DNA from: Chitinispirillales bacterium | GTDB lineage: Bacteria > Fibrobacterota > Chitinivibrionia > Chitinivibrionales > Chitinispirillaceae | Direction of reading: 5' to 3' | DNA: 49,137 nucleotides | Assembly: GCA_031283085.1 (NCBI GenBank) | Contig: JAITCM010000027.1 | Location: 1-49,137 of the forward strand | In this document: positions 1 through 49,137 of the stretch, in pieces | How positions within the stretch are numbered: position 1 is the first letter of the stretch | How the letters are laid out: every line of letters starts with the position of its first letter | Made by a program: the position numbers and the translations under genes | Notes under the pieces: model-generated | Seen by the model: only the letters and a program-made list of their open reading frames with translations | What the model was told of the DNA's origin: nothing | Database searches by the model: none

Positions 1-1
1 T

Positions 2-322
2 AACTACTACTGCGCTGAATACGGGCGTCTGTACACGTGGGAGGCCGCGAAATCGGCTTGCCCTTTGTTTGGGCCGGGGTGGCGTTTGCCTGCGCGTGCG
101 GATTGGGATAATTTGGCGGCAGCGGTTGGCGGTAAATCTGTTGCCGGCAAGAAAGGGCACGGCGGTGTTGTGGCTCCGCAATGCCCTTTTCTTTTTCGCA
201 TCCGCATATTGCGGCTAAGCGGAACGCCCGTGAATATTATTTTTACTTCTAACCGATACAAATACACTTTTTTTCTTCGGGAATACGCCCCTCCTTGCGT
301 AAAAGCCCATGAATTTGGCTAA
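2..322 (+). pseudogene. Truncated Fibrobacter succinogenes major paralogous domain protein (5' end outside window)
   Basis: The frame is open from the window edge. Its first ~55 residues read like the conserved core of the Fibrobacter succinogenes major paralogous domain (TIGR02145): a YGRLYTWEAA block, a CP pair, GWRLPARADWDNL, then GGKSVAGKK. In intact members this is followed by an LK(S/A)...W...G block near the C-terminus of a secreted or lipid-anchored protein of unknown function. Here the match stops after AGKK (about position 160) and the frame runs on into unrelated basic/hydrophobic residues up to the stop at 322. An intrinsic-terminator-like hairpin lies inside this tail, which suggests the tail is not real coding sequence. 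It overlaps the 3' end of the opposite-strand gene ending at 249. The domain is typical of Fibrobacterota and some Bacteroidota, and so is a taxonomic clue. Domain identity is fairly sure; whether the gene is broken is inference. Confidence 0.6.
152..196 (+). terminator. Intrinsic terminator-like hairpin
   Basis: AAAGGGCA (152-159) pairs perfectly with TGCCCTTT (182-189), with a further CGG/CCG pairing inside the loop, and is followed by a T-rich run to 196. It would end rightward transcription of the Fibrobacter-domain fragment, but lies inside its nominal open frame. Confidence 0.5.
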
Positions 323-494
323 ATAACCATTTCGTCGCAAATTCATCAGCCCCCTCCGACATTTTTTCAATCGTAATGTCGTGTTTGCCTTTGTTGTACT
401 CTAATACCCCGTCGCATAAGCTGTTTTTTTCATAGCTGTACGCGATAAAAATACGGTTTTCATCCTCTTTCAACAACTTAACATACCACCTCAT
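249..494 (-). CDS. Small acidic/basic hypothetical protein, putative partner (immunity-like) of the upstream gene
   Basis: An 81-residue soluble protein starting MRWYVKLLKEDENRIF and ending with a lysine/cysteine-rich tail. The ATG at 494 is preferred over the GTG at 503 because GGTGGAG sits just upstream of it and it overlaps the stop of the preceding gene by the four bases ATGA, an arrangement that implies translational coupling. No signal peptide, membrane segment or catalytic motif is seen. I do not recognise a named family. The tight coupling to a gene that looks like a phage/toxin C-terminal domain makes an immunity or chaperone role possible, but this is inference only. Its 3' end overlaps the convergent Fibrobacter-domain fragment by about 70 bp. 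Confidence 0.5.
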   Translation of the reverse strand: MRWYVKLLKEDENRIFIAYSYEKNSLCDGVLEYNKGKHDITIEKMSEGADEFATKWLFSQIHGLLRKEGRIPEEKKCICIG

Positions 495-973
495 ATTCTC
501 CACCTTTCTAATGCGTTTTTGTAATTAAATTTCAAATTAGTTAAATCATGAGCTTCTTGCTGACTATACCCTTTATTCATAAGCTCTATTTCCATAAGCT
601 CATGCTTTATCAATATAATATCATGGACTTCTACTTGCTTCCCCACTATCAATCTTTGCCATGATTGTGCCATGTCATAGTCGGGAGCAAAACGCTCTTT
701 TTTATCTCCGCCTAAATCGTGTTCCTTGTAAAACACGTGCTCCTTAATGCTCGTTATTTCCTCCACACTAAAACCGGTATTTTCCGCAATACTCCGTGCG
801 TCGGCAGTCATTTTTCTTACCGATTCATAGTAGCGATTTGCGTGTTCTTCCGCCGCCTCGCTTAGCGGGTCTAACGCGCCAGATAGCGAACCGCTTATTC
901 CGCCCGATTTTATTATGTCGCCCGTCTCGTTCATAGTGTTATTTAATATACCGCTTTCCGCGCTCAAATGCAA
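491..973 (-). CDS. Hypothetical protein resembling the C-terminal domain of a phage minor-head/polymorphic-toxin protein
   Basis: About 160 residues from a TTG at 973, or 147 from the ATG at 934; neither start has a good ribosome binding site and the frame is open back to 1010, so this may be the 3' remnant of a longer gene. The N-terminal part is small-residue rich (GGISGSLSGALDPLS). The C-terminal half holds a conserved-looking module: HANRYYESVRKM, FAPDYDMAQSWQRL, then HDIILIKHELMEIELMNKGYSQQEAH and a final FNYKNA. I recall similar D-Y-D...W-R-L...H-E...G-(Y/L)-S-x-x-x-A-H blocks at the C-termini of phage head-morphogenesis proteins and polymorphic toxins, but I cannot name the Pfam family with confidence. 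The paired His/Glu/Asp residues could be catalytic. It is directly coupled to the 81-residue downstream gene. Function unknown. Confidence 0.5.
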   Translation of the reverse strand: MHLSAESGILNNTMNETGDIIKSGGISGSLSGALDPLSEAAEEHANRYYESVRKMTADARSIAENTGFSVEEITSIKEHVFYKEHDLGGDKKERFAPDYDMAQSWQRLIVGKQVEVHDIILIKHELMEIELMNKGYSQQEAHDLTNLKFNYKNALERWRI

Positions 974-1245
974 ATCTTTTTCAAGTCTTTCAAAATAAGG
1001 CCAAAACCGTCAAAAATTGCCTGCCAAGACCGTTTTGACTCCAAGCCCCCGTCCCGTTGCCTGTTGTCTTTTCTATATGTCGATGAATTTTTGGTACGCG
1101 TTTTTCAGGTATTGCGGCGGCGCGGGGTTGTTCGGCGGCGGGAAGGGGAAGGTTTCGGCTTAATTTTTTGACTCCGTCTCTACCCATCATGTATATTGCG
1201 TATGTAGCAGTATCAACGCAATCGGGAAACATCGGAGACGTCGCA

Positions 1246-2385
1246 ATGGCTGCCGCTCAAAAAAGAAAAACCGTCTTTCTTGTCGACGACGACCTGACCA
1301 ACCTCACCGTCGGCATATCCGCTCTCGAGGAGCTCTACGACGTACTCACGCTCAGTTCCGGCGAATTGCTGCTGAAGATGCTGGGGAAGAGCGTCCCCGA
1401 CCTGATACTGCTCGATGTTGAGATGCCGGGGATGAACGGGTACGAGGCTATCAGGCACATAAAGGGCAACTCGGTTACGGCGGCCATCCCCGTGATTTTC
1501 CTCACCGCCAAGAGCGACGGCGGCAGCGAGCTTGAGGGGTTGTCGCTCGGGGCGGTGGACTACATCGTTAAGCCTTTTTCAGCGGCGCTTTTGCTCAAAC
1601 GCATCGAGATACACATGCTCCTTGAGGCGCAGAGGTCGGAGCTTATGGCGCAGAAGGCGGAGCTCGTCCGCTTCAACAACAACCTGCAAGAGATGGTCGA
1701 CGCCAAGGTCAAGACAGTCGTGGAGTTGCAGGACACCCTCCTCATGGCTATGGCGGAGCTCGTTGAGTGCCGCGACGACGTTACCGGCAGGCACATAGAG
1801 AGGGCGCGCAGCTATTTGGCCGTGCTTATCGAGGCCGTACGCAGGCAGGGGCTGTTTATGGCGGAGGTGTCCGCCTGGAACATCAAGCTGGTATTGCAGT
1901 CGGCGCAGTTGCACGACGTGGGGAAGATAGCGGTTAAAGACGGGATTCTGAACAAGCTTGGCAAGCTCTCCAATGACGAGTTTGAGGAGATAAAAAAGCA
2001 CGCGGCTTTCGGCGGGGCGCTACTGGAGAAGATAATCAGGCACACGAGCGAGCGGGCGTTTTTGGAGTACGCGAAAATCTTCGCCCTCACCCACCACGAG
2101 AGGTGGGACGGGAGCGGCTACCCGAACGGGCTTCGGGGCGAGGAGATACCGCTGCTCGGGCGGCTGATGGCCGTCGCCGACGTCTACGACGCTTTGCGGT
2201 CGGCCAGACCGTACAAGGACGCCTACTCCCACGATGAGGCCGTAAAGATTATATGGGAGGGCCGCGGGACGCACTTCGACCCGCGCCTTGTCGACCTGTT
2301 TATCAGTGTCTCCGGCGAGTTCGCGAACATTGCGAACGCGCTCTCGGAGCCGGCGGACAAACTCAGGAGCGTGGCCGCGCTATGA
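1246..2385 (+). CDS. Response regulator with HD-GYP phosphodiesterase output (RpfG-like)
   Basis: A 379-residue cytoplasmic protein. Residues 1-120 form a receiver domain: acidic pocket D14-D16, phosphoacceptor D57 in LILLDVEMP, conserved K109 in YIVKP. A coiled-coil-like linker (125-175) leads to an HD-GYP domain: H223-D224 in QLHDVGK, HHE at 283-285 and GYP at 291-293. All metal-binding signature residues are present, so it should hydrolyse cyclic di-GMP, switched by phosphorylation. The ATG at 1246 is chosen over upstream TTG/ATG codons because GGAG lies 8 nt ahead and the receiver starts immediately. The stop overlaps the ATG of the hybrid histidine kinase (ATGA), so the kinase's phosphorelay is the likely input. 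Family and residues are clear; pairing with the kinase is inference from coupling. Confidence 0.93.
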   Translation: MAAAQKRKTVFLVDDDLTNLTVGISALEELYDVLTLSSGELLLKMLGKSVPDLILLDVEMPGMNGYEAIRHIKGNSVTAAIPVIFLTAKSDGGSELEGLSLGAVDYIVKPFSAALLLKRIEIHMLLEAQRSELMAQKAELVRFNNNLQEMVDAKVKTVVELQDTLLMAMAELVECRDDVTGRHIERARSYLAVLIEAVRRQGLFMAEVSAWNIKLVLQSAQLHDVGKIAVKDGILNKLGKLSNDEFEEIKKHAAFGGALLEKIIRHTSERAFLEYAKIFALTHHERWDGSGYPNGLRGEEIPLLGRLMAVADVYDALRSARPYKDAYSHDEAVKIIWEGRGTHFDPRLVDLFISVSGEFANIANALSEPADKLRSVAAL

Positions 2386-5222
2386 GGAATGGAAATCGCG
2401 GGGCGAAGTACGAGACTAAAGCCGAGAAGAAAGCGCTCGACCCCACGGTGGAGGGCAAGCGCGGCACCAGTACCATCCACGAGTTTATAGCGTTCTCCAT
2501 CATGCTCTTCCTGATAATACTCGTGGCCGGCGGCACGGCTTTCGTCTTCTCCATGCGGCAGATAATAAGAACCAACAAAGGCAACGAACTGCTGCGGATG
2601 CTTGAGAACGAGCGCATAAAATTGGAGACCTTCGTCAACAACGAAATCACTATTGCCATGAAGATGGCCGAGTCGCCGCTCATAAAGCGTTATTTCGAGA
2701 AACCCGACGTTCCGGAGCTTGAGTCCATGGCCATAGAGGAGATAGCGGCCTACCGCGGTTCCACGCTCTCGACCTCGGTATTCTGGATAAACGACAAGGA
2801 CAGGATGTTCTACATGGACAGCAACGCGCCCTATGCCGTCGACCCGGACGCCCCGGAGAACGCCTGGTACAACAAGACGCTGTACAAGACAAAGTCCTAC
2901 AACTTTGACATCAACTACAACCCGGCGCTCAAAGTGACCAAGCTGTGGATAAACGCTCCGGTGCTCAACAGGGAGCGGACGGTGCCGCTTGGCATAGTGG
3001 GCGTCGGTATAGACATCACCGCCTTTGTCAAGAGGCTCTACGAGCAGTACAAGGGCAGGGCGGAGCTCTACTACTTCAACGCGGACGGGGAGATTACCGG
3101 CGCGCACAACGTCGAGATAGTGGTCAACAAGGAGCACATCGAAAAGTTTTTGGGCGTCGCCGGCGTCGGCGTTCAGACCCGCGCGCTGCGGCTCAAAGAG
3201 GGCGAGATAGTAACCTACGATTCACCGTCCGGCAAGGTCGCCTTAGGCCCGGTCCCGGCCCTCGGCTGGTACGCGGTCGCGCTCATGCCCGATACCATAA
3301 GCGATTATAAAAGCCCGGTAGCCGTGGTGTTTGTGGTGATGCTCGTCCTAATCGCGCTGATAATTGTCATCTTCAACATCTTTATCGCCGGTTTTCTAAA
3401 GTCCCTGCGCCGCACTATGGACTCACTTGAAACCTCGGCGAGGTACAAGAGCGAGTTTTTAGCCATGATGAGCCACGAGATACGCACCCCCATGAACGCC
3501 ATCCTGGGTATGGCGGAACTCGCCATGCGCGAAAAGGAGTTGCCGCGCGCCCGGGAGCACGTGCTGACAATAAGAAAGTCCGGTATGAACCTGCTCTCCA
3601 TTATCAACGACATCTTAGACTTCTCCAAGATAGAGAGCGGGAAGATGGAAATAGTTTCCGTAGATTACCACTTCATGTCGCTCATCAAGGATGTTACGAG
3701 CATTATCGGCATAAAGGCCGCCGAGTCGCAGCTTGAATTTCGCGTCAGCGTGGACAACCGTATCCCGGCCGCCCTTGTGGGCGACGAGGTTAGAATCCGC
3801 CAAATCATCCTCAACATCCTGAGCAACGCCGTCAAGTACACCGCCAAAGGCTTCGTCGCGTTGACCGTGAAGGGCCAGCAGATTGACTACGAAACGGTGC
3901 ATATCACGATAGAAGTAGCCGACAGCGGCAGGGGGATAAAGCAGGAGGACATCGGCAAACTCTTCAAGGATTTTGTACAGATAGACTTGGTCAAGAACAA
4001 GGGGATAGAGGGAACCGGACTGGGCCTCGCCATTACGCGCAGCCTCGTCAAGGCCATGAGCGGCGCCATCAACGTGCGGTCGAAGTACGGCAAGGGCAGC
4101 GTCTTTACGGTAGTGCTGCCGCAGAAAATCAGCAAACAGCGGGACTTTACCGACGAGACGACGACCGCCGTGTTCACCGCGCCCACCGCTAAGGCCTTAG
4201 TCGTGGACGACGTCCATACGAACCTGGTTGTGGCGCAGGGGCTGCTCTCCTTCTACGGGATGGCGGTTAACACCTGTCTGAGCGGCGCGGAGGCCATAGA
4301 AGCGGTAAAGGTCGAAGACTATGACCTCGTCTTCATGGACCACATGATGCCCGGCATGGACGGCATAGAGGCGGCGATGCGCATACGCAATCTTGGCCGC
4401 CGCTACACGAAACTCCCGATTATCGCCCTAACCGCCAACGCGGTCTCCGGCATGAAGCAGATGTTCAAACGCAACGGTTTCAACGACTATCTCTCCAAGC
4501 CTGTCGATACCGGGAAGCTCAACGCGGTATTGGAAAGGTGGATACCCAAGGACAAGCAGGTCAGGCTGTCGGGAGATGAGGCGGCCGCCGCGATGTCGGC
4601 TACGGCCACCGGCAACCGGATAACGGTAGAAATGATAATCGGCGGCGTGGACACTGTCAAGGGGCTCTCTACTGTGCGCGGCAACGTGGAGAACTATTTG
4701 CGCGTGTTGAGCGTGTTCTACAAGGACGGCCAGGATAAACTCGCCGAAATAAACAACGCTATAGGCGCCTCCGACCTGCGCCTGTATACCACCTGCGTCC
4801 ACGCGCTTAAAAGCGCCTCGGCCAACATCGGCGCGACGCAGTTATCGGAGATAGCGCTGGCCCTTGAGACGGCCGGCAAGGATGGAAACCGCGCTTACAT
4901 AGACGAGTACACGCCGAGGCTCGTCTATGACCTCAAGCTGCTGCTTCTCAACATCGGAAATTTCTTGAAAGCCAACGCCGATAAATCGCAGGGCGCCGCC
5001 GTTGACACAGACGCGATGAAACATACGTTAGGCAGGCTGAAAGAGGCCATATCCACTGTGGCGATTGGGGAGATGAGGGCGGCGATGAAGGAGTTACAGC
5101 CGTACGCGTCGTCTAACAATCCGATAGCCCCGCAGGTGGACGCCATACTGCAGTGCGCGCTTGGCGGGAGGTACGACGAGGCCGTCGGCCTGATTGAGGC
5201 GGTGCTCGGGATTCTCGGATGA
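2382..5222 (+). CDS. Hybrid sensor histidine kinase (dCache sensor, HisKA/HATPase, receiver, Hpt)
   Basis: A 946-residue membrane sensor kinase. Residues 34-57 and 313-338 are transmembrane segments that flank a ~250-residue extracytoplasmic region with the layout of a dCache/PAS-like ligand domain (FWINDKDRMFYMDS, WINAPVLN, GIVGVGIDI). The HisKA motif MSHEIRTPMNAILG has its histidine at 365. The ATPase domain shows an N box (LNILSNAVKY), DSGRGI near 514 and GTGLGLAI near 545. The receiver has D653 in VFMDHMMPGMDG. The C-terminal Hpt domain has H807 in VHALKSASANIGA. All four relay sites are present, so a full His-Asp-His relay is possible within one chain, probably ending on D57 of the upstream HD-GYP regulator. 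It starts at the ATGA overlap at 2382, with AGGAG 12 nt upstream. The stop is directly abutted by the convergent stop at 5223. Confidence 0.95.
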   Translation: MRNGNRGAKYETKAEKKALDPTVEGKRGTSTIHEFIAFSIMLFLIILVAGGTAFVFSMRQIIRTNKGNELLRMLENERIKLETFVNNEITIAMKMAESPLIKRYFEKPDVPELESMAIEEIAAYRGSTLSTSVFWINDKDRMFYMDSNAPYAVDPDAPENAWYNKTLYKTKSYNFDINYNPALKVTKLWINAPVLNRERTVPLGIVGVGIDITAFVKRLYEQYKGRAELYYFNADGEITGAHNVEIVVNKEHIEKFLGVAGVGVQTRALRLKEGEIVTYDSPSGKVALGPVPALGWYAVALMPDTISDYKSPVAVVFVVMLVLIALIIVIFNIFIAGFLKSLRRTMDSLETSARYKSEFLAMMSHEIRTPMNAILGMAELAMREKELPRAREHVLTIRKSGMNLLSIINDILDFSKIESGKMEIVSVDYHFMSLIKDVTSIIGIKAAESQLEFRVSVDNRIPAALVGDEVRIRQIILNILSNAVKYTAKGFVALTVKGQQIDYETVHITIEVADSGRGIKQEDIGKLFKDFVQIDLVKNKGIEGTGLGLAITRSLVKAMSGAINVRSKYGKGSVFTVVLPQKISKQRDFTDETTTAVFTAPTAKALVVDDVHTNLVVAQGLLSFYGMAVNTCLSGAEAIEAVKVEDYDLVFMDHMMPGMDGIEAAMRIRNLGRRYTKLPIIALTANAVSGMKQMFKRNGFNDYLSKPVDTGKLNAVLERWIPKDKQVRLSGDEAAAAMSATATGNRITVEMIIGGVDTVKGLSTVRGNVENYLRVLSVFYKDGQDKLAEINNAIGASDLRLYTTCVHALKSASANIGATQLSEIALALETAGKDGNRAYIDEYTPRLVYDLKLLLLNIGNFLKANADKSQGAAVDTDAMKHTLGRLKEAISTVAIGEMRAAMKELQPYASSNNPIAPQVDAILQCALGGRYDEAVGLIEAVLGILG

Positions 5223-6113
5223 CTATTTGATGATATGAATCAATTTGGCGTTGAGCGACCCGATTTTGGCCTTTGATTTGAGCATTACCGGATAGTGGTT
5301 TTCGTCGTCCGTGACCCATACTTCCATCTTGTCTTTTTTTGTGAATACGCGCCCCTCCCCGACCAAAGCGGGTTCGACTTTTACGCAATTGTAGTTTTTT
5401 CCGCCTACGTGTACGGTTTCGCGTTTTTCGTGTACCTTGAACTTCAGCGGGTACGTTTTGGGCCTTGAGAACAGGAACGCTTCAAACTCGTCGCCCGGTC
5501 TTAGGGGCATTGCGCGCACATAGTACATTACGGATATGTAGTCGTGTGTGAACTTTGGGGTGTCGAATATTTTCAGGTCGCTTTTTTTCAGGAAGAGTTT
5601 GTCGGCGACATTGTCGTAGACGATATAGTTGTCGGCTTTGTACTTTTTGCCCTCGCGGACGTGTTGTTCGAAGAAGACGGGGTAGAGGCCGTCGGCGTCC
5701 ACCCATGAGATTTCGTGGTTGCGTACCTTGTAGATTGAGCTTACGGCGTTGCCGGTCATGGCCTTGGCGCCCATGCGCATTAGGCCGCGGCTACGCAGGT
5801 GTGTGGTGGAGAGGATAAGGTAGCCGGCCTTGAAGACCGTCCAGCCGACCTCGAAGACGAGAGTTTCGTTGTTAGCTAAACGTTCGGATTCCACGGTACG
5901 CAGGCCGCTTTGTCGCGAGGGCGCGCCGGCGTGCGCTTTTCTTACGGAGTCGACAAACGCCTGAGAGAAAGGAAACGCGTCAAGTTCCCTTGAGGCATCC
6001 TGCCATTTGAAGTCTTCGTCGTCGTTGGTTGCGGCGAAAGCGATTGTGGAGAGGTAAAAGATTGCGGCTAAGATTGACGCGGCGGTCGGCATGGAATGTT
6101 TTTTTGTACCCAT
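5223..6113 (-). CDS. Exported DUF3108-like protein
   Basis: A 296-residue protein with an N-terminal signal peptide (basic start, hydrophobic 10-26, cleavage near AFA-AT). The mature part matches my recollection of DUF3108: LVFEVGWTVFKAGYLILS at the start, then an IYKVRNHEISWVD-like strand, an FFEQHVREGKKYK strand, a VHEKRETVHVGGKNYNCVKVEP block and a terminal KMEVWVTDDENHYPVMLKSK. DUF3108 proteins are periplasmic beta-rich proteins of unknown function, common in Gram-negative bacteria. The ATG at 6113 has GAGG about 9 nt upstream. It lies 42 bp downstream of the GAF/HD-GYP gene on the same strand, so the two are probably co-transcribed. It is convergent with the hybrid kinase with no bases between the stops and no visible terminator. 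Confidence 0.8.
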   Translation of the reverse strand: MGTKKHSMPTAASILAAIFYLSTIAFAATNDDEDFKWQDASRELDAFPFSQAFVDSVRKAHAGAPSRQSGLRTVESERLANNETLVFEVGWTVFKAGYLILSTTHLRSRGLMRMGAKAMTGNAVSSIYKVRNHEISWVDADGLYPVFFEQHVREGKKYKADNYIVYDNVADKLFLKKSDLKIFDTPKFTHDYISVMYYVRAMPLRPGDEFEAFLFSRPKTYPLKFKVHEKRETVHVGGKNYNCVKVEPALVGEGRVFTKKDKMEVWVTDDENHYPVMLKSKAKIGSLNAKLIHIIK

Positions 6114-6155
6114 AATGCTATGCCTCGAAAGATAAATTTCGCGCCGATTTACAGT

Positions 6156-7421
6156 CTATTCCGCCTCCGTAAACTGCTTTTGTGTCTGCTTAATGTTGGG
6201 CAACACCTCAAAGAAGATGTCTACGAGTTCCGGGTCAAATTTGGTTCCCGACATTTTTCTCATTTCGTCAAGCGTCTCGGTTTCGCCCCACGGTTCCTTG
6301 TATACCCGCTTTGAGCAGAGCGCGTCGTAGACGTCCGCGATTGCCACGATTCTTCCGGCGAGCGGGATTTCCTCGCCCTTTTTGCCGATGGGCCTGCCGT
6401 TTTCGTCGACCTTTATGGGTTGGTTTGTGATAGGGTCAATCCAGCCGGGGTAGCCCGTGCCGTCCCAGTTTTCGTGGTGCGTGAAAGCTATTTCGCCGAC
6501 CAGTATGTCGGTGGGGGAGTGCGGGTCGTCGAACAGGGCCGCGCCGTAGAGCGTGTGTCCCTGCATTACCGAAAACTCCTCCTGGGTCAGGCGCGCCGGT
6601 TTTTTGAGTATGGTGTCGGAGATGGCGACCTTGCCGACGTCGTGGAGCATTGCGCCTATCCGCAGTATGTCGCGGAAGCGCTCCCGCTCAACGGCGGGTA
6701 TCTGGTGCTTTGACGCCCAGCGGTCGTATATGTCGAGCGCGTAGCCGGCGACGCGGTTGACGTGGGCGCCGGTCTCCCTTGGGTCGCGCAGTTCGGACAT
6801 CTTCATCATGCGCATTATCATGTCCCGATTCTCGATGGCGCGTTGCAGGGCGATAGTGGCGTTTGTGGCGAAGTGCGTAATCAGAAATTCATCCTCGGCG
6901 GAGAACGGGACGACGCGCCGCTCGTCGTCCATCGCGTTGAGCACCTGTATGACGCCCAAAAGCAGCCCGTCGGCGGAAATCAGCGGAAAAGTGAGCGAGG
7001 AGGTCGTCCTGTAACCGGTCTGCCTGTCTATGGCGGAGTTGTGAGAGTACGACGCCTCTTTGGGAATGTTGTACATATCGGGGACATTGATGATGTCCCG
7101 AGTGAGGGCGCAGTAGCCGGCGAGCGATTTTTCGTTTATCGGTATGGCTATCGGTTTCGCGAAGATGGAGTAGTTGACTTTTTGCCCGTGGGGAACCGAC
7201 TTTATCAAGGTATCGTTTTGCGCGTATTTTATGATGAGCGCGTCCGACAGTTTTTCACCGTCGTGGAATTTTTGTTTGACATATATGGTACCGGCGTCGG
7301 CTCTGACCACGCGGCGCGCCTCGCGCAGGATGCGCTCAAGTAAAAGGTCAAGGTCCTGAATCTTGTTGAACTCGGTGTTCAAGCCGATAATCGACTTGTA
7401 ATCTGTCATTTTGTCCGCCAT
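6156..7421 (-). CDS. GAF domain / HD-GYP cyclic di-GMP phosphodiesterase
   Basis: A 421-residue cytoplasmic protein. Residues ~20-195 form a GAF sensor domain (LLERILREARRVVRADAGTIYV, then a SLAGYCALTRDIINVPDMY block typical of GAF). Residues ~215-410 form an HD-GYP domain with H260-D261 in MLHDVGKVA, HHE at 315-317 and GYP at 323-325. Between GYP and the conserved EEIPLAGRI there is an extra ~20 residues (GWIDPITNQPIKVDENGRP), a longer loop than in the HD-GYP protein encoded at 1246. All catalytic residues are intact, so it should degrade c-di-GMP in response to a small ligand or redox signal. The ATG at 7421 has GGAGGG 4-5 nt ahead. It is transcribed away from the gene at 7588, from a 166-bp AT-rich divergent intergenic region. 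Confidence 0.92.
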   Translation of the reverse strand: MADKMTDYKSIIGLNTEFNKIQDLDLLLERILREARRVVRADAGTIYVKQKFHDGEKLSDALIIKYAQNDTLIKSVPHGQKVNYSIFAKPIAIPINEKSLAGYCALTRDIINVPDMYNIPKEASYSHNSAIDRQTGYRTTSSLTFPLISADGLLLGVIQVLNAMDDERRVVPFSAEDEFLITHFATNATIALQRAIENRDMIMRMMKMSELRDPRETGAHVNRVAGYALDIYDRWASKHQIPAVERERFRDILRIGAMLHDVGKVAISDTILKKPARLTQEEFSVMQGHTLYGAALFDDPHSPTDILVGEIAFTHHENWDGTGYPGWIDPITNQPIKVDENGRPIGKKGEEIPLAGRIVAIADVYDALCSKRVYKEPWGETETLDEMRKMSGTKFDPELVDIFFEVLPNIKQTQKQFTEAE

Positions 7422-7587
7422 TTACCCTCCGGCCAATAGAACGCGGCATGATTCAATAATATAGACTAAATATAATTCATTTCAATCGCAAATATCAATA
7501 ATTTTTTATTTTTAGGCGGAATCAATTATATTAGTTTTATTTGACGTCCGGTCACTGTAACTCAACGCTGTAAAGTATAAGGAAGGA

Positions 7588-8886
7588 ATGTACGGCGATA
7601 TGGCCTGTTTAATCGGTATGATAAAACGCGTGTCGATATGGTTGATGCCTGTAATGCTGACGGTCGGAGTCGCCGCCGGTGGTGCCCACGCCTACCTGCT
7701 TATACCTATGGACGGCGCGCAGACCGACCACCTCAAGGCCTACGGCGTTGTTTACAGGATGGTCTCCGAGGGTATCCGCGTCTATTGGCTGCTAAACTAC
7801 CGGGGCGGGTCGTTCGTAGCCGAGAGTGACGACAGGTTTCTAACCGCGGCTCGGGTGGCCGGAGTTGAGTCCAAAAAAATAACAAACAGCGATTGGGCAT
7901 CCATATTGGATGTTATCGACGGCAACAATATGGAGAAAGTGGCGCTCGAAAAATCGCCCAGAATAGCCGTATACACCCCAACCGGAAAGCGCCCGTGGGA
8001 CGACGCCGTCACACTGGCGCTCACCTACGCCGAGATACCGTTCGACAAGGTGTACGACAGGGAGGTGCTTGGCGGAAAGCTCAAGGATTACGACTGGCTC
8101 CACCTCCACCACGAGGATTTCACAGGGCAGTACAGCAAGTTTCACGGCAGTTTCGCCCATACCCAGTGGTACCAAAAGCAGCGTTTGGAGCTTGAGACCG
8201 TCGCAAAGGAACTCGGATTCAAAAAGGTGAGCGAGTGCAAAAAGGCGGTTGCGCTCACGATACGCAAATACGTTGAGGCCGGCGGCTTCCTCTTCGCCAT
8301 GTGCAGCGCGACCAACACGCTCGAAATCGCGCTCGCGGCGCTGGGTGTCGATATTGTCGACCGGGTCTACGACGGCGACGGCGTCGATCCCGACTACAGG
8401 AAAAAGCTCAATTTCGCCGGTTGCATGGCCTTTGAGAACTTTACAATCCACACCGACCCCTACTACCCCTCATTCTGTAACATAGATGTGAATCAGGTGA
8501 ACACGCCCATACGCCAGCCCGCGCGGGATTTTGCCCTCTTTGACTTCAGCGCGAAGCTCGACCCCGTTCCCTCCATGCTCAACCAGAACCATACCGACGC
8601 GGTGAAGGGCTACCACGGCCTCCTGACCTCTTTCAACCGCGACGTCATTAAGAAGAGCGTGGTGATATTGGGCGATACGCCCGGAACCAAGATGGTCAAC
8701 TACATCCACGGCATCGTGGGGCAGGGGCAGTTCACCTACCTCGGCGGGCACGACCCGGAGGATTACACCCACGCCGTGGGAGACAAGCCGACGATGCTTG
8801 AACTTCACAAAAATTCCCCCGGATACAGGCTCATCCTGAACAACGTGCTCTTTCCGGCGGCGGAGAAGAAAGAGAAAAAGACCTGA
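7588..8886 (+). CDS. Exported hypothetical protein, often labelled asparagine synthetase B; ThuA/class-I amidotransferase-like fold suspected
   Basis: A 432-residue protein with a signal sequence (hydrophobic core about residues 17-34, ending AHA-YLL). It has the conserved stretch YLLIPMD..QTDHLKAYG, then NYRGGSF, RIAVYTP, PWDDAVTLALTYAEIP, a WLHLHHEDFTGQY block, a GGFLFAMCSATNT block around residue 230, and the terminal HDPEDYTHAVG...SPGYRLILNN. I recall close relatives in Bacteroidota and related phyla carrying the product name asparagine synthetase B, but no AsnB ATP-pyrophosphatase or N-terminal glutaminase Cys is visible here, so that name looks wrong. A GG.hFxMCSATxT block and a late HD...D resemble a glutamine-amidotransferase/ThuA-like fold. 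AAGGA precedes the ATG at 7588; 7600 and 7618 are alternative starts. The stop overlaps the next gene (TGATG), so it is coupled to the transporter. Function unknown. Confidence 0.8.
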   Translation: MYGDMACLIGMIKRVSIWLMPVMLTVGVAAGGAHAYLLIPMDGAQTDHLKAYGVVYRMVSEGIRVYWLLNYRGGSFVAESDDRFLTAARVAGVESKKITNSDWASILDVIDGNNMEKVALEKSPRIAVYTPTGKRPWDDAVTLALTYAEIPFDKVYDREVLGGKLKDYDWLHLHHEDFTGQYSKFHGSFAHTQWYQKQRLELETVAKELGFKKVSECKKAVALTIRKYVEAGGFLFAMCSATNTLEIALAALGVDIVDRVYDGDGVDPDYRKKLNFAGCMAFENFTIHTDPYYPSFCNIDVNQVNTPIRQPARDFALFDFSAKLDPVPSMLNQNHTDAVKGYHGLLTSFNRDVIKKSVVILGDTPGTKMVNYIHGIVGQGQFTYLGGHDPEDYTHAVGDKPTMLELHKNSPGYRLILNNVLFPAAEKKEKKT

Positions 8887-10181
8887 TGCGCAGCCGCGGG
8901 GAGGTGTACTCCTGGTGTCTCTACGACTGGGCTAACTCGGCTTTCGTTCTCACCGTCGTCTCCGGCTTCTTCCCGCTGTTTTTCAAGGGCTATTGTTGCG
9001 GCGCCGGTACGAGCGTTGTGGAGACCACGGTGCGTTTGGGCGTGGGGAACACCGTAGCGGGGGTTGCCATAGCGCTACTGTCCCTGATATTGGGCGCGGT
9101 CGCCGACGCCGGGAGCGGCAAAAAACGTTTCTTGCTCTTTTTCGCCGTACTTGGGGCGGTAAGCGCCGCTCTGCTCTTCTTTGCGGGCCAGGGAGCGTGG
9201 ATGCCGGCGCTACTCCTGTTCATACTCGGCAACATCGGTTTCTCGTGCTCGAATCTTTTCTATGACTCCTTGCTGATTGACGTGGCGGACGGCGAGAATA
9301 TGGACTTTGTGTCGAGTATGGGTTTTGCCTTCGGCTATATCGGCGGGGTCATACTCTTCACCTTTAATGTTTGGATGATGGTCAAGCCGGAGACATTCGG
9401 GCTTGGCGGCTGGGCCGACGCCGTAAAGGTCTCTTTCCTGTCCGTGGCGGTATGGTGGACGGTTTTCTCAATTCCGCTTTTCCTGTTCGTCAAGGAGAAG
9501 ACCCGCAGAGTATCGACACGTAGAAATTTTTTTACCGCCGTCGCCGATACGGTCGGCACAATAAAAAAGACATTCCTGGCGATAACGCGAAGAAAGGAGC
9601 TGCTGCTCTTTTTAATCGCCTATTGGCTGTATTACGACGGCGTAAACACATTCATACGAATGGCGGTAGACTTCGGGCTCTCAATAGGTTTCGGCCCCGA
9701 ATCTCTAATGGCGGCGTTAGTCACAACGCAATTGACGGCTTTTCCGGCGTCGCTGTTTTTCGGGTATCTCTCCGTCAGGGCGGGGGCGGGCCGGATGATA
9801 TTTGCCGGTGTGCTTATGTATTTATTGATAAGCGTCGCCGGTTCGCTCTTTATGCGTACAGAGGCGCACTTCGTCATTCTGGCGGCGCTTGTGGGTTTAG
9901 CCCAGGGCGGCATACAGGCGCTGAGCCGCTCGTATTTCGGAAAGTTGATACCGCCCGGGGAATCAACGGAATACTTCGGTTTTTACAACGTTGTAAGCCG
10001 CTTCGCAGTGGCCGGTCCTGCGGTAGTGGGGATGATAGCGATGGCCGCGAGGGGCGCCGGCGCGCCGGAGTCCGCAGCGTCGAGGGTCGGGATGTCGGCG
10101 GTGGGCCTGTTTTTCGCGACCGGGTTGATTTTTCTGCGTATGAGCCGAAAATCATGCGAGCGGGATATGACAGGGAATTAA
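8886..10181 (+). CDS. UMF1-family (Atg22-like) MFS transporter
   Basis: A 431-residue polytopic inner-membrane protein with about 12 predicted transmembrane segments. The N-terminal VYSWCLYDWANSAFVLTVVSGFFPLFF is the hallmark of the UMF1/Atg22-like branch of the major facilitator superfamily (PF11700). Further family signs are the loop LGAVADAGSGKKRFL after TM2-3 and the G-Q-G-G-I-Q-A-L-S-R-S block late in the protein. The best studied member, yeast Atg22, exports amino acids from the vacuole; bacterial members have no proven substrate. It starts at 8886, overlapping the stop of the preceding gene by one base, so both proteins are made together. A joint role in uptake or export of whatever the upstream exported protein handles is inference. 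Confidence 0.9.
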   Translation: MRSRGEVYSWCLYDWANSAFVLTVVSGFFPLFFKGYCCGAGTSVVETTVRLGVGNTVAGVAIALLSLILGAVADAGSGKKRFLLFFAVLGAVSAALLFFAGQGAWMPALLLFILGNIGFSCSNLFYDSLLIDVADGENMDFVSSMGFAFGYIGGVILFTFNVWMMVKPETFGLGGWADAVKVSFLSVAVWWTVFSIPLFLFVKEKTRRVSTRRNFFTAVADTVGTIKKTFLAITRRKELLLFLIAYWLYYDGVNTFIRMAVDFGLSIGFGPESLMAALVTTQLTAFPASLFFGYLSVRAGAGRMIFAGVLMYLLISVAGSLFMRTEAHFVILAALVGLAQGGIQALSRSYFGKLIPPGESTEYFGFYNVVSRFAVAGPAVVGMIAMAARGAGAPESAASRVGMSAVGLFFATGLIFLRMSRKSCERDMTGN

Positions 10182-10332
10182 GCAAAAATGTCGGGTAATG
10201 TCGTGTTGGGGACTGAAGCGGGGTAGCGGAAGGCAGCTTGCAATAAATATCATTATTGAAAATTGTTTTTGGTGAAAGATTATAGTATATTTATTTTATT
10301 ACTGTGACTTCAAATCTTACCGGAGAGCAAAA

Positions 10333-10836
10333 ATGACACCCGATGAGCAAAACGCTTTCTTATCGGCGGAGTACGCCGAATCTGTCCGCTATATGGACAA
10401 CGCCGAAGAGACGTTGAAGAGAGCGGGGAAACAAGACGACGGGTACTATATTGACGAAAAGTACGTCAAATCCGCCTGCGGAATTGCGCATTTGGGGGGT
10501 TTACGCGCCCTTGACGCGTGGCTTTTCATGAAAGGGATAGAATTTTCGAGCAAAAAGAAGCAAAAATCAATAGAATTTTACGAGTATACGATTGCCAGGA
10601 TAGATAAAAAATTGCTATCTTTCCTGAAATCCGCGTATGGTACTTTGCACTTGGCCGGTTATTATCACGGAGAAACGTGTATAGACACTATTAGAAATGG
10701 ATTTAAGGCCGCCTATCTCATCATCGACAAGATCAAGCCCGAAAACCCCGTCGACGTACCTGAGACTCACGGTGACAAGGTCAAGAGGATGTGGAATAAA
10801 CTGCTGATATCATTGGCGGTGATGTTTAGGTTTTAG
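10333..10836 (+). CDS. DUF5618-like HEPN-type hypothetical protein
   Basis: A 167-residue soluble protein, all-helical in appearance. It matches my memory of DUF5618 (PF18498): an N-terminal AESVRYMDNAEETLKRAGK helix, YYIDEKYVKSACGIAHLGGLRALDAWL, a KKQKSIEFYEYTIARIDKKLLSFLKSAYGTLHLAGYY block and a helix ending AAYLIIDKIK. Proteins of this kind, mainly in Bacteroidota, are HEPN-like and often lie beside small antitoxin-like genes; none is visible here. The C-terminal ~30 residues end in a hydrophobic segment (LLISLAVMFRF) that is not part of the domain. The ATG has GGAGAG 6 nt upstream. It stands alone, 151 bp after the transporter and convergent with the transglutaminase operon. Confidence 0.65.
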   Translation: MTPDEQNAFLSAEYAESVRYMDNAEETLKRAGKQDDGYYIDEKYVKSACGIAHLGGLRALDAWLFMKGIEFSSKKKQKSIEFYEYTIARIDKKLLSFLKSAYGTLHLAGYYHGETCIDTIRNGFKAAYLIIDKIKPENPVDVPETHGDKVKRMWNKLLISLAVMFRF

Positions 10837-10919
10837 GCGGGCGGTCGGGCGGCGGCTTTTTTAAATCTTTTCTATACTATTGACATATAATTGAGTCGGC
10901 CGCGATGGGGTATATGCCG

Positions 10920-11807
10920 TCACGAAATATTCATGCTCAAACCGACCGTCTGCGTCCCGCGGCACGCGCCGTTGAATACCCCGCGTTCTATCGAACAGTC
11001 GGCGAAGTCGCGGCCTCTGGATAAAGCTATGTAGCCTTCGTCTGTCAGTTTGTCGCGTGTGGGGTCTACGGCGCAGTATCTATCGCCGGTCCACGCCTCG
11101 ACCCAGGCGTGGGTTTCGCCGCAGTCGGAGGCGAGGCCGGCTACGTAGCGGCATGGGATTTTGTCCATACGCAACAGGGCGAGCAATATATGCGCGTAGT
11201 CCTGACAGACGCCCGCGCCGATGTCAAACGCCTCCGACGCCGTTGTTGTATTTGTGGTCGCGCCGCGTTCGTAACGCAGGCGGGCGTGGACGGCGTGAGA
11301 GAAGTGTTGAACGCGGTCTAACGCGTTGATTGTGGCGGAACGGTTTATATTATCGTTGATATTCTTGTTGATGCCGTCATTAATACCATTGTTGACACCC
11401 ATTCGGCTTCGACTTCGCTCAGCCATCCGGTCATTAATACCATTATTGACACCGTCATAAAAATCAGCAAGCCCGCGATGCGGGCGCGTCAATTCCGTCG
11501 GGTATAATAATACTCGCTGCGGCTCGTCGGACGATATGTACGGCTCGCCCGACACCTCCGCGACCCCCTCTGTTCCGAATCGGAACCGGCTGTGCGGGGC
11601 GCTGATATGCCCTGCCAGAACATCGTTGCCGAAACCGTCAACCGTCCGCCAAAGCGTGTCTGTCGGCGACGGGTCAATGTGCCACGACAAACTCTCTATC
11701 CGCTGCCTGCCGTCGCTCCGCGGCAGTATCCTCAGCAGAAAAGTATGCTCGGACGCGGGCGAAGAAAAAGCCAGCTCCGTTTGATATTGAAAACGAACGG
11801 TCTTCAA
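10920..11807 (-). CDS. Transglutaminase-like cysteine peptidase with bacterial transglutaminase N-terminal domain
   Basis: A 295-residue protein. The N-terminal ~90 residues are beta-rich and fit the bacterial transglutaminase-like N-terminal region (PF08379). The C-terminal half is a transglutaminase/arylamine-like domain with the triad Cys in GVCQDYAHILLAL, His in ETHAWVEAW and Asp in CAVDPT. Between them (about 125-165) is an odd low-complexity stretch containing two copies of GVNNGIND 18 residues apart plus further GIN/NIN units, caused by a DNA repeat at 11376-11453; the canonical family has only a short linker here. This family is regularly found next to circularly permuted ATP-grasp and alpha-E proteins, as it is here; the set is thought to make or process a peptide-like product. 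The start overlaps the alpha-E stop by 4 bp, so it is the last gene of the operon. Confidence 0.85.
   Translation of the reverse strand: MKTVRFQYQTELAFSSPASEHTFLLRILPRSDGRQRIESLSWHIDPSPTDTLWRTVDGFGNDVLAGHISAPHSRFRFGTEGVAEVSGEPYISSDEPQRVLLYPTELTRPHRGLADFYDGVNNGINDRMAERSRSRMGVNNGINDGINKNINDNINRSATINALDRVQHFSHAVHARLRYERGATTNTTTASEAFDIGAGVCQDYAHILLALLRMDKIPCRYVAGLASDCGETHAWVEAWTGDRYCAVDPTRDKLTDEGYIALSRGRDFADCSIERGVFNGACRGTQTVGLSMNIS
11376..11453. repeat. Direct repeat with embedded palindromic repeat motif inside the transglutaminase gene
   Basis: A 24-bp unit at 11376-11399 (GTCATTAATACCATTGTTGA plus CACC) recurs at 11430-11453 with one mismatch. The offset is 54 bp, or 18 codons, so the frame is kept. 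Between them, GGCTTCGACTTCGCTCAGCC (11404-11423) has GGCT/AGCC ends and looks like a dispersed bacterial repeat core. Weaker related units (ATTCTTGTTGATGCC) continue to the left. Confidence 0.75.
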
Positions 11808-12496
11808 GCGGCTTGCTCCTCCTCAAACAGACGGCTTAGGCTGTCGAGCACTTCGTCTAAGCGTGCCTTGTAACTCTCCTCTATCGCGAGGACCTCAACC
11901 AGCACCGCCAGATGCCGTGCGTTGCAGAAACCTTTGCGCACGCGCGAAAGCACGTGGCACAGCTTCTCGTACTCGCTGTTGATGAGTTTGTGGTCGTACG
12001 AGAATCTGAAATACAAATCAAGCCGCTCCACGAGTTTGCCGCACTTGACAATCGTCCGCGCCTCGCCGTTCGCCATTTTGTCGTCTACGCTGCCCCAAAA
12101 CGCGAGCAGGTAATCGATGGACGGCATCAGCGACAGGCGCGGGTTTTTGTCGCCGCGGCTCGCGTGGAAAGCGTCAACCGCGAGCTGGACGTAGGCAAGC
12201 GCCTCGCTGCCGATTACGTTCCGGCAGACAAGCGCGTTGTCGTGCGTGAAGCGAAGCGTCGAACTTACCGTGAAACATTCCGCGTCGTCGTACAGATACC
12301 CCCGTATGAAGCCGCGGTAATCGCCGTACCTGTCCTCAATTTCCAGTTTGCTCAGAAAATCTTTGTAAGAATCTTTATCCTTGTCGAGCGCTTTGTCGCA
12401 ATAATTGAAGAATATGTTGAGCGTGGTATAGGCGCGCTCCGCGTACCTTCCGAGCCAGTAAAGGTTTGAACTGTACTCTACCGAGATAGTACCCAT
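11804..12496 (-). CDS. Alpha-E domain protein
   Basis: A 230-residue helical protein of the alpha-E family (PF04168). It opens with ISVEYSSNLYWLGRYAERAYTTLNIFF, the characteristic N-terminal helix (NLYWLGRYxERA), and continues with DNALVCRNVIGSEALAYVQLAVDAF and FRFSYDHKLINSEYEKL. Typical members are about 300 residues, so this one is short. The family has no solved reaction and is known mainly from conserved clusters with circularly permuted ATP-grasp and transglutaminase-like genes. Here it overlaps the ATP-grasp gene by 19 bp and the transglutaminase gene by 4 bp, an order identical to that cluster. It is cytoplasmic, with no signal peptide or membrane segment. Confidence 0.88.
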   Translation of the reverse strand: MGTISVEYSSNLYWLGRYAERAYTTLNIFFNYCDKALDKDKDSYKDFLSKLEIEDRYGDYRGFIRGYLYDDAECFTVSSTLRFTHDNALVCRNVIGSEALAYVQLAVDAFHASRGDKNPRLSLMPSIDYLLAFWGSVDDKMANGEARTIVKCGKLVERLDLYFRFSYDHKLINSEYEKLCHVLSRVRKGFCNARHLAVLVEVLAIEESYKARLDEVLDSLSRLFEEEQAA

Positions 12497-13800
12497 GTGT
12501 CCTTAAACCCCCCTCCCTGCGAAGAATTGACAATGAACGACCCCTCCACGCGCGAGAAGCGGGTAAGCCCGCTTGCCCAAACGCGCGTGGCCTTGCCGGT
12601 CAGCACATACGCCCTCAAATCGGCTTTTCGGGGAATGACGCCGCCGTTCTCATCCATTATATCGAGGTCGATAAAATCAATGACCTCCTGCGATATGAAC
12701 CGCCTCGGCTCCTTTATGATGGTGGCCTTTAGTTCGGCCAATTTTTCCTCGGACAGACCGCTGCCGAATACCACGCCGTAACCGCCGGCCTCCGACACGT
12801 CCTTTATGACAAGGCGCCTGATGTTATCAAGCGTGAACTTCATGTCGTCTTCATAATAAGGCAGATACGTCGGCGCGTTTTGCAGTATCGGCTCTTCATC
12901 TAAATAGTATTTTATCATCTTCGGCACGAAATAATAGATACCCTTGTCGTCCGCGACGCCGTTGCCCGGCGCGTTGATGAGCGCCACGTTTCCGGCGCGG
13001 TAAGCGTCTACGATGTGCGGTACGCCGATAAGGGAATCCGCCCGGAACGTCATAGGGTCGAGGTACTCGTCGGAGATGCGGCGGTACACCGCGCCTACCC
13101 TCGCCTTGACGCCGAGGTAATCCTTCATATACAGGACAGCGTCCTCAACGGCCAGTTCCGACGCCTTGACGAGCAGCGCGCCCGTCCGCTCGGCTAAGTA
13201 CGAGTGCTCAAAGTACGCGGCGTTGTACCTGCCCGGCGTGAGGATGACGCTAAGCCCGCCGCGGTTCACGAAGTCCATAGTCTCGCGCAGCATATCCGAG
13301 TAGTTGCGGTTGTCCGCGACGTTGTTGTCGGAAAAGGCGTCGGGGTTGGCAATCCGGCACAGCTCCCGTGCTATCAGCGGGTAGGAGGCGCCCGACGGTA
13401 TGCGCAGGTTGTCTTCTAATATGTACCACGCGCCGTCCTTCGCCTGAACGAGGTCAATCCCGGAAATGTGGCTGTACACACCCGCCGCCGGGACAATGCC
13501 GCCACACTCCGGCAGGTACCCCTTGGAGATATAGACGAACTCCTCCGGCACGACCCTGTCGGCGATAATCGAGGCGCGTGAGTAGATGTCACGCAAAAAG
13601 CAGTTGAGCGCGTCTACCCGCTGGACGAGACCGCGGTCGAGCAGAGCGAACTCGTCGCGTGAAATGATACGCGGTATGGCGTCGTAAGGGAAGAGCTGTT
13701 CGATGAACTCCCCGTTCCTGTAAATACCGAACTTCACCCCGTACCGAGCCATGAGCCTGTTGATCTCGCGGGCGGTCGCCACAGTCACGGACATCTCCAT
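12478..13800 (-). CDS. Circularly permuted ATP-grasp protein (CP_ATPgrasp/DUF404-DUF407 family)
   Basis: A 440-residue protein whose motifs fit the circularly permuted ATP-grasp family (PF14403, formerly DUF404/DUF407). Seen are YNAAYFEHSYLA, VGAVYRRISDEYLDPM, NVALINAPGNGVADDKGIYYFVPKMI, RRLVIKDVSEAGGYGVVFG and a final basic KADLRAYVLTG. These supply the nucleotide- and metal-binding surface expected of an ATP-dependent carboxylate-amine ligase. The ATG at 13800 has a G-rich ribosome site upstream; the open frame extends to 13905 but that part would read through an intrinsic terminator, so it is not used. It is the first gene of a three-gene operon with alpha-E and transglutaminase-like proteins, a set proposed to form peptide-like compounds. 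The substrate is unknown. Confidence 0.88.
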   Translation of the reverse strand: MEMSVTVATAREINRLMARYGVKFGIYRNGEFIEQLFPYDAIPRIISRDEFALLDRGLVQRVDALNCFLRDIYSRASIIADRVVPEEFVYISKGYLPECGGIVPAAGVYSHISGIDLVQAKDGAWYILEDNLRIPSGASYPLIARELCRIANPDAFSDNNVADNRNYSDMLRETMDFVNRGGLSVILTPGRYNAAYFEHSYLAERTGALLVKASELAVEDAVLYMKDYLGVKARVGAVYRRISDEYLDPMTFRADSLIGVPHIVDAYRAGNVALINAPGNGVADDKGIYYFVPKMIKYYLDEEPILQNAPTYLPYYEDDMKFTLDNIRRLVIKDVSEAGGYGVVFGSGLSEEKLAELKATIIKEPRRFISQEVIDFIDLDIMDENGGVIPRKADLRAYVLTGKATRVWASGLTRFSRVEGSFIVNSSQGGGFKDTWVLSR

Positions 13801-13853
13801 CCCAATCACCCCCCCTACGGCGGCGGTATAAGCGGAATTAACGGCATAAACAC

Positions 13854-13894
13854 AAAAAAAAGAGCAACGGCGCCCTGTCTGAGCGCCGTTGCTC
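13854..13894 (-). terminator. Promoter-proximal intrinsic terminator (possible attenuator) upstream of the ATP-grasp operon
   Basis: On the minus strand GAGCAACGGCGC (13894-13883) pairs perfectly over 12 bp with GCGCCGTTGCTC (13873-13862), loop 9 nt, followed at once by eight T (13861-13854). It lies between a candidate promoter and the first gene of the operon, about 54 bp before its start codon. Confidence 0.85.
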
Positions 13895-13911
13895 GCGTAC
13901 TTCATACTATA

Positions 13912-13940
13912 ATAATAATATAATTTACCCTAAAAATCAA
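13912..13940 (-). promoter_or_regulatory. Candidate sigma-70-type promoter of the ATP-grasp operon
   Basis: On the minus strand TTGATT (13940-13935) and TATTAT (13917-13912) are separated by 17 bp. A start site near 13905 would put the terminator stem only about 10 nt into the transcript. There is no other minus-strand gene upstream that this terminator could serve. Confidence 0.5.
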
Positions 13941-14094
13941 CTGTTATCGTAATTTTTGTGTGAAAATGGCTTTTGGGGGGATTTGGAGCAACCTTGTTAT
14001 CAGCCCGTCAAAGGTTTTCAGCGGCGCGTGAACGGCTTAATATATATTTGATACGGTGGGTTTCACGGTTACTTTCATCTAAGAAGGAGATTTT

Positions 14095-14577
14095 ATGAGC
14101 GGATTTATCGGAAGGAGGTGGGCGCTGTTGGTTGCTGCGGTAGCGGTGATATGTTGGTTGGGTTGCGGCGACGGGGGCGAAGACGAATCAAATCCGGGTG
14201 ATGTCCCTGCTAACGGCGGCCTTGTTTGTACCGATGGCGAAGCGTGGGTAAAGTGTGAGGTGAGAGATGGAGTGGAATTCTGTATCGGCTATATTTTCAA
14301 GTCAAACAGCGAGTTGATATTTATAGAACGTGAGGCCAATGTTTGGTACAAATACACAGACGGCGGATATAATTGGCGGATAGACGGAGACACTTTGATT
14401 ATATACGACGATGAAAACGCAGGTATTGTCACTTACAGCTTAACCGATAACGCGTTAACTCTTACGTTTGAGGGACAGCCGCAAACGTATACCAAAAGGA
14501 GCGGCGTGTATCCGAGATTGACGAAATCTCGCGCAAATACGGATATGTCGAAATTTCTTTTGAATTTGAAGAAATAG
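14095..14577 (+). CDS. Small lipoprotein, hypothetical
   Basis: A 160-residue protein with a lipoprotein signal: basic RRW, hydrophobic LLVAAVAVICW, then the lipobox WLGC with the Cys near residue 24, followed by an acidic flexible linker (GDGGEDESNPGDV). The mature part looks like a small beta-barrel or repeated beta-strand domain (WRIDGDTLIIYDD...YSLTDNALTLTFEGQ), as in lipocalin-like domains of Fibrobacterota/Bacteroidota lipoproteins; that assignment is tentative. A very strong ribosome site, AAGAAGGAGA, precedes the ATG by about 5 nt. The gene stands alone between two leader regions. Function unknown. Confidence 0.82.
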   Translation: MSGFIGRRWALLVAAVAVICWLGCGDGGEDESNPGDVPANGGLVCTDGEAWVKCEVRDGVEFCIGYIFKSNSELIFIEREANVWYKYTDGGYNWRIDGDTLIIYDDENAGIVTYSLTDNALTLTFEGQPQTYTKRSGVYPRLTKSRANTDMSKFLLNLKK

Positions 14578-14740
14578 ATTCGTCATAAAACCTGTTTGGG
14601 CCATACCGAGACCACCATGTATTGCGTATAACATATATGCCATATACTGCATATAGATACAATTTACGGCCGATTACTTGTTTTTGCGCGGTTTGGGTTC
14701 TTTTTATTGGATTGTTCCGGGTAAATTTTTATAAAAAGCA

Positions 14741-14769
14741 TTGATTTTTGTTTCGGGAGATGTTATATT
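14741..14769 (+). promoter_or_regulatory. Candidate promoter of the PLP-decarboxylase gene
   Basis: TTGATT (14741-14746) and TATATT (14764-14769) are spaced by 17 bp, about 70 bp ahead of the start codon in an AT-rich leader. A second TTGTAA/TATATA pair follows at 14771-14798. The 264-bp gap between 14577 and 14842 otherwise shows only a 7-bp inverted repeat (14634-14655). Confidence 0.45.
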
Positions 14770-14841
14770 TTTGTAATAATGCGCGTTATAATTATATAAG
14801 TAAGGATAAAGAAAAAAAATATTACAAGGAAAAACATAATT

Positions 14842-15942
14842 ATGGAATTCAACCGCGTCCAGGAATTAGTCCAACAGCATGGCACCCCCGTTCTCTTCCT
14901 GTCCGAGGGCCGGACGAGGGAGTCCTACCGGAACCTTGCCGCCGCGTTGCCGGGGGTTGACCTCTACTACGCGGTGAAGTCCAACGCGCAGCCGGAGCTC
15001 ATATCAATATTTGACGGGGAGGGTAGCTTCTTCGACGTCTGCTCCAACGGCGAGATTGATGTCCTTAAATGTCTTGGAATCAGCGCGGAGCGCTGCATTC
15101 ACACGCACCCTATCAAGAGAGACGGGGACATACGCTACGCGCTTGACTACGGGCTTAACATATTCGTGGTTGACAACGAGGATGAGTTGCTAAAACTCGT
15201 CCCGTACAAAGACAGCGCCCGACTTCTCGTGAGAATGAGCATACAGAATCCGGGTTGCCTCGTAAACCTCTCGCAGAAGTTCGGCGTGGCGCCGGAGAAG
15301 ACTTTCGACCTGATAAAAAAGGCGCACGGAATGGGGTTGCGCGTATTTGGAATATCATTCCACGCCGGGTCGCAGAATGAGAACCCGCTCAAATACATTG
15401 AGGCGCTTGAATATTGTAAAGACATCTGCGGTAAGGCGGCGTTGGCGGGTATAAACATAGAGGTGATAGACATAGGCGGCGGCTTCCCGATATCGTACCT
15501 GACGCAGGTGTTGCCGATGGCCGCGTTCTGCCGGCCTATTGTCGATTATCTGTCGAGATACTTTACGAATTACAGGATAATAGCCGAACCTGGGCGTGTA
15601 TTGAGCGGCCCCACAATGACCCTCGCCGCCAAAGTGATAGGCCGCTCCTACCGCAACGGCGCGTGGTGGTACTACTTGGACGAAGGTCTCTACGGCAGTT
15701 TCTCCGGCAAAATGTTCGACCACGCCGACTACCCGATGTTTTTGACACGTCCGGGTGAGAGATACAACTCGGTATTGGCGGGTCCGACATGCGATTCAAT
15801 AGATGTGTTATACGAAAATATCAGCCTGCCGATGCTCGAAATAGGGGATACATTGGTCTTTGAGTCAATGGGAGCGTACACTACCGCGAGCGCTTGCAAC
15901 TTTAACGGGTTTCCCAAGGCTAAACTGGTAGTGGTTGATTGA
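14842..15942 (+). CDS. Ornithine (or lysine/ornithine) decarboxylase, alanine-racemase-fold type
   Basis: A 366-residue fold-type III PLP decarboxylase (Orn/DAP/Arg decarboxylase 2 family). The PLP lysine is K46 in YYAVKSN. SFHAGSQ, the phosphate-binding IDIGGGFP and EPGR are present, as is the catalytic Cys C317 in GPTCDSID. The length and the GPTCDS(I/M)D signature fit ornithine or lysine/ornithine decarboxylase, not DAP decarboxylase. It should convert ornithine to putrescine and CO2 in the cytoplasm. A spermidine synthase gene follows 165 bp downstream, supporting a polyamine role; a MITE-like repeat lies between them. The ATG is preceded by AAGGA about 12 nt upstream. No adenosylmethionine decarboxylase is in the window. 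Substrate choice between ornithine and lysine is not settled by the motif alone. Confidence 0.9.
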   Translation: MEFNRVQELVQQHGTPVLFLSEGRTRESYRNLAAALPGVDLYYAVKSNAQPELISIFDGEGSFFDVCSNGEIDVLKCLGISAERCIHTHPIKRDGDIRYALDYGLNIFVVDNEDELLKLVPYKDSARLLVRMSIQNPGCLVNLSQKFGVAPEKTFDLIKKAHGMGLRVFGISFHAGSQNENPLKYIEALEYCKDICGKAALAGINIEVIDIGGGFPISYLTQVLPMAAFCRPIVDYLSRYFTNYRIIAEPGRVLSGPTMTLAAKVIGRSYRNGAWWYYLDEGLYGSFSGKMFDHADYPMFLTRPGERYNSVLAGPTCDSIDVLYENISLPMLEIGDTLVFESMGAYTTASACNFNGFPKAKLVVVD

Positions 15943-15952
15943 CGAAAAAAAA

Positions 15953-16053
15953 CACCCCGGCGCGTTACGCCACCCATCCAACAAGGATGGGGAATTAAAG
16001 GCGGCGAGGTTGTTAAATTCCCCTCCCCGGAGGGGTATCCGAAGGGCGGGGTG
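15953..16053. repeat. MITE-like palindromic element between the decarboxylase and spermidine synthase genes
   Basis: About 101 bp bounded by CACCCCG (15953) and CGGGGTG (to 16053), an inverted terminal pair. Inside are two small hairpins, CCCATCC/GGATGGG near 15972-15990 and CCCCTCC/GGAGGGG at 16020-16035. It carries no gene. The shape and sequence resemble dispersed C-rich palindromic repeats; no second copy was spotted in this window. Confidence 0.6.
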
Positions 16054-16107
16054 GTATCTTTTGTCGTTGATTTTTATTATTGACATTAAAAATAAGGAAA
16101 GAACATT

Positions 16108-16983
16108 ATGAACGCATTCGTTAACTGCCCTATGGAAAACGAGACTTCCATCTGGCTGCAAAACTTAGTCTGCGGCCACTCCGGCCTCATCATCAAAGTC
16201 AAGCAACCCGTCTTCTGCGGTTCGAGCCCCTTCCAGAAGGTCGAGGTTTTCGACACCTACCGCTTCGGAATCACGCTCTGTCTGGGCGGGACGGTAGTGC
16301 TCACGGAGCGCGACTACGAGCCATACCACGAGATGATGGTACATCCGGCAATGGTGGCACATCCCCACCCAAAGCGTGTCTGCATCATCGGCGGCGGCGA
16401 CGGCGGGTGCCTCAAAGAGGTGCTCAAATACGAATCGGTTGAGCGTGTCGTTGTCGTGGAGATTGACAGCCTTGTCAAAGAGACGATAGAGAATTATATG
16501 CCGTGTTTTGCGGACGGATTCGGCGACCCGCGCGCCGAGGTGGTTATCGGCGACGGGTACGACTATTTCAAAGAGACGAATGAGAGCTTCGACGCTATAT
16601 TTGTGGATTCCTACGACCCGGGCGGGCCGGTGCGCAGTCTCGAGACCGCCGACTTCTTCAGCCGGGTTGCCGCCGCGGCGGGGGAGGACGGGATAGTGGT
16701 GGTGCAGACCGATTCGCCCATCCTGCGGGCCGATACCGTAAGGCGGACGATAGCAAACGTCTCGGCGGTATTCCGCCAATACAAACCGTATATCTGTACC
16801 CTGAGGTCGTTCCCGGAGGGGGTCTGCAGCTTCCTGATAGCGAGCAACAGCGTAATCGGGATTGACGGTATCAACAGAGAGAGATGCGAAGAGGTCGCCG
16901 GTACTTGTGAATACTATAATGAGGAGATGCACGCGGGAGCGTTTCTATTGCCGCAGGGTATCAAGATGTCTCTAAACTGTTGA
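16108..16983 (+). CDS. speE: Spermidine synthase
   Basis: A 291-residue aminopropyltransferase. It shows the N-terminal beta region with FQKVEVFDTYRFGITLCLGG, YHEMMVHPAM, the nucleotide-binding GGGDGG at about 95-100, the acidic VVEID after strand 2, GDGYDYF, and the catalytic region FVDSYDP with D167. All residues needed to move an aminopropyl group from decarboxylated SAM to putrescine are present. Usual DSTDP reads DSYDP here, a mild variation. The gene follows the PLP decarboxylase and is likely part of the same polyamine unit, although a MITE-like element and an AT-rich stretch separate them. AAGGAAAG precedes the ATG. The donor-making enzyme SpeD is not in the window. Confidence 0.93.
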   Translation: MNAFVNCPMENETSIWLQNLVCGHSGLIIKVKQPVFCGSSPFQKVEVFDTYRFGITLCLGGTVVLTERDYEPYHEMMVHPAMVAHPHPKRVCIIGGGDGGCLKEVLKYESVERVVVVEIDSLVKETIENYMPCFADGFGDPRAEVVIGDGYDYFKETNESFDAIFVDSYDPGGPVRSLETADFFSRVAAAAGEDGIVVVQTDSPILRADTVRRTIANVSAVFRQYKPYICTLRSFPEGVCSFLIASNSVIGIDGINRERCEEVAGTCEYYNEEMHAGAFLLPQGIKMSLNC

Positions 16984-17000
16984 CTGGCGGAACCGGTTTT

Positions 17001-17033
17001 AAAAAACGGCGGAGCGGTGAGCGTGTCGCCGCT
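17001..17033 (-). terminator. Intrinsic terminator of the pilT-coaX operon
   Basis: Just after the coaX stop on the minus strand, CGGCG pairs with CGCCG, with an alternative AGCGG/CCGCT pairing, and is followed by six T (17006-17001). It sits between the convergent speE and coaX genes. Confidence 0.55.
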
Positions 17034-17840
17034 CTACCTGTAAATCCCAGCGCCGGTCAGCGTAAGGTTGGGGATGACAGTTATCTCATGTTTGACTAAC
17101 GGTTCGATTAACCCCCATCCGCCGCCGGTCGCGATTATGGATACGTTGTTGTTACCGTTACAGATACGTAAGCACTCGTCTACGCACCTGTCGACCGCTC
17201 CGGCCGTCCCGTAGAGGACGCCGGACGCGATGCATTCGGCGGTTGATACGGACGGGAGCGTGTGGCCCGGTGTATCAATATCGGTTTCAATGTCAAATAG
17301 CGGCAATGCGTCCGTTTTCGCGTGCAGCGCCCAAAACTGCATGGCGCACCCCGGCAGTATCGCCCCGCCCTCAAAGACCTTCCCATCCGGCAAGCAGTCA
17401 ACGGTAATCGCTGTCCCCGCGTCGATGATTATGCAACTCTTGCCTTTGAACAGCGCGGCGCAGGCTAAGGCGTTGCAGACTCTGTCCGCTCCGAGCGTGT
17501 TTGGGTCATCGTATTTGAAAACTACCGGTAACTTTGTGTGCGAACATATCAACTCTACAGTGTCAAAGCGCTTCTCTCCGGAGTTGACGGATAAATCGAT
17601 ACATATATCTTTGGCTTTTGCCGCTATGTTCCTCACGCACGATGTGATGTTTACCCTGCGGATTTGCGGGTATGCGCCGGCGATTTTCTCTATGTTTGCG
17701 ACGAAAGCGCAGTCAAAATTGTTGTTGTCCGAGTCAATCCTGTCAACGCATTGCAACTTGTTGACGTCGACAGCCGCGACGCGCGTACGGGTGCTGCCTA
17801 TGTCTACAGACAGCGTTATGACGGGTGCCGAATCACTCAC
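17034..17840 (-). CDS. coaX: Type III pantothenate kinase
   Basis: A 268-residue ASKHA-fold kinase that phosphorylates pantothenate, the first committed step to coenzyme A. It begins ITLSVDIGSTRTRVAAVD (phosphate-1 motif) and has the LGADRVCNALA block, the second phosphate motif IIIDAGTAITVD and GGAILPGCAMQFWALHAKTDALP, all diagnostic of CoaX. There is no signal peptide. It overlaps the birA stop region by 8 bp and is the last gene of a five-gene minus operon. The coupling of CoaX with a biotin ligase is frequent, and CoaX homologues have been confused with Baf-type regulators, but the kinase motifs here are intact. Confidence 0.92.
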   Translation of the reverse strand: MSDSAPVITLSVDIGSTRTRVAAVDVNKLQCVDRIDSDNNNFDCAFVANIEKIAGAYPQIRRVNITSCVRNIAAKAKDICIDLSVNSGEKRFDTVELICSHTKLPVVFKYDDPNTLGADRVCNALACAALFKGKSCIIIDAGTAITVDCLPDGKVFEGGAILPGCAMQFWALHAKTDALPLFDIETDIDTPGHTLPSVSTAECIASGVLYGTAGAVDRCVDECLRICNGNNNVSIIATGGGWGLIEPLVKHEITVIPNLTLTGAGIYR

Positions 17841-18555
17841 CGTATACGCTCCCGGGGAACCGCAGCGAACCGGAGGAGAGCAGCATTGTTCCCTGGGTGG
17901 TGTCGAGTCTCAGGCGTCCGTCGATTTCCACCGTGACGAATGTGCCGCGGTGCTGGCCCACGGTCGCCGGATATCCCTTCCTGTAAAGGTTGCCGGCGTA
18001 TACGGCGTGCGCCCCATTGGGGCCGTGCTTTATGATAAAATCGTATTCGCACAGGATGCGGTCAAGCAGCGCGTCTAATACATACTCTTCGCCGATTTCC
18101 ATCAACACGGAGGTTGTCGTCTTGCGCAAATTGCCGGGGAAGTCGTCTTGGGCGATGTTCACGTTGATACCGAAACCGATAATCAGCGTGTTTGGTTTTT
18201 TGGGGGCGTTTTCAAGCAGGATGCCGGCGATTTTTCTCTCGCCGCAATAGATGTCATTCGGCCATTTTATCGACACGGGCGTGTTCCCCGACGGCATACA
18301 TTCCAGCAGCACCGTACGTATGGCAAGGCTTATAGCGCGGTTGTGCTCGAAGTGGGCGGAGATGTCGGCGATTGGCACAATGAGCGACACCCACAAACCG
18401 CCGGCGTGGTCGGAGAAGAAAGGTGTGTCGTTCCTGCCGCGCCCGCAACGCTGCCTTATCGCCCTTATGACGGTTATTTCGTCGTCGGGAACGCCGCTTA
18501 CGGTCTTCGCGTAGTTGTTTGTGGAGTCGATATCGTTGAGGAGTATGTATTTCAT
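17833..18555 (-). CDS. birA: Biotin-[acetyl-CoA-carboxylase] ligase, catalytic-only form
   Basis: A 240-residue biotin protein ligase. It opens directly with the catalytic domain (NDIDSTNNYAK), then CGRGRNDTPFFSDHAGGLWVSL for biotinyl-AMP binding, and IKWPNDIYCGERKIAGILLE carrying the catalytic lysine region. The small C-terminal SH3-like domain follows (RKGYPATVGQHRGTFVTVEID). The N-terminal winged-helix DNA-binding domain of the bifunctional Escherichia coli BirA is absent, so it should biotinylate carboxylase carrier protein without acting as a repressor. The start overlaps the nadC stop by 4 bp; the stop overlaps coaX by 8 bp. Confidence 0.92.
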   Translation of the reverse strand: MKYILLNDIDSTNNYAKTVSGVPDDEITVIRAIRQRCGRGRNDTPFFSDHAGGLWVSLIVPIADISAHFEHNRAISLAIRTVLLECMPSGNTPVSIKWPNDIYCGERKIAGILLENAPKKPNTLIIGFGINVNIAQDDFPGNLRKTTTSVLMEIGEEYVLDALLDRILCEYDFIIKHGPNGAHAVYAGNLYRKGYPATVGQHRGTFVTVEIDGRLRLDTTQGTMLLSSGSLRFPGSVYGE

Positions 18556-19448
18556 GACAGCATTACCAGATGAAAGTCCAGCGCCGGCGCGCTGTGGGTA
18601 ATAGCCCCGCAGGATATGTAGTCCACATTAGTCGCGGCGATTGCCGAGAGGATGCCCAGTGTTATGTTTCCGCTGGCTTCAAGCTCAATCTTGAGGCCGG
18701 AGGCGTCGCGTTCATCCACGCAGATATCTATCTCTTTGGGGCTCATGTTGTCGAGCATTATCCTGTCGGGCTTTAACCGCAGGGCTTGGACAAACTCTTC
18801 TATCGACTGTACCTCAATCTCAATGCGCGGGACAGCGCTGTCGCCGCGCCACGCCAGAGCTTTTGTGAGCGCCGCCGTCACGCCGCCGGCGCGCCTTACG
18901 TGGGTGTCCTTGATAAGCATCATGTCGTATAGCCCGCAGCGGTGGTTGACCCCGCCGCCGTGCCGCACGGCCGCTTTTTCAAGGGTACGCATACCCGGCG
19001 TGGTCTTGCGCGTGTCAAGCAATCGCGTCTTAGCGCCGCTGTTTGAGAGCTCCCGAACCATCGCGGCTGTGAACGTCGCGATGCCGGAGAGACGCTGAAT
19101 GAGGTTGAGGATAGTACGCTCGCCGGCAAGAATCGACCGAACGGCGCCCCTTACGCGGCATACCGCCTTGCCGGGTTCCACAGTATCGCCGTCGCCGCAG
19201 TACGTCTCGACTGCCGTGGCCGGCGCGGCGTCGGAGACAGACGATATATGCGACGCTAAGTATTTGTCAACAAACCCAAATAACGGGGCGGCAAGTGTGA
19301 TGCCGGAGAGCACGCCGCTCTGCTTGCAGCGTATCAGCGCCTCGCCCGTGTCGTCGGCGTTGAATATTGCAGAGGTGGTGATGTCTCCATCCTCCCCCAA
19401 ATCCTCGGCGATGGCGCTTGTCAACAGGTTGGTGACGAATTCGAACAT
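18552..19448 (-). CDS. nadC: Nicotinate-nucleotide pyrophosphorylase (quinolinate phosphoribosyltransferase)
   Basis: A 298-residue NAD biosynthesis enzyme that converts quinolinate and PRPP to nicotinate mononucleotide. Motifs seen are EDLGEDGDITTSA near the N-terminus, ERTILNLIQRLSGIATFTAAM, the active-site strand LLDTRKTTPGMRTLEKAAVRHGGG with the basic residues that bind quinolinate, LIKDTHV, and IEIEVQSIEEFVQAL followed by DRIMLDNMSP. The C-terminal LEASGNITL and VDYISCGAITHSAPALDFHL complete the barrel. It begins 2 bp after the pilC stop and overlaps birA by 4 bp, so it is part of the operon. No nadA or nadB lies in the window. Confidence 0.95.
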   Translation of the reverse strand: MFEFVTNLLTSAIAEDLGEDGDITTSAIFNADDTGEALIRCKQSGVLSGITLAAPLFGFVDKYLASHISSVSDAAPATAVETYCGDGDTVEPGKAVCRVRGAVRSILAGERTILNLIQRLSGIATFTAAMVRELSNSGAKTRLLDTRKTTPGMRTLEKAAVRHGGGVNHRCGLYDMMLIKDTHVRRAGGVTAALTKALAWRGDSAVPRIEIEVQSIEEFVQALRLKPDRIMLDNMSPKEIDICVDERDASGLKIELEASGNITLGILSAIAATNVDYISCGAITHSAPALDFHLVMLS

Positions 19449-19450
19449 TA

Positions 19451-20650
19451 TTAACCCACCATACCCACCATGTCGAACATCGGCAGATACATGGCTATGA
19501 GCATACCGCCTATGATCACCGCCAGTACGCAGATCATTATCGGCTCTATCACCGAGGTCAGCGCCTCCACCGCCGCGTCCACCTCCTCCTGATAGAACTC
19601 GGAGACCTTTTTCAGCATACCGGAGAGGTCGCCCGTCTTTTCACCCACGGCTATCATGTGAATAACCATAGGCGGGAAGACGCCGGTCTCCTGAAGCGGC
19701 TCGGATATGGAGAGCCCGCCCTGGATCTTGTCCACCGTACGCATGATGCCCATCTCCAGTATCTTGTTGCCGGCGGTCTTGGCTGTTATGGTGAGCGCTT
19801 CTATGATTGAAACGCCGCTGGATAGAAGCGTGGAGAGAGTCTGGGCAAACCGGCTTACCGAGCTCTTACGTTCAAGGTCGCCGAAGACCGGCAGTTTTAG
19901 CTTGATTTTGTCGATATTTATTCGTCCCGCCGGCGTTTTGTAGTACTGCAGGAAGGCCGTAATGGAGACGACAATCACGATAATCATCGCCCACCAATAC
20001 GCGAGCAGCAGGTCGGAGAGGGCCATGACCACTTTCGTCGGGGCCGGCAACGATCCGCCCATATCTATGAACATTTGCGCGAAAGTGGGGATAACGAACG
20101 CGAGCATGGCGACCGTGGCGCCCACGGCCACGACCGCGACGACGGCGGGGTAGGTCATGGCGCCCTTAATCTTGCGGCGCAGCGCGTCCGCTTTCTCCTG
20201 GTACTCGGCTAAACGGGTCAGCACGCCGTCCAGATTACCGGACTGCTCGCCGGCCGCAACCATGTTGCAGTAGAGAGAGTTGAACGCCTTGGGAAACTTT
20301 GCCATAGACTCGGCCAGGTTGTTGCCGCCCTGTATGTCGGCGCTGACCTGCTTTATGGCGGTCCCAAGCTCCTGACTTTCGGTCTGCGCCCCCAGGACGT
20401 CGAGACACTGGACAAGCGGCAATCCGGCGCTCACCATGGCGGAAAACTGGCGCGTGAAGCGCGAAATGTCCTGCAACTTTATCCCGCTGAAGAGCTTGGG
20501 CATCTTTATCTCAATCCCCTTGCTCTTGATGGATGTCGCGCGAATCCGCTTCTTACGCAGGACCTGCGACGCGGCGTCTCTGCTGGCGGCCTCTATCTCG
20601 CCTTTGACCTGCTTGCCTTCGCTTACTCCTACGTATTCGAATTTTGGCAT
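19451..20650 (-). CDS. pilC: Type IV pilus inner-membrane platform protein PilC (GspF family)
   Basis: A 399-residue GspF/PilC protein. The N-terminal region has the usual KFEYVGVSEGKQVKGEIEAASRDAA and LRKKRIRATSIK start. Two repeated GspF domains follow: RFTRQFSAMVSAGLPLVQCLDVLG in the first and RFAQTLSTLLSSGVSIIEALTITAKTAGN in the second. Hydrophobic segments lie near 172-195, 225-245 and 370-395, with the final one containing the family sequence IEPIMICVLAVIIGGMLIAMYLPMF. It anchors the pilus motor in the inner membrane and pairs with PilT, encoded 69 bp upstream. AAAGG precedes the start. PilB and pilin genes are not in the window. Confidence 0.95.
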   Translation of the reverse strand: MPKFEYVGVSEGKQVKGEIEAASRDAASQVLRKKRIRATSIKSKGIEIKMPKLFSGIKLQDISRFTRQFSAMVSAGLPLVQCLDVLGAQTESQELGTAIKQVSADIQGGNNLAESMAKFPKAFNSLYCNMVAAGEQSGNLDGVLTRLAEYQEKADALRRKIKGAMTYPAVVAVVAVGATVAMLAFVIPTFAQMFIDMGGSLPAPTKVVMALSDLLLAYWWAMIIVIVVSITAFLQYYKTPAGRINIDKIKLKLPVFGDLERKSSVSRFAQTLSTLLSSGVSIIEALTITAKTAGNKILEMGIMRTVDKIQGGLSISEPLQETGVFPPMVIHMIAVGEKTGDLSGMLKKVSEFYQEEVDAAVEALTSVIEPIMICVLAVIIGGMLIAMYLPMFDMVGMVG

Positions 20651-20719
20651 AGTCGGTGCCTTTCTTTTTTATTTATGTTCTTAGGTAATATATCAACGTT
20701 AAATATATACTGCGTCCCT

Positions 20720-21778
20720 TTACGGTTCTCCTATTAACTTTTTCAAACTGTCAGGGTCAGGGCTTCTTCCGAAAGCGTCTTTTTTGGATATCAGGCGTCT
20801 GTTGAACAGCATGGCTAACTGGCTGTTCATGGTTTGCATACCGTGCTGCTGGCCGATTTCTATTATGCCCTGGAGTTGGTGCACTTTGTCTTCGCGAATC
20901 ATTGATCGGACCGCCATTGTGGCCACCATGATTTCACAGGCCATCGCGCGGCCGCCGCCTACTCGTGGGAGAAGCGCCTGACTTATTATGCCTTCAAGCA
21001 CCATGGAGAGCTGCGCCCGCACCGTTTCTTTCATGTCGGCGGGGAAGACGTCGATTATTCGGTTAATCGTTTGAGCCGCGGAGTTTGTGTGCAGGGTGGC
21101 CAGCGTCAGGTGCCCCGTCTCGGCTATGCTCAGGGCGGCCTGAATCGTCTCAAGGTCGCGCATCTCGCCGATTAGCACCACGTCGGGGTCCTGCCTTAGC
21201 GCCACGCGCAGGGCCGACGCGAAACTTTTGGTGTCCTGATTCACCTCGCGTTGGTTTATGATGCACTTCTTGTGCTGATGCACGAACTCTATCGGGTCCT
21301 CCACGGTCAAAATGTGCCCCTCATGTTCGGAGTTGATTTTATCGACCATCGCGGCCAGCGTCGTGCTCTTGCCGCTGCCGGTGGGGCCGGTAACCAGCAC
21401 CAAACCGTTCGGGCGCTCGGTGAGATACTTGACCACCGGCGGCATACCGAGCTCGTCAATCGACTTAATCAGGAAGGGTATCTGGCGGATCGCCGCCGTA
21501 CAGCAACCCCTCTGCAAAAAGACGTTGGCGCGGAAACGGGCCAAATTTTGAATGCCGAAGGAGAAGTCCACCTCCTTGTTATTTTCAAAAGACTTCCTCT
21601 GAACCTCGTTCATGATGCTGTACGAGAGCTTTTGAACCTCGTCCGGCGTCAGCCTTTCGGCGGAGAACGGAGCCAAACGTCCGTCGACCCGGTAGAGCGG
21701 GGGAGAGTTGTTCGTGAGATGCAGGTCGGAGGCCCGCATATCTATCATCTTTTTCAGCAACTCTTGGATGTTCATCAT
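20720..21778 (-). CDS. pilT: Type IV pilus retraction ATPase PilT
   Basis: A 352-residue cytoplasmic secretion ATPase. Residues 5-110 are the PAS-like N-terminal domain (MRASDLHLTNNSPPLYRVDGRL). Walker A is VTGPTGSGKSTT, the Asp box ILTVEDPIEFVH, Walker B DVVLIGEMRDLETI, and the His box TGHLTLATLHTNSAAQTINRIIDVFP. All four nucleotide boxes and the C-terminal region are intact, and AIRQIP plus the overall length favour PilT over PilB, which is about 560 residues. It drives pilus retraction for twitching and DNA uptake. First gene of the pilT-pilC-nadC-birA-coaX operon; AAAGGA lies ahead of the two adjacent ATG codons at 21778/21775. Confidence 0.95.
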   Translation of the reverse strand: MMNIQELLKKMIDMRASDLHLTNNSPPLYRVDGRLAPFSAERLTPDEVQKLSYSIMNEVQRKSFENNKEVDFSFGIQNLARFRANVFLQRGCCTAAIRQIPFLIKSIDELGMPPVVKYLTERPNGLVLVTGPTGSGKSTTLAAMVDKINSEHEGHILTVEDPIEFVHQHKKCIINQREVNQDTKSFASALRVALRQDPDVVLIGEMRDLETIQAALSIAETGHLTLATLHTNSAAQTINRIIDVFPADMKETVRAQLSMVLEGIISQALLPRVGGGRAMACEIMVATMAVRSMIREDKVHQLQGIIEIGQQHGMQTMNSQLAMLFNRRLISKKDAFGRSPDPDSLKKLIGEP

Positions 21779-21849
21779 GGCTATAATCCTTTGTTTTTAG
21801 TTCCTGTCGGCACCATAAACCATAAATATATATAATATCCGCCGCTCCC

Positions 21850-21873
21850 CGCCCGCAAAGATTATTGCGGGCG
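21850..21873. other. Perfect 9-bp inverted repeat (hairpin) upstream of pilT
   Basis: CGCCCGCAA (21850-21858) and TTGCGGGCG (21865-21873) are perfectly complementary with a 6-nt loop. No T-run follows on either strand. It lies between the stop of the gene at 21925 and the pilT start, so it could be a weak terminator, an mRNA stabiliser or an operator. Confidence 0.55.
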
Positions 21874-21924
21874 AATGTTTCACTTAATATGGATTATACA
21901 ACCATATATCGACAAAGTCAACGA

Positions 21925-22503
21925 TTAATGTTCGCTTATAAGTTCCAACTTTCCGCCTTTTACTGTGAAATCGTAACGCCACCGCCCGATTTTGTCCGGC
22001 GGGGCGCATAGAATATTCTTAGCCGGCGCGTTTGCGCAGGGCGGCGCCGCGACTGCGAAGCGCGGGCGGAAACGGTTGCGCGCCCTCAAAAGCTCCTCCC
22101 CGTTAGAGGGTGGAACGACCAGTATATCCAGCTTTTCGTAGAATTGCGCCGGGACGCCGCCGCCGCTGTCGCCGCGTATCCGGGCGAAGAGCGCGGTGTC
22201 GCATATCAAGGCGGTCATCCCGCCGTAGGTCAGAAGTATCGCCCCGGCGCTGTCGGCAAATGGGCTGACCTCCCTCCAAACCGCGGTTCCCGAAGAGTCG
22301 GCGGCCGGCAGGGCGCCAAACGCGGCGCCCGAAACCGCAATCTTGCCGATAACAACGGTGTCCTTCCGAAACTCGGCGGCGACCGCGGCGACCGCGCAGC
22401 CGCCCGCGTCCCCGTAAACACGGATAGACCTGACGACGGCAAAGGGATTGTTGACGCCAAGCTTGGCGTACCAGGTCAATAGTACCGTGGCGGTAATAAG
22501 CAA
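21925..22503 (-). CDS. Membrane-anchored hypothetical protein with faint metallo-hydrolase/ComEC-tail resemblance
   Basis: About 192 residues from a TTG at 22503; no ATG is available and the frame is open back to 22629, giving a strongly basic extra ~40 residues (many Arg) that would fit a cytoplasmic N-terminus. A single transmembrane helix (LITATVLLTWYAKLG) is followed by an exported domain. The pattern ILLTYGGMTALICDT, then EKLDILVVPPSNGEELLRARNRFRPRFAVAAP, recalls the end of ComEC or beta-lactamase-fold proteins, where GD and PHHGS motifs stand at those places; here the His residues are missing. So it is either a degenerate relative or an unrelated fold. It is GC-rich, with clean coding character. 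The start is uncertain. Confidence 0.55.
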   Translation of the reverse strand: MLITATVLLTWYAKLGVNNPFAVVRSIRVYGDAGGCAVAAVAAEFRKDTVVIGKIAVSGAAFGALPAADSSGTAVWREVSPFADSAGAILLTYGGMTALICDTALFARIRGDSGGGVPAQFYEKLDILVVPPSNGEELLRARNRFRPRFAVAAPPCANAPAKNILCAPPDKIGRWRYDFTVKGGKLELISEH

Positions 22504-22765
22504 AAAGACACGGATAACATATCGCAGCCCAAACCGCCTGTCGCCGCCGCGAATCTCAAAAGCCCGGCGCCCGCGAAGGCGTCTTATACGTTCATAACGC
22601 TCTTTATGTAAGATGCTCTTACCCCTTTAAGACTTGGGTTAATATTTTGACGTTAAATTCATTGACTCTATCCATGTAAATTATGTATATTACCGTAAAG
22701 TTACAGATTAACCGAAAGTACGGCAAAAATCCTTATCAATATACCATAATGCACAGGGACAAAAA

Positions 22766-23290
22766 ATGAAAAAAAGCCTGTTCGCGCCGTTATTGTCGGC
22801 CATGGCGGTTCAAGCCTTGCTTTTATCCGCGGGTTGCGCCGGCAACGCCGCGAGGTCGGGGCCCTCCGCAGCATCCGCCGAGCCGCGTCCCGACGCCGTC
22901 GACCCGCGCGAACGCTACACGGCGAGCGGCGGCCGGACATTTTTAGACACGCTGAACCGCGGACGGGAGGCTGCCCTATCCGTAAACGACCTGCCGGTAC
23001 TCGAAGTGGTGCAGCCGGTAAGCCCCGCGCCGGAAAGGGGCGCCGCCGCCGGCGAACCGCGCTTCCGCATCCAAATATTAGCGTCAAGCCAGGTAGATAT
23101 GGCGCGTCGGGAGAAGGTGAATGCCGAGAATGTTATGAAGCAGCCGGTTTTCATGGCGTCCGACCAGTCGCTGTACAAGCTCTACGTCGGCGACTTCAAG
23201 ACGAGGGCGGAGGCGGAGGCGGCGCTGCCGGAGGTCAGGAAACTTGGGTACAGGGACGCCTGGGTCGTAGGCGTCAAGGCTGCGCAGTGA
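22766..23290 (+). CDS. SPOR-domain lipoprotein
   Basis: A 174-residue lipoprotein: basic start KKS, hydrophobic core, lipobox LSAGC with the Cys near residue 24, then a Pro/Ala/Arg-rich linker. Residues ~98-172 form a SPOR domain (PF05036): RFRIQILASSQVDMARREKVNAENV, then SLYKLYVGDFKTRAEAEAALPEVRKLGYRDAWVVGV, with the classic Y-V-G-x-F-x-x-R-x-x-A-E signature. SPOR domains bind glycan strands stripped of stem peptides at division septa, so it probably sits on the inner leaflet of the outer membrane at the septum or takes part in cell-wall remodelling. ATG with AGGGACA upstream. It stands alone before the glycan locus. Confidence 0.88.
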   Translation: MKKSLFAPLLSAMAVQALLLSAGCAGNAARSGPSAASAEPRPDAVDPRERYTASGGRTFLDTLNRGREAALSVNDLPVLEVVQPVSPAPERGAAAGEPRFRIQILASSQVDMARREKVNAENVMKQPVFMASDQSLYKLYVGDFKTRAEAEAALPEVRKLGYRDAWVVGVKAAQ

Positions 23291-23509
23291 CAAGGCCGGG
23301 TGGTTTATTAACTTAAGCGTGAAACTGAAAATTTTTGACGGAGATTATAATTTGCGGAAAGATTCCGCCGGAAAGTATATTAACAAGTTAAAAATCTCGG
23401 AGTTGCGCCGCCGAAAGTTGACGGTTGGAATACAAATGACGAGTAACTTAAAATGACGTCTAAAAGCCGTCAAAAAATCCGGCACATCAAGGAACTCAAG
23501 GAAATAGCA

Positions 23510-24508
23510 ATGTTATCTGATTCAACGATTCTAATTACCGGTGGAACGGGGTCGTTTGGAAATATGTTTGCGCCCATGACATTGGCAAAGTACAACCCCA
23601 AGAAACTGATTGTCTACTCCCGCGATGAAATGAAGCAGTGGGAGATGGCAAAGAAATTTCAGGGTGATAGCCGTATCAGATTTTTCATTGGGGACGTTCG
23701 CGACAGGGAACGTCTCTACCGCGCCCTTGACGGTGTTGACTATGTGGTTCACGCCGCCGCCACAAAAATCGTCCCGACAGCCGAATACAATCCGTTCGAA
23801 TGCGTCAAGACCAACGTAAACGGCGCTGTTAACGTGATTGACGCATGTATCGACAAGGGTGTTAAGCGGTGCGTGGCCCTCAGCACCGACAAGGCCAGTC
23901 AGCCCGTAAACCTCTACGGCGCGACTAAACTGTGCAGCGATAAGCTGTTTATTGCCGGCAATTCTTACGCCGGAGGCAAGGATACGCGCTTCGCGATAGT
24001 ACGGTACGGTAATGTGATGGGGTCCAGAGGCTCGGTCATACCGTTTTTCATAGAACAGGCAAAGAGTGGCGAACTTACCGTGACCGACGAGCGCATGACG
24101 CGTTTCATGATATCTTTGGAACAGGCGGTCGAACTGGTTTGGCACGCTTTCAACGACACGGAAGGCGGCGAGATATATGTAAAAAAGATACCGTCAATGA
24201 ACATAACGGATATAGCCCGCGCCGTGTCGGAGACCGCAAAACAAAAAATAGTAGGCATACGTCCGGGGGAGAAGCTGCACGAACAGATGATAGGTATCGA
24301 GGATGCCCCGTATACTTATGAATATGAAGAGCACTTCAAGATATTGCCGCAAATCCATGGGTGGAGCAATGACATGAACAGGATAAAATATGGGAAGTCT
24401 GTCCCTGAAAGATTTTCATATTCGTCGGACAACAATACCGAGTGGATGACAATTGATGAGTTGCGGCGGTGGATAGAACAAAACAAGGAAAAGGTAGGGA
24501 ATATTTGA
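23510..24508 (+). CDS. pseB: UDP-N-acetylglucosamine 4,6-dehydratase (inverting), pseudaminic acid pathway
   Basis: A 332-residue extended SDR enzyme that starts pseudaminic acid synthesis by converting UDP-GlcNAc to the 4-keto-6-deoxy-L-altro sugar. It has the Rossmann motif ILITGGTGSFGNMF, the PseB-specific IVYSRDEMKQWEMAKKF, VHAAATKIVPTAEYNPFEC, the catalytic NLYGATKLCSDKL (Y-x3-K) and VRYGNVMGSRGSVIPFF. The ATG at 23510, with AAGGAA 5 nt ahead, is preferred over the ATG at 23453, which has no ribosome site and adds a basic tail foreign to the family. It overlaps pseC by one base (TGATG). First gene of the glycan operon; a 218-bp AT-rich region precedes it and holds no other gene. Confidence 0.94.
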   Translation: MLSDSTILITGGTGSFGNMFAPMTLAKYNPKKLIVYSRDEMKQWEMAKKFQGDSRIRFFIGDVRDRERLYRALDGVDYVVHAAATKIVPTAEYNPFECVKTNVNGAVNVIDACIDKGVKRCVALSTDKASQPVNLYGATKLCSDKLFIAGNSYAGGKDTRFAIVRYGNVMGSRGSVIPFFIEQAKSGELTVTDERMTRFMISLEQAVELVWHAFNDTEGGEIYVKKIPSMNITDIARAVSETAKQKIVGIRPGEKLHEQMIGIEDAPYTYEYEEHFKILPQIHGWSNDMNRIKYGKSVPERFSYSSDNNTEWMTIDELRRWIEQNKEKVGNI

Positions 24509-25674
24509 TGGATAAATTTATCCCCTATGGCAGACAGTGGATTGACGATGCCGATATAGAAGCGGTTGAAAGGGTATTGCGGTCTGGCTACCTGACACAG
24601 GGGCCGGAAATAGACAAATTTGAGGATTCAATAAAACAGTCAGTCGGGGCAAAATATTGCGTCGCGGTGTCTAACGCGACGCAGGCGTTGCATATGTCCG
24701 TGGCGGCGCTTGAAATTGACGATGGTTCGGAAGGGATTACAACGCCCGTCACATTTGTCGCGTCCGCGAATTGCCTGATTACCAACGGGTTGGTTCCGGT
24801 ATTCGCCGACATAGACGCTCAAACATATAATATCTCGCCGAATGAGATAGAGAAGAGGATAACGCCGAAAACAAAAGTAATAATACCGGTCGATTTTGCC
24901 GGACAGGCGGTTGATATTGATGCGATAAAAGAAATCGCCGAGAAGCGTAAATTGTTTATTGTTGAAGACGCCGCCCACGCCATAGGTTCAAATTATGCCG
25001 ACGGCAAGCCGGTAGGTTGCTGTCATAAGTCCGACATGACGGTATTTTCCTTTCATCCGGTAAAGACAATTACCTCCGGGGAAGGCGGCGCCATAACGAC
25101 CAATAACGAGGTGTTGTACAAAAAGCTGTTAAAATTGCGTACGGTCGGCATTACTAAAGACAAACAGGAGCTGGGGCAAGATCCGGGACCGTGGTATTAT
25201 GAAATGCAACTGCTCGGCGGCAACAATCGTATGACCGATATTCAAGCCGCTTTGGGCCGCAGCCAAATGTCCAGGTTAAATTCGTTTAAAAAACGGCGCA
25301 GAGAGATTGTAAGTATGTACAACAACGCTTTTCACGACAAACCGGGTATCACCGTCCCTTATGAGGAAAACGGCGTTGACAGTTGCTTCCATCTCTATGT
25401 GTTGCAGATGGATTTTGATAAAATAGGAAAATCAAGAAAACAGGTTATGGAAGAGTTGAGACAAAAGGGAATCGGTACGCAGGTGCATTATATCCCGGTG
25501 AACAGCCAGCCGTATTATGTCGGTAAATACGGAGAATATAGTCCGAAAGAATATCCTGTGGCCGAATCATATTACCGTAAATGTTTAAGTATTCCGTTGT
25601 TTCCGATGATGTCGGATGAAGAGGCGGAATATGTTGAAAAAAACATTATTTCTGTGGGAGATGTGTATGAATAA
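24508..25674 (+). CDS. pseC: UDP-4-amino-4,6-dideoxy-L-AltNAc aminotransferase
   Basis: A 388-residue DegT/DnrJ/EryC1 aminotransferase, second step of the pseudaminic acid pathway. It opens FIPYGRQWIDDADIEAVERVLRSGYLTQGP, a PseC hallmark, and has the PLP-contacting VEDAAHAIGSNYADGKPVG and the catalytic K186 in FHPVKTITSGEGGAI. The C-terminal NNRMTDIQAALGRSQ and SCFHLYVLQ blocks are intact. The start at 24508 overlaps the pseB stop, implying coupled translation. Its 3' end overlaps the GT92 gene by 8 bp. Confidence 0.94.
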   Translation: MDKFIPYGRQWIDDADIEAVERVLRSGYLTQGPEIDKFEDSIKQSVGAKYCVAVSNATQALHMSVAALEIDDGSEGITTPVTFVASANCLITNGLVPVFADIDAQTYNISPNEIEKRITPKTKVIIPVDFAGQAVDIDAIKEIAEKRKLFIVEDAAHAIGSNYADGKPVGCCHKSDMTVFSFHPVKTITSGEGGAITTNNEVLYKKLLKLRTVGITKDKQELGQDPGPWYYEMQLLGGNNRMTDIQAALGRSQMSRLNSFKKRRREIVSMYNNAFHDKPGITVPYEENGVDSCFHLYVLQMDFDKIGKSRKQVMEELRQKGIGTQVHYIPVNSQPYYVGKYGEYSPKEYPVAESYYRKCLSIPLFPMMSDEEAEYVEKNIISVGDVYE

Positions 25675-26554
25675 AATTTTAGCCGAACTTTGCGCCGGAA
25701 TCATACCGCAAAAAATGGCCAGAAACAGATGGCGCGGTATTTTGCGATATGGACTGATTCGAACGATAAAACTGCTAATGCGATTACGGCGCGAAAAGAC
25801 AATATTGCCGCGCTATTATTTGGCTGTTTGCGCAATAGCAAAAAATGAAGGCGAGTATTTTCAGGAATGGATAGAGTGGCATAATAAGTTGGGGGTGGAA
25901 AAATTTTATATTTACGATAATGAAAGTTCAGATAATACAAAAGACGTGCTTGCGCCGTATGTGGAATCCGGTCTTGTTGAGTACGTTTATTGGTCGAGGA
26001 AGCAGGTACGGCGGTCGGGGTATGAGTGGCAATTGTCGGCGTATGACGATTGTTTTGACAAACACAGATCGGATGCGCGCTGGATTGCCGTCATAGATTT
26101 GGATGAATTTATTGTTCCCATAAAGGATAGGACAATATGTGAGTTTTTGAAGCGATTTGAAGAATTTTCGGCGGTAGAGATAAATTGGCTGATATACGGT
26201 AGCGGCGGCGCTAAAAAGAAGGAGGCCGGCGACGTAATGGAACGGTTCAAATATCACGCCGCCTTAAATCATGTTTCCAACAGGCATATCAAAAGCATTA
26301 TTGATCCGCGGCGGGTGTGCTCATATATAGGATGCCATGAAGCGGCTCGTTTGTCGGGGTATGCGGCGGACTCGCACGGCGTACCGATTAAAAAACATTT
26401 CAGGGAACGTGAACCGCAACATGATGTAATCCGCATAAATCATTATATGGTGAAATCGTATGAGGAGTTTTTGGAAAAACGCGGCCGCGGCCAGACCAGA
26501 CATCACAAGTTGGGATATTTCGACCTGTATGACCTCAATGATATAAAAACATAA
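25667..26554 (+). CDS. Glycosyltransferase family 92-like protein
   Basis: A 295-residue glycosyltransferase of the GT92/DUF23 kind. The N-terminal catalytic region reads LAVCAIAKNEGEYFQEWIEWHNKLGVEKFYIYDNESSDNT, followed by a metal-binding D-x-D, IAVIDLDEFI, and a WLIYGSGGAKKK block. An N-terminal ~45-residue basic amphipathic stretch precedes it. GT92 enzymes add galactose or related sugars; the bacterial members occur in surface polysaccharide loci. The ATG at 25667 is chosen because GGGAG lies 6 nt upstream; the pseC stop overlaps by 8 bp. Likely adds a residue to the pseudaminic-acid-containing glycan; the acceptor is unknown. Confidence 0.82.
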   Translation: MNKILAELCAGIIPQKMARNRWRGILRYGLIRTIKLLMRLRREKTILPRYYLAVCAIAKNEGEYFQEWIEWHNKLGVEKFYIYDNESSDNTKDVLAPYVESGLVEYVYWSRKQVRRSGYEWQLSAYDDCFDKHRSDARWIAVIDLDEFIVPIKDRTICEFLKRFEEFSAVEINWLIYGSGGAKKKEAGDVMERFKYHAALNHVSNRHIKSIIDPRRVCSYIGCHEAARLSGYAADSHGVPIKKHFREREPQHDVIRINHYMVKSYEEFLEKRGRGQTRHHKLGYFDLYDLNDIKT

Positions 26555-26657
26555 GCGCGGTATGATGTATATATTTTGAGGTTATTGATGAAGCTGGATA
26601 TATTGATGAAATTATTATTTCTATATACAATGGGTTTGAAAATAGGATTCAAAACGT

Positions 26658-27518
26658 ATGAAATTATGTTTAGGCACCGTCCAGTTTGGGCTGGATTACG
26701 GCATAAATAACGTACGCGGGAAAGTGCCGGAGGAAGAAATCCCGCGAATACTGAAATTTGCCGGTGACAGCGGTATCGATATGCTTGATACCGCCGCCGC
26801 GTACGGCGACAGCGAATCTGTGTTGGGGAAAGCTATGGCCGAAACAGGCAAAAATTTTCGGATAATAACAAAATATCCGGCAAATACGGAAATCCGCCCG
26901 TTGCGGCGTATAGATACTTCGCTTGAGTCGTTAAAAACGGAACGTGTGTACGGATATTTATTCCATAACTACTCCATTTTTAGCGAGCGCCGCGATTATA
27001 TCGACGATTTTGTAAAAGTTAAGGAGTCGGGCAAGTCGGAAAAGACAGGTTTTTCACTGTATTATCCGTATGAGGCCGAATATATCATGAAAAATAATAT
27101 CCCGTGCGATATTGTTCAAATTCCGTATAACATATTCGACCAAAGGTTTGCCTGTCTGTTGCCCGAATTAAAAAAGCACGGAATCGAAATCCACGTACGG
27201 TCGGTTTTCCTGCAGGGGCTGTTTTTTATCGCTCCCGAAAAACTTGACGACTGTTTTGATTCCGTAAAAGGCAAATTGACGGAAATAAACCGGCTTGCCG
27301 AGGAATATTCAATAAATACCGCGGCGCTGTGTTTGGCCTTTGCCTGTTATAACAGTGATATTTCACATATTGTTATAGGCGTTGATTCGCTTGATGATTT
27401 GAGAAGCAACGTTGATAGCTGTAACTTGATTAAAACGGTGAATATTCCGTGTGACGTTTTTGAAAGGTTCGCTGTCGACGATGAAAATATCATATTGCCT
27501 TTTAATTGGCGGAAGTAG
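26658..27518 (+). CDS. Aldo/keto reductase of the pseudaminic acid cluster
   Basis: A 286-residue AKR-fold oxidoreductase. The catalytic tetrad is visible: D44 and Y49 in DMLDTAAAYGDSE, K72 in ITKYP and H103 in LFHN. A C-terminal NADP-binding strand follows (IVIGVDSLDDLRSNV). AKR genes of this type are frequent in bacterial nonulosonic acid loci, next to pseF and class III aminotransferases, where their substrate is not established. A 103-bp AT-rich gap precedes it; the next gene, pseF, starts 9 bp after its stop. It may reduce a keto-sugar or keto-acid intermediate used to decorate the nonulosonic acid, which is inference. Confidence 0.85.
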   Translation: MKLCLGTVQFGLDYGINNVRGKVPEEEIPRILKFAGDSGIDMLDTAAAYGDSESVLGKAMAETGKNFRIITKYPANTEIRPLRRIDTSLESLKTERVYGYLFHNYSIFSERRDYIDDFVKVKESGKSEKTGFSLYYPYEAEYIMKNNIPCDIVQIPYNIFDQRFACLLPELKKHGIEIHVRSVFLQGLFFIAPEKLDDCFDSVKGKLTEINRLAEEYSINTAALCLAFACYNSDISHIVIGVDSLDDLRSNVDSCNLIKTVNIPCDVFERFAVDDENIILPFNWRK

Positions 27519-27527
27519 GGGAACTTT

Positions 27528-28229
27528 ATGCAAAATGCCATAGCGATTATCACCGCCCGCGGCGGTTCCAAGCGGATACCGAAAAAGAACATCAAGGAAT
27601 TTTTCGGCAAACCCATGTTGCACTACGCGATAAACGCTTGTCAAAATGCGGGAATTTTTTCGGAGATTATGGTATCGACGGATAGCGATGAGATTGCGAA
27701 AGTCGCCGAGAAGGGCGGCGCTCAGGTACCGTTTATGCGTTCCGAAAAGACGTCCGACGATTTCGCCTCCACATTTGATGTTTTGGAGGAGGTAATCGCC
27801 AATTACAAAAGTGCCGGGAAGGAATTCGATACCGTATGTTGCGTATACCCGTGCGTTCCGTTCCTGTCGGGGCAAACGTTGCAAAACGCGTACAGTCAAT
27901 TGACCGCCTCGGGTAACGACGCGCTGTTGCCGATGTGCAGGTTTCCGGTTCCGATAGAATGGGCCATGAAGATAGAAAATGGGATTCTTGTTCCAAATGA
28001 CAGAAAAGCCCTGCTGATACGCTCTCAGGATATAGTGCCGAAGTATTTTGACGCCGGGATGTTTTATATCATAAAAACAACCGCGTTTCTTACGGAAAAA
28101 ACACTTGTTCCCGCCAAAACTATGGCGTATATTATGCATGAACGGGAGGTTCAGGATATTGATACCGCGGACGATTGGAAAACGGCCGAATTGAAATATA
28201 AATTGCTCAAAGGGAGCGAAAATGGGTAA
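27528..28229 (+). CDS. pseF: Pseudaminic acid cytidylyltransferase
   Basis: A 233-residue NeuA/PseF-type enzyme that activates pseudaminic acid to the CMP-sugar. The N-terminal nucleotide-binding signature IITARGGSKRIPKKNIKEFFGKPM is intact, followed by VSTDSDEIAKVAEKGGAQVPFMR, VCCVYPCVPFLSG and, near the end, DIDTADDWKTAELKY, the metal-binding D-x-D-x-x-D/W tail of the family. The length fits PseF (about 230). It overlaps the class III aminotransferase start by 8 bp, so it belongs to the same transcript. Confidence 0.93.
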   Translation: MQNAIAIITARGGSKRIPKKNIKEFFGKPMLHYAINACQNAGIFSEIMVSTDSDEIAKVAEKGGAQVPFMRSEKTSDDFASTFDVLEEVIANYKSAGKEFDTVCCVYPCVPFLSGQTLQNAYSQLTASGNDALLPMCRFPVPIEWAMKIENGILVPNDRKALLIRSQDIVPKYFDAGMFYIIKTTAFLTEKTLVPAKTMAYIMHEREVQDIDTADDWKTAELKYKLLKGSENG

Positions 28230-29532
28230 ATCACAGGAATTATATGTGCGGGCGAAAAAGATTATTCCCGGCGGGACTCAGCTTTTAAGCAAGCGGCCTG
28301 AGCAGTTTCTGCCGGATTACTGGCCGGCGTACCATAAAAAGGCCAAGGGTTGTAAAGTTTGGGATTTGGACGACAAAGAATATGTTGACGCAAGCTACAT
28401 GGGTATCGGCGCGAACACGATAGGTTATGCCGACGATGAGATTGACGGCGCCGTGAAAGCCGTTATTGACGCGGGCGGCATGACTACGCTGAACCCGCCC
28501 GAAGAGGTCGCGCTTGCCGAAAAGTTAATATCTCTGCACCCGTGGGCGGAGATGGCGCGTTTCGCCCGCGGCGGCGGGGAGGCGATGATGGTCGCCGTAC
28601 GAATTGCCCGTGCGGCTACCGGCAGAGACATTGTCCTTTTCTGTGGCTATCACGGCTGGCACGACTGGTACATCGCGGCAAACCTTTCCAGCGACTCTGC
28701 GTTGGACGGACAGTTGCTTCCGGGGCTTAAGCCGGCAGGAGTGCCGCGGCACCTGAAGGATACGTCGTTCCCGTTCAATTTTAACAGCAAGGCCGAATTT
28801 CAGGATTTGACGGTAAAATACAGGGATAGAATCGCCGCGGTTGTGATGGAACCGATTCGGAATATTGAGCCGGAAGAGGGCTTTTGGGAGTACATTCATA
28901 CCGAAACCGGCAAAAACGGGATGGCTCTTATCATTGACGAGGTCACCGCCGGATGGCGTCTAAATCTCGGCGGCGCGCATCTTTTATACGATATCAGGCC
29001 GGATATCGCCGTCTTCGCCAAAGGCATGAGCAACGGATACCCGATGGCGGCCGTTATCGGAAAGAAGAAGTACATGGACGCCGCCCAGGACTCGTTTATC
29101 AGCAGTACGTACTGGACCGAACGCATAGGCCCGGCTGCGGCGTTAGCCACAATATATAAAATGGAACGGCGTAAAGTTCAGGAACATCTTGTAAATATCG
29201 GGAAGATTGTTCAGGACGGTTGGAATACCTTAGCGAAGAAGACCGGACTTTCCATCCGTACCGGGTCAATCTATCCGTTAAGCCATTTTGATTTTCAGGA
29301 TAAAGACCAGCCGGTTCTCAAAACGCTGTTTACCCAGGAAATGCTTGAGCGCGGATACTTGGCGACGAACTCTTTCTATTGCAGTTTCGCCCATACCGAA
29401 GATGTCGTGCGGCGGTATCTCGGCGCGGTTGAAGAGGTGTTTTCGCTGGTTAAAAAGTCCATAGACGAAAATACAAGCGCCAAATTGCTGAAAGGGCCGG
29501 TTTGTCAAAGCGGGTTCAAGAGGCTTAACTGA
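28222..29532 (+). CDS. Class III (glutamate-1-semialdehyde 2,1-aminomutase-like) aminotransferase
   Basis: A 436-residue PLP enzyme of the class III aminotransferase family. It opens LYVRAKKIIPGGTQLLSKRPEQFLP and has FARGGGEAMMVAVRIARAATGR, GYHGWHDWY, the PLP-binding IIDEVTAGWR and the Schiff-base lysine K267 in VFAKGMSNGYP. Glutamate-1-semialdehyde aminomutases of haem synthesis share this fold, but the context points to sugar or amino-acid transfer within the nonulosonic acid cluster, where similar genes recur. The reaction is unknown. It overlaps pseF by 8 bp; a 25-bp gap follows. It carries no signal peptide. Confidence 0.85.
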   Translation: MGKSQELYVRAKKIIPGGTQLLSKRPEQFLPDYWPAYHKKAKGCKVWDLDDKEYVDASYMGIGANTIGYADDEIDGAVKAVIDAGGMTTLNPPEEVALAEKLISLHPWAEMARFARGGGEAMMVAVRIARAATGRDIVLFCGYHGWHDWYIAANLSSDSALDGQLLPGLKPAGVPRHLKDTSFPFNFNSKAEFQDLTVKYRDRIAAVVMEPIRNIEPEEGFWEYIHTETGKNGMALIIDEVTAGWRLNLGGAHLLYDIRPDIAVFAKGMSNGYPMAAVIGKKKYMDAAQDSFISSTYWTERIGPAAALATIYKMERRKVQEHLVNIGKIVQDGWNTLAKKTGLSIRTGSIYPLSHFDFQDKDQPVLKTLFTQEMLERGYLATNSFYCSFAHTEDVVRRYLGAVEEVFSLVKKSIDENTSAKLLKGPVCQSGFKRLN

Positions 29533-29557
29533 GTAGATAACAGGTTTTTTAATTTTT

Positions 29558-31357
29558 ATGGAAAACGATATGAAATATAATGAAAACAGAATAATGCTGC
29601 CTTTTGTCATGACTACCGTATATACGGTTTTGACGATATGGTCGTCAATTAATTCCGGTATGTGGGAGAGCCGAAAGATAATTGTCATGGCGTCAATAAT
29701 TTGGATTGTTTGGCTAACGCTTTTTATTGTGGAAAAAGCCAAAGGTAATGTCATAACAGGTGAAAAGATTGGGTGTATAGTCAAGGTATTTTTTGCTGTT
29801 GTCATATCGTTATTTTGCGCCGGTTCAGTTTGGTTTTCAGGTTATTTGACGTTAAATCCCGCAGGCGCGATTGTAAACGGTATGGTTCATCATGATACGG
29901 TCTTTCATGTGACTATTGCCGAAAGTATCAAGAATTACGGATACCCGAGTTTATTGTTAAATGACGCCGATTTCTTGCATTATCATTGGGGCAGCCATTT
30001 TATATTGGCAATGCTGTCAAGAGTTTTAAATGTTTCTGTTTTTAATGTATATAATTACCTTTATCCCATTATTTTCATTCCTGCATACTCATTTTTGGTT
30101 ATGACGGTTATTGTTGAGATACGCAAACATAAAAACGAAACCGCGTTGTTGTCTGTTGTTGACTACGCTTTTTTATCATTCTTCTTTATCGGATTTCTTC
30201 CTGCAGCTTTTTTAAACGGAATAGGGATATGGAAATCAAGTTGGGTAATAAGCGAATCATATTTATTCGCGTTGGTTTTTTTCCTTTTATATATACTGTT
30301 AATTCTTAAGACGCGCCAAAGCAATCGTTTTGGCAATATGTCGGCTATTCTTCTTACGATTCTTTTTATAGTAATATGTACGGCAATGAAGGTTTCGGTC
30401 GGATTTCTTATTACTGTCGGCGCGGTTTATATAAATTTCAGAAAAAATCTGCGGAAAACTCAATATTGGATAATTAATATCGTTTTTTTATCTATATTTT
30501 TATTATCTTACAAGGTATTCTCGGAAGCGTACGGATATTCCGGATTTCAGTTCATGTCATTTGTTCGGCATTATGTTATTCGCGACCATGGGTATATCGG
30601 TTATATCGGGGTTATTCCACACTATTTTTTCCTACTGTTTTTTACGCTGTTTGTTCTTAATTATCAACGCTTAGCCAACAAGCCGTTAAGACAGGCGATA
30701 CTGTCGAAAAAATTATTAATGGAAGAAACGCTACTTGTGATTTCCATAGCGGGCCTGCTTCCGGGAATGCTCATGGATATTGTCGGCGGTAGCGCAGGTT
30801 ATTTTTCATATTTCCAGGAATTAATCGCGATATGTATGCTATTGGGTTATAATATACCTGACAAATTACGCCAAAAGATATTATGTAACGATGTCAAATG
30901 GAAAATTAACGCCGTTAAATTTTGTATGTTGCTACTAACCTTATTTGTCTTGTTTAACTCAAGGATAGATAAAGTTGCCAAAGTAGCGAAAATTCATGAT
31001 AATATGATTGATAACAGATTATTGACAAATATTCAAAATGTGATGAAAATATCAAGAAATGAAAAAATAAGATACGGAATATTTCTTGAGAATAGCGCCG
31101 AAATATGGGGGCAGTATAAACATAACGCTGACATCGCGGTTTTGTTTTATCCGGCTTTCACAGGTATAAGAGTACTTAGCCGCGTTTATACGGACGGATA
31201 CGGCGTAACCGATAGCGTTGACTGTGAAAATATGACAGGCGCAATCGGTTTGATTCCGAAATTGACGTTTGACGAGGCCAAAGAAGAGGCGAAAAGAAAG
31301 AATATTAATCGGATAATTCATTTTTATGAAGACAAGTACCGAATAATGGATATCTGA
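29558..31357 (+). CDS. Polytopic membrane protein, putative GT-C-type glycosyltransferase
   Basis: A 599-residue protein with about a dozen hydrophobic segments and a soluble C-terminal ~130 residues. After the third segment a loop reads GMVHHDTVFHVTIAESIKNYGYPS, then FLHYHWGSHFILAMLSRVLN. An acidic motif beside aromatic/His residues in the first large extracytoplasmic loop is typical of GT-C lipid-linked-sugar transferases and of other membrane glycan enzymes. I do not recognise a named family. The gene is much more AT-rich than neighbours such as pilT. The ribosome site is weak; 29570 is an alternative start. Position inside the pse operon suggests transfer or export of the glycan, but that is inference. 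Confidence 0.7.
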   Translation: MENDMKYNENRIMLPFVMTTVYTVLTIWSSINSGMWESRKIIVMASIIWIVWLTLFIVEKAKGNVITGEKIGCIVKVFFAVVISLFCAGSVWFSGYLTLNPAGAIVNGMVHHDTVFHVTIAESIKNYGYPSLLLNDADFLHYHWGSHFILAMLSRVLNVSVFNVYNYLYPIIFIPAYSFLVMTVIVEIRKHKNETALLSVVDYAFLSFFFIGFLPAAFLNGIGIWKSSWVISESYLFALVFFLLYILLILKTRQSNRFGNMSAILLTILFIVICTAMKVSVGFLITVGAVYINFRKNLRKTQYWIINIVFLSIFLLSYKVFSEAYGYSGFQFMSFVRHYVIRDHGYIGYIGVIPHYFFLLFFTLFVLNYQRLANKPLRQAILSKKLLMEETLLVISIAGLLPGMLMDIVGGSAGYFSYFQELIAICMLLGYNIPDKLRQKILCNDVKWKINAVKFCMLLLTLFVLFNSRIDKVAKVAKIHDNMIDNRLLTNIQNVMKISRNEKIRYGIFLENSAEIWGQYKHNADIAVLFYPAFTGIRVLSRVYTDGYGVTDSVDCENMTGAIGLIPKLTFDEAKEEAKRKNINRIIHFYEDKYRIMDI

Positions 31358-31378
31358 ATTTTCTGATATTCGGTAATT

Positions 31379-32149
31379 ATGGGGGGAAGCGCCAAATTGA
31401 ATACGCGATTCGGCCTGAAACTCGGCAGTATAAATACAAACTATACCGAAGATATCTTAGTGTTTTATAACGGCGGGTATTTTCAATATATAGAGTTGTT
31501 TATACTTCCGAATAGTTTTGACGATACTATAGAGTATTGGAAGCGGTTTTCCGTCCCTATAGTTATACACGCGCCGCACTCATTTGCCGGCATGAATCTT
31601 TCTATGCCGGAAGAGCGTGGGAATAATAAAATAAAATTGTCGGAGACATTGAGATTTGCCGACGCGCTCAAGGCCGAGTATATAATTTTTCATTCGGGGG
31701 TAAACGGCAAAATAGAAGAGGCTGTAAACCAACTCCGCCCGTTTGCGGATGACAGATGTTTAATTGAAAATAAGCCGATGAAAGGGATAAACGGGGAGAA
31801 GTGTTTAGGTTTCGCGCCGGAAGAAATCAGGTATATAATGGATGAACTGCAGGCTGGCTTTTGCCTTGATTTCGGGCACGCGGTATGCGCCGCTAATTCC
31901 GTAAAAAAGAAACCGTTGGAGTATATCGGGGAGTTCTCGGCGCTGAATCCGCGTATGTATCATTTAACGGACGGCGATTTCGCGAGCGAGCGTGACTTGC
32001 ACCTGCACTACGGAGACGGTACTTTCCCGCTCAAAGAATTATTGAAAACTATTAATAGCGGCGCAATGGTAACCAACGAGGCAAAGCATGATTCGGATAC
32101 GGATTTGAACGATTATAAGAGGGATTTTTTCTATGTCAAAGATATATAA
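31379..32149 (+). CDS. TIM-barrel (xylose-isomerase/AP-endonuclease-2-like) protein
   Basis: A 256-residue protein resembling the sugar-phosphate isomerase/endonuclease IV TIM-barrel fold. It has FGLKLGSINTNYTEDILVFYN, IELFILPNSF, VIHAPHSF, IIFHSGVNG, CLIENKP (metal-ligand Glu), GFCLDFGHAVCAAN (Asp and His ligands), YHLTDGD and HLHYGDGTFPL with a late His, and a terminal VTNEAKHD. The Glu/Asp/His set is that of metal-dependent isomerases or epimerases. Either the ATG at 31379 or a TTG at 31397, which has GGGGGGAA 8 nt upstream, may be the true start. It may act on a sugar intermediate of the glycan. Function not proven. Confidence 0.75.
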   Translation: MGGSAKLNTRFGLKLGSINTNYTEDILVFYNGGYFQYIELFILPNSFDDTIEYWKRFSVPIVIHAPHSFAGMNLSMPEERGNNKIKLSETLRFADALKAEYIIFHSGVNGKIEEAVNQLRPFADDRCLIENKPMKGINGEKCLGFAPEEIRYIMDELQAGFCLDFGHAVCAANSVKKKPLEYIGEFSALNPRMYHLTDGDFASERDLHLHYGDGTFPLKELLKTINSGAMVTNEAKHDSDTDLNDYKRDFFYVKDI

Positions 32150-32160
32150 ATTGCTGCCGG

Positions 32161-32181
32161 GTTAGGTGGTCTAACTTTTTT
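32161..32181 (+). terminator. Weak intrinsic terminator after the TIM-barrel gene, overlapping a palindrome
   Basis: GTTAG (32161-32165) and CTAAC (32171-32175) pair over 5 bp, loop 5 nt, followed by six T (32176-32181). The T-run itself begins an imperfect palindrome (TTTTTG, CAAC, A, GTTG, G, CAAAAA) to about 32198. The 255-bp gap between 32149 and 32405 holds nothing else I can name besides AT-rich sequence. Confidence 0.5.
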
Positions 32182-32404
32182 GCAACAGTTGGCAAAAAGT
32201 ATTTTAGGCGGTATCCTTACAAGAAACAATAAGTCACGGTATGTCCAGAAGCAATACGGTATGGATTAATTTGAAATTTTTTTTGTATTCTTTTGCGTTT
32301 TTTATTATATTTATAACGTTTCGGTTGTCGGATTAGCAATTAGACGGTTTGTATGCCGTTGTTTTACTGTATCGTTATCGCTAATTTATAAAGGCTAAAC
32401 ACGA

Positions 32405-33541
32405 ATGATAACTTCTGTTGGATTCAAAAATTTTCGCGGGCTTAACGACTTGACGCTCCCGCTATCGCAGGTCACGATGCTGACAGGCGTGAACGGCGCT
32501 GGAAAAACTTCCGTGCTTGAGGGGCTGTATTGCTTATTTTCAGAAACAAGGCTTGATGTTTCGCAGTTATCCCGGTATAACAAATCAATAGCTTTTGCCG
32601 TAAATCAGTCCGTTAATGTACCGCTTGGGTTTGCGGTACGTCAAGCCTATAACTATAAGCTGTTTTGGGACGAGTGCCCTTCTTACGATTATGCCGAATG
32701 TTCCGTTAATGCAAAGTCCGATGACAAGTTCTCTTGGGTTTGGAAGTATAAGAGGGCAAAACTAAATGAATTGGATAAAAAATTAACTGTAAACAATCCT
32801 ATTCCGGTCGACTCTTCATCGGAATTTGCGCTTTGGAACTGGTCTGTAAACGGCATTATATTTGATAAAAAATCACATCAGGCTATAACCATCAACGAAG
32901 TGTTTAGTCGTGCCCAGATACTTGCTCCTGACGACGGTTTATATTTACTTCCGCTTGAAGCTAAAGCCGCGAGCGTTTGCAAATATTTAGACTTCGCCTC
33001 TATTCGTTTGCAACCGCAAACGTTGTCGTTTCAAACCTCAAAACAGTTGACTAACGCGCTGAAAATCATCAATCCGCACATTACGGATATTCGCTTGACA
33101 GATATTAAAAACGGCTTGTCCGTTGTATTGGACGATAGCAAATCGGTTACTCTTGGGGCAATCGGTAATGGTGCCGTAACATGGGTAAGCGCGCTGATAG
33201 CGATTTTTGAAGTTATTGACGCGATGATGAAAGTTCGTTCGCAATCAAATATGCCGGTAATAGTCCTTATTGACGAAATGGGGGCGGGTATTCACTATAG
33301 CGTTATGCGTGACGTTTGGAAACACATTAGCGAGTTTGTAAAACAAAATAGCAATATTCAATTTGTGTTTACAAGCCATAGTAATGACTGTGTAAGGGCA
33401 TACTGTGAGGCGTTTCAAGACCTGAACGCTAACGTTGTTCGGCTCTATAAAACCGCCATTGACGGCAAAATTACGCATACGGAATATATAAAAGACTCAT
33501 TTGAAAATATTATTAACGGCAACTGGGAGGTGAGAGGGTGA
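32405..33541 (+). CDS. OLD/PARIS-like AAA ATPase of a defence-type ATPase-TOPRIM pair
   Basis: A 378-residue SMC/OLD-like ATPase. The first residues MITSVGFKNFRGLNDLTLPLSQVTMLTGVNGAGKTS include the Walker A (28-36) after the N-terminal beta-strand typical of AAA_15/AAA_21 proteins. LGAIGNGAVTWVSALIAI takes the place of the signature, then Walker B VIVLIDEMGAGIH (D290-E291) and the H-loop TSHS. The C-terminal region lacks a fused nuclease. Immediately downstream, overlapping by 4 bp, is a stump of a TOPRIM-type partner, so this looks like one half of an ATPase/TOPRIM pair of the OLD, DUF3226 or PARIS (AriA/AriB) kind. It is set inside the glycan operon between the TIM-barrel gene and pseH. No effector remains, so it is probably not functional as defence. 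Confidence 0.8.
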   Translation: MITSVGFKNFRGLNDLTLPLSQVTMLTGVNGAGKTSVLEGLYCLFSETRLDVSQLSRYNKSIAFAVNQSVNVPLGFAVRQAYNYKLFWDECPSYDYAECSVNAKSDDKFSWVWKYKRAKLNELDKKLTVNNPIPVDSSSEFALWNWSVNGIIFDKKSHQAITINEVFSRAQILAPDDGLYLLPLEAKAASVCKYLDFASIRLQPQTLSFQTSKQLTNALKIINPHITDIRLTDIKNGLSVVLDDSKSVTLGAIGNGAVTWVSALIAIFEVIDAMMKVRSQSNMPVIVLIDEMGAGIHYSVMRDVWKHISEFVKQNSNIQFVFTSHSNDCVRAYCEAFQDLNANVVRLYKTAIDGKITHTEYIKDSFENIINGNWEVRG

Positions 33542-33633
33542 ACAGATCTAACCGTTATAAATGGTTGATTGTGGTAGAAGGTCGCACAGGAGAACCAGGT
33601 GTAATTAAAACCATAAAATCAATTATCGGGTGA
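33538..33633 (+). pseudogene. Truncated TOPRIM-type (DUF3226/DUF4435-like) partner protein
   Basis: A GTG overlapping the ATPase stop begins a 31-residue frame reading MNRSNRYKWLIVVEGRTGEPGVIKTIKSIIG and then a TGA. KWLIVVEG is the first beta-strand plus catalytic Glu of TOPRIM nucleases that partner AAA ATPases. The family normally continues for about 200 residues with DxD strands; here the sequence is cut off. The junction is followed by AT-rich DNA and the pseH leader, so a deletion seems to have removed the rest. Interpretation is inference from one short motif. Confidence 0.55.
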
Positions 33634-33665
33634 TTATAATTTTTGTTATGCGAGGGATTGCTTTT

Positions 33666-34283
33666 ATGTCGAAAATATATGAACTGATACCGCTCGCCGA
33701 TTTGAATAGAACCGTTCAATTACGGGTACTGAATATCCGCAATGAAGAATTTATTCGAGAATGGATGTTTACGGAAGGCGTAATAGGCGAGGCGGAACAT
33801 TTTGCGTGGATTGAGCGGCTAAAAGCCGATCAAAGCCAAATTAACTTTGTAATTGTAGACGGCCGCGCGTGTCCGTTTGGAGCCGTGAATCTGAAAAAAA
33901 TAGACAAAAGACATAAAAGCGCCGAAATCGGATTTTATAAAACGCAAAACCTTGCTGAAAAAGGGCTTATGGCTAAGAGTTTGGCCGCTCTTATAGACTA
34001 TTCTTTTGACAGTATAGGGCTTGAAAAGATTTACAGCGAGGTTTTTGAGGGTAACGTTAAAAGCCTGAACATACATAAAAAGTTGTTGTTTACCGAGGAA
34101 GGCTTTTTGCGTTCACACATTGTTAAGGAAGGAATGAGAATAGGCGTACATCTGTTTGGCCTGCTGAAAAACGAGTGGATGGACGGAAAAGAAAAGATAG
34201 ATATCAGAAATGACATAATAATTCATACGGCCAGACAAATGAACGATAAATACAATATTATTAACGGCAGGGACGGCGTATAA
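33666..34283 (+). CDS. pseH: UDP-4-amino-4,6-dideoxy-L-AltNAc N-acetyltransferase
   Basis: A 205-residue GNAT enzyme, third step of the pseudaminic acid pathway. It reads LIPLADLNRTVQLRVLNIRNEEFIREWMFT near the start, VDGRACPFGAVNLKKIDKRHKSAEIGFY, and the acetyl-CoA-binding region LAEKGLMAKSLAALIDYSF, then GLEKIYSEVFEGNVKSLNIHKKLLFTEEG, all as in PseH. The ATG at 33666 is chosen because GAGGGA lies 8 nt upstream; the longer frame from 33630 starts before that site. The final ~25 residues (IDIRNDIIIHTARQMND) extend past the usual domain. It overlaps pseI by one base. It is preceded by the ATPase/TOPRIM remnant. Confidence 0.88.
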   Translation: MSKIYELIPLADLNRTVQLRVLNIRNEEFIREWMFTEGVIGEAEHFAWIERLKADQSQINFVIVDGRACPFGAVNLKKIDKRHKSAEIGFYKTQNLAEKGLMAKSLAALIDYSFDSIGLEKIYSEVFEGNVKSLNIHKKLLFTEEGFLRSHIVKEGMRIGVHLFGLLKNEWMDGKEKIDIRNDIIIHTARQMNDKYNIINGRDGV

Positions 34284-35317
34284 TGTTTAAAGAACTGTCA
34301 AAACCGTTTATCATAGCCGAGATGAGCGGTAATCATAATCAAAGCCTTGAGCGCGCTTTGCTGCTTGTTCACGAAGCCGCGAAAGCCGGCGTTGACGCGC
34401 TTAAGATACAGACGTATACGCCCGATACCATAACGATAAATTCCGATAGAGATGAATTCATGATTATGGACATGGATAGTCTATGGAAAGGCGAGACGCT
34501 GTACTCGTTATACGAAAAGGCGTATACCCCGTGGGAGTGGAATAAGCCGATTTTTGACAGGTGCGCGGAATTGGGGATTATCGGATTCAGTACGCCGTTT
34601 GATTTTTCAGCGGTTGATTTTTTGGAGGGTCTGAATGTTCCAGTTTATAAAATAGCCAGTTTTGAAAACTATGACCTGCCGCTTTTGAAGCGTGTCGCGA
34701 AAACCGGAAAGCCGGTTATAATGTCAACCGGAATGATAGGGCTTGAGGAATTGGAAGAAAGCGTTGCGGTGTTGAAGGGTAACGGCTGCCCGGAGGTTGT
34801 GCTTTTGAAATGCACCAGCACGTATCCGGCCGATCCCGGGAACACCAATTTGCTTACAATAGACGATATGCGAAAGCGGTTTCCCGATTGCGTAATCGGT
34901 TTGTCCGACCATACTCTTGGAACGGCCGTATCGGTGGCTGCCGTGGCGCTTGGGGCAATGGTTATTGAAAAGCATTTTACGGTTTCCAGGGCGGATGGCG
35001 GCGTGGACAGCGCGTTTTCCGTGGAGTCTGATGAAATGAAAAAATTAATTTTTGACGTTAATATTGCGTATAGGTCTCGCGGTAATGTATTTTATGGTTC
35101 AACCGAAGCAGAGATTCCGTCGTTGAAGTTTCGGCGTTCGCTCTACGTCGTGAAAAGTATGAGGAGGGGGGAGCCGTTTACTCCTGAAAACGTCCGGTCG
35201 ATACGTCCGTCCGGCGGGCTTTTGCCGAAGATGTATGAGGGTGTTTTGGGCAAAAAGGCCGCACGCGATATAATGGGCGGCGTACCGTTGGCAGAAGAGA
35301 TGATTGCTGAAAAATAA
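34283..35317 (+). CDS. pseI: Pseudaminic acid synthase
   Basis: A 344-residue NeuB-family condensing enzyme that joins phosphoenolpyruvate to the pathway's free deacetylated/acetylated altrose. It has FIIAEMSGNHNQSLERALLLV and KIQTYTPDTITI with LYEKAYTPWEW, all PseI-specific, then PVIMSTGMIG, LLKCTSTYPA, IGLSDHTLGTAVSVAAVALGAMVIEKHFT and SRADGGVDSAFS. The C-terminal ~60 residues are the SAF antifreeze-like domain (RRSLYVVKSMRRGEPFTPENVRSIRPSGG). The motif set favours Pse over legionaminic or sialic acid synthase. Starts in the pseH stop (TAATG). Confidence 0.94.
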   Translation: MFKELSKPFIIAEMSGNHNQSLERALLLVHEAAKAGVDALKIQTYTPDTITINSDRDEFMIMDMDSLWKGETLYSLYEKAYTPWEWNKPIFDRCAELGIIGFSTPFDFSAVDFLEGLNVPVYKIASFENYDLPLLKRVAKTGKPVIMSTGMIGLEELEESVAVLKGNGCPEVVLLKCTSTYPADPGNTNLLTIDDMRKRFPDCVIGLSDHTLGTAVSVAAVALGAMVIEKHFTVSRADGGVDSAFSVESDEMKKLIFDVNIAYRSRGNVFYGSTEAEIPSLKFRRSLYVVKSMRRGEPFTPENVRSIRPSGGLLPKMYEGVLGKKAARDIMGGVPLAEEMIAEK

Positions 35318-35321
35318 TACT

Positions 35322-36776
35322 ATGATACACCTTATACATCTATCACATCCGTATTATATGCGCGACAACGCCTTTATGATGGGGTTGGCGGAACAGTCGC
35401 ATTCCTGCGGCGATACCGTCAAAATATTGGTATGCGACTCTACGATAAATATCTGCAAGTCAAATCCGAAGGCTGAGAAAATAGTCTGCGCGTGGTGCGG
35501 AAGTTACAGAAGAAGCCAATTCGGCCGCCTGCCCAAAAACGTTGAAATATTACGCTACGGGGAGTTCTATACGCCTGAAAAGAAATCGGTTGTGGAATCG
35601 CTTAAATTCGATTATGATTCCGTTGCGGCCATCAAAAAGCTTTTCTACAAAAATGTAAAAATAGGCTACGGAGCGTTCTCGTCGTATGTCACGCTTACAC
35701 GCAACCTGTACCCCGACATAAACAATGAATTTAAGAACTATTTCAACCGGTATCTTAAAGCCGAGTGTATCCTGATAGAGGTTTTGGAAGGTGCGCTTGA
35801 TAAGGTACGCCCGGATATGGTATCGCTTTATAACGGGCGCCACTTTGAATCCAGACCTGTCTTTGAGTTCTCCCGTAGTTTGGGGTACTCTACGAAATGC
35901 TATGAAAACCTGAAAATAGGCAAAAATAAACGCAAGAATTTTATCTTCTTTGAAAATGCCCTCCCCCATAACATCAAGTCTATCGGCGGCATTATAATGG
36001 ATACATGGGATAACGCCGAACTGCCCGAGGATGAGAAATTGGCAATAGGCGAATCGTTCTTCGCCAACAGGAAAGCATCGCTTTTCGCGGGGGATAAGGT
36101 ATATACGCGGAATCAAAAATACGGCGCGATGCCGGGGGGGTTTGACGGTTCGAAGAGGAATATCGCTGTGTTCACAAGTTCGGAAGATGAGTTCGCCTCT
36201 ATTGACAACGAATACGACGACGACCAAATATTCGTTTCGCAGCCGTGCGGTATCGTCGAGATTCTTGAACATTTTAAGAACGACGCGGATATTCATTTCT
36301 ACGTAAGAATACATCCGAATCTCAAAAAAATAAAATATAAATATCACACATCTTTATTGGAATATGGTGATTTATATTCAAATGTAACTATTATTCGAGC
36401 TAGAGACGAAATAAGTTCGTACTCATTAATGGAGAATGTGGAAAAAGTGATTGTTTTCGGTTCGACAATAGGTGTGGAGGCTTGTTATTGGGGAAAACCG
36501 GTCATACTTCTATGCGCGGCGTTCTACAATTATTTGGATATTTGCTATAAGCCTAAAAGCGTTGAAGAGGCGTTTTCTCTGATTGGGGCGGACAGCCTGC
36601 CGGCAAAGGACAAGGCCGACGCTCTGAAGTACGGCTTTTACAGTATGTACGACAGGAATCAGAATTTTAAATATAGCGTGAGCAGGTTTGATTTTTTTCG
36701 AGAAGTCTTGATAGCGTTGAATAATGTATGCTTACTCAACGGCATAAAGATACCGGTAAAAGAAGAAGGTATGTGA
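35322..36776 (+). CDS. Capsule-type polysaccharide biosynthesis/transferase protein, first of a tandem pair
   Basis: A 484-residue soluble protein. The C-terminal half contains IAVFTSSEDEFASIDNEYDDD, FYVRIHPNLKKIKYKY and VFGSTIGVEACYWGKPVILL, which match the nucleotide-sugar-binding GT-B half of KpsS/LipB-type capsule proteins (PF05159-like). The N-terminal half reads MIHLIHLSHPYYMRDNAFMMGLAEQSHSCGDTVKILVCDSTI, a Rossmann-like start. It aligns along nearly its whole length with the next gene at 36846, so the two arose by tandem duplication. The ATG at 35322 follows pseI by 4 bp. It is likely a glycosyltransferase that uses the activated nonulosonic acid or another sugar; acceptor unknown. Confidence 0.75.
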   Translation: MIHLIHLSHPYYMRDNAFMMGLAEQSHSCGDTVKILVCDSTINICKSNPKAEKIVCAWCGSYRRSQFGRLPKNVEILRYGEFYTPEKKSVVESLKFDYDSVAAIKKLFYKNVKIGYGAFSSYVTLTRNLYPDINNEFKNYFNRYLKAECILIEVLEGALDKVRPDMVSLYNGRHFESRPVFEFSRSLGYSTKCYENLKIGKNKRKNFIFFENALPHNIKSIGGIIMDTWDNAELPEDEKLAIGESFFANRKASLFAGDKVYTRNQKYGAMPGGFDGSKRNIAVFTSSEDEFASIDNEYDDDQIFVSQPCGIVEILEHFKNDADIHFYVRIHPNLKKIKYKYHTSLLEYGDLYSNVTIIRARDEISSYSLMENVEKVIVFGSTIGVEACYWGKPVILLCAAFYNYLDICYKPKSVEEAFSLIGADSLPAKDKADALKYGFYSMYDRNQNFKYSVSRFDFFREVLIALNNVCLLNGIKIPVKEEGM

Positions 36777-36845
36777 GTGAAGCGCCGGTTGTTTGAGCGT
36801 TTTACTGTTATTATAAAAATTTGACCTTATGAAGAGAGGAACGAT

Positions 36846-38336
36846 ATGACGCATCTTATACATTTATGCGACCCTTGGGGAATGTGGTATAATCACGCTT
36901 TGCTGGATGTGGCCGATACCGCTTACGCGTGCGGCGATACCGTCAAGATAATGGTATGCGACTCTACTATAAAAATTTGCAACTCAAACCGAGAAGAGTC
37001 CGGGCTGTTTTGCGCGTGGTGCAAGAGTTACAGAAAAAGTCTTTTCCGCCGCTTGCCTAAGGATATGGAGGTATTGTATTACGCCGATTTTTATCTGCCT
37101 GAAAATAAATCGGCGGTAGAATCGCTGACGTTTAGGTATGACTCGGTTGAGGCAATCAAGCAATTGACTTATAAAAACGTTAAAATTGGTTACGGAGCAT
37201 TTTCTACGTATGTTGCGTGGACGCGAAATTTATACCCGAAAATGGATGATGAATTTAGAAACTATTTTAACAGATATCTTAAGGCGGAGTGTATTGCGAC
37301 AGAGGTGCTTGGCAACGTATTAGAGAAAGTACGCCCTGATATGGTGCATCTGTTCAATGGCCGCCATTTTGATAATAGACCTTTTTTCGATCTGCCTAAA
37401 AGTCTCGGATATCCGGTAAGAACTTATGAAAATGTAAAAAGGGATACGAAAGAGCGTCTTTCCGATGGTACGAAAAGGCGTCTTTTCAGTTATATGTTTT
37501 TTGAAAACGTCCTTCCGCACGATATTAAATACCTTTGCGGCACCATAAAAAGAGTATGGGATGACTCGAAATTGCCTGAGGATAATAAACTTGCGATAGG
37601 AGAGTCCTTTTTCGTGAACAGAAAAGCATCTCGTTATGCCGGGGATAAGATATATACACAGGCTCAAAAATATGGTGAGTTACCGGATGGATTTGACAAA
37701 TCAAAGAGGAATATCGCTATTTTTACAAGTTCGGAAGATGAGTTTGCCTCTATTGGCGCCGAGTATGACGACGATAAACTGTTCGATTCGCAGCTATGCG
37801 GGATTGCCGATATTTTAGAACGTTTTAAAAATGACGCCGATTTCCATTTTTATCTCAGGGTACATCCCAATCTCAAGAATGTAAAGTATAAATATCATAT
37901 ATGTTTGCTGGAGTTGGGCGGTAAGTATAAAAATGTCACGATTATTAAAGCCAAAGACAAAGTAAGCTCATACTCGCTATTGGAAAACGTTGAAAAAGTG
38001 CTGGTTTTCGGTTCGACGATCGGACTTGAGGCTTGCTATTGGGGAAAACCTGTTATACTCTTGTGCGCCGCGTTTTACAATTATTTGGATGTTTGCTATA
38101 AACCTAAAAACGCGGAAGAGGTTTTTTCGTTGATTGTGGCGAGTGGTTTGCCGCCATTGGACAAAATAGGCGCCGTCAAATATGGCTTCTACGTTATGTA
38201 TGACCGGAGGGAAAGCTGTAAGCCGGTGAAAATTTGTGATACCAAATATAAAATTTTGCGGGAATTATTTAGAGTGTTGATGCAGATGCGCTTGTTGGGT
38301 AAGCTAAAAATCCCGCTGAGTGAGGCGGAGAACTAA
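36846..38336 (+). CDS. Capsule-type polysaccharide biosynthesis/transferase protein, second of a tandem pair
   Basis: A 496-residue paralogue of the preceding gene. Shared blocks include the opening MTHLIHLCDPWGMWYNH..CGDTVKIMVCDSTIKICNS, KNVKIGYGAFSTYVAWTRNLYP, the LAIGESFFVNRKASRYAGDKIYT region, IFTSSEDEFASI and VFGSTIGLEACYWGKPVILLCAAFYNYLD. It has about a dozen extra residues (KRDTKERLSDGTKRRLF) in the middle and a different C-terminus. Conservation is strongest in the C-terminal GT-B-like half, which suggests the same donor, with the N-terminal halves perhaps set to different acceptors. AGAGAGGA lies ahead of the ATG; a 69-bp gap separates it from its sister. Confidence 0.75.
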   Translation: MTHLIHLCDPWGMWYNHALLDVADTAYACGDTVKIMVCDSTIKICNSNREESGLFCAWCKSYRKSLFRRLPKDMEVLYYADFYLPENKSAVESLTFRYDSVEAIKQLTYKNVKIGYGAFSTYVAWTRNLYPKMDDEFRNYFNRYLKAECIATEVLGNVLEKVRPDMVHLFNGRHFDNRPFFDLPKSLGYPVRTYENVKRDTKERLSDGTKRRLFSYMFFENVLPHDIKYLCGTIKRVWDDSKLPEDNKLAIGESFFVNRKASRYAGDKIYTQAQKYGELPDGFDKSKRNIAIFTSSEDEFASIGAEYDDDKLFDSQLCGIADILERFKNDADFHFYLRVHPNLKNVKYKYHICLLELGGKYKNVTIIKAKDKVSSYSLLENVEKVLVFGSTIGLEACYWGKPVILLCAAFYNYLDVCYKPKNAEEVFSLIVASGLPPLDKIGAVKYGFYVMYDRRESCKPVKICDTKYKILRELFRVLMQMRLLGKLKIPLSEAEN

Positions 38337-38360
38337 ATGGAAAATCGGATGGAGGCCATA

Positions 38361-39353
38361 ATGGATATAGATATAGCGGTCACATGGGTCGACATGAACG
38401 ATCCGGCGTGGAAAAATGAATTTGCCGAGTATGCCGGTAAAATCGACAACTCCAAAAACGAGGTGTCGGAGGCGCGCTTCAGAGATTACGGCTTCCTGAA
38501 ATATTGGTTCCGCGGCGTGGAAAAGTTCGCGCCGTGGGTGCGCAAAATCCATTTTGTCACCTGCGGACAAAAACCGGAGTGGCTCAATATCTCCAACCCG
38601 AAATTATATCCTGTCAACCATAAAGATTATATTCCGGAACGTTTTTTACCGTGCTTCAATTCAAATGTGCTCGAATATTATCTGCACAAAATACCCGGAT
38701 TGTCTGAGCGCTTCGTCTATTTTAACGACGATTTCTTTATTACAGACACACTCGGTCAAGAACGTTTTTTCAGAAACGGCCTGCCGTGCGATATTGCCGC
38801 TTTTCGCTTCAATTCCGATATGTCGCAATGGTCTCAAATGCTGAAAAACAACCTGAGGATTATAAATAAGCATTTTGACAAAAAAGAAATAATGACTAAA
38901 TTCGCCGATAAGTGGTACAACAAAGATTACGGAAATAAGGGATACCTGAACTATCTCTTTAAACCATGTAAAAAATTTATGTTGCTGCGAACGCCGCACA
39001 ACGCGCAGCCCTTTTTGAAGAGCACCTTTGAAGAGCTATGGAGCGCCGCAAGAGACGAATTGATCGAAGCGTCAGCGCACAGATTCCGTACGTCAAATGA
39101 TCTGACGCCGGAACTCTTCCGAACATGGCAGGTATGCAAAGGCGATTTTGAGCCGTACAACACCTACAATGATACGAAAATGTTCCCGTTGATCCTAAAA
39201 TCAAGGCAAGCGGTTGCCGCCGTAAGAAATCAATCCTACAAGCTCGTCTGTCTGAACGACAACGTGCATATTCGCAATTACGGGCGGGTTATGGAAAACA
39301 TTAAAAACGCTTTTGAGAGTATTTTGCCGGAAAAATCGAGTTTTGAGGTTTGA
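38361..39353 (+). CDS. Stealth-family capsule polysaccharide phosphotransferase
   Basis: A 330-residue protein of the Stealth family, which transfers hexose-1-phosphate to build phosphodiester-linked capsule polymers. Conserved region 1 is DIAVTWVDMNDPAWKNEF. Region 2 is ARFRDYGFLKYWFRGVEKFAPWVRKIHFVT, then PEWLN and LPCFNSNVLEYYLHKIPGLSERFVYFNDDFF with the metal-binding Asp pair. A later HRFRTSNDLTPELF block is region 3-like. The ATG at 38361 has GGAGG 5 nt ahead and begins exactly at region 1; an earlier ATG at 38337 adds eight residues. It is the last gene on this strand, followed by no clear terminator before 40073. Confidence 0.88.
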   Translation: MDIDIAVTWVDMNDPAWKNEFAEYAGKIDNSKNEVSEARFRDYGFLKYWFRGVEKFAPWVRKIHFVTCGQKPEWLNISNPKLYPVNHKDYIPERFLPCFNSNVLEYYLHKIPGLSERFVYFNDDFFITDTLGQERFFRNGLPCDIAAFRFNSDMSQWSQMLKNNLRIINKHFDKKEIMTKFADKWYNKDYGNKGYLNYLFKPCKKFMLLRTPHNAQPFLKSTFEELWSAARDELIEASAHRFRTSNDLTPELFRTWQVCKGDFEPYNTYNDTKMFPLILKSRQAVAAVRNQSYKLVCLNDNVHIRNYGRVMENIKNAFESILPEKSSFEV

Positions 39354-39373
39354 AAGTTATATTGACGCTGATA

Positions 39374-40084
39374 CTACAGCCCCAATCCGCCGTCGATAGG
39401 GATTACGCTGCCGGTCACGTAGTCGTTCTCAACCAGAAACCTCAAAGCCTGACGGATGTGGGCCGGAGCGCCGGTTCTGTTCATGGGGATATTTTTTATC
39501 AGATAGTCAAACGATTCCCGCGTTTCGCCGGCGGCCGGGAGAATCGCTCCGGGGGCAATCGCGTTTACCCGTATCGCCGGCGCGTACAGACAGGCCTGTT
39601 GGCGGGTGATCTCCTCTAAGAATAGCTTTGACACTCTGTAATTTTGATATTTCCTGCTCTTGGAACGGATATGCGCGTCGGTGATGTTGATTATCCAGCC
39701 GCTCCCCGCCGATTTCGCGAACGCGGCGGACAATCGCAACGGGGTAAGCGCGTTGACGGTAAGCGTACGGTCAAAATGATCGGGGGCTGACATATCGCCC
39801 GCCTCAAATAGAGAAGCGTTGTTGATGAGGCCGGCAAGGGGCGGAACCCGCAATTTTTTTACGTCGGCTATGAATTTTTCCGGCGATTCCGTTAAATCGG
39901 CCTGAATAAACGCGACACGCCCGTCGCCGCTGAAAACGGATGCCGCGGGTTCCGGAGACGTCCTGTAATGTATGACGGCGTAATACCCCAGGTCAAGGCA
40001 CTCTTTAGCCAGTTCAAAGCCTATTCTGTCCGACGCGCCGGTTATCACGGCCGTCCTTTGGCATTGTTCTTTATTTGCGTCCAT
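39374..40084 (-). CDS. Short-chain dehydrogenase, pteridine/dihydromonapterin reductase-like
   Basis: A 236-residue classical SDR. The cofactor motif is VITGASDRIGFELAKE, followed by IHYRTSP with the Arg that suggests NADPH use, then ADLTESP, GLINNAS and the catalytic YQNYRVSKLFLEEITRQQA (Y-x3-K). VNAIAPGAILPA and a terminal GSVIPIDGGLGL close the fold. The IINITDAH sequence before the tyrosine resembles FolM/PTR1-type pteridine reductases, so dihydromonapterin or dihydrofolate reduction is possible; ordinary 3-oxoacyl reduction cannot be excluded. The only ATG, at 40084, has no ribosome site and lies within the arm of a 17-bp hairpin. It is 55 bp downstream of the InlB-repeat gene. Confidence 0.85.
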   Translation of the reverse strand: MDANKEQCQRTAVITGASDRIGFELAKECLDLGYYAVIHYRTSPEPAASVFSGDGRVAFIQADLTESPEKFIADVKKLRVPPLAGLINNASLFEAGDMSAPDHFDRTLTVNALTPLRLSAAFAKSAGSGWIINITDAHIRSKSRKYQNYRVSKLFLEEITRQQACLYAPAIRVNAIAPGAILPAAGETRESFDYLIKNIPMNRTGAPAHIRQALRFLVENDYVTGSVIPIDGGLGL

Positions 40085-40130
40085 AGATTTAAAATTATGT
40101 AATTTCAATCTGTGGACGCAAATCTTTTTT
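40073..40130 (+). terminator. 17-bp hairpin with T6 tail that also buries the SDR start codon
   Basis: ATTTGCGTCCATAGATT (40073-40089) pairs with AATCTGTGGACGCAAAT (40107-40123), one U-G wobble, loop 17 nt, followed by C and six T (40125-40130). Read rightward it is a terminator, placed 720 bp past the Stealth gene and antisense to the SDR. On the minus strand the same arms contain the SDR ATG (40084-40082). Confidence 0.65.
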
Positions 40131-40139
40131 ATAACGTGC

Positions 40140-42647
40140 CTACCGCCCCACGCCAATGAGCGCCGACACCGGCTCACGTTTCCCGCCGGCGGTCTTGACA
40201 GTTCCCTTGACCAGGTATGTCCCCTCCGGCACCGTGCGCCCCCTCCTGTCCCGCAAATCCCAAGAGCCTACCGCACGCTTGCCGTCGGCGTCGGCGGGCG
40301 GCGCGTTTCCGATGTTCACTGTGGCTACCTCATTGCCCGACGCGTCGTAGACAAACAACGCCGCGCTCACTATACGGTTGCCGCCGCGGAAGAAGCTCAC
40401 CGTGCCCGACGACCTGCCGACCGGATTGGGTCCCGCCGTGAATTCGGCGGTCAGCGCGGATGCCGGCGCAACCGCCGCTGTTCCCGCGTCGGAACCGGCG
40501 CCGGGTATTACGCGCTCCGGCGAGGCTACCGCTATTGACCGCTTAAACGACACCGTTACCGTCGTCGCGGTCGTTACGCTTGCCAGCGTGTAGGTGTTGT
40601 TAGTGTTGTCGGCGACCGCCGTGCCGTCGACCTTCCAACCGTCTACCTCGTAACCGTTGGCCGGAACCGCGGTGAATACAACGCTCTTGCCTTGCGCGAC
40701 CGTCGCGCCCGCGGCAATGGAGCTGCCTTCAACCGTTGCCGTCAGTGAGCCGTTTTCGTCGGCGTCGAATGTTACGGCGTATCCGGCCACCCAATGGGCA
40801 TAGACGGAAGCATCCTCGTTGAACACCGTGTTTGTCGTTATTTTTACGCCGCCCGTTGCCTCCGTGTACCAGCCGTCAAGCGCGTAACCGGCGTTTGTGG
40901 CTGTGGGCAAAGAGGCGAGTTTACCACCGGAGCCGGTCTTGACGGTCGTGGCGGAAGCCGAACCGCCGTTGGCGTCGAACGTTATCGTGCGGACAGGCGA
41001 CCACTGGGCATAGATGACGTCGTCGTCGCCGAACACGTAGTTTGTCGTCACCTTTGTGCCGCCCGTTGCCTCCGTGAACCATCCGTCAAAAACATGGTTG
41101 ACCATTATCGGCGCGGGCAGGGATGTCAGCTTTCCGCCGGCTGCGGTAGTGCCGGTTTCCGGTATTACCAGGCCGCCGGTGGGGTCGAATGTTATCGTGT
41201 AAGTATTGGCCGTCCAGTTCGCATTATAGCTTTTGTTGCCCGTGCTTCCCTGCGCGACAGACACGATTGTTTCCTTGACGGTACCGTTTGCGCCTGTCCA
41301 GCCGTCAAACGTGTAGGCGATTCTGGTCGGATTATTTAACGTAAAGTCCGGTGTCTCTATGTTGTAACTCGTTGGATTGGCGGGTGTTACGGTTCCGCCG
41401 CTTAAATTTGTATAAGTTATTGTGTAGTTTACGGGCGTCCACCGGGCGTAAACGATGGCGTCGTTGCCGAACACCGTCGTATTCGCCGATACCCTGGCGC
41501 CGCCGGTTTCTTCCGTGTACCAGCCGTCAAAGTTGTAACCGGTTCTCGCCGCCGGCGAGGGCAGGGACGAGAGCTTTCCGCCTGCGACAGTCTGGGCGTT
41601 TTCCAATGTTACCGTGCCGCCCCTGGCGTTGAATGTTATAGTATAGTATTCGGCCGTCCAGCCGGCGGTATAAGTTTTGGCGCCCGTGCTTCCCTGCGTG
41701 ACGCTCACGGACAGTTGCGGCGTCGTGCCGTTGGCGCCCGTCCAACCGGCGAATGTGTAAGCGGTTCTGGTCGGCTCAATCAGATAGAAAGTAGGGGTTT
41801 CAATGGTATATTTCGCCGGATTGGCGGGTTCCGCGGTTCCGCCGTTCAAGGTATAAGTCAGAGTGTATTCCACAGGCGTCCACCGGGCATAGACTGTGGC
41901 GTCCGCAAAGAATTCCGTGCTCACCGCTATCTTGGTGCCGCCCGTTGCCGCCGTGTACCATCCGTCAAAGGTGTAACCGGTTCTCGCCGCCGGCGAGGGC
42001 AGGGACGAGAGTTTCCATCCGGTTCCGGTCGTGCCGGACATTGTGGTGACCGTGCCTCCGTTGGGGTCGAATGTTATATTGTAAAGATTGAGTATCCAAT
42101 GCGCGTATACGGTAGTGTTCGCGGTGAACACTGTGTTCACATCTACTTTGTTGCCGTTTGTTGCCGCCGTGTACCAGCCGTCAAACGTGTAACCGGTTCT
42201 CGCGGGGTTCGCGGGCCAGCCCGCGAGTACGCCGTTTGGACCGGTTTGGGAGGACGGAATGACCGTGCCGCCATTGGAATTGAACGTTATGTTAACGACC
42301 CCCAACGCCGTCCAATGCGCGTAGACGGTAGTGTTCGCGCTGAACGAAGTACTCGTAGTTATCTTGCTGCCGCCCGTTGCCGTTGTGTACCAACCGTCAA
42401 ATCTATGGTTGGTCCACGCAACTTCGGGCAACGCCGAGAGCGTCCCTGGGGGGGTCTCAATAGATGAATCACTTGGGTTGGATACGTTGTTCCCGCTGTT
42501 GGTGTCGAACTTTATGGTGATAGCCGCGGCCGCCGTGTTTACGTTAAACAACAAAAGGAACAGCGCGGACATAATCGCCGCACAGAGAGGTTTACCCGCA
42601 CCCATACCCGCACTTGCGTTGACGCCCGAAAATTTGTTCTTGTCCAT
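40140..42647 (-). CDS. Secreted InlB B-repeat (Listeria-Bacteroides repeat) surface protein
   Basis: An 835-residue exported protein. A signal peptide (hydrophobic about residues 22-42, AAAA) precedes about eight ~65-75-residue beta-grasp repeats (Flg_new, PF09479). Each has the pattern ITFDxNGG...LPxPxRTGYTFDGWYTxATGGxK...xxxNTTVYAHWT. Repeats 4 and 6 are variants with AGWTGANGT and longer loops. A ninth, different module follows (VTFDADENGSLTATVEG..GYEVDGWKVDG). The C-terminus, about 90 residues, is FlgD-Ig-like (ALFVYDASGNEVATVNIG, GSWDLRDRRGRTVPEGTYLVKGTV, GVGR), a form common in Fibrobacterota. Probably cell-surface attached, adhesion or interaction, function unproven. The ATG at 42647 has a GGGGGT site. 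Confidence 0.88.
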   Translation of the reverse strand: MDKNKFSGVNASAGMGAGKPLCAAIMSALFLLLFNVNTAAAAITIKFDTNSGNNVSNPSDSSIETPPGTLSALPEVAWTNHRFDGWYTTATGGSKITTSTSFSANTTVYAHWTALGVVNITFNSNGGTVIPSSQTGPNGVLAGWPANPARTGYTFDGWYTAATNGNKVDVNTVFTANTTVYAHWILNLYNITFDPNGGTVTTMSGTTGTGWKLSSLPSPAARTGYTFDGWYTAATGGTKIAVSTEFFADATVYARWTPVEYTLTYTLNGGTAEPANPAKYTIETPTFYLIEPTRTAYTFAGWTGANGTTPQLSVSVTQGSTGAKTYTAGWTAEYYTITFNARGGTVTLENAQTVAGGKLSSLPSPAARTGYNFDGWYTEETGGARVSANTTVFGNDAIVYARWTPVNYTITYTNLSGGTVTPANPTSYNIETPDFTLNNPTRIAYTFDGWTGANGTVKETIVSVAQGSTGNKSYNANWTANTYTITFDPTGGLVIPETGTTAAGGKLTSLPAPIMVNHVFDGWFTEATGGTKVTTNYVFGDDDVIYAQWSPVRTITFDANGGSASATTVKTGSGGKLASLPTATNAGYALDGWYTEATGGVKITTNTVFNEDASVYAHWVAGYAVTFDADENGSLTATVEGSSIAAGATVAQGKSVVFTAVPANGYEVDGWKVDGTAVADNTNNTYTLASVTTATTVTVSFKRSIAVASPERVIPGAGSDAGTAAVAPASALTAEFTAGPNPVGRSSGTVSFFRGGNRIVSAALFVYDASGNEVATVNIGNAPPADADGKRAVGSWDLRDRRGRTVPEGTYLVKGTVKTAGGKREPVSALIGVGR

Positions 42648-42885
42648 AACGAACCCCCGATCTCATAAGAATTGTGTATAAAATAAAGGTAAAGCACGCT
42701 TCTTCAATTAATAATATAATCTACTTTACGGGTAGATAGAAAAGCAAATTTTTTGAATTTTTTAGTAATAATTCCAATCAAAACATTAGGTTGCTTGCGT
42801 TATTGCTCAATAAATATGTATTTTTAGAGGGTGGAAGGGCTATTTTGTCGATACGCAAAATTTTTTCGATAGGGGGCGGCAATCC

Positions 42886-43476
42886 GTGAATATAAAAGAG
42901 TGTCTTCTATGCGACGAAAACAACTATCCGGTCGACACCGCGACAATAGGCTCCCTCATAGCCTCGTCCGGCCAAAAACATCTATGGAATGAGCGTGCCT
43001 GCGGCGCGGGCGGCATTGATACCGTAGTTGTCCACTACATGAGCGCAACGGCCGTATCCCCCGGCGACCCGTACAATTTCACCCGCCTGCTGAAAATATT
43101 CTGCGATTACGGCGTAAGCAGCCACTACTTAATCAATCGTGACGGTGAGGTTTATCGTTTGGTACCCGAAGAGATGAAGGCCTGGCACGCCGGCCCAAGC
43201 ATCATGCCCGTCCCTGACGACCGCACCGGCGTAAACGAGTTTTCCATAGGGATTGAGCTCGCGGCCACGGAGAGCTCCGGATTTGCCGACGCCCAATACG
43301 AGGCGCTTGGCGGGTTATGTGTTGATATTGAGAAGCGTTATCACAAAAAAATGACCCGCGTGGGCCACGATATGGTGGCCGGGGAGCGGGCAGTGGCCCT
43401 GGGTTTGCGCAAGGAGCCGAAAGTCGATCCGGGGCCGCTGTTTGATTGGCCTCGGCTTATTCGGCTTATCGGTTGA
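42886..43476 (+). CDS. N-acetylmuramoyl-L-alanine amidase (Amidase_2)
   Basis: A 196-residue zinc amidase that cleaves the MurNAc-L-Ala bond. Core motifs: DTVVVHYMSAT (H50), FCDYGVSSHYLINRDGEVYRLV, AWHAGPS, EFSIGIELAA, VGHDMVAGERAV (H161), and KVDPGPLFDWPRL (K179, D181). All zinc and catalytic residues are present. There is no signal peptide, so it may act in the cytoplasm as an AmpD-like recycling enzyme or be exported otherwise; its N-terminal ~40 residues are unlike a signal. A GTG start at 42886 has AGGGGG 9 nt upstream. The 3' end overlaps the convergent korB by 11 bp. A 238-bp AT-rich divergent gap precedes it. Confidence 0.88.
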   Translation: MNIKECLLCDENNYPVDTATIGSLIASSGQKHLWNERACGAGGIDTVVVHYMSATAVSPGDPYNFTRLLKIFCDYGVSSHYLINRDGEVYRLVPEEMKAWHAGPSIMPVPDDRTGVNEFSIGIELAATESSGFADAQYEALGGLCVDIEKRYHKKMTRVGHDMVAGERAVALGLRKEPKVDPGPLFDWPRLIRLIG

Positions 43477-44353
43477 CGTTATCCGGCCTTAATTCATCAA
43501 GAATATCGTTAATTGACGAGTACTTCCCCTTGTTTTCGGCGGCGACCCGCTCGACTTGGTCGTCGAAGCAAAGCATATCGTCCCTCTTCCAAACCACCCC
43601 AACGGGGATACCGGCGTTAGCGTCGCTGTCCGAGTCGTAGACGTGCGCCGCCGCCCGCATGGCGCTTTCCTTATCGTCGGCTTGATGCCCGTTTGCTTGC
43701 AGGTCGTACAGTCGTTCGGAGATATCTTTTTGCTGATTGCCGAAGGTACGGCAGGGCGCTATGACCTCCACGAGCGAGAATCCGCGGTGGTTCATGGCGT
43801 CGTCGAACATCTTTTTCAGGTGTGTTTTGTCGCAGGCGCAGCTTCTGCAGACCATAGACGCCCCGCTGCCGATGGCGAGTTCGGAGATGTTGAGCGGCGC
43901 GCTGAGCTTGCCGTATGGGGTAAGCGATCCCTGGTATCCTATGGGCGAGGTGGGTGATGTCTGGTTTTTGGTCATTGCGTATATACGGTTGTCTAAGCAG
44001 ATTACGGTGATGTCGAAATTTTTTCTTGCGGCGTGGACGAAGTGCGCCGCGCCGATGGACAGCAGGTCGCCGTCGCCGGTCGTTACGACCACCGGTATAT
44101 CGGGGCGCGCCAGCCTCGCGCCTATGGCGGCCGGCAACGGCCTGCCGTGCAGGGTGTGCATACCGTAGGTGTTTAGAAACAGGGGCAGCCGCGAGGAGCA
44201 GCCTATTCCGGATATCACGCATACCCCGTTCTCGGCGATGCCGCGTTCGTCGAAGCACTCCGTGAGGGCGGAGAGCACATTGAAGTAGCTGCATCCGGGG
44301 CACCATGAGGGCGCGTACCCGTTCATGTAACTGTTTTGCCGGGTATCGCTCAT
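43466..44353 (-). CDS. korB: 2-oxoacid:ferredoxin oxidoreductase, beta (TPP) subunit
   Basis: A 295-residue thiamine-diphosphate subunit of a 2-oxoglutarate-type ferredoxin oxidoreductase. Cluster-binding Cys residues are visible in WCPGCSYF, GIGCSSRLP and RSCACDKTH. NTYGMHTLHGRPLPAAIGARLA and TTGDGDLLSIGAAHFVHAARKNFDITVICLDNRIYAMTKNQTSPTS contain the TPP GDG...N motif. It oxidises a 2-oxoacid to the acyl-CoA with ferredoxin reduction (or the reverse, reductive carboxylation). It overlaps the alpha subunit by 4 bp and the amidase by 11 bp. The substrate (2-oxoglutarate or another acid) is not settled by sequence alone. Confidence 0.92.
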   Translation of the reverse strand: MSDTRQNSYMNGYAPSWCPGCSYFNVLSALTECFDERGIAENGVCVISGIGCSSRLPLFLNTYGMHTLHGRPLPAAIGARLARPDIPVVVTTGDGDLLSIGAAHFVHAARKNFDITVICLDNRIYAMTKNQTSPTSPIGYQGSLTPYGKLSAPLNISELAIGSGASMVCRSCACDKTHLKKMFDDAMNHRGFSLVEVIAPCRTFGNQQKDISERLYDLQANGHQADDKESAMRAAAHVYDSDSDANAGIPVGVVWKRDDMLCFDDQVERVAAENKGKYSSINDILDELRPDNVNR

Positions 44354-46191
44354 TTTTTCGCCGCTCCGTCGCCGTTTGTGTCGCTGAGGTCGGATATAAA
44401 CTTTTCCATCTCAATTATGCCGACGAGCTCCGCCTCGATTTCTTCGGGGGTGAACGGCTCGCCGTTGTATTTTTTCACGGAGATTGTGTTGATACCCGTG
44501 TTCATGCGTATGAGGGAGGCCAGTTGCCCCGTGTAGTTTGATTCCACCACGGCTATGCGCGGGCAAAAGTTTAGCAGTTCCAAGTAATGCCCGTTGATAA
44601 AAGGGAAGAGGAGGCGCGGGTAGAGGCACGCGATTTTTATGCCGCGTTTGCGTAGCGCTGAGACCGCTTTACGCGTCATTTCCGCGCTGAAGCCCCAAGA
44701 GATGACGCAGATGTCGGCGGGCGGGCCGTCGTCCCGCATTTTGGCGGCAAACCGTGACTTGGGCATGGGCGGTTTGAGGTCGCCGATGTCGATAGTTTGC
44801 ATATAGTTGTAGTAAGCCTCGATTTTGTCCATCTTGCTGAAGCGCTTGTACTGTTGCCGGACGCGGTTGTTCGCGGTGTTGCTCGGTACTCCCTTGGTGT
44901 CGTGCTCCAGCCCGGTTATGCGGCGGACCGCGGTATTGGGCGTCGCGGCTTGCGACGGGGCGGCTACGGCGTGCCCGTTGATGTCAACGGAGGCGTCCGG
45001 CCGCTTGCATGACATCTGAAGGTTCCCCACCGCGCCGTCCGTCAGCAGTATTACCGGACAGCGGAAGCGCCGCGCCATGTCGAACGCCTCTATCGTCAGG
45101 TAGAAGCACTCCTCTATTGTGGAGGCGGCTAAGACGATACGTTGCCCCTCCCCGTGGCCGCCGAATATCGCCGCCATCAGGTCTTCCTGGCTGTGTTTCG
45201 TGGGCATGCCGGTAGACGGCCCCGCCCGTTGTACGTTGACCACGACGGCGGGGGTCTCCGTCATGGAGCAGTAGCCCAAAAACTCCTGAATCAGCGACAG
45301 CCCGGGACCGCTTGTCGCGGTCATTGCGGGGATGTCGAAAAACCACGCGCCCACCGTCACTCCAATTGCCGATATTTCGTCCTCGGCCTGGTAAGCGAAC
45401 CCGCCGAGAGCGGGCAGGTACGCCGCTATATGGGCGCCTATCGACGTCGCCGGGGAGATGGGGTAGGAGGCGTATACACGGCAACCGGCGCTCACCGCGC
45501 CCAGCGCCACCGCCAGATTTCCGTCTAAAACGACGCGATCCTCCGAGAATAATGGGCGCCCCGAGGCGAGGCGCGAGGTGTGCTTATTGACCGTGCGCAG
45601 GGACGGCAGTATGCCGGACTCCGCGGATTCAAAGCCTATCCTGAACGACTCCGCGTTTTGCTCCGTCAAATTTTTCGACTTGAGCTTTTCGGTGATTATG
45701 CTCAAGGCAAGGTTGCCGGGGATGCCCAGTATCGCCGATAATACCCCCATGACAAAACTGGATTTCAGTTGCTGGTGAGTATGGATAAGGGGGCAGAGGT
45801 CAAAATCCAATTTAAAAGATTGTGTGCCGTCAGAGAGGCCGTCTCCCGTGTTGATTGCGCTTATGCTGTCGCCGCGGCTTATAGCGTCGTTGACGCGGTC
45901 AATGCCCTCGGCGCCGCCAAGTACGACAAGCGCCGCCCGACTGAGCGCAAAGACGAAATCCGCGGAGAGGCTTACGGGCGCTACCGAGTCGTCGTCCGAG
46001 ACGGTGACAAGCACGCTGCATATCCCTCCGCGTATGGTGGGTGGGAAGCAATTGTGCGCCGACGAATGGAACCCCAGGGCGGCGGCGGCCCGCATGAACG
46101 TGTCGCCGCCGCTCAGTACCCCGTCGCCGGCTTCGCCGACAAGGAGTACCCGCAGGGTGAAAGGGGCGTCGTTGTTGTTTGTGGCGTCCAT
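44350..46191 (-). CDS. korA: 2-oxoacid:ferredoxin oxidoreductase, fused gamma-alpha subunit
   Basis: A 613-residue protein joining a gamma domain (residues ~1-190: VLLVGEAGDGVLSGGDTFMRAA, FPPTIRGGICSVLVTVS) to an alpha domain (~230-600: LDGNLAVALGAVSAGCRVYASYPISPATSIGAH, AEDEISAIGVTVGA, TATSGPGLSLIQEF, VVNVQRAGPSTGMPT, CPVILLTDGAVGN). It is the KorA form found in anaerobes with two-subunit enzymes. The ATG at 46191 is chosen since the upstream frame reads into the Hpt gene as a basic, unlike-family tail. It starts 19 bp after the Hpt stop and overlaps korB by 4 bp. The delta/ferredoxin subunit is not present. Confidence 0.92.
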   Translation of the reverse strand: MDATNNNDAPFTLRVLLVGEAGDGVLSGGDTFMRAAAALGFHSSAHNCFPPTIRGGICSVLVTVSDDDSVAPVSLSADFVFALSRAALVVLGGAEGIDRVNDAISRGDSISAINTGDGLSDGTQSFKLDFDLCPLIHTHQQLKSSFVMGVLSAILGIPGNLALSIITEKLKSKNLTEQNAESFRIGFESAESGILPSLRTVNKHTSRLASGRPLFSEDRVVLDGNLAVALGAVSAGCRVYASYPISPATSIGAHIAAYLPALGGFAYQAEDEISAIGVTVGAWFFDIPAMTATSGPGLSLIQEFLGYCSMTETPAVVVNVQRAGPSTGMPTKHSQEDLMAAIFGGHGEGQRIVLAASTIEECFYLTIEAFDMARRFRCPVILLTDGAVGNLQMSCKRPDASVDINGHAVAAPSQAATPNTAVRRITGLEHDTKGVPSNTANNRVRQQYKRFSKMDKIEAYYNYMQTIDIGDLKPPMPKSRFAAKMRDDGPPADICVISWGFSAEMTRKAVSALRKRGIKIACLYPRLLFPFINGHYLELLNFCPRIAVVESNYTGQLASLIRMNTGINTISVKKYNGEPFTPEEIEAELVGIIEMEKFISDLSDTNGDGAAKK

Positions 46192-46210
46192 AGCGGCGGC
46201 TTCGTCTCCG

Positions 46211-46519
46211 TTATGCGGGCGGCAGTGATTTTTTGACGGCGTCGCACGCGTTGATGAGCGCCAGGTACAGATCTTTATCGGGCGCGCCTTCGCGCAACGA
46301 CGTTTCGAACCGTAACGCGGACTGGTAGACATCGGCGATGTCGAGGTTTCCGGCGGTTCCCTTGATAGTGTGGACTAGCTTCTTCGTGTTTTCGATGTCC
46401 GCCACCGCCTGTTCGAAGCTTAACCACTGTTGCGGCAACGGGTCTTTGACGAAAATCCGCAGCATCTTTTCGTAAAATGCCTCTTTGCCTTTGAATTTTG
46501 CCGGGGTTACTATGGCCAA
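46211..46519 (-). CDS. Hpt-domain phosphotransfer protein
   Basis: A 102-residue helical histidine phosphotransfer protein. KLVHTIKGTAGNLDIADVYQSALRFETSLRE contains the H-x-x-K-G phosphorylated histidine motif. The whole protein is one Hpt domain and probably shuttles phosphate between a hybrid kinase and response regulators; a hybrid kinase and a receiver/HD-GYP protein are encoded 40 kb away, though a link is only a possibility. The TTG start at 46519 is supported by a strong AGGAGGGG 6 nt upstream. It leads the korAB operon, an odd pairing of signalling with metabolism. Confidence 0.87.
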   Translation of the reverse strand: MAIVTPAKFKGKEAFYEKMLRIFVKDPLPQQWLSFEQAVADIENTKKLVHTIKGTAGNLDIADVYQSALRFETSLREGAPDKDLYLALINACDAVKKSLPPA

Positions 46520-46764
46520 GGTCGCCCCTCCTTTTTTTTATTTTACTATGGTATGACGATTCGTATCGGTATTAAGTAAATATTCGCCCGACATATCTAA
46601 TATAATTTATGGTGTGCTGATGATGGAAATTTATTCTTTTGTCTTTTGATTTTTGGGGCGATGTATTTTCCCGCTCTTTTTTTGCCCGGCAAATATTATT
46701 TTTAAGAATATTAATTTTAACTGGATTGGCATCAACGTATTACAAGGGCAAAGACAGGAGCGAT

Positions 46765-47694
46765 ATGATAGTATGCACGCTTTTAAACCCAGTAATAGAC
46801 GCTTTCTATCGTGTGGACGGTTTTGAGCTGGGTACAACCCGTTTAGACGTCGCGTCGCGTACCGTGCCCGCCGGCAAGGGGCTGAACGTCGCAAGGGTGG
46901 TCAAGACGCTCGGCGAGGAGGTGGCGGTCGCCGGGCTTGTTCCAAAGAACGATATGCGCCGCTTTGAGGCTTTCTTGTCCGACCACGGGATAAAGGCTCT
47001 TCTCTACGAGGCTCCGGGCATTACACGCGTAAACGTCACGCTGCAAGACGCCAAGACGCGGTGCGTCACCCACATAAACAGCGCGTCGTCCGTGTTGCCC
47101 GTCAGTCTGCAGGAGGATTTCCTGCGCTTTTTGGCCGGGCAGGCGGAGGCCGGCGCCAATTGGTGCTTCAGCGGGAGCCTGCCCAGCGGCTTCGACGACG
47201 ATGTCTATGCGCGCCTGATACGCGACTTCAGAGATATGGGCGTGAGCTGCCTTTTAGACACCCGCGGCATGGCGCTTAAAACCGGCGCGCGGGCCGCCCC
47301 TCATATCATCACGCCGAACCTGACGGAGCTGCAAGAGTTTTTTCAGGATGAAATTAAGGGCGTACACCACATAGCGTTATGCGGCAAGCGCTTTATAGAC
47401 ATGGATGTTGAGTACGTTTTCATCACTCTTGGACAGGACGGCGTGATAGCTATTCACGAGGAGCAGTGCCTCCTCTGCTCTCCGCCGGATATAAAAACGG
47501 TCGACACGGTAGGATGCGGCGACGCCTTCGCCGCCGGTGTGATGGTGGCGCAAAAACGCAATTTCGCTTTCGCGGAGATGTGCAGGATGGCGGTCGCGTG
47601 CGGGGCGTCGAAAAGCCTGCACGAGGGGCCGGGGGTCGTCACGCCGGATGAGGTTTGGCGGTTGATGGAGGGCGTTAAGATTACGTATATATAA
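46765..47694 (+). CDS. PfkB-family hexose-phosphate kinase (1-phosphofructokinase/tagatose-6-phosphate kinase type)
   Basis: A 309-residue ribokinase-fold sugar kinase. LLNPVIDAFYRVDGFELG at the start, the first PfkB signature PAGKGLNVARVVKTLGEEVAVAG, SGSLPSGF, ITPNLTELQEFF and the second signature with catalytic Asp, VDTVGCGDAFAAG (usual GAGD reads GCGD), are intact. The NPxxD/GKGxNVA pattern favours the 1-phosphofructokinase/LacC branch. It produces a bisphosphorylated hexose from a hexose phosphate. The ATG at 46765 has ACAGGAG 4 nt upstream. A 245-bp AT-rich region precedes it, between it and the divergent Hpt gene, with no other feature. It is followed by the MITE-like repeat at 47697. 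Confidence 0.88.
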   Translation: MIVCTLLNPVIDAFYRVDGFELGTTRLDVASRTVPAGKGLNVARVVKTLGEEVAVAGLVPKNDMRRFEAFLSDHGIKALLYEAPGITRVNVTLQDAKTRCVTHINSASSVLPVSLQEDFLRFLAGQAEAGANWCFSGSLPSGFDDDVYARLIRDFRDMGVSCLLDTRGMALKTGARAAPHIITPNLTELQEFFQDEIKGVHHIALCGKRFIDMDVEYVFITLGQDGVIAIHEEQCLLCSPPDIKTVDTVGCGDAFAAGVMVAQKRNFAFAEMCRMAVACGASKSLHEGPGVVTPDEVWRLMEGVKITYI

Positions 47695-47696
47695 AC

Positions 47697-47765
47697 GGCT
47701 CTTCAGGAATTATGGCGGTATAGACAAGGGTGTCACTCCGCTTCCTGCCATAAACCCGAAAGCGC
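47697..47765. mobile_element. Short MITE-like element sharing termini with the nearby IS4-type element
   Basis: GGCTCTTCAGGAATTATGG (47697-47715) is identical to the end of the IS remnant at 48752. The other end, CGCTTCCTGCCATAA and on to 47765, is a diverged inverted copy of the same terminus. Only about 20 bp lie between, so it has no gene. It sits directly between the PfkB gene and the next gene. Confidence 0.65.
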
Positions 47766-47790
47766 AAAAAAATAAAGGGACATTGCGGCA

Positions 47791-48732
47791 ATGAAAACAA
47801 ACCGAATTTTGGTGACAGGCGGCGCCGGCTTCTTAGGCTCGCATTTGTGCGAGAAGCTGGTTGGACAGGGGCACGACGTTATATGCCTGGATAACTACTT
47901 TACCGGGCGCAAGAAGAACGTGGAACGCCTGTTCGATTGCCACAATTTCGAGCTGCTGCGCCACGACGTAACCTTTCCAGTCTACGTGGAGGTCGACCAA
48001 ATCTACAACTTAGCGTGCCCCGCCTCCCCCGTCCATTATCAGTACAACGCCGTGAAGACGATCAAGACCTCCGTGATGGGCGCGATTAACGTATTGGGTT
48101 TAGCGAAGCGCGTAAGGGCGCGTGTGTTGCAGGCGTCTACGTCGGAGGTCTACGGCGACCCCCGCGAGCACCCGCAAAAGGAGAGCTATTGGGGCAATGT
48201 CAACCCAATAGGCGTGCGGTCATGCTATGACGAGGGGAAGAGGGTGGCGGAAACGCTGTTTTTCGATTACCACCGTATGAATAAGGTTGACATAAGGGTA
48301 ATGCGCATCTTTAACACCTACGGCCCAAGAATGCACCCGAACGACGGGCGCGTGGTGTCGAATTTCATAGTCCAGGCAATCAAAGGGGAAGACATCACCA
48401 TATACGGCGACGGTTCCCAGACGCGGTCGTTCTGCTATGTGGATGATTTGATTGACGGGATGATGCGGCTGATGAACGCGGAGGATATAACAGGCCCTGT
48501 CAATATAGGCAATCCCGGCGAGTTCACAATCAGGCAATTAGCCGAAGAGGTAATCGGCTTGACTGGAAGCAAGTCAAAAATAATCAGCCAACCGTTACCG
48601 TCCGATGACCCGAAACAGAGGCAGCCGGACATCACGCTGGCTAAGGAAAAACTGGGATGGAAGCCGAAAGTTCCGCTTAAAGATGGGTTGGTCAAAACCA
48701 TTGAGTATTTTCGCGGGAATTTGGAGTTGTGA
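47791..48732 (+). CDS. UDP-glucuronate decarboxylase (UDP-xylose synthase)
   Basis: A 313-residue extended [21 protein letters not shown] binds [50 protein letters not shown], the catalytic STSEVYGDP and [13 protein letters not shown] (Y-x3-K), [20 protein letters not shown] and [18 protein letters not shown] are all characteristic of UDP-xylose synthases, which convert UDP-glucuronate to UDP-xylose. It likely supplies xylose for surface glycan. Upstream lies a MITE-like repeat; it does not form an obvious operon with the PfkB gene. Confidence 0.94.
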
Positions 48733-48751
48733 GCAGCCGAAAAAATAGTCT

Positions 48752-48779
48752 GGCTCTTCAGGAATTATGGTGGGAAGCG
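48752..48779. repeat. Terminal repeat of an IS4-type element
   Basis: GGCTCTTCAGGAATTATGG at 48752-48770, extending through TGGGAAGCG to 48779, stands just outside the transposase remnant and marks the element's left end. Its first 19 bases are identical to the left end of the MITE-like copy at 47697. Confidence 0.65.
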
Positions 48780-48783
48780 TTTT

Positions 48784-49069
48784 TTAGGTATCGCCAAGTG
48801 TTCCCAAAGCGCCTGAAATAGCCCTCAAAAGCCGCATATAGCAATATAACGCCATCCATACCTGCCATTGAACCGCGTTTTCGCTATACCCTAAGAAGTC
48901 GGAAAGGTTTAGAGTCTGTTTAATCTGTTTGAAGAACAGTTCAATACGGGGAAAATGTCCGAGCCTGCCTGTCTATCCCTAACTTGGTGGCCAACGATGT
49001 TCCTAAATACGCGGGAATATTTGACATCACCTGGCGCAATAACGTATATTTATACTTGGCTGGCTTCAT
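48784..49069 (-). pseudogene. Internally deleted IS4-family transposase
   Basis: From the ATG at 49069 (AAAGGA upstream) the minus strand reads MKPAKYKYTLLRQVMSNIPA and continues to ARTFSPY before a stop. That is the N-terminus of IS4-type transposases carrying a DUF4372-like start. In a different frame beginning near 48950, RIELFFKQIKQTLNLSDFLGYSENAVQWQVW follows, the conserved C-terminal block containing the catalytic Glu region, to a stop at 48784. About 300 residues of the DDE core are missing between the two pieces, with a frame change at the join near 48941-48960. The element's other end lies beyond the window or in its last ~60 bp. Nonfunctional. Confidence 0.8.
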
Positions 49070-49137
49070 ACTGCATCCTTTGTTTAACAGTTTTAACAAG
49101 GCTATTTAAACAAAAAATATGTAATGGAGCCGGCTTT

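Follow-up and report, generated by a model that had tools for sequence, protein, structure and literature searches.

A terminator hairpin ahead of an ATP-grasp operon in a Chitinispirillales bacterium looks like a reduced ANTAR attenuator with a single recognition loop

The window, by which we mean the whole 49,137-nt stretch of Chitinispirillales DNA analysed here (genome G000), carries on its minus strand a three-gene operon encoding a circularly permuted ATP-grasp protein, an Alpha-E domain protein, and a transglutaminase-like protein (Table 1). To our knowledge, the product of this operon is not known, and the text of a paper on Anbu (PMC5666114) reportedly contains the ATP-grasp, alpha-E, and transglutaminase family names. 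Directly upstream lies the element under study, which a sequence-only reading had described as a perfect 12-bp stem with a T8 run about 54 nt before the first gene. This description holds on the minus strand, where arms 13894-13883 and 13873-13862 form a perfect 12-bp stem that grows to 14 pairs once an inner G-U and C-G pair are added, and the ATP-grasp ATG at 13800 begins 54 nt past the T-run. When folded as the plus strand, the 13854-13940 segment reaches -25.5 kcal/mol with a z score of -6.2, a value equalled by 0 of 200 dinucleotide shuffles; the minus-strand leader RNA folds as the terminator at -29.5 kcal/mol.

The promoter in the window is sigma-70-like but has only 9 of 12 consensus matches, a grade found at 6 sites in 3 kb versus 3.0 in shuffles. 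Judging from its -10 hexamer, transcription is expected to start near 13905, about 11 nt 5' of the stem, close to the ~10 nt predicted earlier. The interval from the element to the divergent plus-strand ORF, which begins at 14095, contains the end of no minus-strand ORF of 80 aa or longer, in agreement with the earlier view that no upstream gene needs a terminator at this place. The divergent ORF itself (14095-14577, 160 aa) begins like a lipoprotein by eye, and neither Pfam nor NCBIfam gave a match for it. Rfam at gathering score gave 0 matches in the window and tRNAs only in 20 loci, and sub-threshold matches such as L20_leader were taken as chance. A DNA repeat family was considered and rejected: the 12-mer arm occurs exactly at 3 other places in the genome, and with one mismatch at 44 places versus 46 for a reversed-pattern control.

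Table 1. Features of the leader and operon in the window, and genes identified behind a hexaloop element at other loci
Feature	Position or locus	Strand	Basis
-35-like hexamer TTGATT	13940-13935	minus	consensus match
-10-like hexamer TATTAT, 17-nt spacer after -35	13917-13912	minus	consensus match
Intrinsic terminator stem-loop, excludes P2	13894-13862	minus	fold, cross-relative pairing
Candidate P2 antiterminator hexaloop GAGC / AACGGC / GCTC (A1 = 13890, G4 = 13887)	13894-13881	minus	sequence, stem covariation
U-tract T8 of terminator	13861-13854	minus	sequence
G-rich likely ribosome-binding site, outside terminator	13815-13809	minus	by eye
Gene 1, circularly permuted ATP-grasp type 2 (PF14403), 440 aa	12478-13800	minus	Pfam
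Gene 2, Alpha-E domain protein (PF04168)	11804-12496	minus	Pfam
Gene 3, transglutaminase-like protein (PF01841, PF08379), TTG start	10920-11807	minus	Pfam
Type III glutamine synthetase (GSIII) genes behind hexaloop	L149, L160		Pfam
Ammonium transporters (AmtB) behind hexaloop	L164; L166 (G1 form)		Pfam
CarB behind hexaloop	L152		Pfam
Class-II GATase (GATase_2) behind hexaloop	L168		Pfam
Class-I GATase behind hexaloop	L150		Pfam
Peptidase C26/GATase behind hexaloop	L162		Pfam
Citrate synthase behind hexaloop	L169		Pfam
Aconitase behind hexaloop	L181		Pfam
DUF1989 behind hexaloop	L184		Pfam
Binding protein behind hexaloop	L159		Pfam
Two AraC-type regulators, one LuxR-type regulator, and a FUSC-family protein, not clearly nitrogen, behind hexaloop	L156, L170, L176, L163		Pfam

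Conservation of the leader in relatives, which the earlier reading had proposed as a check, is extensive. A scan with the ATP-grasp protein, one genome per species, confirmed 582 relatives, of which we used the best 80, Clostridia for the most part by their titles. With the window's own copy and two same-genus copies, these gave 83 upstream regions (3 with less than 160 nt upstream), and a strong terminator lies within 250 nt upstream of the ATP-grasp gene in 70 of them, compared to a mean of 0.9 of 83 over 20 rounds of dinucleotide shuffling. Three same-genus ATP-grasp copies besides the window's were found among 60 relatives searched, one of these copies being truncated where its contig stops, and one same-genus genome matches the promoter-to-hairpin block 13940-13855 at 84% of DNA positions. 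The terminator 5' arm is conserved in sequence, approximately AGCAARGGCGCUU, and the segment separating the two arms differs in length by more than 20 nt among loci. The stem carries double changes in 68 cells, with 97.5% of cells paired, pairing being in part a selection criterion. For more distant homologues from the phylum (L012-L017, ~43-45% identical), the 300 nt preceding the match contain no hexaloop terminator. The gene itself is patchily distributed. Within the genus, 4 of 8 genomes have it (the source genome included), as opposed to none of 16 further genomes searched from the family and none of 16 searched from the order's other families, while copies 80-83% identical occur in records labelled Treponema, Fibrobacteria, and Oscillospiraceae; together, these sequence patterns suggest transfer between gut phyla.

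Within the conserved 5' arm sits a second, smaller structure. The arm reads AGC / AARGGC / GCU, which is to say a 3-bp stem capped by a hexaloop whose first base is A and whose fourth is G, and this A1-x-x-G4-x-x hexaloop is the published ANTAR P2 signature. According to the literature, cited here and below from the portions of each paper available, the recognition unit of ANTAR antiterminators is an A1/G4 hexaloop on a short stem, and the hairpin termed P2 overlaps the terminator (PMC3369931, PMC8934654, PMC3369936). Adding genome G005 brought the set to 84 ATP-grasp leaders. A terminator is present in 71, and in 62 of those an A1/G4 hexaloop with a 3-bp stem overlaps the 5' arm, versus 23 of 199 other terminators in the same loci, several of which resemble further ANTAR sites by eye. 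Among the 9 leader terminators that miss the hexaloop rule, inspection by eye shows 4 that retain the loop with the outer pair lost and 3 that have G1; 13 of the 84 leaders are without an anchored element. Leaders L061, L079, L081, and L098 have G in place of A at hexaloop position 1, with G4 and the stem intact by eye. Two complete hexaloop-terminator units stand in tandem before the ATP-grasp gene in L053, L057, L059, L066, L068, and L089, as well as L100 by eye.

The P2 stem covaries. Rows for this comparison were chosen by the loop (A or G at 1, A or T at 2, G at 4), the preceding pyrimidine, and terminator pairing, leaving the outer two P2 pairs unused in the selection. Both outer pairs form in 58 of 65 distinct leaders, compared to a mean of 41.3 and a maximum of 49 in 5000 shuffles, through pair types that include AGC/GCU, AAC/GUU, GAC/GUC, CAC/GUG, and GGC/GCC. 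The terminator is able to extend over the P2 5' strand in only 8 of the 65. Since the outer pairs covary and the 5' strand lies mostly outside terminator pairing, the P2 stem seems to be maintained as a structure in its own right, apart from the terminator. These patterns also bear on the idea that the element is an inverted-repeat DNA operator bound by a repressor, for which its place directly downstream of the promoter would be typical and its arms are suitably conserved in sequence; however, an operator would not be expected to vary in inter-arm length as this element does or to be followed by a U-tract, and the three-base strand that covaries with the P2 3' strand lies mostly outside the repeat, which makes this explanation extremely improbable.

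In the window, P2 occupies the whole terminator 5' arm, so the two structures are mutually exclusive, and trapping P2 would abolish the terminator. P2 alone is worth -4.0 kcal/mol, and the leader with P2 enforced folds at -11.5 versus -29.5 kcal/mol as the terminator; termination would therefore be the default, and an ANTAR dimer would have to trap P2 as soon as it emerges. We consider the hairpin to be the terminator half of an ANTAR-controlled attenuator, a promoter-proximal switch with a single hexaloop, with a probability of about 0.8. In this mechanism, the polymerase would start ~11 nt upstream of the hairpin, and the first RNA made would form GAGC-AACGGC-GCUC with its A1/G4 hexaloop. 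A dimeric ANTAR protein bound to P2 would sequester the 5' arm of the terminator, letting the polymerase pass the U-tract and transcribe the three-gene operon, whereas without ANTAR on P2 the far stabler terminator would win and an RNA of ~50 nt would be released. Binding and antitermination are our inference; the likely regulator is the single ANTAR protein of G000, described below.

The earlier reading had left three options, namely attenuation, a small terminated RNA, or a processive-antitermination switch. Attenuation is the one that gains, through the embedded P2 hexaloop and the single ANTAR gene. A ~50-nt RNA would indeed form, but promoter, hexaloop, and gene follow one another in a conserved order, which argues for control in cis rather than for a separate small RNA. 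The stronger form of that option, in which a short trans-acting RNA is the main product, for instance an ANTAR sponge like EutX/rli55, could draw on the release of ~50 nt of hexaloop-bearing sequence and on single hexaloops discussed for EutX (PMC8934654). The hexaloop of such an RNA would be locked inside the terminator stem, given the fold energies above, and the element stays tied to the same gene in most loci, both of which make a trans-acting main product very improbable. As for processive antitermination, we saw no motif supporting a LoaP- or Q-like switch and set that option aside. The dfn leader controlled by LoaP likewise places a leader hairpin and a terminator ahead of a biosynthetic operon and uses a separate UNCG-tetraloop hairpin (PMC12691694), whereas the window leader 13854-13910 has one UACG only (13899-13896), stemless apart from a single closing pair by eye.

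The promoters of the leaders place P2 very near the start of the RNA. Of 64 leaders, 52 have a promoter with at least 10 of 12 consensus matches in the 75 nt preceding the element, compared to 1.9 in shuffles. The distance from the end of the -10 hexamer to P2 has a median of 12.5 nt (~6 nt of RNA) and does not exceed 26 nt in 49 of these 52 leaders, the distances being off by one base in many rows owing to the loop-anchored alignment. From these promoters, RNA would usually start 0-15 nt before P2, leaving little room for P1, the other hexaloop hairpin of ANTAR leaders. The same promoters weigh against a fixed terminator that works without a regulator, blocking stray transcription or setting a low constant level. 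A strong terminator does this with no partner, but with a strong promoter just upstream it would shut its own operon, and it would have no need for a conserved A1/G4 hexaloop or a covarying extra stem; we regard this explanation as improbable.

In the ANTAR leaders studied so far, both hairpins are needed, joined in eut by a linker of 5-12 nt (PMC3369931), and P1 is required in vivo for antitermination by EutV (PMC3369931, PMC8934654). In our sets, we looked for A1/G4 hexaloops whose end lies no more than 40 nt before P2; 3 of 68 operon elements have one, versus 3.2 in 200 shuffles, as does 1 of 29 other elements, versus 1.2 in shuffles. The eutP loci chosen as a positive control yielded no dual leader, so this P1 detector is without a positive from real sequence. 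Because no P1 rises above shuffle level, we do not claim membership in the canonical dual-hexaloop class, the definition by which two surveys were made (PMC3369931; for actinobacteria, PMC8164766). It is quite improbable that these are canonical dual-hexaloop leaders in which P1 escaped notice, either through a more distant start site or through degeneracy of P1 itself. The well-studied leaders (PMC3369931), the start site taken from promoter matches, and the eutP control all lend something to that explanation, while the shuffle-level counts of upstream hexaloops and the ~6 nt of RNA expected before P2 speak against it.

Compared with known systems, the single-hexaloop attenuator proposed here shares with the EutV (Enterococcus faecalis eut), NasR (nasF), and AmiR (amiE) leaders an A1/G4 hexaloop on a short stem that overlaps the terminator 5' arm, an ANTAR protein in the genome, and targets tied to nitrogen. 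It differs from them in having no P1 above chance and a terminator only a few nt from the expected start. The minimal ANTAR site of Walshe 2022 has one hexaloop as its binding unit, as here; in that proposal, single hexaloops are placed where the time limit imposed by the polymerase is absent, and P1 is still required for antitermination (PMC8934654), whereas here the single loop lies within the attenuator, and at many genes.

The source genome has a single ANTAR gene, above the Pfam cut-off (G000:C16:13179-13337, E 1.2e-15), and its 189-aa product combines a receiver-like domain, just under its own cut-off, with the ANTAR domain. One ANTAR gene was present in each of 15 genomes sampled via homologue loci, and G004, G005, G006, and G007 have an ANTAR gene as well; none was detected in G001, G002, or G003. 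In an alignment to EutV (6WSH/6WW6), K143, K149, E160, M172, and R175 are conserved in the G000 protein, and four contacts are changed (Y164 to His, R142 to Ile, N173 to Asp, and R177 to Thr). In EutV, Y164 stacks on G4, Y164 and R142 contact G4, and joint change of N173, R175, and R177 abolished binding (PMC8934654). Unlike EutV, 12 of 13 ANTAR proteins recovered (of 21) have His at the Y164 place, the thirteenth, from G024, being of a different architecture. The His-bearing subfamily comprises loci L106, L107, L108, L116, L119, L121, L123, L124, L127, L128, L129, and L130.

The receiver also departs from that of EutV. In the G000 protein, Tyr is aligned where the phosphorylatable Asp is expected, and among readable receivers that Asp was seen by eye in G060 only. 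As nearly all lack it, the receiver is probably a pseudo-receiver, which makes phosphorylation an unlikely signal; the AmiR receiver has been described as a pseudo-receiver too (PMC3369936). Gene order suggests another kind of signal. By motif, 12 of 21 loci have a glutamine synthetase gene immediately before the ANTAR gene, which Pfam confirmed in 10 of the 10 submitted from these 12. The same motif shows none in that place in G000, G006, G007, or G060. A PurF-like gene, recognized by motif only, follows the ANTAR gene in G000, G004, G005, G006, G007, and G060. A glnA-linked ANTAR regulator, NitR, has reportedly been described in Clostridium saccharobutylicum. Signal and signal direction are a matter of inference: since the ANTAR gene follows a glutamine synthetase gene in many relatives, the signal is probably nitrogen or glutamine status, and contact between the receiver and glutamine synthetase is our guess, made from the relatives' gene order, at how it might be conveyed.

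The element is not confined to the ATP-grasp operon. R1, a covariance model built from 56 elements, was run on 17 genomes, and we read 45 of its matches among the 67 matches listed, 9 of them ATP-grasp leaders. The other 36 comprised 25 with an A1/G4 hexaloop, 1 with the G1 form, and 10 with none. Matches L172, L183, L171, L147, L143 (G000:C95), L137, L138, L165, L167, and L173, which have no hexaloop by the rule, were not taken as sites. A hexaloop element precedes a GSIII gene in G000 (C23, R1 E 0.067) and also in G004, G005, G006, and, by direct reading, G061. Nineteen downstream proteins were checked by Pfam, and 16 of them stand behind a hexaloop (Table 1); within the genus, R1 scores the CarB and class-I GATase matches only weakly (E 0.087 and 0.113). 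In G061 (L023 1144-4314), an ammonium transporter gene, identified by Pfam, precedes the ATP-grasp gene, and a hexaloop terminator lies before the transporter gene, ~1.85 kb from the ATP-grasp start.

GSIII genes allow a comparison within genomes. The orthologues in G004, G005, and G061 carry the element, whereas no element stands in the 300 nt before the paralogues (53-58% identical; L190, L191, L194, L195) of G001, G002, G004, and G005, two of which (G004 and G005) are ANTAR-bearing genomes; for G003, 164 nt upstream were available. As a natural control, the same-genus genome G003 (70% complete), in which no ANTAR gene was found, has both the ATP-grasp gene (83% identical) and the GSIII gene (82%), and neither leader has the hexaloop element; its GSIII leader shows one G1 loop under a loose rule, with a proper U-tract absent.

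Over a wider range, R1 matches and ANTAR genes do not run in parallel. Among 60 relatives, R1 matches occur in 9 of 19 genomes with ANTAR and 16 of 41 without, so this broad co-occurrence test lends no support, and R1 failed as a specific detector over these relatives, as it also scores ordinary GC-rich terminators. A hexaloop check applied to 23 R1 matches of this search found a hexaloop in 3 of 18 matches read from genomes without ANTAR and in 1 of 4 from genomes beyond the genus that have ANTAR; in these 60 relatives, the ANTAR frames of other genera are longer, at 234-348 aa. L209 and L210 (G055 and G058, no ANTAR detected) share a near-identical hexaloop terminator, which could be a repeated element.

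Taken together, the element looks like one that works as an ANTAR attenuator in reduced form, with an unusual single recognition loop instead of two. We lean towards the wider view that many gut bacteria (Clostridia and Fibrobacteria- or Treponema-labelled relatives) run much of their nitrogen regulon by promoter-proximal single-hexaloop ANTAR attenuators with no need for P1, through an ANTAR protein that has a pseudo-receiver and a His at the G4-stacking place and whose gene often lies next to that of glutamine synthetase, and that the ATP-grasp operon is one target. Among the open-access papers listed, we found none that treats single-hexaloop attenuators of these bacteria or links the ATP-grasp operon to ANTAR control, and supplementary hit tables (e.g., those of Ramesh 2012) may hold single entries.

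Current models hold that two hexaloops are needed in vivo, while structural work puts the binding unit at one and has called for bioinformatics on single-hexaloop sites (PMC8934654). Survey models with a dual stem-loop (PMC3369931, PMC8164766) should miss single-hexaloop leaders of this kind. Dozens of natural leaders that seemingly have no room for P1 make the P1 requirement directly testable, in cultured Ruminococcus among others. These leaders, which no Rfam family matched, point to a nitrogen regulon of gut bacteria, and for the ATP-grasp/alpha-E/transglutaminase operon they offer a physiological hint, namely nitrogen status.
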